Assembly: GCF_013318015.2 (NCBI RefSeq)
Contig: NZ_CP115846.1
Location: forward strand, 62,001 to 126,000
Length of the DNA: 64,000 nucleotides
Origin: Agrobacterium tumefaciens
Lineage (GTDB): Bacteria > Pseudomonadota > Alphaproteobacteria > Rhizobiales > Rhizobiaceae
Direction of reading: 5' to 3'
A program made the translations under genes and the position numbers. This document shows, piece by piece, positions 1 to 64,000 of the stretch (its first letter is position 1; each line of letters opens with the position of its first letter). Below the pieces are notes generated by a model. It did not search any database, was not told the DNA's origin, and saw only the letters and a list, made by a program, of their open reading frames with translations.

Positions 1-915
1 GACCCCCATCCACCGTGCAAGAAGGCGGGAAAACGGCATGGCCAGGAGAGCCAGGCAGATATTTAACGCGAGATGCGCGTCCACGGGAAGTTTGGACGCT
101 GGGACCGGCAACATCGAAAGCCAGCTGGCCAAAATATCGGCCACTGGCAGGATCAGCAGGCAGCCGATTGCCCGGACAATCAGATTGCCTAGTGTGACCC
201 GCTTGGCCGCCGCCGATGCTGATAACGACGCGATCACCGGAGGTATTGCGCCACCGAAATTGGCTCCAAGAACCAGCGCTACGACAAGCCCGCCAGAGAG
301 GATTCCGGTGGAGGTCAACGACAAAATCAGAACGACCGCAGCCAAGCTTGAAGATGAAGCGAATGCGATGGCCGCGGAAAAGATCATCGCGACCGGCCAG
401 GCGTTTTCAAGCAGGCCGATAAACGCTGCGAGCGCCGGCGAATGGCGAAGCGGCTCGGTCGCGTTGCTGAGTAGGTGTAGTGACAGCAGCATCAGCGCGA
501 TACCGAGCAACGCTGTTCCGGCGCCCTGCCTGGAGGTCGAACCGCCTCGATAGAGAATGATGCCGACGAAGAGTAGGGCAGGGGACACCCATTCGATGCC
601 CGTTGCGACGATCCAGGCGGTGACCGCCGTTCCGACATTGGCGCCGAGGAGGACGACCTGCGCCATGCGAGGCTTGATAAGCTCTCGTTCCACAAACGAG
701 GAGACCATCAGCGCCGTCGCTGTAGAACTCTGAAGCGCGACTGTGGCGACGAACCCTGATAGAAACGACCGGGCGCTGCTTTTCGTGCCGGAGGCGAGGC
801 CCGTTCGCAATCTGGCCCCAAGCGCACGGGAGGCTCCGTCCTTCACCTGGGCCAGGCCGAACAGCAGCAACGCGACGGCGCCGCAGAGATTTATGAGAAC
901 GATTGTCGATTCCAA
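1..915 (-). CDS. Na/Pi-cotransporter family protein, C-terminus beyond window
   Basis: An uninterrupted frame on the minus strand begins at a TTG at 915, preceded by AGAGG, and runs off the left edge after 305 codons. The product is highly hydrophobic. It has the Na/phosphate cotransporter hallmark LQSSTATALM at residues 61-70, then LGANVGTAVTAWIV, and a second inverted-repeat half containing ASSSSLAAVVLIL and GANFGGAIPP. The family imports phosphate with sodium across the inner membrane. A C-terminal PhoU-like domain, if present, would lie outside the window. It starts 39 bp after the stop of the small gene at 955-1224, so both probably share one transcript divergent from accR. The TTG start is inferred; no nearer ATG fits the N-terminus. 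Confidence 0.8.
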   Translation of the reverse strand, partial: MESTIVLINLCGAVALLLFGLAQVKDGASRALGARLRTGLASGTKSSARSFLSGFVATVALQSSTATALMVSSFVERELIKPRMAQVVLLGANVGTAVTAWIVATGIEWVSPALLFVGIILYRGGSTSRQGAGTALLGIALMLLSLHLLSNATEPLRHSPALAAFIGLLENAWPVAMIFSAAIAFASSSSLAAVVLILSLTSTGILSGGLVVALVLGANFGGAIPPVIASLSASAAAKRVTLGNLIVRAIGCLLILPVADILASWLSMLPVPASKLPVDAHLALNICLALLAMPFSRLLARWMGV

Positions 916-954
916 GTCGCGCCTCTCGCTAATTCTGTTGGAAGTAAGCCTTGA

Positions 955-1224
955 TCAGCCAAGCGGCTGCTCGCAACAGAGATCGGCCAGACGGGTGCCG
1001 TCTTGATTTGTCTCGAGAGGGAAGCGGTTCTCGTCGCAGACCTTGTCCAGCTTGCGGTTGATGAGGGTGCCGGTGGGCGAGCAGGGAGGAGAGCTGCCCA
1101 CCGGCATCTTGCCCGCGCCGTATCGCAGGCAAGATGAATTCCAACTGGTTTCGTATTGTTGTCGTGCGGAGTAGCGCTGATCCGCGCCGGTTTTGTTGAC
1201 GGCAGTTCGACATGAATGAGTCAT
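955..1224 (-). CDS. Small cysteine-rich hypothetical protein
   Basis: This is an 89-codon frame whose ATG at 1224 is directly preceded by a near-perfect Shine-Dalgarno sequence (TAGGAGGAGTG), the main reason to believe it. The product has six cysteines (near residues 5, 32, 48, 63, 83 and 84), no signal peptide and no membrane segment. I do not recognise the family. It lies just upstream of the Na/Pi cotransporter gene on the same strand and diverges from accR across a 230-bp promoter region. A 94-codon frame overlaps it in another register but lacks a ribosome-binding site. Function is unknown; co-expression with the transporter is inferred from spacing only. Confidence 0.5.
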   Translation of the reverse strand: MTHSCRTAVNKTGADQRYSARQQYETSWNSSCLRYGAGKMPVGSSPPCSPTGTLINRKLDKVCDENRFPLETNQDGTRLADLCCEQPLG

Positions 1225-1227
1225 CAC

Positions 1228-1455
1228 TCCTCCTAGAAGCTTACGATCTTGGTGCGGTGCGAAAGTGAGCGATTTCGATCACATTAACAAAGGCTTCTGC
1301 TTACCTACCCGAAGCTTCTTGATCCCCAACAATGCGTAATCACTTGTAATGTATTGGTGCGTTGCAACAAAACTGTCACCAAACTTTCATTTGACGAAGA
1401 ACGATTACGCTCATAGTGTGAGCGATATAGACCATTTCTTGTTGGAAGGGAAGCA
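1228..1455. promoter_or_regulatory. Divergent promoter region of accR and the Na/Pi genes, with candidate AccR operator
   Basis: This gene-free stretch separates accR from the divergent small-protein gene. It holds an inverted repeat CGCTCATAGTGTGAGCG at 1408-1424 (6-bp arms, 5-bp centre), about 35 bp before the accR start, and an 8-bp palindrome GTTGCAAC at 1361-1368. Only 57 bp lie between accR and accA, so this is the likely main promoter of the acc operon and a natural place for an autoregulatory AccR operator. The operator assignment is inference. Confidence 0.45.
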
Positions 1456-1458
1456 TTG

Positions 1459-2232
1459 GTGTTCAACTCAACTCAGGACCGCCAGGCGAAAATCGTTGAG
1501 CTTTTGCGCGATGAGCAGTTTTTGGCTATCGGCAGATTGACGGAGCACTTCCAGATTTCGGTGGCCACCGCGAGGCGCGACTTGAGCGAACTCCACGAGG
1601 CCGGACTCTTGCGTCGAACTCACGGCGGTGCGGTCAGCGTCACGCAGGTTACACAGGACAAGCCGAACGCTGCCCGCGCCGTCTGGAATCGGGCGGAGAA
1701 GGCGGCCATAGCCGGAGTCGTTGCCGGTATGATCGTCGAGGGTGACACGGTTCTTCTGGACGCCGGTACAACTGCGCTGGAAGTTGCCAAGAAGCTCGCT
1801 GACCGCAGAAACCTCACCTTCATCTCGAATGGTCTCGACATTGTCGAGGAATTGACGAGAGGGGAGGGCAAAAGCATTTATTCGGTCGGGGGCGAGTATA
1901 CCGAAACGAACCGCTCCTTCCGCGGCCCTTTGGCGGAGCAATTTATCCGCCAGTTCAATGTCGACAAACTCATTCTCAACGCGGCGTCGATCGATGTTGA
2001 TCGCGGATTGATCTGTACGTCGTCGCCCGTGAACGCGAGTGTCGCTCGCGCCATGATCGAAGTTTCGAGCCGCGTGATCGTCGTCGCGGATCATTCGAAA
2101 TTCACAAAATCGAGCCTCTCGGTGACGGCCAGGATCGAGGATGTCGGTGTGATCGTCACCGACTCTGGAACCCGAACCATCATTGAGACAATACCGGAAA
2201 AGCTGCGGAAGAAGTTCGTTGTTGCGAACTAG
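1459..2232 (+). CDS. accR: DeoR-family transcriptional repressor of agrocinopine catabolism, AccR
   Basis: The protein (257 residues from GTG 1459; a TTG at 1456 is also possible, with GGAAGGGAAG ahead of both) has an N-terminal DeoR-type winged helix. The recognition region contains FQISVATARRDLSEL, followed by GLLRRTHGGAV. The C-terminal DeoR sensor domain binds phosphosugar-like ligands, with the motif LDAGTTALEVA near residues 95-105. AccR of Ti plasmids represses the acc operon, and on some plasmids the adjacent arc/traR operon, until agrocinopines appear. Here it is the first gene, 57 bp ahead of accA, as in known acc operons. The ligand cannot be read from the sequence. Confidence 0.9.
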   Translation: MFNSTQDRQAKIVELLRDEQFLAIGRLTEHFQISVATARRDLSELHEAGLLRRTHGGAVSVTQVTQDKPNAARAVWNRAEKAAIAGVVAGMIVEGDTVLLDAGTTALEVAKKLADRRNLTFISNGLDIVEELTRGEGKSIYSVGGEYTETNRSFRGPLAEQFIRQFNVDKLILNAASIDVDRGLICTSSPVNASVARAMIEVSSRVIVVADHSKFTKSSLSVTARIEDVGVIVTDSGTRTIIETIPEKLRKKFVVAN

Positions 2233-2289
2233 GTTCGACGGCCGCGCGCGAATTAAAGCCTCATTCAACAGAGCTGGGAGGAAAACCAC

Positions 2290-3855
2290 ATGCTTAAGAC
2301 CAATCGCAGGAATTTTATGATGGGCACCGCGGCGATAGCGGTCGCTTCAACTGCCGGTGCGAAGTTCACCTTCGCGCAAGAACGCCGGGCGCTTCGCCTG
2401 GGTGTGAACGGATTGCCGAACTCGCTGGAGCCGGTCAATGCAATCAGCAATGTCGGCCCGCGTATCGTCAACCAGATATTCGACACGCTGATAGGGCGCG
2501 ATTTTTTCGCGAAGGGAGCTCCCGGCAATGCCATCGACCTCGTTCCGGCACTTGCCGAGAGCTGGGAGCGCATCGATGAGAAATCGGTTCGCTTCAAGCT
2601 GCGGCAGAAGGTCATGTTCCACGATGGTGTTGAACTGACCGCGGACGATGTCGCATACACCTTTTCTTCCGAACGCCTTTGGGGTCCCGAAGCGATCAAG
2701 AAAATCCCGCTTGGGAAATCCTATTCGCTCGATTTCGATGAGCCCGTGGTCGAGGACAAATACACAGTCACACTTCGCACAAAGACCCCGAGCTATCTCA
2801 TCGAGACCTTCGTCGCATCCTGGATGAGCCGCATTGTTCCCAAAGAATACTACAAGAAACTGGGAGCAGTAGATTTCGGTAACAAGCCCGTTGGAACAGG
2901 CCCGTACAAGTTCGTGGAATTTGTTGCCGGCGACCGTGTGGTGCTGGAAGCCAACGACGCCTACTGGGGTCCAAAGCCGACTGCATCGAAGATCACCTAC
3001 CAGATCGTCGCAGAGCCAGCCACACGCGTCGCGGGTCTGATCAGCGGTGAATACGATATCATCACTACCCTGACGCCGGACGACATTCAGCTGATAAATA
3101 GCTATCCGGACCTCGAAACGCGCGGGACGCTCATCGAAAACTTCCACATGTTCACCTTCAATATGAACCAAGAAGTTTTCAAGGATAAGAAGCTTCGGCG
3201 CGCTCTTGCTCTGGCTGTCAACCGGCCAATCATGGTTGAAGCGCTCTGGAAGAAACAAGCATCTATCCCGGCCGGCTTCAATTTCCCGAACTATGGGGAA
3301 ACCTTCGATCCAAAGCGTAAGGCCATGGAATATAATGTCGAGGAGGCCAAGCGTCTCGTCAAGGAGAGCGGCTACGATGGAACGCCGATCACCTATCACA
3401 CGATGGGCAACTATTATGCCAACGCCATGCCTGCGTTGATGATGATGATCGAAATGTGGAAGCAGATCGGTGTGAACGTGGTCATGAAAACCTACGCACC
3501 GGGTAGCTTCCCCCCGGACAACCAGACCTGGATCAGAAACTGGTCCAACGGCCAATGGATGACCGATGCCTACGCCACGATCGTCCCCGAATTCGGGCCG
3601 AATGGTCAGGTTCAAAAGCGTTGGGGTTGGAAGGCGCCGGCCGAGTTCAACGAATTATGTCAGAAGGTCACGGTTCTGCCGAATGGCAAGGAGCGCTTCG
3701 ACGCCTACAATCGCATGCGGGACATTTTCGAAGAGGAGGCGCCAGCCGTCATTCTCTATCAGCCGTATGACGTTTATGCCGCGCGCAAGGATGTCCACTG
3801 GAAGCCCGTGAGCTTCGAGATGATGGAATTCCGCAACAATCTCAGCTTCGGCTGA
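2290..3855 (+). CDS. accA: Agrocinopine periplasmic binding protein, AccA
   Basis: This is a 521-residue solute-binding protein of the oligopeptide/dipeptide class (SBP_bac_5), the usual length. It starts at an ATG with GGGAGGA ahead. The N-terminus TNRRNFMMG followed by a hydrophobic stretch ending in AKFTFAQ is a twin-arginine (Tat) signal, so it is probably exported folded. Family landmarks visible are the early LRLGV segment, ESWE, and VMFHDGVELTADDVAYTF near residue 120. In pTiC58 AccA captures agrocinopines A/B and also lets in the antibiotic agrocin 84. Which agrocinopine is bound here cannot be told. It heads the transporter block accA-accE. Confidence 0.9.
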   Translation: MLKTNRRNFMMGTAAIAVASTAGAKFTFAQERRALRLGVNGLPNSLEPVNAISNVGPRIVNQIFDTLIGRDFFAKGAPGNAIDLVPALAESWERIDEKSVRFKLRQKVMFHDGVELTADDVAYTFSSERLWGPEAIKKIPLGKSYSLDFDEPVVEDKYTVTLRTKTPSYLIETFVASWMSRIVPKEYYKKLGAVDFGNKPVGTGPYKFVEFVAGDRVVLEANDAYWGPKPTASKITYQIVAEPATRVAGLISGEYDIITTLTPDDIQLINSYPDLETRGTLIENFHMFTFNMNQEVFKDKKLRRALALAVNRPIMVEALWKKQASIPAGFNFPNYGETFDPKRKAMEYNVEEAKRLVKESGYDGTPITYHTMGNYYANAMPALMMMIEMWKQIGVNVVMKTYAPGSFPPDNQTWIRNWSNGQWMTDAYATIVPEFGPNGQVQKRWGWKAPAEFNELCQKVTVLPNGKERFDAYNRMRDIFEEEAPAVILYQPYDVYAARKDVHWKPVSFEMMEFRNNLSFG

Positions 3856-3915
3856 ACTCGTTAATCGAGAAGGCGGCGCGCGCGAGGTGTGCGCGTCGCC
3901 CTGGAGGAGCCTAAG

Positions 3916-4854
3916 TTGTCAAATCTACTAACAGTTCGCGACCTGGTCGTTCAGGTGCCGGCGCGCGATATCACAATCATCAACGGTGTCAGTTTTTCAC
4001 TGGATGCAGGGCAGACGCTTGGACTCGTCGGGGAGTCGGGCTGCGGAAAGAGCATGACATGTTACGCAATAGCCAAGGCATTGCCGCGAGGGATTTCGCA
4101 GACGGGCGGAACTATTGAGCTGGACAGTGGACCAAAGGCTGATGGCAAGCCGGCTATTGCCATGATCTATCAGGACCCGACCAGCAGCCTCAATCCGGTT
4201 CATTCGATCGGTTATTATCTCGAGAGCAGCCTTTATCGCCATCAGGGTCTGGAGGGCAACGATGCACGGCTCGAGGCCATGCGTCTTCTCGAACGTGTCG
4301 GTATCGACCGCGCCAAAAGTCGGCTGCGATCCTATCCTCATGAGTTCTCGGGCGGTATGAACCAGCGCGTCATGATTGCCCACGCGCTCGCTGCGAAGCC
4401 TAAGCTGATGATCGCCGACGAGCCCACGACAGCGCTCGATGTCACGACGCAGGCGCAGATCCTTCATCTTCTGGAGGAACTCAGATCTGAAACAGGCATG
4501 GCGCTTTTGATCGTGTCGCACGATCTTGGCGTGATCGCCCGCCTCGCGGATCGTGCGGCGGTCATGTATTGCGGAAAGATCGTCGAAACGGCGCCGGTTG
4601 CGGAATTGTTGGAGCGTGCAGCGCATCCTTACGCTCGCGCCCTGATCGGCTGCATGCCAACGATCGATGCGGACGACCTGGAGCCGCCAGTACCAATCCC
4701 GGGTTCTGTTCCTCTTCTCGATAACCTGCCTGCCGGATGTTATTATCACCCACGCTGTCCCCGCGCGAGCGAACAATGTTCCGTGAGCTTTCCCGGGCCT
4801 GTCAACGTCGGCGCGTTCCACGACGCGGCCTGTTACCATCCGGTGAGCCCATGA
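3916..4854 (+). CDS. accB: Agrocinopine ABC importer, ATP-binding protein AccB (OppD-like)
   Basis: This is an ATPase subunit of an Opp-type importer. A TTG at 3916 preceded by GGAGGAG at 3903-3909 is the best start and gives 312 residues; an upstream GTG at 3889 has no such site. Visible motifs are Walker A GESGCGKS (about 39-46), the signature SGGMNQR, Walker B LMIADEP, and a switch His in IVSHDLG. The C-terminal Cys-rich oligopeptide-transporter tail contains [14 protein letters not shown]. It overlaps accC by ATGA, so the two ATPases are translationally coupled and probably form a heterodimer energising the AccD/AccE pore. Confidence 0.9.
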
Positions 4855-5870
4855 GTGCGCCTCTTCTTCAGGCCCGCGGGGTCACCAAGGTCTTTCGCCT
4901 GAAATCCGGGCTTTTCGTAAAGCCATCGGTACATGTGGCGGTTAATTCAATTGATCTCGAACTTGCGCCGCGTGAGCGGGTAGGTGTCGTCGGTGAATCT
5001 GGGAGCGGGAAATCGACACTCGGTAGACTTCTGCTCGGCTTGACCTCCACCACCGAGGGAGAGGTCTTGTTCGAAGGACTCGCGCACACAGATCGTAGCG
5101 CGCGAGACTGGTCGACGTTCCGAAAGGAGACCTCCCTGGTACAGCAAAACCCGCTGTCCGCCCTTAATCCACAAATGACGATCGGCGAGCAAATCGCTGA
5201 AGCCGTCTGGGTTCACCGGGTTGCCAACCGCGCGGGCGCGCGTGATCGGGCGGCAACCATGCTGGACCGGGTCGGCCTCTCGAGCGCGATGATGAACCGC
5301 TATCCACATCAGATGTCGGGAGGGCAGCGACAAAGAGTTGTTATTGCCCGAGCTTTGATCCTCGACCCCAAATTGGTCGTATTCGATGAGGCGGTATCTG
5401 CGCTCGACGTCTCTGTGCAAGCCCAGGTCGTTGCGTTGCTTCGGCAGCTCTGGCAGGAGCTTGATCTGGCGTATGTGTTCATCACCCACGACCTGCGCAT
5501 CGTTCGCCATCTCGTTGATCGTATTGTCGTGATGTATCTTGGCCGCGTCGTCGAAACCGGCGATATCAAATCTGTCTATGCGTGGCCACGCCATCCCTAT
5601 ACCCGCGCATTGCTTGCCTCCGTCCCCACTATGGACCCGACGGTCCGCAATATTGAACCACCGATCAAGGGGGAACTCGACGCTGGCAAGGTAATGACTG
5701 GCTGTGCCTTCCGGTCACGCTGTCCTTTTGCAATCGAAAGATGTGCGAAAGAAACGCCGCTGCTTCGGCCTGCGGGTGGGCAACTGGCAGCGTGCCATAG
5801 AGCGGAAGAGTTTCCGAGATCTATAGTCGCGCAGACTGATCCGGCGCAGATGATGGAGGTGGCGCGATGA
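4851..5870 (+). CDS. accC: Agrocinopine ABC importer, ATP-binding protein AccC (OppF-like)
   Basis: Second ATPase of the importer, 339 residues from the ATG that overlaps the accB stop. Walker A is GESGSGKS (about 48-55), signature SGGQRQR and Walker B LVVFDEAVS, with Ala where most relatives have Pro after DE. The His switch is in FITHDLR. A C-terminal tail with CAFRSRCPFAIERC matches the oligopeptide-transporter extension in AccB. The gene overlaps accD by 4 bp. It should pair with AccB at the inner membrane under AccD and AccE. Confidence 0.9.
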   Translation: MSAPLLQARGVTKVFRLKSGLFVKPSVHVAVNSIDLELAPRERVGVVGESGSGKSTLGRLLLGLTSTTEGEVLFEGLAHTDRSARDWSTFRKETSLVQQNPLSALNPQMTIGEQIAEAVWVHRVANRAGARDRAATMLDRVGLSSAMMNRYPHQMSGGQRQRVVIARALILDPKLVVFDEAVSALDVSVQAQVVALLRQLWQELDLAYVFITHDLRIVRHLVDRIVVMYLGRVVETGDIKSVYAWPRHPYTRALLASVPTMDPTVRNIEPPIKGELDAGKVMTGCAFRSRCPFAIERCAKETPLLRPAGGQLAACHRAEEFPRSIVAQTDPAQMMEVAR

Positions 5871-6793
5871 TTAGTTTCATCCTTGCACGCCTCGTTCGAG
5901 CGATCATTGTCATGATGCTGACCGTGACGTTTGTCTTCATCATTCTCAGGTTGGGTGGAGATCCAGCTCGGGCCATGTTGGGCGAGAACGCGACGCCAGA
6001 GGCGCTGGCAGCATTCCGAACAGCATGGGGCCTGGACAGATCCATTCCTGAACAGTTCCTGATCTATCTCGCCAGCGCGCTCAGAGGCGACTTCGGGGTA
6101 TCGGCAGCCGACGGTCGTGAGGTATTCACCGTCATCGCCGAACGTATACCCAAGACATTGACGCTGACGATTTCAGCATTCGTGCTAAGCATACTCGTCG
6201 GTATCCCCGCGGGAATCATCGCAGCAGTCCGCCGCGACAGTGCCGCCGACAAATCCGTCATGGCAGGCGCTGTTCTCGGCTATAGCGTACCAAATTTCTT
6301 GCTCGGACTGACGCTCATCTTCGTGTTTGCCGTCTGGTTTCGTGTGCTGCCGAGCTCGGGAAGTTCCACCTGGCAGCATGCGATCCTGCCCGTTGCGACA
6401 TTCGGTCTTGTCAATGCGGCTGCGATTGCGCGCTTTGCACGTTCCGCGCTGATCGAAGTTCTGGAACAGCCCTATATCGCAGCGGCTCGCGCCGATGGTA
6501 TTCCCAAGTGGGAAGTGGTTATCCGCCACGCGCTCCCGAACGCGGCGATCCCGATGGTGACCATGCTGGGTTTCGTTGCAGCTGGCTTGCTGGGGGGGTC
6601 GGCTATCGTAGAGACCGTATTCGCCTGGCCCGGGCTTGGTAGCGGTTTTGTTCGAGCAATCACGCTCAGCGATCTCAATGTCGTTCAGGCAATGATCCTT
6701 CTCTTCACGGCGTTCATGGTCACGATCAACTTGATCGTCGATGTTCTCTATGCGGTGCTGAACCCGAAAATCAGGCTTCAAAAAAATGGCTAG
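5867..6793 (+). CDS. accD: Agrocinopine ABC importer, permease AccD (OppB-like)
   Basis: This 308-residue inner-membrane permease is of the OppB/DppB class. The first transmembrane helix (about 7-28) is followed by the family motif RLGGDPARAMLGENATPEA. The cytoplasmic EAA loop lies near residues 200-225 (ARADGIPKWEVVIRHALPNA). About six membrane segments are expected and visible. It overlaps accC at its start and accE by 8 bp at its end, so the five transporter genes form one tightly coupled unit. Substrate specificity is inferred from context. Confidence 0.9.
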   Translation: MISFILARLVRAIIVMMLTVTFVFIILRLGGDPARAMLGENATPEALAAFRTAWGLDRSIPEQFLIYLASALRGDFGVSAADGREVFTVIAERIPKTLTLTISAFVLSILVGIPAGIIAAVRRDSAADKSVMAGAVLGYSVPNFLLGLTLIFVFAVWFRVLPSSGSSTWQHAILPVATFGLVNAAAIARFARSALIEVLEQPYIAAARADGIPKWEVVIRHALPNAAIPMVTMLGFVAAGLLGGSAIVETVFAWPGLGSGFVRAITLSDLNVVQAMILLFTAFMVTINLIVDVLYAVLNPKIRLQKNG

Positions 6794-7646
6794 TACGACA
6801 CTCTCATTACCAAAGCGGCAATTCCTGAAATCTGCCCGCCGCATTCCGATCAGTATCTGGCTATGCCTGATCTGGATTGCGGTTGTCGTCTTCGTGGGCA
6901 TGACGGCGCAATGGTTGGCACCGTTCGACTATCTGCAGCAGTCACCTCTGGCGCGATTTGCGCCGACGGGTGCGCCGGGACATTTGCTGGGAACTGATTA
7001 TCTCGGTCGTGACGTGCTCAGCAACATTCTGGTCGCTACCCAGACGTCTTTGATGATCGCTCTTGTCGGTTCTCTCATCTGCGCGTTCATCGGTACGACC
7101 CTCGGATTTCTTGCGGCACATTTCGGTGGCTGGGTCGACAATCTCATTATGGGCTTCGCAGACGCGAAGGCTTCCGTGCCCTTTATAATCTTCGCGCTTG
7201 GTGTCCTGGCGTTTCTCGGGTCAAGCCCGCTGATACTTCTTATGCTCGTTGGTGTCGCATCATTCGAGCGTTATGCGCGGCTGACGCGTGGCCTCGTCTT
7301 GAGTGCGAACCAGGAGGGATATGCGGAGGCGGCGCGCATCGTCGGCGTACCATCGCTTCGGATCTATGTGCGCCACGTCCTTCCAAACATTGCTGGACCG
7401 CTCATCGTTCAAATCACCCTGAATTTCCCGGATATCATCCTGCTCGAAAGCGGATTGAGCTTCCTTGGGCTTGGGATCCAACCGCCGGAAACGAGCCTTG
7501 GGCTGATGGTCGCAGACGGCAGAAACTATATCGCGATTGCCTGGTGGCTCATCGCGTTGCCCGGCGTTGTTATTGTTCTCACCACCCTGTCCATCAGCCT
7601 GCTCGGCGACTACTTGCGCGATCGCTTCGACGCGCGCCTGCGATAA
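6786..7646 (+). CDS. accE: Agrocinopine ABC importer, permease AccE (OppC-like)
   Basis: This 286-residue permease is of the OppC/DppC class and the partner of AccD. After a first membrane helix near 25-45 it has the class motif HLLGTDYLGRDVLSN, then alternating helices and the EAA loop EAARIVGVPSLRIYVRHVLPN near residues 180-200. The C-terminus LGDYLRDRFDARLR is typical of OppC proteins. It starts inside the end of accD and is followed after 9 bp by accF, so import and cleavage genes are co-transcribed. Confidence 0.9.
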   Translation: MASTTLSLPKRQFLKSARRIPISIWLCLIWIAVVVFVGMTAQWLAPFDYLQQSPLARFAPTGAPGHLLGTDYLGRDVLSNILVATQTSLMIALVGSLICAFIGTTLGFLAAHFGGWVDNLIMGFADAKASVPFIIFALGVLAFLGSSPLILLMLVGVASFERYARLTRGLVLSANQEGYAEAARIVGVPSLRIYVRHVLPNIAGPLIVQITLNFPDIILLESGLSFLGLGIQPPETSLGLMVADGRNYIAIAWWLIALPGVVIVLTTLSISLLGDYLRDRFDARLR

Positions 7647-7655
7647 ACGAAAGGA

Positions 7656-8462
7656 ATGAAAATGAACCCTCTCAGAATGACACCGGAGACGATCCGCCTG
7701 GGCGGCCATCGCGGCCACAGCGCCGGCGCCCCCGAAAACACGCTCGCGGCGTTTCGGAAGGCGTTTGAATTCGGCGGACGTAACGTCACATGCGAAACCG
7801 ATCTCGGAATTACCCGCGATGGAGAACTTGTGCTTATTCACGACAAGACCGTCGACCGCACAACAGACGGTCACGGCATCGTTCACGACATGACCTATTC
7901 GGAGTTGTCGAAACTCGACGCAGGGAGTTGGTTCAGTTCGGAGTTTGTCGGAGAGCGTGTGCCGCTACTTAAGGACGCGCTTCAGTTCGCCCGTGAGCTT
8001 GGCATTATCTATCAGCTTGAACTGAAGATCTACGACGCGAACGACGTCTTCTTCCCAAAGTTGAGGACGCTCATCGATGAATTGGGCTGTGCGGATCTCC
8101 TCCAGTTCTCTTCCTTCGACTACGTTCAGCTGAAGGCCGTCAAGGAAGCAATTCCCGAGGTACCGACCGTTGGCCTGATGCATTCGCGCCTCATCGATCC
8201 AGCCGCCCTTGCCCGTCAGGCCAATCTCGATGCCATGAACATCGAGATCTACCATTTCGCCAGCGGTGAAGCCCGCCAACTCCACAACGAGGGATTTGCC
8301 GCTTTTTGCTACCTACCGACGGGGTACCATGAAAAACTCGCGCAGTACGGCGTGGACGTGGAAACGCAGGTCGTTCAGTGGGTTCGTGAAGGTCAGTTGG
8401 ATCAGTTGCTCGGCGACGACGTCGCACAGGTCGCCAGGCTCAAGGACCGTGCAAATGGCTGA
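7656..8462 (+). CDS. accF: Agrocinopine phosphodiesterase AccF (GDPD family)
   Basis: This 268-residue cytoplasmic protein has the glycerophosphodiester phosphodiesterase fold. Catalytic motifs are visible at the N-terminus: GHRGHSAGAPENT (about 13-25) and ETDLGITRDGELVLIHD (about 48-64), followed by DRTTDG. In the acc pathway AccF cuts the sugar-phosphate-sugar diester of agrocinopine after import. Two start codons, ATG 7656 and ATG 7662, both fit the weak AAGGAA site. It overlaps accG by 8 bp. The exact diester is not deducible. Confidence 0.88.
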   Translation: MKMNPLRMTPETIRLGGHRGHSAGAPENTLAAFRKAFEFGGRNVTCETDLGITRDGELVLIHDKTVDRTTDGHGIVHDMTYSELSKLDAGSWFSSEFVGERVPLLKDALQFARELGIIYQLELKIYDANDVFFPKLRTLIDELGCADLLQFSSFDYVQLKAVKEAIPEVPTVGLMHSRLIDPAALARQANLDAMNIEIYHFASGEARQLHNEGFAAFCYLPTGYHEKLAQYGVDVETQVVQWVREGQLDQLLGDDVAQVARLKDRANG

Positions 8463-9273
8463 TCGGGACACATCGACATCTCACGCAGGAGAAACAGCTT
8501 CGATTGTGGAAGAGATCGCGCGCAAGGCAGGCGACCTTGCCCTCGCTCATTTCCGCTCCCTATCGAGCCTGTCGGTCGAGACCAAGGGACATCTCGATCT
8601 TGTGACGAAGGCGGACAAGGAGGTCGAAACATTTCTTATCGCGCAGTTGCGGGAGGCGTTTCCCGCAGACGGCGTATTTGGAGAAGAAGGGGGCGAAATC
8701 AAAGGGCGTTCAGGTCGTATCTGGGTGATCGATCCGATTGATGGGACATTCAATTTCGTCCGCGGCGGTCAGAACTGGGCAATTTCCATCGGTCTCTATG
8801 AAAACAAGCGTCCTACATTCGGGGTTATCTTCGCTCCAGTCCGAAACCTGATGTTTGTTGGAGGGAAAACGGTGGAGACGAAGCTCAACGGCATGGCGGT
8901 CAAGCCACTTCCGCCGCTCGATATGTCGCGTGCATCGACCGGGTTCAGCTACCATCCTTCGGCTTCGACAGCGGACAGGCTCGAAGTCATCCGTTATATC
9001 TCGGATGATCTCAATATCAGCTTCCGTTTCTGCGGCGCTGCGACACTCTCGATGGTCGAGGTGGCCATGGGCGAGACAGATGGCTACGTTTCATTGGGAG
9101 ACTCGACGTGGGACGTTATGGCAGCGTTGCCTATTTTGAGCAATCTGGGTGTTGCGGATACGATCGACTGGGACAGGACCGACTTGTCGGCCAAACTCCG
9201 GTTTGCTTGTGGAAGCCACGACTTCCTGGAGAAGGTGAAGCCGTTGCTCGATAAAGTGGCGCTGGCCGCATAA
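8455..9273 (+). CDS. accG: Sugar-phosphate phosphatase AccG (inositol monophosphatase family)
   Basis: The 272-residue product starts at the ATG overlapping the accF stop. It carries the lithium-sensitive phosphatase signatures GEEGG (about 79-83), WVIDPIDGTFNFVRG (about 91-105) and a late DSTWDVMAALPI metal-binding segment. In agrocinopine catabolism AccG removes the phosphate from the sugar phosphate released by AccF (arabinose phosphate in C58; the sugar here is unknown). It is the last classical acc gene, but its stop overlaps the start of a NUDIX gene (TAATG), so the transcript probably continues. Confidence 0.88.
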   Translation: MADRDTSTSHAGETASIVEEIARKAGDLALAHFRSLSSLSVETKGHLDLVTKADKEVETFLIAQLREAFPADGVFGEEGGEIKGRSGRIWVIDPIDGTFNFVRGGQNWAISIGLYENKRPTFGVIFAPVRNLMFVGGKTVETKLNGMAVKPLPPLDMSRASTGFSYHPSASTADRLEVIRYISDDLNISFRFCGAATLSMVEVAMGETDGYVSLGDSTWDVMAALPILSNLGVADTIDWDRTDLSAKLRFACGSHDFLEKVKPLLDKVALAA

Positions 9274-9731
9274 TGCGGCGCGCCTCTGACAATAACGGTC
9301 ACAGATCGCCATTGGTCGACGCGGACCAATGCGGCGCGATTTGCGTACGCTCGACAAGCCTTATTAACAGCGAGATGGAAGCGCTTCTGATCACCAGCCG
9401 CGAAACTGGCCGCTGGGTAATCCCCAAGGGCTGGTCGGAGGGCAGGAAAAAGCTTCATCGAGTCGCACGGGAGGAAGCTTGGGAAGAAGCCGGCGTGCGG
9501 GGAAGAGTCTGCAAAAACCCGTATGGTCACTACCGCTATGACAAGAAGGTATCACATGACGAATTCATCCCTTGTCTGGTTCAGGTTCACCTGCTGACCG
9601 TATCGACCCTGAAGGATGATTTCCCCGAGAAAGGACAACGCCAGATCAGGTGGTTTTCTCCGGAGGAAGCTTCTGGATTGGTTATCGAGCCGGAGCTCAA
9701 ACAACTGCTTTTAAAGCTGCGACAGCAGTGA
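9273..9731 (+). CDS. NUDIX hydrolase coupled to the acc operon
   Basis: This 152-residue NUDIX protein has the core WVIPKGW, then the nudix box region ending REEAWEEAGVRGR (about 64-76), and the late WFSPEEA helix. The rhizobial family resembles diphosphoinositol-polyphosphate and nucleoside-diphosphate hydrolases. Its ATG overlaps the accG stop, which implies translational coupling and a role alongside opine use, but the substrate is unknown. A related, frameshifted NUDIX gene lies at the right edge of the window (63525-64000). Confidence 0.75.
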   Translation: MRRASDNNGHRSPLVDADQCGAICVRSTSLINSEMEALLITSRETGRWVIPKGWSEGRKKLHRVAREEAWEEAGVRGRVCKNPYGHYRYDKKVSHDEFIPCLVQVHLLTVSTLKDDFPEKGQRQIRWFSPEEASGLVIEPELKQLLLKLRQQ

Positions 9732-9751
9732 CCCACACAATTGAGGACGAC

Positions 9752-10735
9752 ATGGACATCGAACTTCTCAAGAAAACACCCGACCTAAGAGCCATAGCAG
9801 ATATCCGGCTGGCGACCCTCGAGGACGGTCCGGCGCGTGGCCAACGGCTGTTGATCGCTCGAAATGCAACAGGAATTGCGTTCGAAGTGGCGTTGGATCG
9901 CGGCTTCGATATTTCCAGCCTTTCGTTCAGGGGGACCAATATTGGTTGGAACTCGCCGACTCAGATGCGTTTTCCAATGGTTGATCCAGGCTCCGAAGGC
10001 GGCTGGGCTTTCATGCGCAACTTCGATGGCTTCCTTGTGACATGCGGGCTCGACCACATCAGCCGTCCTCTGGAAGTTGATATTGCCCACTATAATCATC
10101 CGCACCTGAAGACGAAAAGCATGCCTCAGCATGGCAGAATCTCGACCGAAAAAGCAAGATTGGTCGGATATGACGTCGACCCAGAATCCGGTGAGATCTT
10201 CTGTGAGGGGATCGTCAGGCAGGCAAGTGTCTTCGGCGAAAACCTGGAGCTGAGACGGAGGATCACTTTACCAGTCTTTGGTCAGGCGCTGCGGATTGAC
10301 GACACAGTGACAAACCGGGGGTTTCGCCCGTCTGGACATGCAATAATCTATCACCTGAACTACGGCTATCCGTTTCTGGATCAGAACCTCGAGATCACGG
10401 GTCTTCCTGAGCTCCTTGCGGCAAAATTGGTCGTGGATCCACCTCGGCCAAGTGACGATTACGGCGAATACGTCGACTCGGTCGATAGCCTAGAGATTCC
10501 GGAAGCGGATCCGATCGTTGTCAGCAACCGTGAACTCGACATATCCGTCGGCCTGACGTTCACTCGCGACCAACTGAACAAGCTTGCTATCTGGAGAGCT
10601 TATCAGTCCGGAGTGTTTGCGCTCGGCATCGAACCCCGCACCGACCTGGCACAGGACAGACCTTTGCTTCTGCCTGGCGAAAGCTGCAAGAACTCGTTGC
10701 AAGTTGAACTGACCGATTGCTGTTGTTCCAACTAA
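9752..10735 (+). CDS. DUF4432 / aldose 1-epimerase-like protein
   Basis: The 327-residue product starts at ATG 9752, behind GAGGA. The sequence is typical of the DUF4432 group within the galactose-mutarotase-like superfamily: RGFDISSLSFRG near residue 50, CGLDHI near 95, LPQHGRIS-like MPQHGRIST near 125, and YHLNYGYPFLD near 210. Such proteins are beta-sandwich sugar-binding enzymes, probably epimerases. It lies 20 bp after the NUDIX gene on the same strand. Interconversion of a sugar released from agrocinopine is a reasonable guess, not shown. Confidence 0.75.
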   Translation: MDIELLKKTPDLRAIADIRLATLEDGPARGQRLLIARNATGIAFEVALDRGFDISSLSFRGTNIGWNSPTQMRFPMVDPGSEGGWAFMRNFDGFLVTCGLDHISRPLEVDIAHYNHPHLKTKSMPQHGRISTEKARLVGYDVDPESGEIFCEGIVRQASVFGENLELRRRITLPVFGQALRIDDTVTNRGFRPSGHAIIYHLNYGYPFLDQNLEITGLPELLAAKLVVDPPRPSDDYGEYVDSVDSLEIPEADPIVVSNRELDISVGLTFTRDQLNKLAIWRAYQSGVFALGIEPRTDLAQDRPLLLPGESCKNSLQVELTDCCCSN

Positions 10736-10769
10736 AGGAGCTGGTAGGGCCTCAAACGGGGGACAGGAA

Positions 10770-11348
10770 ATGAAACGCGTCTTGATCGTCGGTTGCCCAG
10801 GTGCTGGAAAATCCACGCTTGCGAAGCAGCTCGCCAAGATCACCGATCTTCCTCTCGTACATCTTGATCGACATTACTGGCTGCCGGGTTGGCAGCGGCC
10901 GGATCGCGCAGCATGGGAAAGGACGATCGCGAGCTTACTCTCGCAATCGGCGTGGATTATGGACGGAAACTACAGCGGTACACTTGAGCATCGGTTGGCA
11001 GCGGCCGACACGCTTATCCACCTCAACTATCCGACTTGGCTTTGCGTCTGGCGGGTAATCCGGAGAACAGCCGTCGGGTTGGGTCGCAATCGCGATGATG
11101 AACTTATACCAGGGTGCCCTGAACGCTTCGATTGGTCTTTCCTACGCTTTGTTATCAAATATCGAAAAGAACAACGAGAGCAAGATCTGGTGCTGATGGG
11201 AAGGTTTCCCGGCCGCGTGTTTCGCTTCACGTCGCCGTCTCGCCTTTCGGCATTCATTGCTGCAATTGAGCCGGTGGCCGATAGGAGATCGCGTGAGGTC
11301 ACAGGTGCTCCGGCGGGCGACCGTTTTAGGTCTGATAGCGTCGTCTGA
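10770..11348 (+). CDS. P-loop NTPase resembling adenylate/shikimate kinases and DNA topology modulation protein
   Basis: The 192-residue protein begins with a textbook P-loop (GCPGAGKSTLAKQLA, about residues 8-22) after an ATG preceded by GGGGGACAGG. LPLVHLDRHYW and WIMDGNYSGT match the FlaR/topology-modulation group of small nucleotide kinases. It ends the acc-side gene cluster, 34 bp after the DUF4432 gene, just before the recombinase debris. Relatives phosphorylate small molecules or are uncharacterised; a sugar-kinase role after AccG is possible but unsupported. Confidence 0.7.
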   Translation: MKRVLIVGCPGAGKSTLAKQLAKITDLPLVHLDRHYWLPGWQRPDRAAWERTIASLLSQSAWIMDGNYSGTLEHRLAAADTLIHLNYPTWLCVWRVIRRTAVGLGRNRDDELIPGCPERFDWSFLRFVIKYRKEQREQDLVLMGRFPGRVFRFTSPSRLSAFIAAIEPVADRRSREVTGAPAGDRFRSDSVV

Positions 11349-11460
11349 CATCGATCGATGATCCCACTGTCGGTTTCAGATGGTCTGCAACTTTGGAGTG
11401 GTGCCGCGTGCTTGAAGCTATGCGTCCGACAAACGTAACGTCGGATCGAGCTTATCGCGC

Positions 11461-11634
11461 AGCCCCGCGTTACGCCATGCCTGCGCCTCTCGGCTTCTTG
11501 CCGAAGGTCTGTCGATAAAGGAGATCGGGGACCACTTGGGACACCGCAGCGCGGCGACAACCAGTATCTACGCCAAGGTGAACTTGGCAGCCCTTCGCGA
11601 GGTTGGTGCATTCGACCTGGGGGCGCTGCAATGA
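11461..11634 (+). pseudogene. C-terminal fragment of tyrosine recombinase, first gene of a decayed RIT element
   Basis: Only the last 57 codons or so remain, beginning near PALRHACASRLL. They contain the catalytic C-terminal signatures LRHACASRLL, LGHRSAATTSIYAKV and end at TGA 11632. No start or N-terminal domain is present, and a stop lies just upstream at 11413. The next recombinase fragment begins with an overlapping ATGA, the arrangement seen in intact recombinase trios such as the one at 56.5 kb. The left part of the element was deleted. Confidence 0.7.
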
Positions 11635-11898
11635 TGCTCACCGATGTCGTCGACGCTTATCGGCGAGCTTCGGCCGCCACGACTGCACGATATTCGTCAC
11701 ACGGCGGCCGTGCACCGGGTGATTGCCTGGTATCGCTCCGGTCAAGACGTGCAACGGTTGCTCCCGCAACTCGCAACCTACCTTGGCCACATCGATATAC
11801 GTTCAACGCAGCGCTATTTGCACATGACGCCGGATCTCCTCGATGCAGCCAGCCAGCGCTTTGCGCAGTGTGCAATGGGGGCCGACCATGAAGGATGA
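11631..11898 (+). pseudogene. Deleted and frameshifted second recombinase of the decayed RIT element
   Basis: The frame starts as MMLTDVVDAYRRA at 11631, then jumps register to RPPRLHDIRHTAAVH, LATYLGHIDIRSTQRYLH and MTPDLLDAASQ, ending at TGA 11898. About 200 codons of the middle are missing compared with the intact second recombinase at 57756-58670. The conserved Arg (first catalytic box) is therefore lost, while HDIRH and LGH-Y remain. It overlaps the next recombinase gene. Confidence 0.65.
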
Positions 11899-12814
11899 GA
11901 GCCTCCTTGGTCCCTGGATCCGTCGTTTCCTGTTGGAGCATTTGGTCGCCGAACGCAATCTTTCTCGCAACACCCAAGCCAGCTACCGCGACACGCTGAC
12001 GCCGGCAATCGTCCGCAAATTCCTGGACCATCTGGAACTTGATCGCCGATGCAGCGAAGTAACCCGTAACCAACGGCTTGCGACCATTCATTCACTGGCA
12101 CGCTTCATCGGCATGCGTTCGCCGGTCCACCTGGCCTGGTGTTCCGAGATAAGGGCAATCCCATTCAAGAAGACGGCAAAGGCCGCGATCGGCTATCTCG
12201 AAAAGGCCGAGATGGATGCGCTCCTCGATCAACCCGACAGGCGTACAAATCTTGGGGTGCGCGACCATGCTCTGCTTTTATTCTTGTACAACAGTGGCGC
12301 GTGCGCCGATGAGGCAGCAAAATTGACGATCGGCAATCTTCAGCTGGGCGCGTCTCCGTCAGTGCGCCTTCGTGGCAAGGGAAACAAGATCCGGATCTGC
12401 CCATTGTGGCCGGCGACGGCGATATCGCTGGCTCGCCTCGTGACCGATCGGGATAGGAGCGATGCAGTCTTTCTGGGGCGAATGAAGGAACCTTTGACAC
12501 GGTTCGGAATACACCGCGTCGTGACGCAATATGCCGCTACGGCGAGCAAAACCGTGCCGACTCTGGCCACGAAGCGCGTCAGCCCCCATACCATTCGGCA
12601 CACGACAGCCGTCCACCTCCTGCGTGCGGGCGTTGATATCAACACGATCCGCGCGTGGCTGGGCCATGTGTCGTTGGACACCACACACATCTACGCCGAG
12701 GTAGATCTGGAAATGAAGGCCAAGGCGTTGGCCAAGGTGGATATCAGCGGCTTGACAGAGCCCCCACGGCCACGATCCCTGCCGTCCTTGATGGCATTCC
12801 TGAAAGGGTTGTAG
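11888..12814 (+). pseudogene. Third recombinase of the decayed RIT element, probably inactive
   Basis: An open frame of 308 codons from ATG 11888 encodes a tyrosine recombinase: HTIRHTTAVHLL and LGHVSLDTTHIYAE are intact. Two defects suggest inactivity. The N-terminal SAM-like domain jumps from SYRDTL to TPAIVRKFL, about 30 residues shorter than relatives. The first catalytic box reads NSGACADEAA where relatives have GAR-x-x-E, so the catalytic Arg appears replaced by Cys. It follows two truncated recombinases in the same order as the complete trio at 56.5 kb. Confidence 0.65.
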
Positions 12815-12891
12815 GCAACTACAATCGCCGTTCTTCTTATGTGGCGGCTTGGGCCAAGGAAATCACCGAGATCCTTGGCTCATCGCCTGCA

Positions 12892-12920
12892 GCCGCAACA
12901 TAAATTTGGCCGCAACATAA
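12892..12920. repeat. Right terminal repeat of the decayed RIT element
   Basis: The 12-mer GCCGCAACATAA occurs at 12892-12903 and again at 12909-12920, a 17-bp period. The complete RIT element has an analogous pair, AATTATGC repeated with the same 17-bp period, in each terminus. The outer copy abuts istA coding sequence immediately after an Arg codon. The boundary assignment is inference from this parallel. Confidence 0.5.
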
Positions 12921-13276
12921 CGGCTATATCCATACCCATCCGGATGGGCGCTGCGGTATTCCTCCCAAAGAATCAGCAGCGTCACGCCTGGCTTCTTCAG
13001 CTCGATTGAAAGCGGTCCCCAGTCGGGCTCTTGGCGCAGTCGCTGGCCCTGCTTGACGCCGGGGTGAACGAAGAGCTTGGCCTCGAGAACATCGTCTGTC
13101 AGGCCGCTGGCGAGGGGCCAACTTAGCCCTGCCATCGCAGCCCGCTTCAAGTTGTCCTGCACGGTGCTGCGAGCAATGCCAAGCATTACAGCGATCTCGC
13201 GGCTACTCGTTCCGCTACCCGCAAGCAGCAGCATTTGTCGTATGTGTCGCATGGTCAGCTTTCTTTTTGCAGGCAT
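12921..13276 (-). pseudogene. istA: Truncated IS21-family transposase gene istA, N-terminal part
   Basis: The frame starts at ATG 13276 with MPAKRKLTMRHIRQML, includes the helix-turn-helix (SSREIAVMLGIARSTVQ), and continues to HPDGYGYSR, the point where IstA proteins normally go on to the catalytic domain. There it is broken by the end of the decayed RIT element. The DDE catalytic residues and istB are absent. The intact istA at 60455-62008 belongs to the same family but is clearly different in sequence. Confidence 0.8.
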
Positions 13277-13365
13277 TAAATTCCCCTCGTGGATATCGAG
13301 GGGACACATGCCAGTGTTGCTGACCCAGGGGAACTTGAGTGCCGGAAACTGACCGGTTATTGATA

Positions 13366-13425
13366 GGAATGGTGGCCGGCTTCAGATCGGAACGGTGGCC
13401 GGTCAATGATTGGAATGGCGGCCGG
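13366..13425. repeat. Terminal direct repeats of the truncated IS21-family element
   Basis: Three copies of GGAAyGGyGGCCGG stand at 13366-13379, 13389-13402 and 13412-13425, each 23 bp apart, upstream of the truncated istA. Multiple direct repeats near the ends are typical of IS21-family elements and bind the transposase. The element's outer end should lie just right of 13425. The rest, to 13753, is the virH1 leader; I see only a weak vir-box-like match (13675-13686) there. Confidence 0.65.
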
Positions 13426-13753
13426 GTTCAGAGTGGAATTCGCACATCTAACTTTTGTGCTTAAAATGGACAATGCATTTGCGGCAAACTTAGGCGCAAT
13501 CCCTACAGCTTTCCACCAAGTCCGCGACGGACAAAGTTGGTCGACGGTAGCCTGCGGCCTGTGCGACGAGCGCCTCAAGCACCAAAGCCGGAAATATAAT
13601 TTCGACCATATTACAGATGAAACGAGATTCAAATTTGTCGACATATCTTTTGTTGCTACGTTAAACCGAAGGCTTATTATTGAAGCTAAGGATTTGAATT
13701 CCCATACGGTTTACGTCGATTCTGGTATCGACTTTCGATGAAAGTATGTAAAA

Positions 13754-15013
13754 ATGATCACGAGCAGCATTTCTGGGACCGACCAGCAGTTTCAAAACGC
13801 CACGCAGCCAAAAGAGCTCGATCCTGATGCTGTTCCTGTAAGCAGGCTTGATTCTGAAGGCCATGAAATTTTTGCTGAATGGCGACCTAAGCGCCCGTTC
13901 CTTCGGAGGGAGGACGGCGTCTTTTTGGTTCTCCGCGCGGATGATATCTTTCTGCTGGGCACCGATCCTCGTACGAGGCAAATAGAAACAGAACTCATGT
14001 TAAATCGAGGCGTAACCGGCGGCGCCGTTTTCGACTTAATCCGCTACAGCATGCTCTTTTCAAACGGCGAGGTTCATGTGAAACGGCGCTCAGCCTTTGC
14101 GAAGACCTTTGCATTCCGGATGATCGACGCGCTACGCCCGGAGATCACGAAGTTAACGGAGCAGTTGTGGGACGATGTACAGAGAGTTGACGATTTTGAC
14201 TTTGCTGAAATGTATGCGTCGAAATTGCCTGCGCTAACGATTGCCAGTGTACTTGGTTTGCCATTTGGGGATGCACCTTTCTTCACGCGACTTGTCTACA
14301 AAGTTTCGCGCTGCTTGAGTCCTTCGTGGGGAGAAGACGATTTTCCGGAGATTGAGGCTTCTGCCGTCGAGCTCCAGGATTATGTCCGGGCAGTGGTAGC
14401 GGATCGCAGCCGACGTATAAGCGATGACTTCCTCTCTTGCTACTTGAAAGCGGTGCGGGAAGAAGGAACGCTTTCACCCATCGAGGAGATCATGCAATTG
14501 GTGTTTCTCATACTCGCCGGAAGCGATGCAACTCGTAACGCGATGGTGATGCTGCCGACTCTTTTGCTGCAAAATCCTGTTGTCTGGTCCTCTCTATGCC
14601 ACGATCAATCCGGCGTCGCGGCCGCAGTGGAGGAAGGGCTCCGCTTCGAGCCATCAGTTGGGTCTTTCCCGCGGTTGGCGCTCGAAGATATTGATCTGGA
14701 TGGGTACGTATTGCCAAAGGGAAGTTTCCTAGCCCTAAGCATCATGTCCGGCCTGCGGGACGAGAGACACTACGAGCATCCTCAGCTTTTTGACATAAAA
14801 CGCAAACAAATGCGCAGGCACCTCGGATTTGGCGCGGGTGTGCATCGGTGCCTCGGCGAAGCTCTGGCGCGGATTGAATTGCAAGAAGGACTTGGAACAC
14901 TTCTGCGCCGCGCGCCGAGCCTTAGGGTGACAGGCGACTGGCCACGGATGATAGGTCACGGGGGTGCACGGCGCGCCACGGGGATGACAGTCAATCTGGG
15001 CGTCGATCGGTGA
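13754..15013 (+). CDS. virH1: Cytochrome P450 VirH1 (PinF1)
   Basis: The 419-residue P450 has the haem-binding loop FGAGVHRCLG with the axial Cys366, a K-helix EEGLRFEP (E-x-x-R) and an I-helix LAGSDATRNAM containing the acid-Thr pair. Length and order match virH1, the first of two phenolic-inducible P450 genes at the left end of Ti vir regions. VirH1 is dispensable and is thought to modify plant phenolics. The ATG is chosen for frame and length; its ribosome-binding site is poor. virH2 follows after 76 bp on the same strand. Confidence 0.9.
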   Translation: MITSSISGTDQQFQNATQPKELDPDAVPVSRLDSEGHEIFAEWRPKRPFLRREDGVFLVLRADDIFLLGTDPRTRQIETELMLNRGVTGGAVFDLIRYSMLFSNGEVHVKRRSAFAKTFAFRMIDALRPEITKLTEQLWDDVQRVDDFDFAEMYASKLPALTIASVLGLPFGDAPFFTRLVYKVSRCLSPSWGEDDFPEIEASAVELQDYVRAVVADRSRRISDDFLSCYLKAVREEGTLSPIEEIMQLVFLILAGSDATRNAMVMLPTLLLQNPVVWSSLCHDQSGVAAAVEEGLRFEPSVGSFPRLALEDIDLDGYVLPKGSFLALSIMSGLRDERHYEHPQLFDIKRKQMRRHLGFGAGVHRCLGEALARIELQEGLGTLLRRAPSLRVTGDWPRMIGHGGARRATGMTVNLGVDR

Positions 15014-15089
15014 GGTCACCGTTCCATTCTGTTGACGGAGATGACGTTGCGTATCACAGCCAGGGTTAAATGAACCGGGAGAACTCCCA

Positions 15090-16265
15090 ATGCAATTGGC
15101 ACCAGTGGATCGCGTAACCACAATCGACGACCTTACACTTGATCCCTATCCGATTTATCGCCGAATGCGCGCGCAGACCCCGGTGGTGCGGGTCGCCTCA
15201 GTGATGCGAACGTTTCTGACCAAGGCCTCCGACACGAAGATGGTGAAGGATCAGCCCAGGCGCTTCAGTTCGGATGACCCAAACACGCCAATGAAGCCGG
15301 CCTTCCAGGCCCATACTCTAATGCGCAAGGACGGCGCGGAACACGCCCGCGAAAGAATGGCCATGGTTAAGGCCTTTGCTCCCAAAACGACCGCGGAGCA
15401 TTGGGCGGCGATCTATCGGGACATCGTAAACGAGTATCTTGATCGCCTTTCCCGCGGCAGCACAGTAGATCTGTTCGCGGAGATCTGTGGCCCGGTGGCT
15501 GCCCGTATCCTGGCTCATATCCTTGGAATTAGCGAAGCATCCGACGCAGAAATGATACGTTGGTCGCAGCGGCTAATTGAAGGGGCGGGCAACTTCGGAT
15601 GGCGGCCTGAGCCTTTCGAGCGGTCAAACGAAGCCAATGCGGAGATGAACCGGCTCTTCGACAACTTGGTCGAAAAGCACCGGGCGGAACCGAACCCCTC
15701 GGCTTTCGCGATCATGGTGAACGCATCTGATCCCATACCCATGAGTCAGATTTACGCCAACATCAAGATCGCCATCGGCGGAGGCATCAACGAGCCTCGC
15801 GACGCTCTCGGCACGATCGTCTATGGATTGCTGACCAATCCGGAGCAGTTCGAGGAGGTTAAGAGGCAGCAGTGCTGGGAGCAGGTCTTCGAGGAGGGCG
15901 TGCGCTGGGTTGCTCCGATCCAGGCGAGTTCGCGCCTCGTCCTGGAGGACACGGAAATTCGCGGTTTTCTTGTCCCGAAGGGCGATACCGTGATGACCAT
16001 CCAAGCCTCTGCCAATCGTGACGAAGATGTCTTTGACGACGGAGAGCGCTTCAATGTCTTCCGCCAGAATAATGCGCACCAGTCCTTCGGCTCGGGGCCG
16101 CATCACTGTGCCGGTGCGCCAATCTCGCGTCAAACCGTCGGGGCGATCATGTTGCCTATGCTGTTTGAACGTTTTCCGAACATGACGCTGACTAACCCGG
16201 ACGCGGTGCAATGGCGCGGCTTCGGCTTCCGCGGACCGATTAGTCTACCGGTTACGCTTATATAA
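15090..16265 (+). CDS. virH2: Cytochrome P450 VirH2 (PinF2), phenolic O-demethylase
   Basis: The 391-residue P450 has a haem loop FGSGPHHCAGAPISR with Cys340 and a K-helix EEGVRW. The start ATG follows GGGAGAA. VirH2 is known to O-demethylate ferulate and related vir inducers, lowering their toxicity and inducing power. The I-helix reads IGGGINEPRDAL, with Pro where most P450s have the oxygen-activating Thr, a variant of this subgroup that may matter for mechanism. It needs a ferredoxin partner not found here. Co-transcribed with virH1. Confidence 0.9.
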   Translation: MQLAPVDRVTTIDDLTLDPYPIYRRMRAQTPVVRVASVMRTFLTKASDTKMVKDQPRRFSSDDPNTPMKPAFQAHTLMRKDGAEHARERMAMVKAFAPKTTAEHWAAIYRDIVNEYLDRLSRGSTVDLFAEICGPVAARILAHILGISEASDAEMIRWSQRLIEGAGNFGWRPEPFERSNEANAEMNRLFDNLVEKHRAEPNPSAFAIMVNASDPIPMSQIYANIKIAIGGGINEPRDALGTIVYGLLTNPEQFEEVKRQQCWEQVFEEGVRWVAPIQASSRLVLEDTEIRGFLVPKGDTVMTIQASANRDEDVFDDGERFNVFRQNNAHQSFGSGPHHCAGAPISRQTVGAIMLPMLFERFPNMTLTNPDAVQWRGFGFRGPISLPVTLI

Positions 16266-16387
16266 TCGTAACCGCTGTCGCTTGGCATTAAGCCGTAGGA
16301 ATGCGACCGTTTCAAAGAATCGAAATGTAAAGATTATCTTTATAATCAGTCAGCCTGAAGCATGCGCGTTAGGAGAAGCAATCATGC

Positions 16388-16413
16388 TATAGTCTGATTA
16401 ATATCACACTATA
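16388..16413 (+). terminator. Imperfect hairpin downstream of virH2
   Basis: Two 11-bp arms (16388-16398 and 16403-16413) pair with one mismatch around the 4-nt loop TAAT. It lies 120 bp after virH2 in an otherwise gene-free stretch (16266-16676). The stem is A/T-rich and lacks a clean U-tract, so a terminator role is only possible. Confidence 0.3.
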
Positions 16414-16567
16414 AGATTGACCATAAGCTATTTTCCTATGTCATTCTGCCTGTGGCAATCGGCATCGCTGGGCGCTTAAACGTGAGGGTGACCATCTACG
16501 GCGCTAAGATACTACTCATCCCTCGGTTTCGGAAAATTACTACCTCAACATCTTGCATTTGTACCAG

Positions 16568-16598
16568 GTCAATTGAATCACAGGGTGTTAATTGCAAA
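16568..16598 (+). promoter_or_regulatory. Two vir boxes upstream of virF1
   Basis: GTCAATTGAATC at 16568-16579 matches the VirG-binding dodecamer TNCAATTGAAAY at 10 of 12 positions. A second, weaker match GTTAATTGCAAA lies at 16587-16598, about 19 bp on. They stand about 80-110 bp ahead of virF1, the normal place for VirG activation. Confidence 0.6.
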
Positions 16599-16676
16599 AG
16601 TAATACAATAAAAATTGAGGCTCTCTCTTGATCACAGTAGGCTCCGACCGATTGAGAGAAAGAAGGTGCATGCACG

Positions 16677-17615
16677 ATGGAGCCCAGCCAACGAAGCTTA
16701 GATGATGAATCCAAAGCTTCCCGTACGGAAGTCCATTCTACATCGACAAATAGGGATATGCCTCCCGAGCTTTTGGCTAAGGTGGCAACTTATATTCCTA
16801 CCCAGGACCCGGTAGAAACGGCACGAAATCTTGGAAGCCTGGAACGTACAGGGCGTGCAGGTCGTGAAGCCGTTACAAGTGATCCCGTCGGAAAATATCA
16901 CGCACGAATGAAACGAATTGGCGCCTCCGCCAAAACCGTGTTCGATACGGTCATTCCCGGAAATCAATTACCTGAGTGGGAGACGAACCGACCCTCTCCG
17001 ACGGCCAGAACGCGAGCCGTTGGCCCAATTCTTAAGTTCCAGTCTGAAGCGGGAAAATCGAGATTTGTCACCAATATCCTCAATTTGCCCGAATCTGCTC
17101 AGTGCGACGCAATTCTTAGTGTCATAAAACACTTGGATGAACTTGGTGAAGCAAACAAGACGCGACTTATCGAACGCTCTATCGAAATTTTGCGGCTAGA
17201 CCCCCCTTTGACCTGGAATATGGGCCAGAAATGCCCTGCGGCCGACGTGCTAATCCAAGGCGAAAAGTACCTAAATGCGGATCAACTGGCTCGCATACAA
17301 CAAGAGAGGAGCAGCCGTCCGCGACTGTCTCCCCTGTTTGGCCGAGCCATAGCCGATTTCGAGGTTCAAAAAACCATGGACGCAAATCCTAGACGATATA
17401 GGGACGCGGCGGAGCCTGAGGTCAGAGCTGTAGACACAGTAATTGAGACAATTGAGAGATATAGTGCGTCGTTAGCGAGAGGCGGTCCAAATGCAGTGGG
17501 ACTCCTAACGACGAACGAAAGCTTTGAGAAAAATATCAATGAGGTCTACAACCGTACGCGAGCCGAGCTAGACGCTTCTTCACGTGACAGAAGTCGCTCT
17601 GGACTATCGCGATAA
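16677..17615 (+). CDS. virF: F-box effector of the VirF type (first copy)
   Basis: The 312-residue protein has an N-terminal F-box-like segment (MPPELLAKVATYIP ... ETARNLGSLERTGR, about 28-62), which in VirF binds plant Skp1 to mark host and VirE2/VIP1 complexes for proteolysis. The conserved VirF block VGPILKFQSEAGKSRFV follows near residues 115-131. The last residues DRSRSGLSR are Arg-rich, like the C-terminal signal recognised by the VirB/D4 secretion channel. Vir boxes lie upstream. It is a clear paralogue of the product of 20848-21789 but well diverged from it. Confidence 0.82.
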   Translation: MEPSQRSLDDESKASRTEVHSTSTNRDMPPELLAKVATYIPTQDPVETARNLGSLERTGRAGREAVTSDPVGKYHARMKRIGASAKTVFDTVIPGNQLPEWETNRPSPTARTRAVGPILKFQSEAGKSRFVTNILNLPESAQCDAILSVIKHLDELGEANKTRLIERSIEILRLDPPLTWNMGQKCPAADVLIQGEKYLNADQLARIQQERSSRPRLSPLFGRAIADFEVQKTMDANPRRYRDAAEPEVRAVDTVIETIERYSASLARGGPNAVGLLTTNESFEKNINEVYNRTRAELDASSRDRSRSGLSR

Positions 17616-18045
17616 TTTCCTGGATCCACCGCGCTGTTGTAAGTTGACACATCGCATCGTCTTGCCGCTGACGGGAATTTTGGGGACGTCTTTAGTTGAA
17701 CCGCCCCATGACGCGAATGCAGTTTGATCCCCTATCACTTCCCTAGCAAATTCTTAAGGGACATCAGGTCTCGAGTGTGCGGCCTCATTTGTTTCAAATG
17801 AAGCTTTCGCCGGCGTTCCTGAAATCCTTCTGAAACCGTCCGAGCCTACGTTCGTCTGCAGGGCCGTGTCAACCGGACGTGATAGGGATGGTAGACGCAG
17901 CGGTTTTTCCGGTTTCACGCTGCGGCCTAAAACGCCTAGGTTAGAAAGCCTTACCTATCCGGCCCCACCCCTCTGGTTGCGGTTTGGTGCAACACGGTGA
18001 TGCAGCGTCGACTGCACTGAACTAAAAAATGCAAAGGGGTATCAA
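17616..18045. other. Intergenic stretch with an orphan vir box
   Basis: No convincing gene lies here. The stretch carries a strong vir box (17791-17802, listed separately). Downstream is AAAGGGG, 7 nt ahead of a TTG at 18046 that opens the damaged frame listed next. Confidence 0.5.
17791..17802 (+). promoter_or_regulatory. vir box without an obvious gene
   Basis: GTTTCAAATGAA fits the reverse form of the VirG dodecamer (RTTTCAATTGNA) at 11 of 12 positions. The next clear gene, virK, is 690 bp away. Between them only a damaged frame (18046-18422) is seen, so the site may drive a decayed gene, a long virK leader, or a small RNA. Confidence 0.5.
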
Positions 18046-18422
18046 TTGAGCCGATCTTCCCTGAGTGCAGCCTTTGGAAAAGAGGACCGTTTCGGAGCCC
18101 TGTCCATGCGCGGAAATAAACAGCCGAATACGGGGCCTGAAAATTCTCACAGTGGCGATAGTGCAACGGCGCGGCCCGCACTCCGGAATTGCGTTTTGCT
18201 GTCCGTGAACTGCAATGTCTCGAAGCACCGGAGCGCGTGCGAATGAGCGCGTGGATCGCCTCATGGCGCTCGGAGCTTCACGGGAAATCCGCCGCCCTCA
18301 ACACTTCATACCAAACAGAAACATGGAGATGCCGAAAACGCCATCCTAGTGGAATCATCGTCCCCGCTGAGAAATTGCTTCTCATCAAGCGGACGGGGCG
18401 ACTGCAAGGCAGGGCTTGCTAA
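18046..18422 (+). pseudogene. Possible frameshifted small gene between virF1 and virK
   Basis: A frame begins at TTG 18046 with AAAGGGG ahead and reads about 45 plausible codons (to SGDSATARP). Coding character then seems to continue in another register (ELRFAVRELQCLEAPERV ... RTGRLQGRAC, ending near 18422). The joint product would be about 125 residues with a basic tail. I do not recognise it. The preceding vir box suggests it was once VirG-controlled. This could also be chance. Confidence 0.25.
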
Positions 18423-18490
18423 GGCGACTGACTCCTCATCTCAAAGCTCAATGGCTTACCTTCTTTTAGTCAATCTAAATAGGATCACCT

Positions 18491-18925
18491 ATGAAACTTA
18501 TGTTAACCACCCTGTTTGGGATACTTTTGGCTACGGCTGCAAACGCTGCCAATGATAGTCATGTACTAGCAACCTTTCCCGAGATTACGCTTGCACTGAC
18601 TACCGGCAAGCCAGTGGACGTTATGGTCGATTTAAGTTTGTGTACTCCGGGGACCGACGATACACCGCCGACGAAGACGCGCGGAGGCATTCGCATAGAT
18701 GGGTATAGAATCACTTCTGACGGCACCCTCGCTTTTGCGGATCAGCACTTTACTATTGATCGTGACGGTAAGCCTATTCTTCAGTTTCTTCGCTACCAAA
18801 TCCGGTTGGACGGTGACGCCGAACTGACTATGGTCGTATTCAACATGCCAAGCTACGAGAGAAAAGGTACCAGCTTGGACTACAAGTGCGCGATCAGTCA
18901 CGGGTTGAGTTTCTTCGCTCCATAG
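18491..18925 (+). CDS. virK: VirK family exported protein
   Basis: The 144-residue protein has a clear Sec signal peptide (MKLMLTTLFGILLATAANA, cleavage near 19-20) and a mature part matching the VirK family. Landmarks are VMVDLSLCTP and a GGIRIDGYRI segment, with a second Cys at DYKCAISH that could pair with the first. VirK is a periplasmic protein of the vir regulon with no known function and is not essential for tumour formation. The ATG follows AGGATCACCT. No convincing vir box lies directly upstream; the orphan box at 17791 may serve it. Confidence 0.85.
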   Translation: MKLMLTTLFGILLATAANAANDSHVLATFPEITLALTTGKPVDVMVDLSLCTPGTDDTPPTKTRGGIRIDGYRITSDGTLAFADQHFTIDRDGKPILQFLRYQIRLDGDAELTMVVFNMPSYERKGTSLDYKCAISHGLSFFAP

Positions 18926-19022
18926 TGATCTCTGACTCCTGTGTGACGCCAATCAGATTTGGCTTAATCTGCCCGGCGAGGCAATTTGCAGATGGTGGTT
19001 CGAGTTATGAAAAAGGTACTCG

Positions 19023-20215
19023 TCATAGCGCAAGCGCCCGTTTGAAATCGGCATGAAGGTGCTGGCGATGCGGTTGATCTCGGCTGAGCGGGCGCCGATC
19101 GCCTTGGCGGTATCGCGCCAGGTTGCGGTCACGGTCGCGACCTCTTTGATAATCACGCGGGCCTGCGGCAGCGTGAGCGCGAAGAACTCCGACGCGGCCT
19201 CCAGCAGATCGAGTGAGCAGGTGCCCTCCTCGAGATCGATGTTCGCCGTCAGCTCCCGAGCCTTCAGATCGGTCGGAACGGGATTGAGGTCGTATGCCGG
19301 CGAGAGAGACCAGTCCGCCTTTCTCAGCCACAGGAAACCGTGATTGCAGGTGATCGTCGACATTGGAAATCAGCACATTGAAGACGACACGCCGATAGAG
19401 GACATGGGCGTCCGTCTTACCTTGGGCGCCGTGTTTGGCAAAGGCATCGACGATCTCCGGAGAGCTGCCGCGCTCGCCGCCCATCGTCGCCATCGTCGAA
19501 AGGAACGGGGTGCGGATCGCCCCTTCGCGATCGAAGCGTCGCGACAACATGACGGCCTTGCCGGCGACGTCGATCAGCTCGTGCCGAGGAGTGACGATAC
19601 CGGCCTGGCCGGCCAGCCGCAGCGCGATCTCTTTCCTGCTCTCCATGCTGTAGTCGTTGGTCTCCTTCGGGAATTTCGCGTTTGAGAGTCGACCATGTTG
19701 GTCGATAACCGACGCCTTCGGGCAGGCATCGCCAAGGGAGGAGCCTGGGGCAAAGATGAGTTGGAGGTCCTCATCCGTTTCCTCGTCCCGGAGGATGTGC
19801 TCGGTGATCTGGAGTAGCCGACCAAGCTCGATCAGGGCAGGAACGCCAGCACGAATCGCTGCCTGGAAAACCTCCTCGCCAACCCAGCGGAAGCGGAGTG
19901 CGCCAGGCCGGGTCTCGTCGGCGACGCCAAGCAGGTAGTCGCTTTCGGCTAGGGTACGAACGGCGCAGCCTTCGCGTTCGGCGAGGCGGCGCTCGGCGCG
20001 CTGCATGAGGTGGCGTCCCCAAGTATCCGGCGCGGAGTCGCCGATGGAGCCGAACGTCGCTAGTCCGGCAGGATGAGCGAAAGCGCCGTGCGTCAGTGCA
20101 AGCGCTGGCTCCAGCGAGAAGCGGTCCGGGTCCCCTAGGTACTCGAAGAGGATGGTCTCTGTGCCTCGGGCGCGCTCGGCCGTCAAGGTCAATATGCACC
20201 TCGAAGTCAGCCGTC
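19023..20215 (-). pseudogene. hipA: Decayed HipA-type toxin kinase gene
   Basis: Read on the minus strand, coding segments match HipA-like serine kinases: TETILFEYLGDPDRFSLEPA, then GSSLGDACPKASV, the catalytic loop NVDDHL, and in another register NHGFLWLRKAD and SPAYDLNPVP. Three lesions are visible: a deletion near the N-terminus (VHIDLDG joined to ERARGTE), a 2-nt loss near 19350 between DDHL and NHGFL, and a frame change close to the C-terminus (ASTF / HADFKRALAL). It is therefore inactive. The partner hipB-like gene directly upstream is also broken. Confidence 0.75.
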
Positions 20216-20475
20216 GCGGGACGATCCGGTCAGGCGCTTGGGATGGACGTGCTTGGACAGGTCGGCCCTGGCCAGTGCCTGCAGAACGCCGGTATAAATG
20301 CAGATGCTGACATTGGTGTCCTCGGCTTCGACCCTTTGCAAGGTAGAGCGGGACTAAAGGCGCGTTCCGCAACGACTGCCATCGGCAACCGGCGACGCTG
20401 GCGAGCGTCTTGTACGTCTGCGCCGAGCTTGCGCAGTGTACGCCGCACTATGGCAGGATTGCGGGGAGTCGGCAT
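20207..20475 (-). pseudogene. hipB: Frameshifted HipB-like antitoxin (Xre helix-turn-helix)
   Basis: The start at ATG 20475 gives MPTPRNPAIVRRTLRKLG, DVQDARQRRRLPMAVVAERA, the first half of an Xre-type helix-turn-helix. After a 1-nt shift the frame continues as STLQRVEAEDTNVSICIYTGVLQAL and ends at 20207, overlapping the start region of the hipA relic. Together they form a hipBA toxin-antitoxin locus that has lost both functions. Confidence 0.65.
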
Positions 20476-20762
20476 TTGTCACCTTCACGCTACAGACTAT
20501 CAAATTACGTAGCGCGAAGATTACAAATATCCTATCGCTCGATCCGAAAGTGAGTCGTTTCTCCAAACCCACCCGTGAGCATCTCTCATCAGGTTGAGCT
20601 AGCCGAAAAGAAGATAGTTTCACTTCTCTGTCTCACGAGGAAGCTTTTAATGTGCTGATGCCTTCACCGTAGCGGCATAATTGCGGGTGATAGCAATGAA
20701 ACGCCTTTTCGTGGAGTTTCTTTCCGCATCCCTTGGACGAATCCTAGCCCGACGAGGGTGCG

Positions 20763-20774
20763 ATTTCAAATGTA
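20763..20774 (+). promoter_or_regulatory. vir box upstream of the second virF-type gene
   Basis: ATTTCAAATGTA matches the reverse VirG dodecamer RTTTCAATTGNA at 11 of 12 positions, 74 bp before the start at 20848. The surrounding stretch 20476-20847 holds no gene. Confidence 0.65.
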
Positions 20775-20847
20775 GCGTGAAATCGGTTCGGCCGCCCATG
20801 CCCAAGTGGTAGAGTCGGGTAGTCGAAGCGATATTGGAGGCTGATCA

Positions 20848-21789
20848 ATGGATGGAGAAAAGCAGCAGACCGGCATCCCTCAAGACCCTTCCGCTGTTGG
20901 GAGGGATGCGGAACGAAAAACTCATTTTCCACCTGAACTGCACGCCGAAATTGCGACACATTTGCACTCCGACAATCCGGTGGAAACGGCAAATAATCTC
21001 ACGAATTTTCAGCTCGCAGGTCGCCAAGTACGGGATGCGGTTCAAGCAAGCCCTGTTGCCTTATTTCATGCTCGAGTCAACCGGCTTGGTGCTTCAGCCA
21101 GGGCCCTGTATAAGGCAACAATAACCGACGATCGCTTACCGGAACATCCCGGAGCTGACCCTGCCGACGGACCCATCTTTCCATCATCCCGAACACATAG
21201 TGTCGGACCAATTCTTAAATTCCAGTCTTCAGGGGCAAAACGTACGTTCGTAGATCACGTTCTCGATTTGTCTGAAGCATCTGATCAAGCTTTGGCGATT
21301 GCCAGCGTTGCGCGGCACCTCGGTGATTTTGATGCGGCAAATAGAAACAGGTTGGTAGGCCGAGCGATTGACATTTTTAGACAAGATGAATCGGTAGACA
21401 CTCGCCGTAGCGCTGCCCAAGCGCTCATAAGTGGGCATGATCATTTAAACGACACTCAAAAGGCTCAAATTCTGAACGCGATAGTTGATCATGAGGAGCT
21501 TGCACAAGTTTATGCCAGTACGACCCATCATCGGGATCAAGGCCGGAATATTGCAGACCTTTCTGTGTCCGGCCGTACGCCCGCGTCGCAAGGCCCATTT
21601 TTGGAAAAGACCGTCGACGCGATTGAGAAATCAGTCGATGCATTGATAACAGATGCGCCAATTAGTTCGAACGAGCAATTTCATGCCGTACGGCCGATCG
21701 CGAAATCCATTGCAAACGCCTACAATCATGCACGAGCTGAGCTGGTGGCCTCTCCCAGGGGGAGAGAGAATTCCGGAACAATGCGGTGA
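20848..21789 (+). CDS. virF: F-box effector of the VirF type (second copy)
   Basis: The 313-residue product aligns end to end with the first VirF-type protein: F-box segment FPPELHAEIATHL ... ETANNLTNFQLAGR near 27-60, and the shared block VGPILKFQSSGAKRTFV near residue 122. The middle, about 150-200, has helical repeats (LGDFDAANRNRLVGRA, ISGHDHLNDTQKAQIL). The C-terminus SPRGRENSGTMR resembles a VirB/D4 translocation signal. It probably enters the plant cell and directs Skp1-dependent degradation of a target that may differ from the first copy's. A vir box lies upstream. Confidence 0.82.
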   Translation: MDGEKQQTGIPQDPSAVGRDAERKTHFPPELHAEIATHLHSDNPVETANNLTNFQLAGRQVRDAVQASPVALFHARVNRLGASARALYKATITDDRLPEHPGADPADGPIFPSSRTHSVGPILKFQSSGAKRTFVDHVLDLSEASDQALAIASVARHLGDFDAANRNRLVGRAIDIFRQDESVDTRRSAAQALISGHDHLNDTQKAQILNAIVDHEELAQVYASTTHHRDQGRNIADLSVSGRTPASQGPFLEKTVDAIEKSVDALITDAPISSNEQFHAVRPIAKSIANAYNHARAELVASPRGRENSGTMR

Positions 21790-22246
21790 GCTATATGCTT
21801 CGGTTGCCTTAACAATATGGCTGCCAATCGCTGTTTGGCCCATTGCGCCCGCTTGGCGAGGCTCCCACAATTCGAGCTGCGTTGCCTGTAGCTTTCGCCG
21901 GATTGCGCATCTAAGCCGATATCAGTCTGCCAGATAGCACCCAAAAGTTCAGCTTCTCGTGGCTGGTGAATAACTGGCCCACCGATGGAACTCATGATCG
22001 GCTTGGATAGCCGGTCGCAAATTTTGCACGAACCTTGCGATCAGAGCCGGATGTTCATCGGACTCCTTTTGGGGTATTGGCATCTTGCCCTGGTCGTTGA
22101 CACCATCGACACCCCGTGTCAGCGACACGCCCTCTCACCAACTTAGCCTTTGGTGAGAGGGCTAAAATTCCACTGATCTCCGTGACCGGCAATGAGATTG
22201 GGCAAAATAGAGCACAAACCGCGCTTGGCGGCTGGCGATCAGTGCT
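21790..22246. other. Gene-free stretch with a long perfect hairpin
   Basis: I see no coding sequence here. Its only marked structure is the 13-bp inverted repeat at 22129-22162 listed next. Confidence 0.5.
22129..22162. terminator. Perfect 13-bp stem-loop downstream of the second virF-type gene
   Basis: Arms GCCCTCTCACCAA (22129-22141) and its exact complement (22150-22162) flank the 8-nt loop CTTAGCCT. No U-tract follows on the plus strand (CTAAAATT), but TTTTAG precedes it, so termination on the minus strand is more plausible. It lies 340 bp after the F-box gene and about 80 bp beyond a weak minus-strand frame (22247-22468). A mobile-element scar is an alternative. Confidence 0.4.
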
Positions 22247-22468
22247 TTAAAACGACGTCGAACGGGCTTGTTCAAAATTGCGACCTTCGTTCAGCGCTTC
22301 AATAATCGCAATAGTCAGGCGCATGACACAATAATCGGTGCTCCATCGACGACCTTCCGATGTCGAGCGAAGCAAATTCACTTCTTGGGCGGACACAATC
22401 TCTTCGGCGCGATTAATCGCCCACTCCGTAGAGCTTTTGAACCTGACATCGTTCTTCCCGATAACCAT
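22247..22468 (-). CDS. Weakly supported small hypothetical protein
   Basis: A 73-codon frame (MVIGKNDVRFKSSTEWAINR at its start) reads as a plausible soluble mixed helical protein with EWAINRAEEIVSAQEVNLL and MRLTIAIIEALNEGRNFEQAR. There is no clear ribosome-binding site. It vaguely resembles the short DUF982 proteins common on rhizobial plasmids, but the match is too weak to assert. It may be a relic. Confidence 0.25.
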   Translation of the reverse strand: MVIGKNDVRFKSSTEWAINRAEEIVSAQEVNLLRSTSEGRRWSTDYCVMRLTIAIIEALNEGRNFEQARSTSF

Positions 22469-22561
22469 AGCTATCCGTGTTGCTCCCGCGCATCCGCGCA
22501 TCCAGGGCGGGAAGAAAAACAAGCAGTTAAGGCGCAGCGGATCGTCCGCCGCCTGCGCCAA

Positions 22562-22922
22562 CCGGCTATTGTGAAAATAGGCTTCCCTCTCGCGGCAAAG
22601 TGCGTTCGCGTCTCTTATAGGGGATGGAGCCGCTAGCCGATCGTGGCATGAACAGTATCGATCGGCGAACCTATTGACGTATCACGGGAACATTAGCGCT
22701 GGCCGTCTGAGCCAGTCCCTTCATGAATGATCTGGGGAGACAACCGCGGTAGGATGGCCAGCCTCGCCCAAATGTTTTCAGCCAGCCGTCCAACACGGCT
22801 CCGACGAGCCGATCCTGTGCAGCACGCCTTCATAGCGAGCTCCAGAGCTTGAAAAGCGATCTGTATGACTCGAATCGATCCGTTCGCTTTCGAGCAGTGA
22901 ATTCGGTAGCCGTCGCAAAACA
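22562..22922. other. Stretch without a supported gene
   Basis: A minus-strand frame of 76 codons begins with GTG at 22923, overlapping the stop of the upstream chorismate-lyase-like gene. It has no recognisable features and odd composition. I do not call it a gene and see no other structure. Confidence 0.4.
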
Positions 22923-23633
22923 CTACTGAGCAAGCGAGCGTGGAACCGGAAAGTCTAATACTTTGCTTGTGTAGCTTTCTACCAAGGTACTAAACGGCGT
23001 GCCGTCAGGAAGTTTCAGCACAGCACGATGTTCGAGCAGGAATGGCGGCAGGGCAAGAGATCCCCTCCCAGACGCAATCAAGCCGTCCATGTCCCAGCCT
23101 TCGGATAGAGGAGACCAGAGTAGCTTGGCAGATAGATTGGTGCGTGTGAAATTGAGAGCCAGAACGGCTCTGCCAAACGCGATATCGCTGGTATTCAATG
23201 CCTGATTCATCTCGGCCGTTAATCTTGCCGGCACATACCAATTGTCGGCCTCGGACAAGACGCGGTCGCCGCAGACTAGGCGAACGCGGCGATAAGCGAT
23301 CGGCTCGTCGGGTCCGACGGTCAGGAGTTCACGGATGTGATCATCGGCCGGCTTGTCTTGCCCGCGCACACGCCAAGCTACGATCTTGGAACCTTCCGGT
23401 GCGAGCTTGTGCCCGGCGCACCAGCGGTCAAGGGTCAACGTAGCACTGGCGTTACTCAGGAGATTGGCATTCAAGGTCTGGAGGACCGCAAGCGCTTCCA
23501 CTTGAGATGCCGGCGTGTTCAGCCACTGAGACCCGCTAGACGGTTCTTGCGCAATTGCGATCTGGGTGCCCAGCACGATGGAGGCCGCTGCAAGTGCGGC
23601 GATGCGAATACATTTCGAAGCGCATAATGACAC
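22923..23633 (-). CDS. Exported chorismate-lyase-like protein in the vir region
   Basis: The 236-residue product has an N-terminal signal peptide (IRIAALAAASIVLGTQIAIAQE, cleavage near residue 29). The mature domain resembles the chorismate lyase/UbiC-like fold: RRVRLVCGDRVLSEADNWYVPARL in the middle and a late FLLEHRAVLKLPDGTPFSTLVE. Chorismate lyase makes 4-hydroxybenzoate, a phenolic, in the cytoplasm; an exported relative would need another job, such as binding a phenolic ligand in the periplasm. That idea is inference. Start is a GTG at 23633 with AAAGGA somewhat far upstream. It stands between the F-box gene and tzs, on the tzs strand. Confidence 0.65.
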   Translation of the reverse strand: MSLCASKCIRIAALAAASIVLGTQIAIAQEPSSGSQWLNTPASQVEALAVLQTLNANLLSNASATLTLDRWCAGHKLAPEGSKIVAWRVRGQDKPADDHIRELLTVGPDEPIAYRRVRLVCGDRVLSEADNWYVPARLTAEMNQALNTSDIAFGRAVLALNFTRTNLSAKLLWSPLSEGWDMDGLIASGRGSLALPPFLLEHRAVLKLPDGTPFSTLVESYTSKVLDFPVPRSLAQ

Positions 23634-24095
23634 GGAGAGTGAAATCCTTTGTGGGGCAAATTTGATGGGCGAACCCTGCGGTCAAATTGCGTTGATTTTG
23701 GGAGGCGAGCGCGCGTTGTCAGCATATATGATACCGGCAGCAATATCTGGACTGCGCCTTGCGCGCACCGTATACCGGTCAGGTTCCCGATTGACTTTCT
23801 TACCATCTTTTGATGTTCCTGCCGCGCAGGTTCGCACCTGTTGAAGCCTATGTGCCCGAGCCGTTCTTTGCTTGCGTCGCATCGATATTGTCCATGATAT
23901 CCTCCGTCCACTCGCCGACCTATGGTTGGAATTTGCAGGTGTTGACGAGTGAGATACCACGTTGGTTTTCGTCCAGCGTGGCGACAATTTTCATCATGGC
24001 ACTTGGAAATCCAATGGACTTGGGATTCAAACCAGGAGCGCGGCGGCTGGTTGGATTTCTCCCAAATCCATCGAATCGTTATTCTCACTTGCGGG
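23634..24095. other. Gene-free stretch upstream of the chorismate-lyase-like gene
   Basis: Several overlapping short frames occur on both strands, none with a ribosome-binding site or recognisable product. The minus-strand promoter for 22923-23633 should lie at its left end. I see nothing else. Confidence 0.4.
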
Positions 24096-24338
24096 TCAGC
24101 GCTCTTGGTCTTCCCCCTCGCGCGTTGCAAGATGCTCATATAGCTGGATCGGATAAAATAGTTCGCAACCGAACGCAAAATCCAGGAGCAATTGCTCGAA
24201 AAAGGACCTCTTCGTCGAAGTCGGGCGCTGCTGCCGGTCGGGCGATAGTTGTAGATCAGGCAGGGATACGCCGTCGATAGTTGCCAGTCGCAGATACGAG
24301 TAGCCCAGGCGCTTGTCTGATTTCTTTTGGTGCCCCAT
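24096..24338 (-). CDS. Small hypothetical protein downstream of tzs
   Basis: An 80-residue frame starts at ATG 24338 with AAGGAG nine bases upstream, a good ribosome-binding site. The sequence (MGHQKKSDKRLGYSYLRLAT ... FFEQLLLDFAFGCELFYPIQLYEHL) has a basic start and an aromatic, Leu-rich C-terminal half that could form an amphipathic helix. No signal peptide. I do not recognise the family. It lies 450 bp after tzs on the same strand. Confidence 0.5.
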   Translation of the reverse strand: MGHQKKSDKRLGYSYLRLATIDGVSLPDLQLSPDRQQRPTSTKRSFFEQLLLDFAFGCELFYPIQLYEHLATREGEDQER

Positions 24339-24791
24339 GTCATCGTACTCCTTGTGTAAGCTTACCGACGATATGTGCAGTCCATCAGCAGTATAATGAT
24401 TACAGGAGACCAAAGATTGGTTTCAAATGTAACCGAATAAGCCTGCTGTACGTAATGGCAATCGGTCGATATCAGTCGGCACAGCCACTCGTCTTGCTGA
24501 GATGCAATGTCGACGTGTAACCAAAATGGCTTTGATGGAAGTCGACTTTGAAGCCTGACCGACGCCGGCTAATCGAAATCTGCAACTGCTGAAACTCGGA
24601 AGCGGCCAAATCCCTCGAGGACCGAGCGCCGACCGAGGTGCTTCGAAAGAAATCACTTACTCAAATAAGATGTGCGAATAGCTTTGGCGCGCCGCATGTC
24701 GCGCTTGGAGGTGACGCCGACCGATGCTGCGCCGCCGATGGCCATCCAACACGCAGGTCAAATGATGAAGCGGCGAATCACTGAATTCGCG
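24339..24791. other. Gene-free stretch between tzs and the downstream small gene
   Basis: No supported coding frame, hairpin or repeat was found in this interval. Confidence 0.4.
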
Positions 24792-25508
24792 TCAGCGTGA
24801 CCGGGCAAACAGGCTGTCCTGCGCATCTTCTGGCCACTGAGGAAAATCGCGCTCCTGCGAGAGCGCATGTTCAAGATATTCATTAGCTATGGCCTCTATG
24901 AGCTCTACGTGCCGCCCCGCATCAATATTTGGCAACTGGCTGATTGCGAGATCGTGTTCGCGCGCAAAACGAATTGCGCAGCGATATCCGTCGATATCTT
25001 CCAAAATCGGTCGAGCGGCAGGGTAGTTCCAGAGTTCCGCCAACTCCTCCAACAACGAGGGGCGATCTTCCCGGATGGCAAACATTTCCGCAACGCGTTG
25101 CTTGGCTCGGGTGAGAAAGGCGTCCGAATCCCCAAGACGTAGCCGCTTGACATGCCATTGAAAACCCGATCTCCAAAACGGACTTTTAGCCATGCAATTG
25201 AGAAGCGAAATCGACCCGCCCTCGAGAATAAGACCCTCTTCGGACTTCCGCCAATCCACTTCGAATATGAGTCGACGATGGGCACTCTCAGCGTCAAGGA
25301 TGCCCTCGGTGAGGGGGCGGGAATCCAAATATATTCTCCGCGTTGATTGCAATTCCGATTCCAAAGGTCTTCCGCTACCTGTCGCGATTTGAGGACAGCA
25401 TTGCACACGATCAAGGGCAACCACCGGCCACCCGGTTTCTTGTGCGATTTGGATCGCCATGTCCGTTTTGCCGCTGCAAGTCGGTCCGTAGATGAGATGG
25501 AGTAACAT
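24792..25508 (-). CDS. tzs: Adenylate dimethylallyltransferase Tzs (trans-zeatin secretion)
   Basis: The 238-residue enzyme starts MLLHLIYGPTCSGKTDMAIQ, with the P-loop-like substrate site GPTCSGKT at residues 8-15, and continues VVALDRVQCC, the family's second motif. It joins an isoprenoid diphosphate to AMP to make cytokinin precursors that the bacterium secretes, helping plant cells become competent. tzs is found next to virA in nopaline-type Ti plasmids and is induced through VirA/VirG. A further in-frame start 57 bp upstream (25565) is less likely because known Tzs proteins begin at MLLHL. A vir box lies about 50 bp upstream. Confidence 0.93.
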   Translation of the reverse strand: MLLHLIYGPTCSGKTDMAIQIAQETGWPVVALDRVQCCPQIATGSGRPLESELQSTRRIYLDSRPLTEGILDAESAHRRLIFEVDWRKSEEGLILEGGSISLLNCMAKSPFWRSGFQWHVKRLRLGDSDAFLTRAKQRVAEMFAIREDRPSLLEELAELWNYPAARPILEDIDGYRCAIRFAREHDLAISQLPNIDAGRHVELIEAIANEYLEHALSQERDFPQWPEDAQDSLFARSR

Positions 25509-25558
25509 GTGCGCCTCATATAAATTTAATGGGATATCCCATCTGTTCCAAACCAGAT

Positions 25559-25570
25559 TTTTCAATTCGG
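25559..25570 (-). promoter_or_regulatory. vir box upstream of tzs
   Basis: TTTTCAATTCGG resembles the reverse VirG dodecamer RTTTCAATTGNA (9 of 12), about 50 bp ahead of the tzs start on the minus strand. It agrees with the known acetosyringone induction of tzs. Confidence 0.5.
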
Positions 25571-26226
25571 ATTATGATGTTTTACTGCATGATTTTTACC
25601 AGCTTTACGCAATCTGCTGAACTAATATCGCGCTACATTTGTAATCGTACATTTTTGACGTTGCCGGCTCATTCGGCCATGAGAGTTTCCATCCCGTTGT
25701 CCTCCTGAACAATTGAGGAGTTTGGCCCCGACACCTGCTTATGGTGAATGCAGCGCACCCCGTTAACGCAACGTCGAAAAGCGGATAGGCGATTTGAGTA
25801 GGGAAGCCACATCGGCCGCGCGGTATGCTCCGTCAGCACCTGACAGTTCGTGTTGCAGCTTTGCTTGGTCACCTGAAATGAAAAATGCCGCTGAAGAATA
25901 TTTAACGGATATGCACACGAAAAAGCCGGTTGGGTCTCATATGCCGCTGACGTCCTGGCTTCGTTTCGAAGCCGACAGCCTCTAAGGTGGTACGAACACA
26001 GACCTAATATCCGCTAGTGTCCGCGGCAGCCGCCACGGCAGTTCTCGCTGCGCATAGCATAGCAACTTGCCCTGTCGACGCATGATCAGCCATATTGTTA
26101 ATGTCGACGATTTCATTTTTCTCGGTGCAAACGGCGACATCCCGACCATATCGATCCTACCAGCCACCGCGCGGAGTCAAAGAACACCTCGGCAACCGGA
26201 AACATCCATTGGAATGCCGAGGCTGT

Positions 26227-26240
26227 GTTTCATTTGAAAC
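26227..26240 (+). promoter_or_regulatory. Palindromic vir box upstream of virA
   Basis: GTTTCATTTGAAAC has perfect 6-bp arms and fits the VirG site in both directions. It lies 106 bp before the virA start, consistent with moderate autoregulated induction of virA. Confidence 0.7.
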
Positions 26241-26345
26241 ACACTGAGTCGACGTTTGTTGCTTCAAACCCATTTACAAACCCTACTGTGCGGCCTAAGG
26301 GCCACCGGGGTGGGACTGAGCGCTGGTACGAGGACGTAAGTGCGG

Positions 26346-28847
26346 ATGAATGGAAGGTATTCACCGTCTCGGCAAGATTTCAAGACAGGCGCCAAGCCTT
26401 GGTCTATCCTGGCCTTGGTAGTTGCTGCAATGATTTTTGCCTTGATGGCGATTACGTCTTGGCAGGACAATGAAACCAATCGGGCGATCCTGACCCAATT
26501 GCGAGCTATTAACATCGACAGTGCTTCGCTGCAGCGGGATGTACTCCGCGCGGAAGCGGGTGTGGTGGCGAACTACCGGCCCATTATCTCCAGGTTGGGA
26601 GCTTTGCGGAAGAACCTGGAAAATTTGAAGCGACTATTTAAACAATCTCATCTTGTGATCGGCAATGATTTCTCTCAACTGCTCGACAAGCTAAAGGTGT
26701 CTGTGGATACGACCGACGCGGCCGTTGCAGCCTTCGGAGCGCAAAACGTGCTCCTGCAAGATTCGCTTGCCAGCTTCACTCGCGCGCTTAGTATTCTTCC
26801 CAAAATGTCGTCGACGGATCAGACGGTCGAAAATTCGAACGAATTGGGCAGCCTGATGCTGCAGTTTGTGCGTCAGCCAAGCCCAGCACTCTCGTTGGAG
26901 ATCAGTCACGAACTCGACATGCTCCAAAAAGCTAGCGGTGGGGCTGAAGTTCCTATCCGTATACTTGCAGGCGAGGGTCGCGTCATCTTGTCGCTTTTGC
27001 CCCGTGTGAACGATGCCGTAAACATGATTCAGACCTCCGACACCGCTGAAATTGCCGAAAGATTGGAGCGCAAGTGTTTGGAGGCCTATAGCTTGCAAAG
27101 CGTGAGGGAGCAGCGGGCACGGATCTTCTTGGGTTCCGTTTCGGTGGGCCTTTGCATCTACATCATCTCACTGGTCTATAGGCTGCGTCGGAAAACGGCT
27201 TGGTTAACGCGGCGTTTGGATTACGAAGAGGTAATCAAAGAGATTGGGGTTTGTTTCGAGGGGGGAGGGGCCACAGCGTCGTCCCTCAATTCGTCCGCGC
27301 AAGCTGCGCTTGGAATTATTCAACGCTTCTTTAATGCGGAATCGTGTGCACTAGCATTGGTGGACCATGGTGACAGGTGGGCTGTCGAAAGTTTCGCTGC
27401 GAAGCTGCCTGAGCCCGTCTGGGAGGACCTCGCGCTACGCGAGATGGTTTCTCTTGCCAGAGCGGATGAGCGTGCGTCAGTATTCCGCATCATGTCGACG
27501 CGAAAGGTCAGCTGCCTCCCTCCGGAGACTCCGGGCGTTTCTATGCTGCTGGCACACAAATCTACGGATCAACTGATAGCGATTTGTTCCCTCGGTTACC
27601 AGGGCCATCGTCTGAAATCTTGTCCAGGCGAAGTTCAGCTTCTTGAACTCGCCACCGCCTGCCTCTGCCACTATATCGATGTTCGGCGTAAGCAGACCGA
27701 ATGCGATATTCTGGAGAGGCGATTAGAGCATGCGGAACGTCTTCAGGCAGTTGGTACACTTGCTGGTGGAATAGCGCATGAGTTCAACAACATTTTGGGA
27801 GCAATCCTCGGGTACGCTGAAATGGCGCAAAACATGCTGCGTCGGTCATCTGTCACCCGAAGACACATTGACCAAATTATTTCGTCGGGTGACAGAGCCA
27901 GGCTCATTATCGATCAGATCTTGACTCTAAGTCGAAAACTAGAACGCGTGACAAAGCCGTTCAGTGTCTCCGAACTCGTAATGGAAATTGCTCCCTTATT
28001 GCGTGTTGCATTGCAGCGCAACATCGAGCTGAAGTTCAAGTTTGACGACAAGAAGAGCGTAGTCGAAGGAAGCCCGCTAGAGGTTCAGCAGATGCTGATG
28101 AATCTTTGCAAGAACGCTTCCCAGGCGTTTACCGCCGATGGTCAAATCGACATCATCGTTAGCCGAATTTTTGTATCCCGACAGAAAGTACTGGCGCATG
28201 GTGTTATGCCAGCTGGCGACTATGTTCTTCTTTCTGTCAGCGACGACGGTGAAGGCATTGCCGAAACTGTGCTCCCCCACATTTTTGAGCCTTTCTTTAC
28301 AACACGCTCTTGCAGCGGCGGCACGGGTCTAGGTCTTGCTGCCGTGCACGGTCATGTCAGCGCGCTTGCAGGATATATTGACGTTACTTCAGCCGTAGGG
28401 CGAGGGACGCGCTTCGACATTTATCTACCTCCTTCCTCGAAGAAGCCCGTCAGCCCGGACGCGTTTTTTGGGCCCTGTAAAACACCGCGTGGCAACGGAG
28501 AAATTGTGGCATTGATTGAGCCAGATCCTGTCTTGCGGGAGGTGTACGAAGACAAGATCGCCGCTCTGGGCTATGAGCCGGTGGGCTTTAAGACATGTGC
28601 AGACCTTTGCAATTGGATATCAAAAGGCAAGCAAGCCGATCTGGTTCTAGTTGACCAATCGTCTCTTCCCGAGAATCAGAGTGCTACTGCTTTGCACGCA
28701 GCCTTCAAGACGGCGTCCATCATCATTGGAGGAAGTGATCTTAAAATGTCACTTTCCAGCGATGACATGACGTCCGCGCTTTTTCTGCCCAAACCTATAT
28801 CCTCCAGGACAATGGCCTACGCGATTCGTACCAAGATCAAAGCCTAG
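26346..28847 (+). CDS. virA: Hybrid sensor histidine kinase VirA
   Basis: This 833-residue inner-membrane kinase senses plant phenolics, acidity and, through ChvE, sugars, and phosphorylates VirG. Two membrane spans lie near 18-39 and 259-280 with the periplasmic ChvE-interacting domain between. A GAF-like linker that binds the phenolic signal is followed by the kinase core with [17 protein letters not shown] (phosphorylated His near 478). N, G1 and G2 boxes follow ([33 protein letters not shown]). A C-terminal receiver-like domain (DLVLVDQS) modulates activity. ATG 26346 gives the usual length; a GTG two codons upstream is possible. Confidence 0.95.
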
Positions 28848-29391
28848 AGTTGAGGATGTTTTTCAGGAGACTCGACCAGGGTAATCAGCACGTCTGTTCG
28901 GCGCGCCTACAGCTATGGTTCCTCGCAATCGCTTTGGGCAGTCGGTTGTGGCGGTGCGTCTTCTGAGACCCGAAGGTTGGCGATTATCTGCTGGAGGTCT
29001 TCGATACCGTCTTCGAAGAACAAGACATATGTTCGCTGAGCTCGGACATAGGATAGTCGGCATAGGCGGATACCCTCGCCACGCAAATGGCGCGATCGAC
29101 ACCCTGATCGGAGCCTGCGAAGTGCCACAGTTTATTGAAACCATCCCCCGTTCATTCCGCCCTGGAATTTCACTTCGACGGCATTCTAGATCCTCGCCGT
29201 TGTCTTAGAGAGCCATCTTTCGTCGGCGCACCCTTAAGTGCATGGAAAGCCGTTTTCGCTTCAAATGAAATCGAAAAGAAGAAAACAAAAATCCTAGAGT
29301 AACCGACCCTCCCGATAATCGTGAACATCAGATGACAGCATTTCTTCCGACCGAAGTGGCTGTGTTGGTTATGAGCTTGGGGAGATGGGGA
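28848..29391. other. Intergenic region between virA and virB1
   Basis: It contains the virB promoter with a vir box at 29260. On the minus strand (about 28913-29128) fragments such as RTYVLFFEDGIEDLQQIIANL read like a decayed RelE/ParE-type toxin, but the frame is not convincing. No virJ gene is present between virA and virB, unlike octopine-type plasmids. Confidence 0.45.
29260..29271 (+). promoter_or_regulatory. vir box of the virB operon
   Basis: TTCAAATGAAAT matches the VirG dodecamer TNCAATTGAAAY at 11 of 12 positions, 121 bp before virB1. VirG-P binding here would switch on the 11-gene operon. Confidence 0.75.
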
Positions 29392-30129
29392 ATGTTGAAG
29401 GCAACAGGGCCGCTGTCGATTATCTTACTGGCCTCCACGTGCCCGTCGAGCGGTGCTGCCCCACTTTCATTTGCTGAGTTCAATAATTTTGCACGCGAAT
29501 GCGCTCCATCCGTTGCTCCATCTACGCTTGCAGCGATCGCTCAGGTCGAAAGTCGCTTTGATCCGCTTGCTGTGCATGACAATACCACCGGCGAAACGCT
29601 TCACTGGCAGAACCAGGCTCAAGCAACGCAAGTCGTGATGGACCGTCTCGAAGCACGGCATTCGCTGGATGTTGGGCTCATGCAGATCAATTCCCGGAAT
29701 TTTTCCGTGCTCGGTCTGACACCTGACGGAGCCCTTCAACCTTGCACGTCATTATCTGTCGCTGCAAACTTGCTTGGGAGCCGCTACGCTGGCGGCAACA
29801 CGGCTGACGACGAGCAATTGTCGCTTCGTCGGGCAATCTCCGCCTATAACACCGGTGATTTCACGCACGGCTTCGCGAACGGCTACGTGCGAAAAGTTGA
29901 AACGGCCGCTCAACAGCTCGTCCCCCCGTTAACCGCGCGTCCAAAAGATGATCGTGAGAAGCCGGGATCCGAGGAAACATGGGATGTTTGGGGGGCATAT
30001 AAGCGTCGTTCCCCGGAGGGCGGAGCTGGCGGATCATCCGGTCCGCCTCCGCCGCCAGACGAGGACAACCGCAAATCCGAAGACGACGATCAACTCTTGT
30101 TCGACTTAAATCAAGGAGGTCCGCAATAA
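29392..30129 (+). CDS. virB1: Lytic transglycosylase VirB1
   Basis: The 245-residue protein starts at ATG 29392, directly after GGGGAG; an in-frame ATG 60 bp upstream is less likely. A signal peptide ends near GAAPLS. The lysozyme-like domain follows, with the catalytic Glu in AQVESRFDP (residue 53) and GLMQINSRNF. The C-terminal Pro-rich part (VirB1*) is normally cleaved off and secreted and helps pilus assembly. The enzyme opens peptidoglycan for the secretion channel. Stop and virB2 start overlap (TAATG). Confidence 0.95.
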   Translation: MLKATGPLSIILLASTCPSSGAAPLSFAEFNNFARECAPSVAPSTLAAIAQVESRFDPLAVHDNTTGETLHWQNQAQATQVVMDRLEARHSLDVGLMQINSRNFSVLGLTPDGALQPCTSLSVAANLLGSRYAGGNTADDEQLSLRRAISAYNTGDFTHGFANGYVRKVETAAQQLVPPLTARPKDDREKPGSEETWDVWGAYKRRSPEGGAGGSSGPPPPPDEDNRKSEDDDQLLFDLNQGGPQ

Positions 30130-30494
30130 TGCGATGCTTTGAAAGATACCGTGTACATCTGAATCGCCTCTCGCTCTCGAACGCGGTGATGCGCATGGTA
30201 TCCGGCTATGCGCCGAGCGTGGTCGGTGCAATGGGGTGGAGCATTTTCTCCTCTGGGCCGGCCGCGGCCCAATCTGCAGGTGGCGGCACTGACCCAGCCA
30301 CAATGGTTAACAACATATGCACGTTTATCCTTGGTCCGTTCGGCCAGTCACTCGCTGTTCTTGGCATCGTGGCCATCGGAATCTCCTGGATGTTCGGTCG
30401 CGCTTCACTCGGTCTCGTTGCCGGCGTCGTCGGCGGCATTGTCATCATGTTTGGAGCCAGCTTCCTGGGCAAAACGCTGACTGGAGGTGGCTAA
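30129..30494 (+). CDS. virB2: T-pilin precursor VirB2
   Basis: The 121-residue pro-pilin has a long signal sequence cleaved after AAA at residue 47. The mature 74-residue peptide from Gln48 to Gly121 is joined head to tail into a cyclic pilin in Agrobacterium. Two hydrophobic segments (FGQSLAVLGIVAIGISWMF and LVAGVVGGIVIMFGASFLG) are visible. It forms the T-pilus and lines the channel. It overlaps virB1 and virB3 by one base each, so translation is coupled. Confidence 0.95.
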   Translation: MRCFERYRVHLNRLSLSNAVMRMVSGYAPSVVGAMGWSIFSSGPAAAQSAGGGTDPATMVNNICTFILGPFGQSLAVLGIVAIGISWMFGRASLGLVAGVVGGIVIMFGASFLGKTLTGGG

Positions 30495-30820
30495 TGAATG
30501 ATCGTCTGGAAGAAGCAACCCTTTACTTGGCGGCGACACGGCCCGCATTGTTTCTTGGCGTGCCGCTGACGTTGGCGGGGCTACTCGTGATGTTTGCCGG
30601 CTTTGTCATCGTCATCGTTCAGAACCCGCTGTACGAAGTCGTTCTCGTGCCCTTGTGGTTCGGAGCGCGGCTTGTGGTGGAACGAGACTATAACGCGGCC
30701 AGCGTCGTTCTACTTTTTTTGCAGACGGCGGGAAGGAGCGTTGATGGTCTGATTTGGGGCGGCGCAAGCGTTAGCCCAAATCCAATCAAGGTTCCCGCGC
30801 GAGGGAGAGGAATGGCGTAA
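30494..30820 (+). CDS. virB3: Type IV secretion inner-membrane protein VirB3
   Basis: The 108-residue protein starts at the ATG sharing its first base with the virB2 stop. After a short N-terminal part (MNDRLEEATLYLAATRPALF) a strongly hydrophobic stretch (about 20-45) provides the membrane anchor, and DYNAASVVLLFLQT matches the family. VirB3 works with the VirB4 ATPase in pilus biogenesis. It overlaps virB4 by one base. Confidence 0.93.
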   Translation: MNDRLEEATLYLAATRPALFLGVPLTLAGLLVMFAGFVIVIVQNPLYEVVLVPLWFGARLVVERDYNAASVVLLFLQTAGRSVDGLIWGGASVSPNPIKVPARGRGMA

Positions 30821-33189
30821 TGCTCGGAGCAAGTGGCACAACCGAAAGGTCTGGCGAGGTCTATCTACCCTACGTCGGGCACCTCAGCGACCATATTGTC
30901 CTTCTAGAAGATGGATCGATCATGACGATGGCGCACGTAAGTGGCATGGCCTTCGAACTCGAAGATGCCGAAATGCGCAATGCACGTTGCCGTGCATTTA
31001 ATACGCTCTTGCGCAATATCGCTGATGATCATGTGTCAATATATGCTCACCTCGTACGTCATGACGATGTGCCGCCGTCACCCGCGCGACATTTCCGTAG
31101 CGCTTTTTCCGCCAGTCTGAGCGAAGCTTTTGAGGAGCGCGTTCTCTCCGGCAAACTCCTTCGCAATGACCACTTCCTTACGCTGATCGTGTCTCCCCGG
31201 GCCGCGCTTGGCAAAGTGAGGAGAAGGTTCACCAAACGCTACAGACAAAAAGAAAACGATCTCACAGCTCAAACCAGGAACCTGGAAGATCTCTGGCATC
31301 TTGTCGCTGGCGCTCTCGAAGCGTACGGCCTGCGTCGTCTTGGTATTCGTGAGAAGCAAGATGTGCTTTTTACGGAGGTTGGAGAAGCTCTGCGGCTGAT
31401 AATGACTGGTCGATTCACGCCGGTTCCCGTCGTTAGCGGTTCGCTCGGCGCCTCGATCTATACCGACCGAGTTATTTGCGGCAAGCGGGGACTCGAGATC
31501 CGAACACCAAAAGATAGTTATGTGGGATCTATTTACTCGTTTCGCGAATACCCCGCAACGACGCGACCGGGTATGCTCAACGTGCTACTGTCTCTCGATT
31601 TTCCGCTTGTTCTGACGCAGAGCTTCTCGTTTCTGACTCGCTCGCAAGCCCACTCGAAGCTCAGCCTCAAGTCCAGCCAAATGTTGAGTTCTGGCGACAA
31701 AGCCGTCACCCAAATCAGCAAGTTATCCGAGGCGGAGGACGCACTAGCGAGCAACGAATTCGTTATGGGGGCGCATCATTTGAGTCTTTGCATATATGCA
31801 AATGATCTCAATAGTCTTGCAGATAGAGGTGCCCGCGCCCGGACGCGATTGGCGGATGCGGGAGCTGTTGTTGTCCAAGAGGGCATCGGCATGGAGGCGG
31901 CTTATTGGTCGCAGCTGCCAGGCAACTATAAGTGGCGCACGCGTCCGGGAGCGATCACATCGCGCAACTTCGCTGGTTTAGTCTCATTCGAGAATTTTCC
32001 CGAGGGATCCGGCTCAGGTCACTGGGGCAACGCGATTGCGCGCTTTCGTACCAATGGTGGAACCCCTTTCGACTACATCCCGCACGAGCACGATGTCGGC
32101 ATGACGGCGATATTCGGTCCCATCGGGAGGGGTAAAACGACGCTCATGACCTTTATCCTCGCGATGCTCGAGCAGAGCATGGTCGACCGCGCGGGTGCGG
32201 TTGTCCTCTTCGACAAGGACCGCGGCAGTGAGCTGCTGGTTCGCGCCACCGGGGGTACATATTTGGCGCTCCGTAGAGGAGCGCCGAGCGGATTGGCGCC
32301 ATTGCGTGGCCTGGAAAATACAGCGGCTTCACATGATTTTCTGCGCGAATGGATCGTGGCGCTCATTGAGAGCGATGGCCGTGGAGGAATATCCCCCGAG
32401 GAAAATCGCCGTCTGGTGCGGGGTATCCATCGGCAGCTCTCGTTTGATCCCCACATGCGCTCAATCGCGGGGTTACGCGAATTTTTGTTGCATGGACCCG
32501 CCGAAGGGGCGGGAGCGAGACTCCAACGCTGGTGCCGTGGCAATGCACTAGGCTGGGCGTTCGACGGCGAGCTCGATGAAGTAAAGTTGGATCCTTCGAT
32601 TACTGGTTTCGACATGACGCATCTTCTCGAATATGAGGAAGTATGCGCTGCCGCCGCAGCATATCTTCTGCACCGCATTGGAGCCATGGTTGACGGCCGT
32701 CGGTTTGTGATGAGTTGCGATGAGTTTCGCGCCTATTTGCTAAATCCTAAATTTGCGGCGGTCGTCGACAAGTTCCTGCTTACTGTCCGCAAAAACAATG
32801 GGATGCTGATACTGGCAACGCAGCAACCTGAGCATGTCCTGGAATCGCAGCTAGGCGCCAGTCTCGTCGCGCAATGTATGACGAAGATTTTCTATCCTTC
32901 ACCCACGGCAGATCGATCGGCTTACATCGATGGACTGAAATGTACTGAAAAGGAATTTCAGGCGATCCGTGAAGACATGGCAGTAGGTAGCCGGAAGTTT
33001 CTGCTTAAACGAGAAAGCGGAAGCGTCGTCTGCGAATTCGATCTGCGGGAAATGCGCGAATATGTCGCCGTACTTTCGGGGCGCGCCAACACGGTGCGCT
33101 TCGCGGATCAGCTTCGCAAAGTACAGGGGGACAACCCATCAGCCTGGCTCGGCGAATTTATGGCTCGTTACCACGAGGCAAAAGATTGA
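30820..33189 (+). CDS. virB4: Type IV secretion ATPase VirB4
   Basis: This 789-residue ATPase has Walker A GPIGRGKTT at 433-441, with the essential Lys439. A later FVMSCDEFRAYLL segment (Walker B region) and ATQQPEHVLES box match the VirB4/CagE family. It drives pilin extraction and substrate movement at the cytoplasmic base of the channel. It is full length and uninterrupted, with a start coupled to virB3. Confidence 0.95.
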   Translation: MLGASGTTERSGEVYLPYVGHLSDHIVLLEDGSIMTMAHVSGMAFELEDAEMRNARCRAFNTLLRNIADDHVSIYAHLVRHDDVPPSPARHFRSAFSASLSEAFEERVLSGKLLRNDHFLTLIVSPRAALGKVRRRFTKRYRQKENDLTAQTRNLEDLWHLVAGALEAYGLRRLGIREKQDVLFTEVGEALRLIMTGRFTPVPVVSGSLGASIYTDRVICGKRGLEIRTPKDSYVGSIYSFREYPATTRPGMLNVLLSLDFPLVLTQSFSFLTRSQAHSKLSLKSSQMLSSGDKAVTQISKLSEAEDALASNEFVMGAHHLSLCIYANDLNSLADRGARARTRLADAGAVVVQEGIGMEAAYWSQLPGNYKWRTRPGAITSRNFAGLVSFENFPEGSGSGHWGNAIARFRTNGGTPFDYIPHEHDVGMTAIFGPIGRGKTTLMTFILAMLEQSMVDRAGAVVLFDKDRGSELLVRATGGTYLALRRGAPSGLAPLRGLENTAASHDFLREWIVALIESDGRGGISPEENRRLVRGIHRQLSFDPHMRSIAGLREFLLHGPAEGAGARLQRWCRGNALGWAFDGELDEVKLDPSITGFDMTHLLEYEEVCAAAAAYLLHRIGAMVDGRRFVMSCDEFRAYLLNPKFAAVVDKFLLTVRKNNGMLILATQQPEHVLESQLGASLVAQCMTKIFYPSPTADRSAYIDGLKCTEKEFQAIREDMAVGSRKFLLKRESGSVVCEFDLREMREYVAVLSGRANTVRFADQLRKVQGDNPSAWLGEFMARYHEAKD

Positions 33190-33205
33190 TCAAAGGTGGG
33201 GAACT

Positions 33206-33868
33206 ATGAAGATCATGCAACTTGTTGCTGCGGCCATGGCCGTCAGCCTTCTTTCGGTCGGGCCCGCGCGGGCGCAGTTCGTTGTCAGCGATCCGGCGAC
33301 GGAAGCTGAGACGCTGGCGACGGCGCTCGAGACTGCGGCAAATCTCGAACAGACCATAACGATGGTGGCGATGTTAACCTCGGCTTATGGCGTCACCGGC
33401 CTACTAACTTCGCTCAACCAAAAAAATCAGTATCCCTCGACCAGGGACTTGGACACGGAAATGTTTTCGCCGCGAATGCCAATGTCGACCACGGCACGTG
33501 CGATCACCACCGATACAGATCGAGCCGTAGTTGGTGGCGACGCTGAAGCGGATCTGTTGCGATCGCAGATCACCGGTTCCGCAAATAGCGCGGGCATTGC
33601 GGCTGACAACCTGGAGACGATGGACAAACGCTTAACAGCGAATGCCGAGACCTCGACACAGCTTTCTCGCTCTCGCAATATCATGCAGGCAACCGTTACC
33701 AACGGTTTGCTTCTCAAGCAGATCCATGACGCAATGATTCAAAATGTACAGGCGACCAGCTTGTTAACGATGACCACCGCGCAGGCTGGCCTTCATGAGG
33801 CGGAAGAGGCGGCCGCTCAACGTAAGGAGCATCAAAAGACTGCGGTCATCTTTGGGGCCGTCCCCTGA
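33206..33868 (+). CDS. virB5: Minor pilus subunit VirB5
   Basis: The 220-residue protein begins at ATG 33206 behind GGTGGGGAA. It has a Sec signal peptide ending at ARA-QFVV (near residue 23). The mature part is mostly helical with heptad-like stretches, as expected for the pilus-tip adhesin. It lies 16 bp after virB4. VirB5 is found at the T-pilus tip and can act from outside the cell; cytokinin binding has been proposed for the family. Confidence 0.94.
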   Translation: MKIMQLVAAAMAVSLLSVGPARAQFVVSDPATEAETLATALETAANLEQTITMVAMLTSAYGVTGLLTSLNQKNQYPSTRDLDTEMFSPRMPMSTTARAITTDTDRAVVGGDAEADLLRSQITGSANSAGIAADNLETMDKRLTANAETSTQLSRSRNIMQATVTNGLLLKQIHDAMIQNVQATSLLTMTTAQAGLHEAEEAAAQRKEHQKTAVIFGAVP

Positions 33869-33968
33869 GACTGGGCGACTTATTCGTGCCGCCCATCTGC
33901 ACATTTCAGGATGCGAGTTCATTGTATCCGACATTCTGCGACAAGCCAGTCAAGGTCAGGTCCAAACG

Positions 33969-34856
33969 ATGAATTTCACGATCCCGGCGCCGTTTACGGC
34001 CATTCATACGATCTTCGATCTAGCCTTTACGACAAGCCTGGACACAATGCTTGGGACGATCCAAGAGGCGGTGAGCGCGCCATTGGTCGCCTGCGTCACT
34101 CTTTGGATTATCGTTCAGGGTATTCTGGTCATGCGTGGCGAAATCGACACGCGCGGCGGTATCACTCGGGTGATCACGGTCACCGTCGTTGTTGCCCTTG
34201 TCGTCGGGCAGGCCAACTACCACGACTATGTGGTTTCAGTCTTTGAAGAGACGATTCCAAACTTTATTCAGCAGTTTAGTGGCAGCGGCCTGCCTCTGCA
34301 GACCATTCCCGCTCAGCTCGATACAATGTTCGCCCTAACCCAGGCTGCATTTCAGAGAATTGCATCTGAAATCGGCCCGATGAATGACCAGGACATCCTT
34401 GCTTTCCAGGGGGCTCAGTGGGTCTTTTACGGCACGCTCTGGTCTGCCTTCGGAATCTACGACGCCGTCGGAATTCTCATGAAAGTGCTTCTGGCGATCG
34501 GCCCTTTGATCCTCACGGGATATATCTTTGATCGCACGCGCGACATCGCGGCAAAGTGGATCGGGCAACTTATCACCTATGGTCTCCTACTTCTCCTGCT
34601 AAACCTCGTGGCGACAATAGTCATCCTAACCGAAGCGACTGCACTCACGCTTATGCTTGGTGTAATCACCCTTGCCGGTACGACCGCGGCCAAGATCATT
34701 GGTCTTTACGAACTCGACATGTTCTTTCTGACTGGTGACGCACTCATTGTCGCTTTGCCGGCAATCGCCGGCAACATCGGAGGCAGTTATTGGAGCGGCG
34801 CGACCCAATCTGCCAACAGCTTGTACCGTCGCTTCGCTCAGGTCGAGCGTCGTTAG
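33969..34856 (+). CDS. virB6: Type IV secretion polytopic membrane protein VirB6
   Basis: The 295-residue inner-membrane protein has several transmembrane segments (for example PLVACVTLWIIVQGILVM, ITYGLLLLLLNLVATIVIL) and the conserved central periplasmic loop region near FQGAQWVFYG. The start ATG 33969 is chosen because it gives the standard length; it lies 100 bp after virB5. VirB6 forms part of the inner-membrane channel and passes the T-strand to VirB8. Confidence 0.94.
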   Translation: MNFTIPAPFTAIHTIFDLAFTTSLDTMLGTIQEAVSAPLVACVTLWIIVQGILVMRGEIDTRGGITRVITVTVVVALVVGQANYHDYVVSVFEETIPNFIQQFSGSGLPLQTIPAQLDTMFALTQAAFQRIASEIGPMNDQDILAFQGAQWVFYGTLWSAFGIYDAVGILMKVLLAIGPLILTGYIFDRTRDIAAKWIGQLITYGLLLLLLNLVATIVILTEATALTLMLGVITLAGTTAAKIIGLYELDMFFLTGDALIVALPAIAGNIGGSYWSGATQSANSLYRRFAQVERR

Positions 34857-34891
34857 GTCCCGCAAAAAAATTCACGTCGGTGGAGAACTCT

Positions 34892-35059
34892 ATGAAATAT
34901 TGCCTCCTGTGCCTGGCTCTCGCTTTAGGCGGCTGCCAGACAAACGATAAATTGGCGAGCTGCAAAGGCCCGATATTCCCGCTGAATGTGGGGCGATGGC
35001 AGCCTACGCCGTCAGATCTTCAGCTCAGCAACGTAGGTGGTCGCCATGAAGGGGTCTGA
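34892..35059 (+). CDS. virB7: Outer-membrane lipoprotein VirB7
   Basis: This 55-residue lipoprotein has a lipobox LALGGC ending at Cys15, where the lipid is added, and Cys24, which forms a disulfide with VirB9. The motif PIFPLNVGRWQPT follows. With VirB9 and VirB10 it forms the outer-membrane core complex. The gene overlaps virB8 by 14 bp. Confidence 0.95.
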   Translation: MKYCLLCLALALGGCQTNDKLASCKGPIFPLNVGRWQPTPSDLQLSNVGGRHEGV

Positions 35060-35759
35060 ATACGCCTTGCTAGTAGCGCGGGAAACCCTGGCTGAGCACT
35101 ACAAGGAAGTGGAAGCTTTCCAAACTGCGCGTGCGAAATCAGCGCGGCGCCTCTCCAAGGTCATTGCAGCTGTCGCAACCATCGCGGTTTTGGGGAATGT
35201 TGCGCAAGCCTTCACAATTGCCACCATGGTGCCGCTGATCAGGCTTGTGCCGGTATATCTATGGATACGGCCGGATGGCACCGTTGACAGCGAGGTGTCC
35301 GTCTCCCGATTGCCTGCAACTCAAGAGGAGGCCGTCGTTAACGCCTCACTGTGGGAGTATGTTCGGCTGCGCGAGAGCTATGATGCCGATACCGCCCAGT
35401 ACGCCTATGACCTGGTCTCGAACTTCAGCGCCCCAATGGTGCGCCAAAATTATCAGCAATTCTTCAATTATCCCAATCCAACTTCGCCTCAAGTCATCCT
35501 CGGCAAACACGGCAGGCTAGAGGTCGAACACATCGCTTCGAATGATGTTACTCCGGGTGTGCAGCAAATTCGCTATAAGCGAACCCTCATCGTTGACGGC
35601 AAAATGCCGATGGCGAGCACTTGGACTGCTACGGTTCGTTATGAAAAGGTGACCAGCTTGCCCGGCAGATTGAGACTGACCAACCCGGGAGGCTTGGTTG
35701 TCACCTCCTACCAGACATCGGAAGATACCGTTTCGAACGCAGGCCACAGCGAACCATGA
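35046..35759 (+). CDS. virB8: Type IV secretion assembly protein VirB8
   Basis: The 237-residue bitopic protein starts at ATG 35046, behind GTAGGTGG; an ATG three codons upstream is in frame but gives a longer product than usual. It has a short cytoplasmic part, a membrane span (about 36-60, VIAAVATIAVLGNVAQAF), and an NTF2-like periplasmic domain with VSNFSAPMVRQNYQQFF. It nucleates channel assembly by binding VirB4, VirB6 and VirB10. Its stop overlaps the virB9 start. Confidence 0.95.
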   Translation: MKGSEYALLVARETLAEHYKEVEAFQTARAKSARRLSKVIAAVATIAVLGNVAQAFTIATMVPLIRLVPVYLWIRPDGTVDSEVSVSRLPATQEEAVVNASLWEYVRLRESYDADTAQYAYDLVSNFSAPMVRQNYQQFFNYPNPTSPQVILGKHGRLEVEHIASNDVTPGVQQIRYKRTLIVDGKMPMASTWTATVRYEKVTSLPGRLRLTNPGGLVVTSYQTSEDTVSNAGHSEP

Positions 35760-36637
35760 CGAAAAAAGCATTTCTCACTCTGGCATGTTTACTTTTTGCG
35801 GCGATTGGCGCGAGGGCTGAAGACACGCCAACGGCGGGCAGACTTGATCCGCGCATGCGTTATCTCGCTTACAATCCCGATCAAGTGGTGCGCCTTTCAA
35901 CGGCGGTTGGAGCTACTTTGGTTGTTACTTTCGGGGCTAACGAAACGGTGACAGCTGTTGCCGTTTCCAATAGCAAAGATCTCGCGGCCCTTCCACGCGG
36001 AAATTATCTTTTCTTCAAGGCTAGCAAGGTTCTCCCACCCCAGCCAGTGGTCGTGCTAACTGCGAGTGACGCCGGTATGCGACGCTACGTTTTCAGCATC
36101 TCTTCCAAGACGCTGCCGCACCTCGATAAAGAGCAGGCCGATCTCTACTACAGCGTACAATTCGCTTACCCTGCCGATGACGCAGCGGCTCGCCAGAAGG
36201 CGGCACAAGAGAAGGCTGTTGCAGACCGTATACGTGCGGAAGCGCAATATCAACAGAGAGCAGAGGGTTTATTGGAGCAGCCTGCCACGACCGTTGGTGC
36301 CGAGGACAAGAATTGGCACTATGTCGCTCAGGGCGATCGTTCGCTGTTGCCGCTCGAAGTCTTCGATGATGGATTTACGACGGTATTTCACTTCCCAGGT
36401 AATGTACGCATACCCTCCATCTACACGATAAATCCGGATGGAAAGGAAGCTGTCGCTAACTATTCAGTCAAAGGGAGCTATGTCGAGATTTCTTCGGTTT
36501 CCCGTGGTTGGCGTCTGAGGGATGGCCACACGGTATTATGCATTTGGAATACCGCCTACGATCCCGTCGGCCGCAGGCCGGAGACGGGCACTGTGAGGCC
36601 CGATGTGAAGCGCGTCCTAAAGGAGGTGAGAGGATGA
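35756..36637 (+). CDS. virB9: Outer-membrane core complex protein VirB9
   Basis: The 293-residue protein has a signal peptide ([21 protein letters not shown], about 21 residues). Its N-terminal domain begins [17 protein letters not shown], and the C-terminal beta-domain contains [14 protein letters not shown] and HTVLCIWNT, the Cys being the partner of VirB7 Cys24. It is part of the outer-membrane pore. Coupled at both ends (ATGA) to virB8 and virB10. Confidence 0.95.
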
Positions 36638-37767
36638 ACGACGACAATCAGCAATCGGCGCATGATGTCGATGCGTCGGGGTCCCTGGTCTCCGACACAC
36701 ATCACCGGCGCCTTTCGGGGGCTCAAAAGTTGATCGTAGGAGGTGTAGTTCTCGCGCTATCACTTAGCCTCATTTGGCTTGGCGGGCGTGAAAAGAAGGA
36801 AAACGGGAACGCACCCCCGTCAACCATGATCGCCACGAACACCAAGCCATTTCATCCGGCTCCGATTGACGTTACACTTGATCCTCCGGCTGCCCAGGAA
36901 GCTGTTCAGCCGACTGCTCCTCCGCCAGCACGAAGTGAGCCGGAACGGCATGAGCCGCGGCCGGAAGAAACACCGATTTTTGCGTACACCAGTGGTGATC
37001 AAGGGACCAGCAAGCGCGTTCAACAAGGCGAAACGGACCGAAGACGCGAAGGCAATGGGGAAGACAGTCCTTTGCCGAAGGTCGAAGTGTCCGCCGAGAA
37101 TGATCTCTCGATACGCATGAAGCCCACCGAGCTGCAGCCCACCAGGGCTACGCTCTTGCCTCATCCCGACTTCATGGTGACGGAGGGGACGATTATTCCA
37201 TGTATCTTGCAAACGGCAATCGACACCAGTCTGGCAGGCTATGTAAAATGCGTGTTACCCTGGGATGTTCGTGGAACAACGAACAACGTTGTGCTTCTTG
37301 ATCGCGGCACCACCGTTGTTGGCGAGATCCAGCGCGGTTTGCAACAGGGAGATACGCGTGTTTTTGTGCTCTGGGATCGGGCGGAGACACCCGACCATGC
37401 CATGATTTCGCTTGCGTCACCAAGCGCTGACGAACTCGGTCGCTCGGGATTGCCGGGCACCGTCGACAATCACTTCTGGCAGCGCTTTAGCGGGGCCATG
37501 CTCTTGAGTGTCGTCCAAGGTGCCTTCCAGGCAGCGAGCACCTACGCTGGCAGCTCGGGTGGAGGGACGAGCTTCAACAGCGTCCAGAATAACGGTGAAC
37601 AAACGGCAGACACAGCCCTCAAGGCCACGATCAACATACCGCCAACCCTGAAGAAGAATCAGGGCGACACGGTCTCCATTTTTGTCGCACGGGATCTCGA
37701 TTTCTCAGGCATATACCAGCTTCGTATGGCTGGTCGCGCGGCGCGGGGGCGGGATCGCCGTCCATAA
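36634..37767 (+). CDS. virB10: Energy-sensing core complex protein VirB10
   Basis: The 377-residue protein starts at ATG 36634 with AGGAGGTGAGAGG ahead. It has a cytoplasmic tail, a membrane helix (about 30-48, [20 protein letters not shown]), a Pro-rich periplasmic linker (about 70-110), and a C-terminal beta-barrel with [16 protein letters not shown]. VirB10 spans both membranes and opens the outer pore in response to ATP use by VirD4 and VirB11. It is followed after 40 bp by virB11. Confidence 0.95.
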
Positions 37768-37807
37768 CGAATTCAACTTATCACTTACAGATGGAGATAC
37801 GATACAA

Positions 37808-38842
37808 ATGGAGGTGGATCCGCAATTACGAATCCTTCTCAAGCCGATTTTGGAATGGCTCGATGACCCGCGGACCGAAGAAGTTGCGATAAATCGACCT
37901 GGGGAGGCATTTGTGCGCCAGGCCGGCGCCTTCCTCAAGTTCCCTTTGCCTGTCTCCTATGACGATCTCGAAGATATCGCTATTTTAGCAGGCGCGCTGA
38001 GAAAACAGGACGTTGGACCACGCAACCCACTTTGCGCAACTGAACTTCCAGACGGCGAGCGGCTGCAAATCTGTTTGCCGCCGACGGTACCGTCGGGCAC
38101 CGTCAGCTTGACGATTCGACGGCCAAGTTCCCGTGTTTCTAGTCTCAAAGAAGTCTCGTCCCGTTACGATGCTCCGAGGTGGAATCAGTGGAAGGGACGA
38201 AAAAAACGGCATGATGAGCATGATGAAGCTATCCTTCGGTACTATGACAACGGGGATCTGGAGGCGTTTCTGCACGCATGTGTCGTTGGTCGGTTGACGA
38301 TGCTGCTTTGCGGACCCACCGGGAGTGGCAAGACAACGATGAGCAAGACCTTGATCAACGCTATCCCGCCGCAGGAAAGGCTGATTACCATCGAAGATAC
38401 GCTCGAACTCGTCATTCCACACGAGAACCACGTAAGGCTGCTGTATTCTAAGAATGGGGCTGGGCTGGGCGCAGTGACCGCTGAGCATCTGCTACAGGCT
38501 AGCTTGCGCATGCGACCGGACCGAATACTGCTCGGCGAGATACGCGACGATGCCGCGTGGGCTTATCTGAGTGAAGTCGTCTCAGGGCATCCGGGATCGA
38601 TTTCCACAATACATGGTGCCAATCCCGTCCAAGGTTTCAAAAAGCTATTTTCGCTCGTGAAAAGCAGCGCTCAGGGGGCTAGCTTGGAAGATCGCACCCT
38701 GATTGACATGCTCGCAACCGCAGTTGATGTCATCGTACCCTTCCGTGCCCACGGTGACATTTACGAGGTGGGCGAAATCTGGCTCGCTGCCGATGCGCGT
38801 CGGCGCGGTGAGACAATAGGCGATCTTCTTAACCAGCAGTAG
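37808..38842 (+). CDS. virB11: Hexameric secretion ATPase VirB11
   Basis: The 344-residue traffic ATPase has Walker A GPTGSGKTT at 169-177 (Lys175), the Asp box ITIEDTLEL, Walker B LRMRPDRILLGEIR and the His box GHPGSISTIHG. ATG 37808 is chosen for length; a longer in-frame extension exists upstream inside virB10. It switches the machine between pilus building and substrate transfer. It is the last gene of the virB operon. Confidence 0.95.
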   Translation: MEVDPQLRILLKPILEWLDDPRTEEVAINRPGEAFVRQAGAFLKFPLPVSYDDLEDIAILAGALRKQDVGPRNPLCATELPDGERLQICLPPTVPSGTVSLTIRRPSSRVSSLKEVSSRYDAPRWNQWKGRKKRHDEHDEAILRYYDNGDLEAFLHACVVGRLTMLLCGPTGSGKTTMSKTLINAIPPQERLITIEDTLELVIPHENHVRLLYSKNGAGLGAVTAEHLLQASLRMRPDRILLGEIRDDAAWAYLSEVVSGHPGSISTIHGANPVQGFKKLFSLVKSSAQGASLEDRTLIDMLATAVDVIVPFRAHGDIYEVGEIWLAADARRRGETIGDLLNQQ

Positions 38843-39096
38843 TTGTGATCCATGTTTCTAAATGCCGCATGGCGCGTTGTAGAATTACGTTTGTAGCAAT
38901 GCTCAGCAATCTTTGTCATCAAACGTAGACATCTAGTTTGCATTTCTGTCGTGCGCGGTTTGGTCGAAATCTTGCCGAAATGCCCGTGTAGTGAGAGAAA
39001 ATTAAAGAGTGGAGTCTAACGAATACAATCTTTACGTGTATAAATTCTGTTGAGCTGCAAATGGCTGGCCAGGATCCTAGATTGAGAGGTGAACCG

Positions 39097-39822
39097 TTGA
39101 AACACGTTCTTGTCATCGATGACGATGTCGCTATGCGGCATCTTATAGTCGAGTATCTTACGATCCATGCCTTTAAGGTGACTGCGGTAGCCGACAGCAA
39201 GCAGTTCAATCGTGTACTCTGCTCCGAGACGGTCGATGTCGTGGTCGTCGATCTTAATTTGGGCCGCGAAGATGGGCTTGAAATTGTTCGTAGTCTGGCC
39301 ACGAAGTCCGATGTTCCAATCATAATTATTAGCGGCGCTCGCCTCGAAGAGGCGGACAAAGTTATTGCGCTCGAGTTGGGAGCAACCGATTTTATTGCCA
39401 AGCCTTTTGGGACGCGGGAATTTCTGGCGCGCATCCGTGTTGCGTTACGCGTGCGGCCCAGTGTCGCGCGAACCAAAGATCGACGCTCATTTAGTTTCGC
39501 TGACTGGACACTTAATCTCAGGCGACGCCGCTTGATTTCGGAAGAGGGCAGTGAGGTGAAACTCACGGCAGGTGAGTTTAATCTCCTGGTTGCTTTCCTG
39601 GAGAAGCCGCGCGACGTCCTATCCCGGGAGCAGCTTCTGATCGCCAGTCGGGTACGCGAGGAGGAGGTGTATGACAGAAGTATTGATGTCCTCATTTTGC
39701 GGCTGCGCCGGAAGCTTGAGGGGGATCCGACGACCCCTCAGTTGATCAAGACTGCAAGAGGTGCTGGCTATTTCTTTGACGCTGACGTGGATGTTTCGTA
39801 CGGGGGTGTGATGGCGGCCTGA
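39097..39822 (+). CDS. virG: Response regulator VirG
   Basis: The 241-residue OmpR-type regulator has a receiver domain with acidic pocket D8-D9-D10, phosphorylation site Asp52 in VVVVDLNLG, and Lys in FIAKPFG. The C-terminal winged helix (LTAGEFNLLVAFLEKPRDVLS ... VYDRSIDVLILRLRRKLE) binds vir boxes. Start is the TTG at 39097 with GAGAGGTG ahead, as in other virG genes; an ATG 36 bp upstream would add 12 residues. The 250-bp leader carries its own promoters. It activates every vir promoter listed here. Confidence 0.95.
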   Translation: MKHVLVIDDDVAMRHLIVEYLTIHAFKVTAVADSKQFNRVLCSETVDVVVVDLNLGREDGLEIVRSLATKSDVPIIIISGARLEEADKVIALELGATDFIAKPFGTREFLARIRVALRVRPSVARTKDRRSFSFADWTLNLRRRRLISEEGSEVKLTAGEFNLLVAFLEKPRDVLSREQLLIASRVREEEVYDRSIDVLILRLRRKLEGDPTTPQLIKTARGAGYFFDADVDVSYGGVMAA

Positions 39823-39843
39823 GGTAGAGGTGCATTTCGCCTT

Positions 39844-39876
39844 TAGCAATCTGTTCCCAACGTGAGCAGATTGCTA
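39844..39876. terminator. Hairpin between convergent virG and virC2
   Basis: Perfect 10-bp arms TAGCAATCTG (39844-39853) and CAGATTGCTA (39867-39876) flank a 13-nt loop, placed 20 bp after virG and 90 bp after the end of virC2 on the other strand. A bidirectional terminator is likely, though there is no long U-tract. Confidence 0.5.
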
Positions 39877-39963
39877 TGCGGCTCGGCAAAGCTGCCTTTC
39901 CTCGGTACTATCCGAAAAACTCAGCACTGCGGAGTGATTGGATGGGTCCTATCTTTTGAGAGA

Positions 39964-40572
39964 TCAGCTGTTCGTTGCCTTCTCCCGAGCAAAGAAACAT
40001 GCAAGCGCTGCGGTAGCCAGCTTGTGGCCAAAAGCCCGGGCGGTCTCCAATCCCAATGGATCAAAGTGATTGCGAGCGGCTTCTATTAGCGAGACCGGGA
40101 ACATGCGGGAGGTCTGAACGATGATTGATTTTTCGAAAGCTGTGTGAGGGATCGGATAACTCTTCGGAGCCGCACGAAACGATCCATCCGCCAGCATGTT
40201 TTCAAAATCGCCAAGCGCACGGCGCAAGATCATTTGTAGCGACTTGGAAGGACTGTATTGCAGGATCAGGTTGTCATATATCTTCGATACTTCAGGCGCG
40301 GGCGGGCGCGCTGAAAGGAAGACCTGGATCTTTTCTGGCGCTGTCGTCGAACTCAAAGCATCCACGGTCAGCATCGATTGCTGATCAGAGCTGTGACAAC
40401 GCTTGGCGGTGGCTGGGGCAGGTCGTCGATCTTCCTCGTCGAGATTTTCAGGCGGCTGCGGCAGGGTCGAGTTTTGGGTGGCAACAGGCAAAGAAGGATG
40501 GACGATTTCGGGTCGAGCGGCGGCAAGCCGCCTGGCCTCCCCGACAGACAAAGCGGGTTTGCGAATTCCCAT
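39964..40572 (-). CDS. virC2: T-DNA processing accessory protein VirC2
   Basis: The 202-residue protein starts at ATG 40572 (a GTG two codons earlier is also possible) right after the virC1 stop, with AGGGGTGA as ribosome-binding site. A disordered N-terminal part rich in Pro/Ala precedes a ribbon-helix-helix fold (KIQVFLSARPPAPEVSKIYDNLILQYSPSKSLQMILRRAL). VirC2 binds the overdrive region with VirC1 and boosts T-strand formation. Convergent with virG. Confidence 0.93.
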   Translation of the reverse strand: MGIRKPALSVGEARRLAAARPEIVHPSLPVATQNSTLPQPPENLDEEDRRPAPATAKRCHSSDQQSMLTVDALSSTTAPEKIQVFLSARPPAPEVSKIYDNLILQYSPSKSLQMILRRALGDFENMLADGSFRAAPKSYPIPHTAFEKSIIVQTSRMFPVSLIEAARNHFDPLGLETARAFGHKLATAALACFFAREKATNS

Positions 40573-40574
40573 CT

Positions 40575-41270
40575 TCACCCCTCCAGGGCTTCGCTAACCA
40601 ATTTGGAGATAGTGACGAGTTCCTCCATGGCGATTCTGAGATTCCGTTCGAGGAGGCGCATTGTCGGATCGGTTCTCATATTCAGCAATGTGAGATGCAA
40701 CATGCCACGTTCCTTCATCGCGGCAAATGCGTCTCTCTCGTGCATGGGAGACTGTACAACTGGAAGGCTTGCGAGCATGTCCGACATCGCGCGCTGCGAT
40801 GTGGTCAATCGACCAACCGGCACGCGTTGGCGCAATACGGCTGTCGGAATTGCCAAGTTCTCGCTCAGCAGCAGTTCAATGACATAGCGGTAGGTCGACA
40901 ATGCTTCATCGATATCGAGCGGAGTTAACATGGTCGGGATCAGAAGCAGGTTTGAGCTGGCAATGATCGTGTTGTTGAGTTCGCTCGAACCACCATGCGT
41001 ATCGGCCAGCGCATAATCAAATCCCTGGAGTTCGGCGTCCTCATAGGCCGCCTCAAGGAGTGCCATTTCCTCGGCGGCGTAGACTTCGCAGAAGGAGCCC
41101 CAGGTATTGCTGCGAAGGGCGTTTTCTTTCCATCGCGTTAGTGGTCGGTTTTCATCAGCGTCGAAGAGAGCCAATCGTTTGCCGTCACTTGCAAAGGCGG
41201 CGCAAAGACCCATGAGTGCCGTGGTTTTGCCGGCTCCTCCCTTGAAGGAGCAAAATGTCAGAAGTTTCAT
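40575..41270 (-). CDS. virC1: ParA-like ATPase VirC1
   Basis: The 231-residue ATPase has the deviant Walker [14 protein letters not shown] at 9-21 and [11 protein letters not shown] in the Walker B region, typical of ParA/MinD proteins. VirC1 binds overdrive next to T-DNA right borders, raises T-strand copy number and brings the VirD2-T-strand to VirD4 at the cell pole. Transcribed leftward from the shared virC/virD promoter; its stop abuts the virC2 start. Confidence 0.95.
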
Positions 41271-41375
41271 GTCCTTATCCTGTCGATTTTGTGAAGCGGA
41301 AGTGCGTCTGTACTTTTATTTGTGTGTATGATTTTGCGATCATTCATGAGTAATGTAGTAATTACCTGATTTTAT

Positions 41376-41409
41376 ATTTCAATTTTATTGTAATATAATT
41401 TCAATTGTA
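41376..41409. promoter_or_regulatory. Twin vir boxes and Ros box between virC1 and virD1
   Basis: ATTTCAATTTTA (41376-41387) and ATTTCAATTGTA (41398-41409) match the VirG dodecamer RTTTCAATTGNA at 11 and 12 of 12 positions, 22 bp apart, in an extremely A/T-rich stretch between divergent virC and virD. The chromosomal repressor Ros is known to bind this same sequence in Ti plasmids, so VirG and Ros should compete here. Both operons are probably served. Confidence 0.8.
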
Positions 41410-41540
41410 ATAATATAAAAATAAATATCCCTTATGTGTTCTTGATTTCGTTTTGTATATGGCTAGATTCCCATCTGCCACGACGAGGAAATGCTACGGC
41501 GGGGCAAGTTCAGATCTTTCCGTCTTCTATGGAGGAAGCT

Positions 41541-41984
41541 ATGTCGCAAGGCAGTAGGCCCACCTCAAGTGACATTGCCGTCAACCAGCGCGAATGCGTG
41601 AAGGTTGAAGGCTTCAAGGTCGTCAGTACCCGATTAAGATCGGCCGAATATGAGAGTTTTTCTCATCAGGCACGCTTGCTGGGCCTCTCCGACAGCATGG
41701 CCATACGGGTTGCGGTGCGCCGCATTGGTGGCTTTCTTGAAATCGACGCAGAGACTCGTCAAAGGATGGAGGCCATACTACAATCCATAGGAACACTCTC
41801 AAGCAACATTGCCGCGCTGCTATCTGCCTATGCCGAAAATCCGACAATGGATTTGGAGGCTTTGCGAGCTGAACGTATCGCCTTCGGTAAATCTTTCGCT
41901 GACCTCGACGGCTTGCTCCGTTCCATTTTGTCCGTATCACGGCGGCGGATCGACGGTTGCTCGCTGCTGAAAGACGCCTTGTAG
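41541..41984 (+). CDS. virD1: Relaxosome accessory protein VirD1
   Basis: The 147-residue protein starts at ATG 41541 with GGAGGAAGCT immediately ahead (an ATG four codons upstream overlaps that site and is less likely). A ribbon-helix-helix-like segment ([20 protein letters not shown] ... [16 protein letters not shown]) is followed by a helical C-terminal part. VirD1 helps VirD2 nick double-stranded T-DNA borders. First gene of the virD operon. Confidence 0.94.
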
Positions 41985-42017
41985 CACTGACGTAGCACTT
42001 GGCGGGGAACATATTCG

Positions 42018-43361
42018 ATGCCCGATCGAGCTCAAGTTATCATTCGCATTGTGCCGGGAGGTGGCACCAAGACCCTTCAACAAATTATCAATCAGTTGGA
42101 GTATCTATCCCGGAAGGGCAGGCTGGAGCTGCAGCGTTCAGCCCGACATCTCGATATTCCCCTGCCACCGGATCAAATCCACGAACTTGCCCGAAGCTGG
42201 GTTCAAGAGACTGGAACTTATGACGAAAGTCAGCCAGACGAGGAAAGGCAACAGGAGTTGACCACCCATATTATTGTAAGCTTCCCCGCCGGTACAAGCC
42301 AGGTAGCGGCTTATGCGGCGAGCCGGGAGTGGGCAGCCGAGATGTTTGGGTCAGGCGCAGGGGGGGGCCGATACAACTATCTTACGGCCTTCCACATCGA
42401 TCGCGACCACCCACATCTGCATGTCGTCGTCAATCGGCGCGAACTTTTAGGACACGGCTGGCTGAAGATATCTCGGCGCCATCCCCAACTGAATTACGAC
42501 GCCCTGCGCATAAAGATGGCCGAGATTTCACTTCGTCATGGCATTGCCCTCGATGCGAGCCGACGAGCAGAACGTGGCATCACCGAGCGGCCGATCACTT
42601 ATGCCCAATATCGGCGCCTTGAGCGGGAGCAGGCTCGCCAAATCCGTTTCGAAGACGCGGATTTGGAACAGTCGTCGCCGCAAGGAGATCATCCAGAATT
42701 CAGCCAACCTTTCGATACATCCCCATTTGAAGCATCCGCGGGCGGACCGGAGGACATGCCTCGGCCCAACAATCGGCAGAATGAGTCGCAAGTTCATCTC
42801 CAGGAGCCAGCTGGTGTCAGCAACGAAGCCGGTGTCCTTGTGCGGGTTGCATTGGAGACGGAGCGCCTTGCTCAACCATTCGTTTCCGAAACCATTCTCG
42901 CGGACGACATAGGGAGCGGCTCTTCGCGTGTTGCCGAGGGCCGTGTGGAGAGCGCAAACCGCACTCCCGATATTCCTCGCGCAGCAACTGAAGCTGCCAC
43001 GCACACGACACACAACGGGCAGCGGCGTGCAAAGCGTCCTCATGATGACGACGGAGGGCCGAGTGGAGCAAAACGTGTGACATTGGAAGGCATCGCGGTT
43101 GGGCCCCAGGCGAACGCCGGCGAACAGGATGGCAGTAGTGGCGCCTTAGTACGGCAAGCTGGAACGTCTCGGCCATCTCCACCGACGGCCACGACGCGGG
43201 CCAGCACCGCAACCGATTCATTGTCTGCTACAGCCCACCTCCAGCAACGGAGAGGTGTCCCTTCAAAGCGTCCGCGTGAAGATGATGATGGAGAACCGAG
43301 TGAACGCAAACGCGAGAGAGATGAGCGCAGCAAGGACGGGCGTGGGGGAAATAGGAGATAG
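42018..43361 (+). CDS. virD2: T-DNA border relaxase and pilot protein VirD2
   Basis: The 447-residue relaxase has the nicking Tyr29 in [10 protein letters not shown] and the metal-binding His triad in [11 protein letters not shown] (126, 131, 133). It cuts T-DNA borders, stays covalently on the 5' end of the T-strand and leads it through the VirB/D4 channel to the plant nucleus. The C-terminus carries the bipartite nuclear signal [18 protein letters not shown] and the omega-like DGRGGNRR end. A second, weaker [15 protein letters not shown] stands about 75 residues earlier. Length and tail match nopaline-type VirD2. Confidence 0.95.
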
Positions 43362-43375
43362 AGAAGGACCGAGTG

Positions 43376-45400
43376 ATGGCAAATGAAGAGTTCACCAGAC
43401 ACTATGCGTGGCCCGTTCCTGTGGCTTCGAATGATGAAGGGCGTGGGACCGCGCGGATCCCCATCCAGGCACAATCAATCGTTGCTGGAGAAGACGGTCG
43501 GGACACTTCGGTCCCAACGGCTTTGTCGCGACCGCCAATTGAAGATATGCCGCACGGCGTCCAAGAAACATCGGCGAGTGGCGGACGACTGGGAGCGGCC
43601 CGTCTGCGGGATCCCGTAATCCCGCCAGGAATATCCGAAGCCCGCACGGACCTATCCGCAATTTTGCGGAAAAAAAGCGGTTCTTTCCGCACCGGTATGC
43701 AGTATCTGCGTGAGCTTGAACGGGAAAATCTTAATAAACAAGATAGGGAAGCCAGTGCGTTGCCAGATTTAAGTGCAAGGGGCATAAAGCGACCGCGCGA
43801 AATTGAGTATCCCGGCAATGCAAGCGGATTAACCATAAAGAGGAAAGACGGCTTAGGCATAGAGATCAATACTATCTCGGCATCTTCGCCCGTGAACCGG
43901 GCCGCGCATTCGTCGAACTGGCAAGGCGCGCCGGAACCGGGCGTGTACAATGCTCAGCCATCGGCAGATAGAGCACAGAAATCTGCGCAGGAAAGTTCGA
44001 CGTTTCCCGATGGCACTCCTGGTTCCGCTCTCTATTCAGGCCCACTCGCAGAATGGTTCGAGAGGGATACTGGCAGCGAGACGACCAGGAATTCAGGCAA
44101 CACCATTTCGTCACCGCTCCGAGGGCTGGAGGAGTTCGGCGATTCCGCGGACAGCCGGTATAGTGGGCGCGAAGCTCAGAGCCTTTCAGTTACCGTAACA
44201 ACGCCTAATTCGAATGCTGAGGCAAGTTCTCATAGCGCACACACTGAAACTCTCGACGATGTCAGCAGTGACCGCTCGAGCGAACAGGGGAGGGGTGCCC
44301 TTGGCGCCGCAATCCTTGGATCCCATCATGACCTTTCACCGCGTGCGCAGAAGTTATCACAAACAAACCGCGATTCCCCTGAACTGACCGACGCCGACCT
44401 GGCAAAAGTCGATGCGGTGTTCGAATCTCTCTCCAAGGGGCCCCCGGCCGGGGAGAGCGCCGCACCGGACTTGCGTGAGCGCGGACCAGGCGGCGCTTTC
44501 CAGAAAGAAGGCGTGTCCGACAGGGCGAACGGGGTGCCCACTAACTGGGAGGTACCTTTTGGTCGCGGTGGCGGGCATTCACCGCAAGCGCTGAGGTCCT
44601 CAGGAGTGGAGCTCGATGACTTCCCTGATTTCACCGAGGCCGAACTGGCAAAAATCGACGCACTAGTCGAATCTCACTCCAACAGATCTTTATCAGTGCG
44701 AAATATAGTACCAGATTTGCGCGGAGCGGGAGCAGACAACGTCTTCCGGAAAGAGGGCGTTGTCGAACGCGCGGAGAAGATGCCGATCGATAGTGTGAGT
44801 CTTACCAGACTGAATGGCGAGCGTTCACGTTCACCGAAGACATCGCAAGCAAGCCTTGAGGATTTCCCCGATCTAACCGATGCCGATCTGGCCCATATCG
44901 AAGAGTCGGAGCGGATCGCAAGAACTGCTGTTGAAAAGGGGAAGCAAAAAATCTCGACCGAAGCCGATACGCGGTTTGATTTGGGCAACTCTTCTGCACC
45001 CCGGGTTAGCCCTCGATCGGTTACCCCGTTGGTTCCCAATGCCAATCAGCCGATTACATCGTGGTTCTACGAGGCACAAAAGACTTGTGACAAATTGGTA
45101 GAGAACACTTACGTGACGCCGGCCGTTGACAGTTCTAGGGCGCGAAATGACGTCGAAAACACCGCTGCCAGGCTTGGTGACCCTGCTCCTGCTTTGGGGC
45201 ATGACAATCTTGGTAGAACTCGCGCGTTAACGCCCGTTCGCGACGTGATGTCTAGACCCAGCGCGGACCGACAACTGGCTAGTCATGCGGCAGAACATTC
45301 GGCAATAGACGACATTTGGAAACGGGATGACCGTGATCGCAGGACACACCCTTATATGAGAGGATTGGATTCGCGTTCACGTGAAGGTTACGGGCGGTAA
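43376..45400 (+). CDS. virD3: VirD3, large repeat-containing protein of unknown function
   Basis: The 674-residue protein lies between virD2 and virD4, with AAGGA ahead of ATG 43376. It is low in hydrophobic residues, rich in Ser/Arg/Glu/Pro, has no signal or membrane segment, and is probably disordered. Near residues 335-510 it carries three spaced copies of an [15 protein letters not shown] helix motif (see repeat entry). The extreme C-terminus, [15 protein letters not shown], is Arg-rich like the VirB/D4 transfer signals of VirD2, VirE2, VirE3 and VirF. VirD3 is dispensable in tumour assays and its role is unknown; a translocated effector is a reasonable inference. Confidence 0.8.
44371..44915 (+). 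repeat. Three spaced helix repeats in virD3
   Basis: The motifs [34 protein letters not shown] and [17 protein letters not shown] begin near 44383, 44629 and 44871, a period of about 82 residues. The linkers are also related ([20 protein letters not shown] versus [20 protein letters not shown]), so a larger unit was duplicated. Confidence 0.8.
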
Positions 45401-45473
45401 AGGCTGTGTTGTTCGCAGCAACACCCAAATCAAAAGCTCAATTTGCGATCGATCGAAGAATCTCGGTGAAGTG

Positions 45474-47480
45474 ATGAATTCGAGCAAGACTACGCCCCAG
45501 CGTTTAGCTGTCAGCATCGTATGTTCGCTGGCAGCCGGTTTTTGCGCGGCAAGTCTCTATGTAACATTTCGCCATGGTTTCAATGGCGAAGCGATGATGA
45601 CGTTTAGCGTCTTCGCCTTTTGGTACGAGACCCCGCTCTATATGGGTCATGCGACCCCCGTCTTCTATTGCGGTTTAGCCATTGTCGTCTCGACGTCTAT
45701 TGTTGTGCTGTTAAGCCAACTTATCATATCGTTTCGCAATCACGAGCATCATGGCACGGCTCGTTGGGCGGGATTTGGCGAAATGCGGCACGCCGGTTAC
45801 CTGCAGCGCTATAATCGTATCAAGGGGCCGATCTTTGGCAAGACGTGTGGCCCTCGTTGGTTCGGCAGCTATCTGACCAATGGCGAACAGCCTCACAGTC
45901 TTGTTGTCGCGCCAACGCGCGCCGGCAAAGGCGTTGGCGTCGTTATTCCGACGCTCCTAACCTTCAAGGGTTCGGTGATAGCCCTCGACGTCAAAGGCGA
46001 GCTTTTTGAGCTGACTTCCAGAGCACGCAAAGCGGGCGGCGACGCCGTTTTCAAGTTCTCACCTCTGGATCCAGAGCGACGGACTCATTGTTACAATCCC
46101 GTCCTCGATATTGCAGCTTTACCGCCCGAGCGGCAGTTTACCGAGACGCGCCGCCTCGCCGCAAACCTCATCACGGCCAAAGGCAAGGGAGCGGAAGGCT
46201 TTATCGACGGCGCGCGGGACCTTTTCGTTGCGGGCATCCTTACCTGTATTGAGCGCGGTACGCCAACAATTGGTGCGGTCTACGACTTATTTGCTCAACC
46301 TGGAGAGAAGTACAAACTTTTTGCGCACCTCGCGGAAGAAAGCCGAAATAAAGAGGCTCAGCGCATTTTCGACAATATGGCGGGTAACGACACGAAAATT
46401 TTGACTTCTTATACATCAGTGCTCGGCGACGGCGGACTTAACCTGTGGGCTGATCCATTGGTTAAAGCAGCGACAAGTCGATCAGATTTTTCCGTCTATG
46501 ATCTGCGTCGGAAGAGGACCTGCGTCTATCTTTGCGTCAGTCCCAACGACCTCGAGGTCGTGGCGCCATTGATGCGCCTCCTTTTTCAGCAGGTCGTGTC
46601 AATTCTGCAGCGATCACTGCCAGGTAAAGATGAGCGGCATGAAGTTTTGTTTCTCCTTGACGAATTTAAACACTTGGGGAAGCTTGAGGCAATCGAGACC
46701 GCGATTACAACCATCGCCGGTTACAAAGGCCGCTTCATGTTTATTATTCAGAGTCTCTCGGCTTTGACGGGCACCTACGATGACGCGGGCAAACAAAACT
46801 TTCTCAGTAACACTGGCGTGCAAGTATTTATGGCCACGGCCGACGACGAAACACCGACCTATATCTCGAAAGCTATCGGCGAATATACGTTCAAGGCGCG
46901 TTCGACCTCATACAGTCAAGCCCGAATGTTCGATCATAACATCCAGATTTCCGATCAGGGGGCACCGCTTTTGCGCCCCGAACAAGTGCGCTTGCTTGAC
47001 GATAACAATGAAATCGTCCTTATTAAAGGGCATCCGCCTCTCAAACTACGAAAGGTGCGATATTATTCCGATCGTATGCTGAGGCGCCTTTTCGAATGCC
47101 AAATTGGCGCTCTCCCTGAGCCCGCATCTTTGATGCTTTCGGAAGGTGTCCATCGGGATGGGCAAGACCTCAGTCAACAAGCCGTCGTCACGGAGGCGCA
47201 GGGCTTAGGTGACATCGATTCGATACCTAATAATATGGAAGCCGCTACACCGCAAAACAGTGAAATGGATGACGAGCTGGACAGCCTCCCAATTGGAATT
47301 GACGTCCCCCAGGGCCTTATTGAAAGCGATGAGGTGAAAGAAGACGCCGGTGGCGTGGTGCCAGATTTCGGTGTTTCAGCTGAAATGGCTCCCGCTATGA
47401 TTGCACAACAGCAGCTGCTGGAGCAGATCATTGCGCTTCAGCAACGATATGGACCCGCGTCCTCGCACTCGGTGAAATGA
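45474..47480 (+). CDS. virD4: Type IV coupling protein VirD4
   Basis: The 668-residue inner-membrane ATPase starts at ATG 45474 (GTG one codon earlier possible). Two N-terminal membrane helices (about 11-32 and 60-88) are followed by the FtsK/TraG-like motor with Walker A PTRAGKGVG (Lys152), FLLDEFKHLGKLE (Walker B) and IIQSLSAL. It recognises effector C-termini and the VirD2-T-strand and hands them to the VirB channel. Same operon as virD1-D3. Confidence 0.95.
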   Translation: MNSSKTTPQRLAVSIVCSLAAGFCAASLYVTFRHGFNGEAMMTFSVFAFWYETPLYMGHATPVFYCGLAIVVSTSIVVLLSQLIISFRNHEHHGTARWAGFGEMRHAGYLQRYNRIKGPIFGKTCGPRWFGSYLTNGEQPHSLVVAPTRAGKGVGVVIPTLLTFKGSVIALDVKGELFELTSRARKAGGDAVFKFSPLDPERRTHCYNPVLDIAALPPERQFTETRRLAANLITAKGKGAEGFIDGARDLFVAGILTCIERGTPTIGAVYDLFAQPGEKYKLFAHLAEESRNKEAQRIFDNMAGNDTKILTSYTSVLGDGGLNLWADPLVKAATSRSDFSVYDLRRKRTCVYLCVSPNDLEVVAPLMRLLFQQVVSILQRSLPGKDERHEVLFLLDEFKHLGKLEAIETAITTIAGYKGRFMFIIQSLSALTGTYDDAGKQNFLSNTGVQVFMATADDETPTYISKAIGEYTFKARSTSYSQARMFDHNIQISDQGAPLLRPEQVRLLDDNNEIVLIKGHPPLKLRKVRYYSDRMLRRLFECQIGALPEPASLMLSEGVHRDGQDLSQQAVVTEAQGLGDIDSIPNNMEAATPQNSEMDDELDSLPIGIDVPQGLIESDEVKEDAGGVVPDFGVSAEMAPAMIAQQQLLEQIIALQQRYGPASSHSVK

Positions 47481-47591
47481 CTTCAAGCTGCCTTTCACAT
47501 TGGAATCATTCGATGCGGGGCGTCGTCAGATATTCCGGTTGTATCGAATGCGGAGCTAGACCCCGAGGTTGCCGATTAAGCAGATATCGCC

Positions 47592-50117
47592 ATGAAACCG
47601 TCAGGAAACCCGAACGTCGATCTTAGCGGTTCGACTGCATCGTTTGCCGAAGTTCCCGCCGGAGCTACCCCTGTCCTTAATCTAATCGAGCCCAGGAACC
47701 GTCCGGCTGACGACTCGCTTGAGGGCCAAACCGATCGCGGCGAGCATCCATCTGCATCATTTGACTATGATGGCATGAAGCTTGGCGCCGCGGAGCGTGA
47801 AGCATACGAGAACTGGTGTCCATCGAACCGGCCTACATGGAAAGATCTGGTACTCAGGGCGCGCCTTGATGCAATCGACAGTTCCGCTTGGCTCCCCGAT
47901 TTGGGCGAGGAGTCGCCTTTGATCTTCAGATATGAAGGGATTCCGCTGGGTGAGGGGGAACGGCAAGCCTACAAAGAATGGCAAGAGGAGGCTCAGCCCA
48001 CATGGGAAGACCTCGTTGTCAACGCACGAATGGCGGAACCTGATCCTTGTGCTGACATTGCAGACGAGCACAATCCCCTCAAAGAAGGCGAGGAGTTTCG
48101 GTCTCAAGCGTCGAAACGCAAGCGGAAAAAACCGATCGACCAGGACGAGAATTCTTCTACATCGTTTTACTATGACGGGATGAGGCTCGGAGAACCCGAG
48201 CGCGAGGCATATGATAACTGGGGCAACGCGGAGCCGCCCACGTGGAAAGACCTGGTACTTAAGGCGCGCCTTGATGCAATTGACAGCTCCGCCTGGCTCT
48301 TTGCTTCAGAAGGGTCTTCCTCGACTTTTGAGTATGAGGGAATTCCACTGGGTGAGGGGGAACGGCAAGCCTACAAAGAATGGCAAGAGGACGCTCAGCC
48401 CACGTGGGAGGACCTCGTCGTTAATGCACGCATGGCAGAACTCGACCATTCTTCTTGGATTACAGACGAGCACAATTCCCTTGAAGAAAACTTAGAGTTT
48501 CGGCCCGATGCAAGACAGGCCAGCCTGAAGGACTCGACCGACCAGCGGAAGAGTTCTTCCGCGTCATTTATCTATGATGGAATGAAGCTCGGGGAACCCG
48601 AGCATGCTGCATACGAGAACTGGAGCAAACCGGAACGACCGTCATGGGAAGCCCTCATCCTAGATGCGCGCCAGGCTTCCATAGCAAGCTCTTCGGTTTC
48701 GAATTCGTTACTTGCAAAGACATCCTCGCCAGTCTTTCTATACGAGGGAATGTCGCTAGGGGATGCGGAACGTCAAGCGTATGGAAGGTGGAGGCAGCCT
48801 GCCCAACCGCGATGGCAAAATCTTGTGGTGAACGCGCGCCTTGCGGATCTTGATCCGTTGGCCTGGATTCCCGATGAACATGATCCGTTTGCGGAAGCCG
48901 AGGCGCTTAGCCCCACTTCGCAATCGAGTGACGCCAACAAGTCCAACCGCGCTTTGGGTAATCAATCAGATTCAGGCCGGCCCGCCTTCGCATATCTGGC
49001 AGCACAAGAGGCGAGTCACCTGCAATCACCGGCATGCTCACAATTGGAAACGAGGCGTGCATTAAATTTCGGGTCGCCTGGACCGGATGCAAATCCAACG
49101 GAAAGCATCGCCAAATGTAATCGTTTGGATGGCGTCAGTAAAATTAAGCGATTAGGCACCAAAGGCCGCCGGGCAGTAAACGCGACTATTCACGGCGGCA
49201 AGTTCGGTGCGCAAGGACTGTTGTCCGAAGATTGCGGACAAGCGGCTGAGCCCTCTCCGTCGGAACAAACTACTCGGCCGCGAACCGATAATATTGGTAC
49301 CTATGCAAGCCGGAAAAACGAACGAGCTCGGCTGGCTACAGAGACCGGGAAATACGAATCGGAGCACATTTTCGGATTTAAGGTCGTCCACGATACTTTG
49401 CGGGCGACCAAAGAAGGCCGTCGTCTCGAAAGGCCAATGCCGGCATACCTCGAATACAAGGAGCTTCATCGGCAACACGTAGGGACAGGAAGAGGACGGA
49501 CTGGACTGGTCGGGCGCGGATGGCCAGATGATGCGAGCTATCGCGCAGATCAAAGGGCAACCCTGTCGGACCCTGTTGCGTCCGCGGAAGGTGCAACAGC
49601 TTCAAATGGGTACCAGTTGAACCAGCTGGGCTACGCGCACCAGCTCGCCACCCATGGTCTCCAAAGTGAAACGCCCGATGGGGTTACCATGCCAATTCAA
49701 GTTGCGACAATTAGCTACAACTATACAGTGAGTCGTGATCCGGTCCTTTCACCACCCAGTAAAGAACAAGCGCCCCCATTGCTACACCTTGGGCCTCGTG
49801 GGCAAACGGAAGCTGTGCTTGCCCGCGAGACCGCATTGACCGGAAAATGGCCAACTCTCGAGCGTGAGTGTCAAGTGTATCAGCGGTTTTTGGCCCTGTA
49901 CGACGTAAAGAAGGATCTGGACGCCAAACAACTTGGTGTACGGCAGAAAAAGCAGGCACTCGTTGCGGCGTTGAACCGGACCGCCGGCTTAATTGGCGCG
50001 TCACCTTTGGAAGCTCAATCGTCGACCGCTAAGGTTGAATATACTACCGACGAGCCCGATGAACGACGGGTTTATGATCCGCGCGATCGAGGCAGAGACA
50101 AAGCGTTCAATCGCTGA
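47592..50117 (+). CDS. virD5: Translocated effector VirD5 with six internal repeats
   Basis: The 841-residue effector has a short N-terminal part, then six repeats of about 45-50 residues (residues about 56-433, listed separately), a basic cluster SKRKRKK at about 174-180 that fits a nuclear signal, a linker, and a globular C-terminal half (about 590-840). The tail DPRDRGRDKAFNR fits the VirB/D4 transfer signal. VirD5 enters plant nuclei, where it is reported to stabilise VirF/VIP1-related factors and disturb chromosome segregation. It is slightly longer than the octopine form. It lies 111 bp after virD4. Confidence 0.92.
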   Translation: MKPSGNPNVDLSGSTASFAEVPAGATPVLNLIEPRNRPADDSLEGQTDRGEHPSASFDYDGMKLGAAEREAYENWCPSNRPTWKDLVLRARLDAIDSSAWLPDLGEESPLIFRYEGIPLGEGERQAYKEWQEEAQPTWEDLVVNARMAEPDPCADIADEHNPLKEGEEFRSQASKRKRKKPIDQDENSSTSFYYDGMRLGEPEREAYDNWGNAEPPTWKDLVLKARLDAIDSSAWLFASEGSSSTFEYEGIPLGEGERQAYKEWQEDAQPTWEDLVVNARMAELDHSSWITDEHNSLEENLEFRPDARQASLKDSTDQRKSSSASFIYDGMKLGEPEHAAYENWSKPERPSWEALILDARQASIASSSVSNSLLAKTSSPVFLYEGMSLGDAERQAYGRWRQPAQPRWQNLVVNARLADLDPLAWIPDEHDPFAEAEALSPTSQSSDANKSNRALGNQSDSGRPAFAYLAAQEASHLQSPACSQLETRRALNFGSPGPDANPTESIAKCNRLDGVSKIKRLGTKGRRAVNATIHGGKFGAQGLLSEDCGQAAEPSPSEQTTRPRTDNIGTYASRKNERARLATETGKYESEHIFGFKVVHDTLRATKEGRRLERPMPAYLEYKELHRQHVGTGRGRTGLVGRGWPDDASYRADQRATLSDPVASAEGATASNGYQLNQLGYAHQLATHGLQSETPDGVTMPIQVATISYNYTVSRDPVLSPPSKEQAPPLLHLGPRGQTEAVLARETALTGKWPTLERECQVYQRFLALYDVKKDLDAKQLGVRQKKQALVAALNRTAGLIGASPLEAQSSTAKVEYTTDEPDERRVYDPRDRGRDKAFNR
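47757..48890 (+). repeat. Six alternating repeats in virD5
   Basis: Units begin at residues about 56, 112, 192, 246, 326 and 382. Odd units read like FDYDGMKLGAAEREAYENW followed by TWKDLVLRARLDAIDSS. Even units read like FRYEGIPLGEGERQAYKEW followed by TWEDLVVNARMAE and DEHN. Two of the even copies are almost identical in DNA, indicating recent duplication of a two-unit block. Confidence 0.9.
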
Positions 50118-50294
50118 CAAAGTCGCCTAGACAATGATTGTTACGGACTTCGCAATCGATTTCTTGACAGCAGTGCCATTCAACTTTTGATCCACCATCT
50201 GCTTGTCTCGTCCCTGGAAAATAATCGGCGGAGAAACGCACGACAGCTTCTATTGCCAAGCCCCGTGCGATCGATCTCATGGCATATTCCCGTT

Positions 50295-50753
50295 ATGGTC
50301 GATTTTTCGAGGGGCCGCGCAACCTCTCTCAGCAAAGATGAAGTTCTCGCGGGCCCGCCATGGGTCTCCAGGAAAATCCAGGGCGTCACGGTCGGTAAAG
50401 AATTGAAGACTTTAAGCAAACGCGAACTTGACGCTCAAAGACTACGCGCCGCGGAGCGCGCCCTCGATAAACAAGTCTGGCAGAATCCTCCCGTTAACCC
50501 CTCCCGGTCGCAACGAGGAGATGCCAATAGTCATCTTCGAAACGAACGCGATGAGCGGCTAGAGTCGGAGATGACGATCGCGCATCAAGCCGCTTCCGTC
50601 TCCGTTGGCGAGGATCGCCAAGCTCTTGATGCCGCTCGATCGACCTTGAATGAACTGCACAACTCGCCATCGTCGGATGATAGGGCAAACTTGAGTTCGC
50701 CGAGAGCCGAAATTTGCGACCGTACAACGTATCCGCCGTCTCCATCCCATTGA
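50295..50753 (+). pseudogene. Truncated virE3-like gene upstream of virE1
   Basis: From ATG 50295 the frame reads about 150 codons. Residues from VSRKIQGVTVGKELKTLSKR onward align with VirE3 VSKKILGVTVRRKLTTLSEQ and continue to match (ELDAQRLRAAE versus EHDAQKLRNSE). No ribosome-binding site precedes it, the VirE3 N-terminal two-thirds is absent, and the frame stops before a basic tail. A short frame just downstream (50819-50947) ends in such a tail, suggesting one decayed effector gene. The upstream 70 bp after virD5 carry no promoter that I recognise. Confidence 0.55.
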
Positions 50754-50818
50754 ATACGGATATTCCTGAGCATTGAAGTCCGTGCCAATACGTCTCCGGC
50801 AAGAGCTGGAGATTTGGC

Positions 50819-50947
50819 ATGGCGGATGATGAGGGATTTGCTGGGCGCTTTGAGATTGTCGAGGCGCGTCGAGGAATACTATCCCCCTCGACAAGCGAAG
50901 AGTCTGATCCGTGGGGTCGAGGCCGTGCAGAACACCGTAAACGCTAA
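50819..50947 (+). pseudogene. Possible C-terminal remnant of an effector, with basic secretion-like tail
   Basis: A 42-codon frame (MADDEGFAGRFEIVEARRGI at its start) ends SEESDPWGRGRAEHRKR, an Arg-rich tail like those that direct proteins through VirB/D4. It opens right after a stop, 65 bp beyond the end of the virE3-like fragment, with no ribosome-binding site. It is best read as the detached 3' end of the same decayed effector gene, though chance is possible at this length. Confidence 0.35.
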
Positions 50948-51572
50948 CGGCGGGATCCCGAATGACCAGTCATTGTGGCATTCCGAAAGAATTACATTCA
51001 CACGGCACCGGTTACTCGATCACTATCTCCTGCGGCCTTATTCGATAAAGTCGTGCTAACTCCGTGACTTGGCAAGAATTACATATGAAACGCGATATTC
51101 GTTTAATGACGGAGGCTCGGATGGTAGATTCACCGAAGGCTCAATTCTATTAGGAGTCTTGATTGTGTCCGAAGAGTGACTGCCGCTGCAGCAGCCTAGA
51201 AAGCAATGCACCGTGATGATGTTGATCGGACGGCTTTCGTCCCGCGCAGGCTACCGGCTGAAGCCGCTTACGTCGATAGTCAAGTTGACCTGGCGGCAAA
51301 CCGACAACCTCACTGTGTGACTTGTTTTGAGCGACTTTTGGTTCAAGAGAAAGATGAAAACCGTCGACGATGGTGGGCTTCCGGCAAAGCATGCGCCACG
51401 TCTGAAGAGAGTTGTGCAGGAGGCCCTACACTCGCACCGGGCCATTCGGGGCCATGAAGATGGAGCAAACCTTAATTTGCACCGATAATTTTCCGTTCGA
51501 TGGATTTGGGCTGGGCAGGATCGGAGCGGAAGGCACTAGGAAAATCGTAATTTCTGTAGGAGAAACAATGAT
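50948..51572. other. virE upstream region
   Basis: No gene is supported. The virE promoter must lie here; the best vir-box-like site I see is CCTTAATTTGCA near 51470, a weak match. Short frames on both strands lack ribosome-binding sites. Confidence 0.4.
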
Positions 51573-51764
51573 ATGGTGATCATCAAGCTAAATGCGAATA
51601 AAAACATGCCTGTCTTGGCGGTTGAGAAGCCGCAAGAAATTCACAAAGAGGAGTTGAGCGACCATCACCAGTCAAATGGCTTTACGAGTTTGGATCTCGA
51701 AATGATTGAACTGGAGAATTTTGTCCTTCACTGCCCGCTCCCCGAAGAAAACCTAGCCGGCTAA
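51573..51764 (+). CDS. virE1: VirE2 secretion chaperone VirE1
   Basis: The 63-residue acidic protein contains the amphipathic helix LDLEMIELENFVLHC near its C-terminus, which wraps VirE2 and keeps it from aggregating or binding DNA inside the bacterium. The start ATG 51573 has GGAG about 10 bases upstream. A four-codon frame, ATGATATGGTGA (51568-51579), overlaps the start and is closer to that site. virE2 follows after 13 bp with AAAAGGAG ahead. Confidence 0.92.
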   Translation: MVIIKLNANKNMPVLAVEKPQEIHKEELSDHHQSNGFTSLDLEMIELENFVLHCPLPEENLAG

Positions 51765-51777
51765 AAGGAGTTAGACG

Positions 51778-53448
51778 ATGGATCCGAAGGCCGAAGGCAA
51801 TGGTGAAAATATCACTGAGACCGCAGCAGGCAATGTCGAAACTTCTGATTTCGTGAATTTGAAGCGCCAGAAGAGGGAGGGCGTAAATTCCACCGGGATG
51901 TCCGAAATTGATATGACGGGTAGCCAAGAAACTCCCGAACACAACATGCACGGAAGCCCGACTCACACGGATGATCTCGGCCCGCGGTTGGATGCGGACA
52001 TGCTCGATTCTCAGTCAAGTCATGTTTCTAGCAGCGCTCAAGGCAATCGGTCTGAGGTTGAAAATGAGCTATCCAACTTATTCGCGAAGATGGCTTTACC
52101 AGGCCATGATCGGCGTACCGACGAGTATATTCTTGTGCGGCAAACCGGACAAGACAAGTTCGCAGGTACTACTAAAGGTAACCTCGATCATCTGCCCACC
52201 AAGGCGGAATTCAATGCGAGCTGCCGGCTCTATAGGGATGGAGTCGGCAACTACTATCCCCCGCCCCTCGCATTCGAGAGGATCGATATCCCGGAGCAAT
52301 TGGCTGCACAATTGCATAACCTGGAGCCAAGAGAACAGAGTAAACAGTGTTTTCAGTACAAGTTGGAAGTCTGGAATCGCGCTCACGCAGAGATGGGCAT
52401 CACTGGCACCGACATCTTCTATCAAACAGACAAGAATATTAAGCTCGACCGAAATTATAAATTGAGGCCTGAGGATAGATATATACAAACAGAGAAATAC
52501 GGGCGCAGAGAAATTCAAAAACGCTATGAGCACCAGTTTCAAGCTGGTTCACTGCTGCCGGATATCTTAATCAAGACCCCGCAAAATGATATACATTTCT
52601 CGTACAGGTTTGCGGGCGACGCTTACGCTAACAAGCGATTTGAGGAATTCGAACGCGCAATCAAAACTAAATACGGTAGCGATACCGAGATCAAGCTCAA
52701 ATCCAAATCTGGGATTATGCATGACTCCAAATATTTGGAATCATGGGAGCGGGGCAGTGCGGATATCCGTTTCGCAGAGTTCGCCGGCGAGAATCGAGCT
52801 CACAACAAGCAGTTTCCGGCTGCGACTGTGAATATGGGAAGGCAGCCAGATGGCCAGGGAGGCATGACTCGCGATCGCCATGTAAGCGTTGACTACCTAT
52901 TGCAAAACCTACCCAACTCCCCTTGGACGCAAGCCTTGAAAGAGGGAAAGTTGTGGGATCGAGTTCAGGTCCTTGCTCGCGACGGAAACCGTTACATGTC
53001 ACCTTCAAGACTGGAATATTCCGACCCCGAACACTTTACCCAACTGATGGATAAAGTTGGTCTGCCCGTGTCGATGGGTCGGCAAAGTCATGCGAATAGT
53101 GTCAAGTTTGAGCAGTTTGACAGACAGGCAGCGGTTATTGTTGCGGATGGCCCGAACTTACGTGAGGTTCCAGATTTGTCCCCGGAAAAGTTGCAACAAC
53201 TGTCTCAAAAAGATGTCCTGATAGCGGATCGCAATGAAAAGGGGCAAAGAACCGGCACTTACACTAATGTTGTGGAATATGAGCGCCTGATGATGAAATT
53301 ACCGAGCGACGCAGCGCAGCTTCTCGCTGAACCGTCCGATAGATATTCACGTGCTTTTGTCCGGCCGGAGCCAGCATTGCCCCCCATCAGTGACAGCCGG
53401 CGGACTTATGAAAGCCGACCGCGCGGCCCAACCGTAAACAGTCTGTAG
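51778..53448 (+). CDS. virE2: T-strand single-stranded DNA-binding effector VirE2
   Basis: The 556-residue effector coats the T-strand in the plant cell and helps nuclear import. A disordered N-terminal part (about 1-110) precedes two similar DNA-binding domains starting near DEYILVRQTGQDKF. Basic patches such as KLRPEDRYIQTEKYGRR lie in the region of the known bipartite nuclear signals. The C-terminus RRTYESRPRGPTVNSL is the Arg-rich VirB/D4 signal. Full length, co-transcribed with its chaperone virE1 and followed after 66 bp by virE3. Confidence 0.95.
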   Translation: MDPKAEGNGENITETAAGNVETSDFVNLKRQKREGVNSTGMSEIDMTGSQETPEHNMHGSPTHTDDLGPRLDADMLDSQSSHVSSSAQGNRSEVENELSNLFAKMALPGHDRRTDEYILVRQTGQDKFAGTTKGNLDHLPTKAEFNASCRLYRDGVGNYYPPPLAFERIDIPEQLAAQLHNLEPREQSKQCFQYKLEVWNRAHAEMGITGTDIFYQTDKNIKLDRNYKLRPEDRYIQTEKYGRREIQKRYEHQFQAGSLLPDILIKTPQNDIHFSYRFAGDAYANKRFEEFERAIKTKYGSDTEIKLKSKSGIMHDSKYLESWERGSADIRFAEFAGENRAHNKQFPAATVNMGRQPDGQGGMTRDRHVSVDYLLQNLPNSPWTQALKEGKLWDRVQVLARDGNRYMSPSRLEYSDPEHFTQLMDKVGLPVSMGRQSHANSVKFEQFDRQAAVIVADGPNLREVPDLSPEKLQQLSQKDVLIADRNEKGQRTGTYTNVVEYERLMMKLPSDAAQLLAEPSDRYSRAFVRPEPALPPISDSRRTYESRPRGPTVNSL

Positions 53449-53514
53449 ATTTCCTGATACCGCGTCAGTGACGAAGCCCTTTAGTTCAAAATATGCATTT
53501 GAAAGGATTCAACA

Positions 53515-55569
53515 ATGGTCGACACGACGAAGAAGAGTGTCGCGAAGTCGCTTACGGCTGACATGCGCCGTTCTGCTAAGCGGCTTTCTAAGCAAATGCG
53601 TAAAGCCTCGCTTACTGAAGAGGAGGCAACAAGGAATCTAGCCCGGCTCGAAACGCCGGACCAGAAGCGAAAATATGTCGCCGATATGCAGATAATCGAC
53701 AAGCTGGAAGACGGCTTTCGAGGCGAAATAAGCTATAAAATGCTTGGAAATAAACAGCTTCGGGTCGACAGCCCAAAAGAATTAACGCGCGAGCATGGTA
53801 TAATAAGAAAAACAAGAAAGGTTCTGAAGCGTAACGCAGAGACTGGCAATGTTTACTTGGGTCTCCACGAAAAGAAGACCTGGAGGAGCGTTAGCAGCCA
53901 TCTTTATGCCGAGGACGGTACACTTCGCGCGAAGCATGTGAAATACAAAGACGGACGCTTTGAAGAAAAATGGGAACGAGACGAAAATGGCCTGCTGTTC
54001 CGCACGCAGTTTGTCAACCGAAATCGGCTATTTCAACCTATTTCCGAGAAGGTCAGCACACCCTACCGGAGCGGACCGGAAAACCGGCTCTTTCGTGAAC
54101 TAACCCGTCGAAAAGGTTCCAAGCAGGAAACTTTTGAGCGGGACGAAAAAGGCAACCTCGAGCTCATCGGCAGCAAACGTCTCGGCTTTTCCAAGAATTC
54201 GACGAAAGCCGTGGATCGTCAGACCTCTCAGACGACAATTCGAAAACTTGGTGGCGCATTCAGCAAATCTTATAGATCCCTGCTAGACACAGAGGGCAAC
54301 GAACTTGGCCGAGATATATCGAGTCATCGACGGCTCTTCAACAAGCGATCGGCTGTCTACGATGAGGCTAGCGGGCAATTGACGAGCACCAAGCATACGT
54401 TCGGTAAGATCTACAAGAGTGAAACAGCGTATTTGAACGCTGATATCAAAAAAGTCTCAAAAAAGATACTCGGCGTGACGGTTCGTCGGAAACTGACGAC
54501 GCTAAGTGAACAAGAACACGACGCTCAGAAGCTGCGAAATTCGGAATCCATTGAGCATAGGAAGGCTTGGCAAGAGCGCGCAGTTATCCCTAGATCGCCT
54601 CCACGGGAGACGGCAAATGTGGATTCGGCGCCGCAGTCGCATCTGGTCAACTCTCTTAGAGACGGCCGTCGTGATGAGGCTGAGCCTAGGGTTGTGCCTG
54701 CAAAAGACCGACGATTTGATGGCGTTATACAAAATTCACCCTTGTTTCGGCAACCGAACTCCGAGCGACGGGTCGGTTCCCAAACACTACCTCCATCGTC
54801 AAATGTGCGTGCCTCAGATCCAGTTTTTCCAAGGGAAGGCGCTAAGTCGGAAAAAGGGCCAGTGGCGGTCAATCTCCAGCGTGATAATGAAAGGGAAAAG
54901 CAAGAGGAAAAAAACCTCAGTGAGAGGCGGGGAAATCTCTTCCGGTCAAGCCGGTCAATAACAGAGATGTCGTTTCCCGGATCGCCGGAAAGAATAACGA
55001 TGTTAGGTTCGCGGCGGGCCTCGATAAACCCATCCGCCGATCCGCAATCGCCGGTCGGCAGAACGGATTCCCAAGCGCCGCCGATGTCCTTATTTCCGAT
55101 CAATAATCATCAGTCGGATCCAAACGAGCAAGAGCTCTTGAGTTTCCTGCATAGCGTGCCAGTCCCGCCGCCTTTGGAAGTACATGGCGCACCAGGCGGG
55201 CGTGTTGAGGACAGCCTCCGTGGAGCTTCCGGAGACAGCCTGGTGCGAACGAGTTCAGTGTCGGAGAGTGTGTTCGATGAACATTCGCAAGGGCCTTTGG
55301 AACGCGATCACTCGACCAATGCGACAAGTGAGCGCTTTGATCCGCAGGCTTTGTTTGGCGAACCGGGCTTGTCGCGCGTCTCAGAAACACGACCAGAACT
55401 CTCGATGCAAGGCGACCATTTGACAAATTCGGAACAGCAAGCGTTACTGGATGAACTGCTTAGTGTGCCATTACCGGGTCCTTTGCCGAAGGCGGATCAT
55501 GAGCGACCGAGGGTTTTGGAAAGCTCACGGAGCCGAGAGCGCTCCATGTCAGGAGGGCTTTCACTTTAG
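53515..55569 (+). CDS. virE3: Translocated effector VirE3
   Basis: The 684-residue effector has a basic N-terminal half with several Lys/Arg clusters (for example HGIIRKTRKVLKRNAE) that fit its nuclear signals. A middle of repeated beta-rich units follows (ETFERDEKGNLELIGSKRLG; SLLDTEGNELGRDISSHRRL). The acidic, Ser-rich C-terminal half contains a duplicated motif EQELLSFLHSVPVPPPL / EQQALLDELLSVPLPGPL. The tail SSRSRERSMSGGLSL is the secretion signal. VirE3 acts in the plant nucleus as a transcription activator and can replace VIP1. ATG follows GAAAGGATTC. Confidence 0.93.
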   Translation: MVDTTKKSVAKSLTADMRRSAKRLSKQMRKASLTEEEATRNLARLETPDQKRKYVADMQIIDKLEDGFRGEISYKMLGNKQLRVDSPKELTREHGIIRKTRKVLKRNAETGNVYLGLHEKKTWRSVSSHLYAEDGTLRAKHVKYKDGRFEEKWERDENGLLFRTQFVNRNRLFQPISEKVSTPYRSGPENRLFRELTRRKGSKQETFERDEKGNLELIGSKRLGFSKNSTKAVDRQTSQTTIRKLGGAFSKSYRSLLDTEGNELGRDISSHRRLFNKRSAVYDEASGQLTSTKHTFGKIYKSETAYLNADIKKVSKKILGVTVRRKLTTLSEQEHDAQKLRNSESIEHRKAWQERAVIPRSPPRETANVDSAPQSHLVNSLRDGRRDEAEPRVVPAKDRRFDGVIQNSPLFRQPNSERRVGSQTLPPSSNVRASDPVFPREGAKSEKGPVAVNLQRDNEREKQEEKNLSERRGNLFRSSRSITEMSFPGSPERITMLGSRRASINPSADPQSPVGRTDSQAPPMSLFPINNHQSDPNEQELLSFLHSVPVPPPLEVHGAPGGRVEDSLRGASGDSLVRTSSVSESVFDEHSQGPLERDHSTNATSERFDPQALFGEPGLSRVSETRPELSMQGDHLTNSEQQALLDELLSVPLPGPLPKADHERPRVLESSRSRERSMSGGLSL

Positions 55570-55939
55570 AATGAAATTACCGATTCAAGTGTCCACCCAG
55601 TGGCTTGATTGAAACAGGCCAAGATGTGCGGAACACACCACTTCGAGGTGGTGCTCGAGGAATAGTTCAGAGTTGTGACATCCCGCTGCGCAGCCTCTAC
55701 GCATATTAGATGACTCTGCGAGAACGTTTGTGTAGCTTGCAATGTAGCTATGTTGAACCGCCAGCCCATAGGAGCAATGCCGTGAGTGTCTCATCAAAGC
55801 CCACCTGCCGTGTCGTGCGGCCCCGCGATACCTATGCCGGAAAACAGGGCTTCAGCGTAACCGATGTCCTACCCCCCCGTTGTTCTCGCCGCCCTAATCT
55901 GTGATCGGCTTTCCATGGACGAGCAACGGGAGTTTCTCC
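55570..55939. other. Boundary between vir region and mobile-element block
   Basis: No gene is supported. A small hairpin with 6-bp arms (CACCAC/GTGGTG, near 55637-55654) follows virE3 by about 70 bp and could end the virE transcript. The left end of the IS66 remnant should lie in the right part of this stretch. Confidence 0.4.
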
Positions 55940-56328
55940 ATGGAGAGTACATTGGAGTTTCTCACAACCAGGAAGTCTGGACGTGAGATTCACCGGCATT
56001 GGCCGGACGAGGTCAAGGCGCAGATCGTTTCGGAAAGCTTGAGACCTGGCGCGCGATGGTGAATGAGGGCGCCGAGCGCTATGGATTGCGGGCGAACCGC
56101 CTTTCGACTTGGCGAACGATGGCGCGGCAGGGCAAGCTTGTTCTACCTGCACCCGATGACCCAGTGGAGTTCGCAGCGGTAGTCATCGATCCACCCGTTG
56201 CGGAGCCGCTGATCAATAAAACTAGCCGCCCTGAGATCATCGTCGGCGCTGTCACCATCCGCCTGGAAGAAGGTGCGTCTGCCGCCCGCATTGCCGCTAT
56301 TGCGCGTGCCTGCGCGGTTCCGGCATGA
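55940..56328 (+). pseudogene. tnpA: Frameshifted IS66-family tnpA (left copy)
   Basis: ATG 55940 opens MESTLEFLTTRKSGREIHRH, WPDEVKAQIVSESLRPGA, the helix-turn-helix start of IS66 TnpA. The frame then breaks and continues in another register as VNEGAERYGLRANRLSTWRTMAR and EIIVGAVTIRLEEGASAARI, ending at 56328. The break is a 1- or 2-nt change near 56052. The tnpB start overlaps its end (ATG at 56325), the usual IS66 arrangement. Confidence 0.75.
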
Positions 56329-56384
56329 TCTTTCCGTCGAACCGCGTACGGATCATGGTCGCGAGCAAGCCGGTCGACTTCCGT
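56325..56384 (+). pseudogene. tnpB: First 20 codons of IS66-family tnpB (left copy), cut by the RIT element
   Basis: The sequence MIFPSNRVRIMVASKPVDFR matches the conserved start of IS66 TnpB (where DMRKGFDGLA or DFRKG follows). It stops exactly after codon 20 at the left terminus of the RIT element. A different tnpB on the right side of the element is cut after the same codon. Confidence 0.8.
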
Positions 56385-56422
56385 AATTATGCGGCGATGA
56401 TAATTATGCAGAGTCGATGACG
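56385..56422 (+). repeat. Left inverted terminus of the RIT element
   Basis: Begins AATTATGCGGCGATGAT and repeats AATTATGC 17 bp in, followed by GAGTCGATGACG. The right terminus at 62345-62382 is its inverted copy with one difference (GCAGAG versus GCGGAG). The internal 17-bp period suggests two recombinase-binding half-sites. Confidence 0.85.
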
Positions 56423-56532
56423 CAATTCTATAGATTATGTATTCATTATAGCTGCTTAGTTAAAATGCGCAGGCGCGGTCGCTCCACATAATATGCTCCC
56501 TCACGATGGGTTCACCCTGTGAGGAGAGTAAC

Positions 56533-57762
56533 ATGGATGCCAATAGTCGTAATCACCGGTTCCTCGATCCCGGCCCTTTGTCGTCATGGATCGATCGGTT
56601 CGCAGATGAGCTTGCCGCTCAGAGGTATACGCCGCTGACCATTGAAGGCTACACGGCCTCGGCTCGTCATTTCGCAGCTTGGCTTGATAAATCGGGGATC
56701 TCGATGGACGTCATCGATGGTGATGTCGTTCGTCGCTTTGCCGAACATCGCTGTCGATGTGCCGGTGGGCGACAGTGGCTGCGGGTCTCGCCAAAATACT
56801 CTCGCCGTGCCGGGAGGTTCGTTGTTTTCCTGCAAGGGGCAGGTGTCGTATGTCCACCCCCGAAGATCGCGTCGCCATATCCCCTGCTTGACGGCTATCA
56901 GAGCTGGTTGCGCGTCCACCGAGGACTGTCGGAACGAACGATCACCCGTCACCTTCGCGACCTCCATAAGCTCTTGCCGGTGCTCGGCGCGGCGACCCTC
57001 GACTATGATGCCGCCCTGATCCGTAACGTTGTCCGGGAGTGGCGCGAGCGAACCGGGCCAGCTAATCTGAGGACCATAACAAGCGCCTTGCGCAGCTATC
57101 TCCGCTACCTCGCGGGTGCCAGCTTGTGCCGTCCCAACCTCGATCACGCCATTCCCCCGGTCTTGCAGTGGCGCCTTTCATCGTTGCCGCGGTATCTTGC
57201 AGCCACCGAGGTTGAAAGCGTCATTGCATCCTGCGATCAACTCAGCAGAGGCCAACTGCGGGACCGGGCAATCCTGCTTCTATTAGCTCGTCTTGGACTG
57301 CGGGCCGGGGATGTGGCCGGACTCAGGCTCGACGACATCGAATGGACGTCAGGTATGCTGCGCCTAAGTGGCAAAGCGCGCCGGCAAGTTCGGCTGCCAT
57401 TACCGCAGGACGTCGGTGATGCACTTCTCGCATACATCGAGCAGGAACGGCCGCGCGTGCCTCAAGAGGCGGTCTTTCTTACAATGATTGCTCCCTTCCG
57501 GTCATTTTCACAGTCCAGTCATGTCTCCACGATCGTAGCGCTGGCGCTAAAACGTGCGGGCATTTCAGATCCCCCGTCGTCGGGAGCGTGCTTGCTGCGC
57601 CACTCGGCGGCAACCTCGATGCTCCGCGCGGGGGCCACACTCGAAGCTGTTGGCACGGTGCTGCGTCACCGTTCGATCGATATGACCGCACATTACGCTA
57701 AGGTCGATGTCGCGATGCTGGAGCAGGTTGCCCAGCCTTGGCCGGGAGAGCTCCCATGCTGA
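56533..57762 (+). CDS. Tyrosine recombinase, first of RIT trio
   Basis: The 409-residue recombinase starts at ATG 56533 behind GAGGAGAG; an upstream in-frame ATG has no such site. An N-terminal SAM-like domain (TPLTIEGYTASARHFAAWL) and a second core-binding region lead to the catalytic domain with Arg in LLLARLGLRAGDVAGL, the box ACLLRHSAATSML and Tyr in MTAHYAKVD. In the second box, Cys stands where His is usual (H-x-x-R), which may weaken it. Overlaps the next gene by ATG-TGA. Confidence 0.85.
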   Translation: MDANSRNHRFLDPGPLSSWIDRFADELAAQRYTPLTIEGYTASARHFAAWLDKSGISMDVIDGDVVRRFAEHRCRCAGGRQWLRVSPKYSRRAGRFVVFLQGAGVVCPPPKIASPYPLLDGYQSWLRVHRGLSERTITRHLRDLHKLLPVLGAATLDYDAALIRNVVREWRERTGPANLRTITSALRSYLRYLAGASLCRPNLDHAIPPVLQWRLSSLPRYLAATEVESVIASCDQLSRGQLRDRAILLLLARLGLRAGDVAGLRLDDIEWTSGMLRLSGKARRQVRLPLPQDVGDALLAYIEQERPRVPQEAVFLTMIAPFRSFSQSSHVSTIVALALKRAGISDPPSSGACLLRHSAATSMLRAGATLEAVGTVLRHRSIDMTAHYAKVDVAMLEQVAQPWPGELPC

Positions 57763-58670
57763 GTCAGCTCCTCGCCGACCATGCGGCGCTGCATCAAGCC
57801 CTGGGATTCAAGTTTAGGACCCCAGGCATTCTCCTGCGCAACTTCGTCACCTTTGCCGAGCATCGCGGTGAGCATTTTATAACGACAGCAACCGTGCATG
57901 AGTGGGCGCTACAGGCGCCTTCACGCGAACAACGTCGCAACCGCCTATTGGCGGTCCGTCGCTTCGCGCTCTCGCTGCATGCCGAAGATTCGCGCCACGA
58001 AGTTCCCTCCGCTGATCTTTTCGGCCGCGCAACTCGCAATCGCCGCACGCCCTACATTTATAGTCCCGGGGAGATCCGACAGCTGATAGACGACGCTCAG
58101 CGACTTGGCCCTGACGGTTCAATCAGGCCGCTCACCTACGCCACGATGTTCGGGCTGATTGCCGCGACGGGCATGCGTGTTTCGGAGGCGATCGCCATTC
58201 GATTGCCGGATGTGACCGACGATGGGTTGATCATCGCCCAGACCAAGTTCAAGAAGAGCCGGTTGCTGCCGCTCCACCCGACCACCCGACGCGCTTTGGA
58301 CGGATACCTCGCCACTCGCCTGAAGGCAGCAAGTCAGAGCGATGCGCTTTTCATATCGCATCAGGGAACGCCGCTCGCTTATCCGACAGTGATAACGGTC
58401 TTCTTGCAGATTATGCGATCGATCGGGTTGCGAGGGGCTGCAGGATCGCGAGGGCCGCGGATTCACGATCTTCGCCACACGTTCGCCGTCCGCTCTCTCG
58501 AACACTGTGCGCACGATTCCCAGGCGGTCGCGCAGCATATCACCGCACTCAGTACCTATCTGGGGCACGCCCATGTAACCGATACTTACTGGTATCTCCA
58601 GTCAACGCCGGAGCTGATGACGCATATGTCGGCAGCCGGCGAGACATTGCATCGAGGAGTGACGGCATGA
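57756..58670 (+). CDS. Tyrosine recombinase, second of RIT trio
   Basis: The 304-residue protein starts at ATG 57756, inside the end of the first gene. Catalytic boxes are complete: GLIAATGMRVSEAIAI (Arg), HDLRHTFAVRSL (His-x-x-Arg) and LGHAHVTDTYWYLQST (His and nucleophile Tyr). The N-terminal part is short, as in second recombinases of RIT elements. It overlaps the third gene by ATGA. Confidence 0.87.
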   Translation: MLSQLLADHAALHQALGFKFRTPGILLRNFVTFAEHRGEHFITTATVHEWALQAPSREQRRNRLLAVRRFALSLHAEDSRHEVPSADLFGRATRNRRTPYIYSPGEIRQLIDDAQRLGPDGSIRPLTYATMFGLIAATGMRVSEAIAIRLPDVTDDGLIIAQTKFKKSRLLPLHPTTRRALDGYLATRLKAASQSDALFISHQGTPLAYPTVITVFLQIMRSIGLRGAAGSRGPRIHDLRHTFAVRSLEHCAHDSQAVAQHITALSTYLGHAHVTDTYWYLQSTPELMTHMSAAGETLHRGVTA

Positions 58671-59554
58671 CCCAACTTGCCCAGCACCTCACCGCCTTCC
58701 TGCGCGAACATCTTCCCCGGGAACGACGTGCAAGCGTTCACACTTGCGATGCCTATGCCTATAGCTTCCAGCTGCTGGTGACGTTTGCCGCGCGACGATT
58801 GAGCAAGCGACCGTGTCTGCTGCAGATCGAAGATTTCGACGTACCGATGATCCTCACCTTTCTCGAACACATCGAAGAAACGCGTGGCAACAAGGCCCGT
58901 TCGCGCAACGCCAGGCTGGCGGCCGTGAAGTCCTTCTTCCGCTATCTCGAGCATCGCGTACCCGCAGTGCTGGATCAGGCCTTTAGGGTGCACGCTATTC
59001 CGATGAAGAAGATTGACGAGGCGCTCGTGGCTTCGCTTTCGCGTGCCGAAGTGCAAGCGCTGCTTAGTGCACCGGATCGGCGGTCATTATCAGGCATTCG
59101 GGATCGAGCCATGCTGCATCTGGCTTTCGCCGGCGGGCTGCGCGTTTCCGAACTCGTTGGACTCACCCTCGACCAGTTCGACGGACGGTCACCCGCTAGC
59201 ATCCATATCATCGGCAAAGGACGTCGAGAGCGCGTGCTACCGCTCTGGCATGAGACTGCAGCCGCGATCCGCGCCTGGATCGCGGTCAGACCCAAGAATG
59301 GCGACACGGCGCTCTTCCTGAACAACGCTGGTAGGATGATGACCCGCTCCGGTTTCGAATACATCCTCGAAAAGCACGCCACCGCCGCCGTCAGCGTCGC
59401 GCCCACGTTGGCGACGAAGTCGATATCGCCACATGTCCTGCGCCATAGCTGCGCAATGCACATGCTTCAGGCGACGCGCGACATTCGCAAAGTAGCGCTG
59501 TGGCTGGGTCACGCCACTCTCCAGAGCACGGAGATCTACCTGCGAGCTGACCCG
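58667..59554 (+). pseudogene. Tyrosine recombinase, third of RIT trio, interrupted by IS21
   Basis: The first 296 codons are intact and contain all catalytic boxes: AFAGGLRVSELVGL, HVLRHSCAMHML and LGHATLQSTEIYLRADP. The gene then runs into the IS21 element, which replaces the natural end by a short alternative tail that stops at 59614. The natural end lies at 62188-62289. Joined, the protein is 329 residues. Because the active-site Tyr precedes the insertion, the truncated form might still fold. Confidence 0.85.
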
Positions 59555-59660
59555 TGCGTATTTCGGGAGAACGGGACAGTCGTTTCAGTAAATCGCGGAC
59601 AGTGGTTTCACTAATTCCGGGACAGCATGATGTGGTCGATTTTCGCCTGCCTGGTTGAAG

Positions 59661-60437
59661 TCATGAGAGATTGATTTCTCCGTTTTCAGCGCCGGTCAAG
59701 TGGGATGGTGTTTTTTGCCGTCGCATGCTGTCGCCTTCAAGGGCAATGCGGTGCGCATTGTGGATGATCCGATCGAGGATTGCGTCTGCTATTGTCGGTT
59801 CTCCTATCATGTCGTGCCACTGGGCGACGGGAAGCTGCGCGGTGATGAGCGTCGATTTCCGGCGATAGCGTTCCTCGAAGATTTCCAACAAGTCGAGGCG
59901 CTGTTGATCGGTGAGCGTGTGCGTTCCCCAGTCGTCGAGGATCAGCAACGGGACGCGGGCGAGTTTATCGACCAGCCGTGGAAAGCGACCGTCGAGCCTG
60001 GCAAGGCTAAGGTCTTCGAACAGACGCGGCATGCGCAGATACAGGATGGAATGATCGAGCCGGGCAGCTTGGCGACCGAAGGCGCAGGCAAGCCAGGTTT
60101 TTCCCGTGCCGGTCTGGCCTGTGATGATCATATTCTCATGCGCCTTCAGCCATGCCCCTTGCGCAAGCGACAAAGTGTTGCGGCGGTCGAGACCACGATG
60201 AGCGGCAAAGTCGATGTTCTCGATGCAGGCATCGGGAAAGCGGAGCTTTGAAGCTGCAAGCCGGTTGGTCAGGCGCTTGTCGGATCGCAGAGCCGTTTCC
60301 CGATCAAGCATCAGGCCAAGCCACTCGTCACGGCTGAGATCGCTGCTGTTGTTCTGAGCGGCAAGTTCGCGATAGGCCGTTGCCATTCCGGCAAGGCCAA
60401 GGGCCTGCATCTGTTCAAGAGTTGGATGTGTCAGCAT
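59661..60437 (-). CDS. istB: IS21 transposition helper ATPase IstB
   Basis: The 258-residue AAA+ ATPase starts [15 protein letters not shown] at ATG 60437 behind GGAAAAGGAAAG; a GTG 21 bp upstream overlaps the istA stop and is less likely. Walker A is [15 protein letters not shown], Walker [11 protein letters not shown], and the C-terminal segment [17 protein letters not shown] matches the family. It is related to DnaC and assists IstA in target capture. Confidence 0.9.
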
Positions 60438-60454
60438 GGGTCTTTCCTTTTCCT

Positions 60455-62008
60455 TCACTGGTAATAGGAGCCACCGCGGATGTTGGTGTGCGGCGGGGTG
60501 GGTTTTGCCGAATCGATCTGGGGTTTGGTCCGATCGAGACCGGATTTGAGAATGGCGGCGACAGAGGAATAGGTGATGGAGTTTATGACCAGCGCCCGCT
60601 CACAAGCCGCTTCCAGGCGATCCGTCTCATAACGGCGGGCAAGGGACAGAATGCCGAAAGCCGAGCGATATCCCTGTTCGGGATGAGGACGATCGCGCAT
60701 CACCCGCTCGACCAGAATGGCAGTGTTCACCCCGATCCTTGCGGCTTGGTTCAAAAGTGATGCCGGCGTCGTGTTGGCATAACGCTGGTGGGATTTGGGC
60801 ATGTGCTCGTTGATTGTGACATGCCCGGATCGCTGAGAACGCCTGATATGGCTGGCAATCCGCTTGTGATCGAGGAATATCTCGACCACCCGATGGGTAA
60901 GACGCACATCAACTTGTCGGCCGATCAAGCGATGCGGCACAGAGTAGAATGTCTTGTCGACTTCGACGTGGTAATCGGGATGGACCTTTGCCGATTTCCA
61001 TTCCGCATAGTCGAATGGCGTCGCTGGCAGCGGCGCAAGCGCCTTTCTCTCCACCTCCTCGAACAGATCTCGGCGCGACTTGCCGATATGGCGCATCGGG
61101 CGGTTGTTCAAGTCGTCAAGCAGAACCGAGATCGCGGCGTTTAGATCAGACACGCTGAAGAAGCGCCGGTTTCTGAGGCGAGCCAGTATCCAACGCTCGA
61201 CGATCAGCACGGCGCCTTCGACCTTGGCTTTGTCACGCGGCTTGCGGCTTCTGGTCGGCAGGATGGTCGTATCATAATGTTCGGCCATGGCAGCGAAGGT
61301 GGCGTTGAGCGTGGGCTCGAACCACAGAGCCTTGGCAACGCCTGCCTTCAGATTGTCGCACACGATCGCCTTCGGGACGCCGCCGAAGAAGCTCAGTGCG
61401 CGTTCCTGACCCTCGATCCAGTCCGGCAGTTTCTGGCTGAAGCTGGCATAAGCGAATGTCAGTGACGAGGCGGGAAGCATCGCCACGAAGATTTGCGCAG
61501 AGTGGATGACGCCGGTCGAAGGGTCGGTGATGGGGATGGTGTGGCCGGCGTAATCCGTCTGCATCACCGCGCCCGCCTCATGGCGGTTGCGGAAGGTTGC
61601 GTGAGCGCGGCGTTCGAAGGCGGCAAAACGGTCGCAGAACCATGTGTAGCCGTAGCCGTCGGGATGGCTCGCCCTGTATTCCTGCCACAGCAGCGTCAGC
61701 GTCACACCCTTGCGCTTCAGCTCGGCAGAAACGGACCGCCAATCCGGCTCGACCAGGTCTTGTGGCGGTCGACCAACCCGCCGGAAGAGATGTCGCTCCA
61801 GCGCGGCATCGTCATCGAGACCCGCAGGTAACGGCCAGACCGAAAGGCCGGTCTCCTTCGCTCGCAGCAGATACGTCGCCACAGAGGTTTTGCTGATCTT
61901 CAGGCGTTCCGAAACGGCGCGAACCGAAAGGCCCTGTTCATGCGTCAGCCGCAGTATCGATCGAATGTCTTTCACTGTCGTTCGTCTCGCTTGCTTCCGT
62001 CTTGGCAT
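60455..62008 (-). CDS. istA: IS21 transposase IstA
   Basis: The 517-residue transposase starts [16 protein letters not shown] at ATG 62008 (an in-frame start 30 bp upstream also exists). A helix-turn-helix ([21 protein letters not shown]) precedes the DDE domain: Asp in [13 protein letters not shown], Asp in [11 protein letters not shown] and Glu in [14 protein letters not shown]. The C-terminal beta-domain follows. Full length, overlapping the extended istB frame by four bases. Confidence 0.9.
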
Positions 62009-62187
62009 GGCCCCTCTCAACCGATGATGAGGAGGCAATCTGCCAGAACGGCGCTTGCGAAAATCGACCTAAATCTGCATCCGAGACTGTCTCGGAATTA
62101 GCGGAATCGCTGTCCCGTATTTACTGAAATCGCTGTCCGCGAATTACCGGAAGCGCTGTCCCGAGATTAGTGAAACACGCAGACCCG

Positions 62188-62289
62188 ACCGAAAAACTCG
62201 AGATGCTCAACGCTTTGGTGCCACTCGGCATCAAGCCAGGCAAATTCCGCCCGCCGGATAAACTGATCGCGATGCTTGCCACGCGATAG
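62188..62289 (+). pseudogene. 3' end of the third RIT recombinase gene, separated by IS21
   Basis: With the duplicated GACCCG restored, the frame continues DP-TEKLEMLNALVPLGIKPGKF and PPDKLIAMLATR to TAG 62287, a normal ending for third RIT recombinases. The reading frame is preserved exactly across the IS21 insertion (296 codons before, 33 after). Confidence 0.85.
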
Positions 62290-62344
62290 CGCATAGTTAT
62301 GTGGAGCCGATGGATGTCAAGAAGTCGCCCAAGGCGTCCATCGA

Positions 62345-62382
62345 CGTCATCGACTCCGCATAATTATCATCGCCGCATAATT
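62345..62382 (-). repeat. Right inverted terminus of the RIT element
   Basis: Inverted copy of 56385-56422 (37 of 38 bases). It abuts, without spacer, the end of codon 20 of the minus-strand tnpB at 62383-62442. Confidence 0.85.
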
Positions 62383-62442
62383 GCGCATGTCCGTATAGCC
62401 CGTGGCCAGCCAGACCTTCACACCACTCGGAACCGGGATCAT
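62383..62442 (-). pseudogene. tnpB: First 20 codons of IS66-family tnpB (right copy), cut by the RIT element
   Basis: The sequence MIPVPSGVKVWLATGYTDMR is the classic IS66 TnpB start; it ends after codon 20 at the RIT terminus. It differs clearly from the left copy (MIFPSNRVRIMVASKPVDFR), so the two flanks come from different IS66 elements, in opposite orientation. Confidence 0.85.
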
Positions 62443-62846
62443 CGCAGACCCAATACGCAATCGAGAATCCGGCCAAGCGCGTCCGTGTCGATGTCGCTTT
62501 CCACGCGGACACGCCGACCCCGACCTAGTTCGATTGTTACATCACTGCGCTTCCGACGAGGAAGGAATTTGGTGGGTGGTTCCGGCTGAGCGGGGGAGAC
62601 TGTCGAAGCGGCCTCGGACACGATTACCGGCACCAAAGCCGCAGTGTCAGATCTTGGCTCCTCGATCCGACAAAGCTCTTTGCGCCAACGGAACAACTGG
62701 CTGACATGGATGCCGGCCGCGCGGGCAATCTCGGAGATGACCGCGTCTGGCTCAAAGCACGCAGCGACGAGCCGCTCTTTATCTTCGCGTGACCAACGCC
62801 GACGGCGCTCCACAGACGTGATCACCTCAATTGGATGCTTCGCCAT
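62439..62846 (-). CDS. tnpA: IS66-family accessory protein TnpA
   Basis: The 135-residue protein starts MAKHPIEVITSVERRRRWSR at ATG 62846. Its helix-turn-helix (DAVISEIARAAGIHVSQLFRWRKEL) and the conserved end VTIELGRGRRVRVESDID are typical of IS66 TnpA (OrfA). The stop overlaps the tnpB start. The frame is intact although the element is not. Confidence 0.85.
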   Translation of the reverse strand: MAKHPIEVITSVERRRRWSREDKERLVAACFEPDAVISEIARAAGIHVSQLFRWRKELCRIEEPRSDTAALVPVIVSEAASTVSPAQPEPPTKFLPRRKRSDVTIELGRGRRVRVESDIDTDALGRILDCVLGLR

Positions 62847-62924
62847 ATGACTACTCCTAGTGTTACCACTAGGACTGGCAGTCAGCAGGCCGTCATCGCA
62901 AGACGGCCTTCACCGTGGGCTTAC

Positions 62925-63501
62925 ATTCCAGGTAGGCGTGGCTGAAGTCGATCAGGGCTACGACATCCGGATGATTGACGGCTTTCACCGTTGCGGCAAC
63001 TTCGGCCGGAGTCTGACGATACTGGCCCGGCTCCGTTGTGAAAATATTCTCAAAGGCGATGCGAATACCGTACGCTTTGGCATGCTCGCCCGATTCGAGC
63101 AGCGCTTCGCATTGACGCTCGTCAGCGCCGGCGCGTTGAGCGATCTGATCGGCGCGCAGAAAGCCCGCGTGCTGGACGAGAACGCGGGCGTCGATGCTGT
63201 CGCAAATCTCGACCCGTGCCTTTGCAGCATCGACCTGGTGCCGGCGCGTTGCCGGGTCCATGAAGTTCGAGGACACGAGGCCGTGCACGGTATAGCGGAA
63301 GGAAAACGTCTCAAGAAGGGTTCTGAGCCGATCGGCACGCTCTTTGACGATGCGGCCACCTGCGATCAGATCGAGGCTGGAAAGGGCGAGTTCGACCGTG
63401 TCGACGCCGATTGCCTCAAGGCGGCGCAGCTCTCTCTCGAGGCTGTCAAGCTCGCCGTCCGTCGATGCCGTATTGAAGCCCGTTGCGATAATATTGTTCA
63501 T
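62925..63501 (-). pseudogene. Sugar phosphate isomerase/epimerase-like TIM barrel, 3' end removed by IS66
   Basis: From ATG 63501 (MNNIIATGFNTASTDGELDS) the frame encodes a xylose-isomerase-like TIM-barrel protein. Metal-ligand motifs typical of the family are visible: VELALSS, VHGLVSSNF, VLVQHAGFL, IAFENIFTT and LIDFSHAYLEC. After about 192 residues it passes into the IS66 end and stops 31 bp later, so some 80 C-terminal residues are missing. Substrate unknown. The NUDIX relic lies 24 bp upstream on the same strand. Confidence 0.75.
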
Positions 63502-63524
63502 AATGATTTCCAGTTCTGAGGCGC

Positions 63525-64000
63525 TTAATCCGCTTTGGAGGCGACGGCGGCGGCCCGTTGGATTTCTCGTTCTTCGAGCCTCGCAAAGAGGCCGCGTAGC
63601 TCCGGCTCGCCGACCGCCGATGCCGCCAGACGGGGACTGAACCATTGAAGCTCGCGTTGATGGCGTTCCGGAAAGTCGTCTTCCATCCGCTGGACATCGA
63701 GAAGATGGACCTGGACCATTGCCGGAATGAACTCGCCGTCACCAAGCCTCTTCACGTAGGTGTAATGACCCCAAGCCTTTTTTCGGACGCGTCCCCGGAC
63801 ACCAGCCTCCTCCCAGGCTTCCTGGCTTGCGACCTCATGCGGCTTCTTTTTCGCCATTGGCCAACCTTTGGGTATACCCAGCGCCCGGTACCCCGGCTGG
63901 TAATAAGGAGAACCTCGATTGGGCCTGAACTGTCATCGGTTCGCCGATAGCAAATAGCGGCGTACTGGGTCCTGATTTCGCCGGTCCAGAGCTTGTCAGC
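63525..64000 (-). pseudogene. Frameshifted NUDIX hydrolase gene at window edge
   Basis: Read leftward from the right edge: TQYAAICYRRTDDSSGPIEV, LLITSRGTGRWV, then a 1-nt loss near 63885, then IPKGWPMAKKKPHEVASQEA, WEEAGVRGRVRKKAWGHYTY and LQWFSP. The nudix box is complete but in a different register from the N-terminal part. It is homologous to the intact NUDIX gene at 9273-9731. The true N-terminus lies at or just beyond the edge. If the frameshift is a sequencing error the gene would be normal. Confidence 0.7.

Follow-up and report, generated by a model that had tools for sequence, protein, structure and literature searches.

A RIT element between two IS66 tnpB genes on an Agrobacterium Ti plasmid and the probable attachment site of its clade

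RITs (recombinase in trio) have long been known as elements. Insertion of a RIT into IS66 is already in print, as ritA1B1C1 of Cupriavidus metallidurans CH34 inactivates a tnpA of the IS66 family (PMC2864759). For RITs, an inverted repeat of 28-9 bp was described together with a palindrome that overlaps it, one of these elements was located in a transposase gene, and the question was raised how the three recombinases divide the work (PMC3414803). In 2023 target specificity, empty site and movement of RITs were listed as not tested (PMC10214605, Table 1).

The window, a stretch of 64,000 nucleotides of Agrobacterium tumefaciens (contig NZ_CP115846.1), contains a RIT at 56385-62382 with an IS21 insertion inside ritC. 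On either side the element adjoins an IS66 tnpB gene that is interrupted after D-[FM]-R, and the two genes differ. On the left side, the first 20 tnpB codons of IS66-a, a truncated IS66 remnant, are located at 56325-56384 (+). They code for MIFPSNRVRIMVASKPVDFR, end with D-F-R and are followed from 56385 by the terminus AATTATGCGGCGATG... The preceding ORF1 of IS66-a (55999-56328, +) occurs with the same sequence in the RIT-free Ti plasmids L093 and L094. On the right side, read inverted, the first 20 tnpB codons of IS66-b (62442-62383, minus strand) code for MIPVPSGVKVWLATGYTDMR, end with D-M-R and are followed from 62382 by the same terminus. ORF1 of IS66-b (HTH_Tnp_1) lies at 62439-62846 (-). 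The whole 5' part of IS66-b spans 62383-62924 (-) up to its left end GTAAGCCCACGG, and Ti plasmid sequence resumes at 62925. Thus, the arrangement described in the first-pass annotation, a RIT between two different tnpB genes with 60 nt of each up to the same inverted terminus, was confirmed from the sequence. Its statement that the IS66 copies differ and do not represent one duplicated site also holds, since the two 700-bp flanks gave no blastn match to each other.

The termini form a 47-nt inverted repeat with 91% complementarity. The left repeat (56385-56422, +) includes two TTATGC repeats 17 nt apart, the right one (62345-62382, -) lacks the palindrome located next to one end of standard relatives. 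Two exact matches to the first 15 nt of the terminus occur in the window. In shuffled sequence this 15-mer gave, with up to two mismatches, a mean of 0.28 matches, and two matches were reached in 4 of 100 shuffles. At the left end the attL core CCGTAA (56381-56386, +) agrees exactly with the empty site, CCGTAAAGG, in the two RIT-free Ti plasmids. At the right end a second attL core, GCGCAA, is present (62381-62386, -), and intact copies of IS66-b read GCGCAAG or GCGCAAA. Because the AA is common to element and target, the edge of the RIT is ambiguous by 2 nt.

Three adjacent tyrosine recombinase genes in the same direction assign the element to the RITs: ritA (56533-57762, +), ritB (57756-58670, +) and ritC, whose 5' part (58667-59554, +) and 3' part (62182-62289, +) are split by the IS21-family element. 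PF00589 was detected in RitA, RitB and the 5' part of RitC. The overlaps of 7 bp (ritA/ritB) and 4 bp (ritB/ritC, ATGA) lie within the 4-8 bp given for RITs in the available part of PMC3414803. For RitA two core-binding domains were described, according to the available part of PMC8138268. In RitA of the window one SAM-like domain (PF02899) was found above the cut-off at 119-194, and a second (PF13495/PF13102) below the cut-off at about 19-72. The IS21-family element (59555-62181, -; istA-like gene 60455-62038, istB 59661-60458) is bordered on each side by the 6-bp duplication GACCCG, read from the sequence, and has relatives at 94.6%. Subtracting IS21 and one copy of the repeat leaves a RIT of about 3365 bp. 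This and the inverted repeats agree with the total of about 3.5 kb expected for the class; relatives with clear ends measure about 3.3-3.4 kb. As ritC is cut, the copy in the window is probably not self-sufficient now. The interrupted target was identified as IS66 tnpB, and IS66-b copies elsewhere carry this gene intact. The IntA-Tfp-IntB-Srap or TnpA-TnpB-TnpC set of SE and Tn554-like elements is absent; the genes present are ritA, ritB, ritC and those of IS21.

Regarding the target, relatives were examined with a terminus model in 63 sources. The terminus was found in 45 of them. The 18 sources without it are for the most part distant lineages, though L043, L078 and L079 are among them. The model yielded 79 ends, or 71 after dropping the duplicates L016, L038, L076 and L077, namely 36 attL, 28 attR and 7 other ends. 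Two of the latter, from L034, had no flank; they were set aside together with L098, which belongs to a more distant lineage, so that 4 remained. L078, L079 and L095 added three attL and two attR ends to the count, and L043, a member of the clade (RitB 64%), yielded no end. Of the 73 readable non-duplicate ends within the clade (RitB identity at least 60%), 69 share the same tnpB position; the remaining 4 adjoin IS91-type elements. All 36 non-duplicate attL ends of the terminus model read D-F-R (n=16) or D-M-R (n=20). The 37 attL flanks, two of them duplicates, form at most 31 clusters (90% over 250 bp). Joining of the flanks restored a TnpB of 114-118 aa in 16 of 21 loci, and two of the rejoined proteins (L014, L040) were checked by Pfam and matched PF05717. 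The joins of L075, L079 and L084 were unusable, and the one of L088, without a Pfam match, was uncertain; none of them enters any count. L051 is no relative. False ends of an automatic repeat finder were left unused (L018, L021, L026, L027, L042-L044, L046, L047, L066, L068, L069, L076, L081, L083, L085-L087, L098, L101 and L102; divergent or rearranged loci).

These data strongly support, at the sequence level, that D-[FM]-R of tnpB is a real and specific attachment site of this RIT clade, with the attB consensus GAYWT-BMGNAA-RGG. The first-pass annotation had proposed such a site and named scattered positions or unrelated flanks as evidence against it; neither occurred, apart from the ends beside IS91-type elements. 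Its placement of the cut after codon 20 is correct for the window and does not hold as a rule. The codon number varies from 18 to 20, with codon 18 in relatives with a shorter TnpB N-terminus (L013, L022, L033, L095, L096), and the R|K codon pair is constant.

The two ends of standard elements differ in structure. At attL the element end stands directly against the 5' half of tnpB, with a 6-nt core (N, Arg codon, AA). At attR the att site recurs in inverted form, followed by a palindrome of about 20 bp, a second core and the 3' half of tnpB. As in SE and Tn554-like elements, a 6-bp spacer separates the inverted repeats, and at one of the ends its letters do not belong to the target. By our count, the attR core conflicted with the target codon in 8 of 25 cases, the attL core in none of 37. 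In L017 the internal core is one base short according to the terminus model. The palindrome lies on the tnpB 3' side in all 26 standard two-ended loci, and the rit genes point in the same direction as tnpB in 17 of these, in the opposite direction in 8 and in an unknown one in 1. This constant side would fit a palindrome resident in some tnpB genes and targeted by the RIT, with the target fixing its side. We regard this explanation as highly improbable. The intact tnpB sites read are without the palindrome. It was present in 5 of 397 genomes of the order, all five adjoining RIT-type termini, and attR in 3 of 384 genomes of the family, each a RIT already in the set; all 8 places in these scans are at ends of RIT type. 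Furthermore, RITs in other target genes have palindromes of different letters (L080, L097, L099, L100). The palindrome is thus very probably part of the element. The exact site and the att anatomy of RITs were not found in the open-licence literature, and the combination of core, putative inverted second att site and palindrome appears to be described here for the first time.

The left empty site was read in L093 and L094, where after 505 bp the window sequence continues from 62925. The left flank was matched by 178 plasmid records, 82 of them at least 99% identical at the best place. For IS66-b no junction without RIT was found: 80% of the right flank was covered by none of 242 plasmid records, and among 39 genomes of the genus the junction was spanned by no match except in the own genome. 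The direct parent is missing. RITs and IS66 are repeats and prone to misjoining, so that a structure with two attL ends might be an assembly chimera. This is very doubtful. The own genome consists of 6 contigs with a single RIT of this kind, and searches with palindrome and tnpB did not turn up the missing 3' halves; the only two tnpB matches are complete and both on another contig. In addition, the arrangement recurs in another organism, in L044 from Acidiphilium, where the two IS66 flanks are 87% alike over 577 nt.

Taken together, it is quite probable that this clade integrates site-specifically at one codon pair, the Arg-Lys of D-[FM]-R|K-G in IS66 tnpB, by a circle with twin att sites, and that the arrangement in the window arose by an attL/attL deletion. 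The mobile form would be a circle; at its joint the palindrome would be flanked by two att sites in head-to-head arrangement. Judging from the two orientations observed, either att site may recombine with tnpB; if both are usable, both directions of the rit genes are explained. The exchange would be resolved near the AA of the core, so that the host core stays at attL and the element core is found at attR. Copying of the donor core exactly as in Tn554/SE is not claimed, because in many loci the attR core equals the internal core and may be part of the element.

For the window, the starting state may have been a RIT in one of two mutually inverted tnpB copies on the Ti plasmid, an old IS66-a remnant and a newer IS66-b. 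Either its internal att site would then have recombined across, or a second RIT that occupied the other tnpB would have done so. This would have removed the palindrome together with the 3' half of each tnpB and the intervening Ti DNA, and such a deletion across two inverted tnpB genes would leave both ends attL-type. The window RIT indeed has two 5'-type ends and no palindrome. At some point IS21 inserted into ritC. From its sequence and the two orientations we infer that the internal att site is active in recombination, and its reaction with a second inverted tnpB could possibly give the structure from a single insertion. An orphan palindrome between two tnpB 3' halves is the by-product predicted by this route. 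It was seen at none of the 8 places of the pattern scans in genomes of order and family, and the palindrome was not found in the own genome with up to two mismatches.

Alternatively, two separate RITs, one per tnpB and in the same direction on the plasmid, might have recombined homologously with deletion of the DNA between them. The product, one RIT with two attL ends and without palindrome, would be the same, and both rit orientations do occur. L035 is the mirror image, with two attR ends and tnpB 3' halves 89% alike over 245 nt. As the natural partner product of an exchange between two RITs it favours this history, but it is a metagenome contig of 4339 bp and may be an assembly artefact. Moreover, one more insertion is required, and a second RIT of the clade was not found in the own genome. 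Two insertions are a tenable, though rather tentative, account. Thus, recombination between two separate insertions, as suggested in the first-pass annotation, is possible and favoured by L035, but it is not required, as the internal att site could suffice.

In general, RITs might use a circle with a symmetrical double att site around a palindrome, each lineage being tied to one conserved coding motif in other mobile DNA (IS66 tnpB, DUF736, a strawberry-notch-type helicase, a ParB-like gene); we consider the arguments for this generalisation evenly balanced. If it is true, a single RIT can insert in both orientations, undergo inversion at its site and connect two separate targets, with loss or bridging of the intervening DNA. 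The present case also illustrates how a small cargo-free element nested in an IS can remodel the border of a virulence region of a Ti plasmid. With a defined attB, a predicted twin-site attP and natural pairs of empty and filled sites, the RIT reaction is directly testable.

SE and Tn554-like elements also have tyrosine recombinases, a preferred target and a 6-bp footprint, and SEs share the inverted repeats around a 6-bp spacer (PMC10214605). They differ in their protein sets; SEs are larger, carry cargo and generate no empty site, and neither a further, inverted att site with a palindrome nor integration in either direction is mentioned in the available part of the same paper. The three-integrase elements of PMC5385486 likewise combine three integrase-type genes with a target preference (also PMC10214605); unlike the RIT, they need a fourth gene for recombination, as far as the available parts state, and the text of PMC5385486 makes no mention of IS66. 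The published accounts of RITs (PMC2864759, PMC3414803), in their available parts, differ from the present one in that they give no exact codon, core, empty site or explanation of the palindrome. In their architecture, however, ritA1B1C1 of CH34 and other known RITs are alike, with three adjacent tyrosine recombinase genes, short overlaps, a length of about 3.4 kb and terminal inverted repeats.

The window belongs to the 206-kb contig C6 of a genome of 6.0 Mb in 6 contigs, and its ORF list shows the genes of a vir region as carried by Ti-type plasmids. The pTiC58 stretch matching the window carries annotated virE2 and a virA/G-regulated gene. In the recombinase-in-trio (RIT) element at 56385-62382, ritA (56533-57762) and ritB (57756-58670) are followed by ritC, which starts at 58667 and is split by an IS21-family element (59555-62181) that left a 6-bp target duplication. 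Copies 94.6% alike to this IS21-family element occur on Rhizobium leguminosarum plasmids. The two RIT/tnpB junctions named in the first-pass annotation were read in the sequence and are exact. Furthermore, the same plasmid carries two distant RIT remnants, one at window 11671-12766 (ritB end and ritC-like gene) and one at 17552-19837 of C6 (L089, 7553-9838; ritA fragment, split ritB and ritC-like gene). Identity of their ritB and ritC parts is 34-46%.

A specific attachment site at D-[FM]-R of IS66 tnpB, as proposed in that annotation, was established by comparison with relatives. Loci from plasmid records were chosen from the best-ranked matches and for diversity; further ones came from representative genomes (24 loci, target not a selection criterion) and additional genomes. 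In the clade sharing at least 60% RitB identity, ends were those found by a terminus model, plus L078, L079 and L095. After omission of four duplicate loci, 69 of 73 readable ends were located at tnpB. At 39 the tnpB 5' part adjoins, in all cases immediately past D-F-R or D-M-R; at 30 a palindrome adjoins, followed by the tnpB 3' part. The other four adjoin different sequence, with one flank type common to L019, L021 and L027 and another at L103. The L019 flank has matches in the L021 and L027 records and in other plasmids, and annotated IS91-family transposase and integrase genes are located 0.1-0.4 kb from the RIT end in L027 and L103. In these S. meliloti and B. elkanii loci (L019, L021, L027 near 3001; L103 near 6497) the usual tnpB flank is absent, and the RIT end adjoins an IS91-type element that contains an integrase gene. 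Within the representative-genome set tnpB was the target in 21/21 loci with readable flank (L034 and L043 have no usable flank, L051 is a non-relative). The attL flanks, where the RIT end directly meets the tnpB 5' half (n = 37, two of them duplicates), group into no more than 31 clusters when 90% identity over 250 bp is required; the L029 flank measures only 75 nt, and S. meliloti L019, L021 and L026 are probably a single lineage.

Joining the flanks outside the core regained a TnpB of 114-118 aa in 16 of 21 loci, and a shorter product or none in L017, L020, L029, L042 and L096. With 44-55 occurrences of the 6-nt core (N, Arg codon, AA) alone per 3.5 kb in the surroundings of three intact IS66 copies, recognition by the recombinases must extend beyond the core. 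Letters conserved in the 19 joined sites are GAYWT-BMGNAA-RGG, plus GANGG further along; coding constraint alone could account for much of this conservation. The empty site of the window, which itself reads GACTTCCGTAATTATG, exists in nature as GACTTCCGTAAAGG in two Ti plasmids, pTiC58 (L094) and the one from strain Sta004 (L093). The left flank of the RIT, IS66-a, matches 178 plasmid records, 82 of them at least 99% identical at the best place. As IS66-a is a truncated remnant, what the RIT needs is the site in the DNA, and the IS66 need not be functional.

All 26 standard two-ended loci show the same anatomy: at attL tnpB 5' half, core and TTATGCGG-like terminus; at attR terminus, inverted core, TTATGTGGWGCWCCACATAA-like palindrome, core and tnpB 3' half. 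The palindrome was absent from all intact tnpB copies read, and in two genome scans 8 of 8 places were at RIT-type ends (0 in reversed-pattern controls), L052-L056 being counted as such ends by their termini alone. Thus, judged from the sequences, the palindrome does not belong to tnpB. It is always found at the tnpB 3' side, with the rit gene direction the same in 17 loci, opposite in 8 and unknown in L050. This constancy in either direction suggests that the inverted internal site is a copy of the attL x attR product on a circle. The mobile form would be a circle with two att sites head to head flanking the palindrome. Either site could recombine with tnpB, which would explain both rit orientations and the fixed palindrome side. 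This twin-att model has good support but is not proven. On the metagenome contig L050 (1538-3197) a normal attL and attR are just 1.66 kb apart without full ritB; this RIT is possibly an internally deleted, non-autonomous derivative.

For the 21 loci with joined flanks, attL and attR cores all consist of N, Arg codon and AA. The same was found for 20 of 21 internal cores; that of L017 is one base short. The L044 subtype has the core GCGCCG, the L045 subtype GCGCTG with TGTGGC as the target itself. In L045 (3400-3440) the core thus ends with TG, not AA, and the target would encode Cys for Lys in the usual frame, which looks like a joint change of the core in element and target. The first attL core letter is compatible with the target codon (Phe TTY / Met ATG) in 37/37, whereas for its attR counterpart a native origin is excluded in 8 of 25 loci (L017, L022, L023, L029, L033, L036, L037, L039), the 25 comprising those with joined flanks and L012, L049, L078 and L079. 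The difference (Fisher p = 3e-4) is indicative only, the sequences being related. After the exchange, attL therefore seems to retain the core of the host, while the element supplies the attR core.

In the window, the RIT bridges two tnpB 5' halves; the palindrome, both 3' halves and the intervening Ti DNA are gone. A search of its own genome for tnpB and palindrome revealed no trace of the lost 3' halves and palindrome. On the right the RIT is flanked by the 5' part of a second IS66 (IS66-b), which has its left end at 62924. The closest other IS66-b copies match as far as this position and have the intact site D-M-R/K-G. Ti plasmid sequence resumes at 62925, a point 505 bp past the left empty site in both RIT-free plasmids (L093, L094). 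Hence, IS66-b had inserted beside the old IS66-a remnant, facing it. Formerly, the arrangement was ascribed to two separate insertions. Two RITs with homologous recombination between them fit the structure and are a tenable, if tentative, origin, but they are not required. A single insertion fits as well, with recombination between the internal att site of the RIT and the second tnpB, since the two sites would be in direct orientation and the event would delete exactly what is missing; to this one-insertion route we give an even chance. A second attL/attL RIT was detected in Acidiphilium (L044, 3631-7015) between two IS66 flanks 87% alike, and the mirror form in L035, a short metagenome contig.

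Distant RITs (RitB 44-50%) follow the same plan, terminal repeats and a palindrome with other letters at one end, in different targets; several loci without clear ends were left out of the counts. In L080, L097 and L100 similar genes are interrupted, and for L080 the joined product has matches to the strawberry-notch helicase families PF13871/PF13872. In L099 the target gene is ParB-like, with a match below cut-off. L052-L056 have yet another type of terminus; the piece of the adjoining gene in L052 matches DUF736. Target choice thus seems to be lineage-specific, with one coding motif of mobile or plasmid DNA per lineage. For the codon-exact site, the core and the twin att sites no statement was found in the open-licence literature, to which Van Houdt 2009 and Ricker 2013, the two chief works on RITs, do not belong. 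PMC10214605 lists three properties of RITs as not tested, namely target specificity, empty site and movement. PMC3414803 notes an inverted repeat with overlapping palindrome in RITs, and according to PMC2864759 an IS66-family tnpA is inactivated by a RIT in C. metallidurans.
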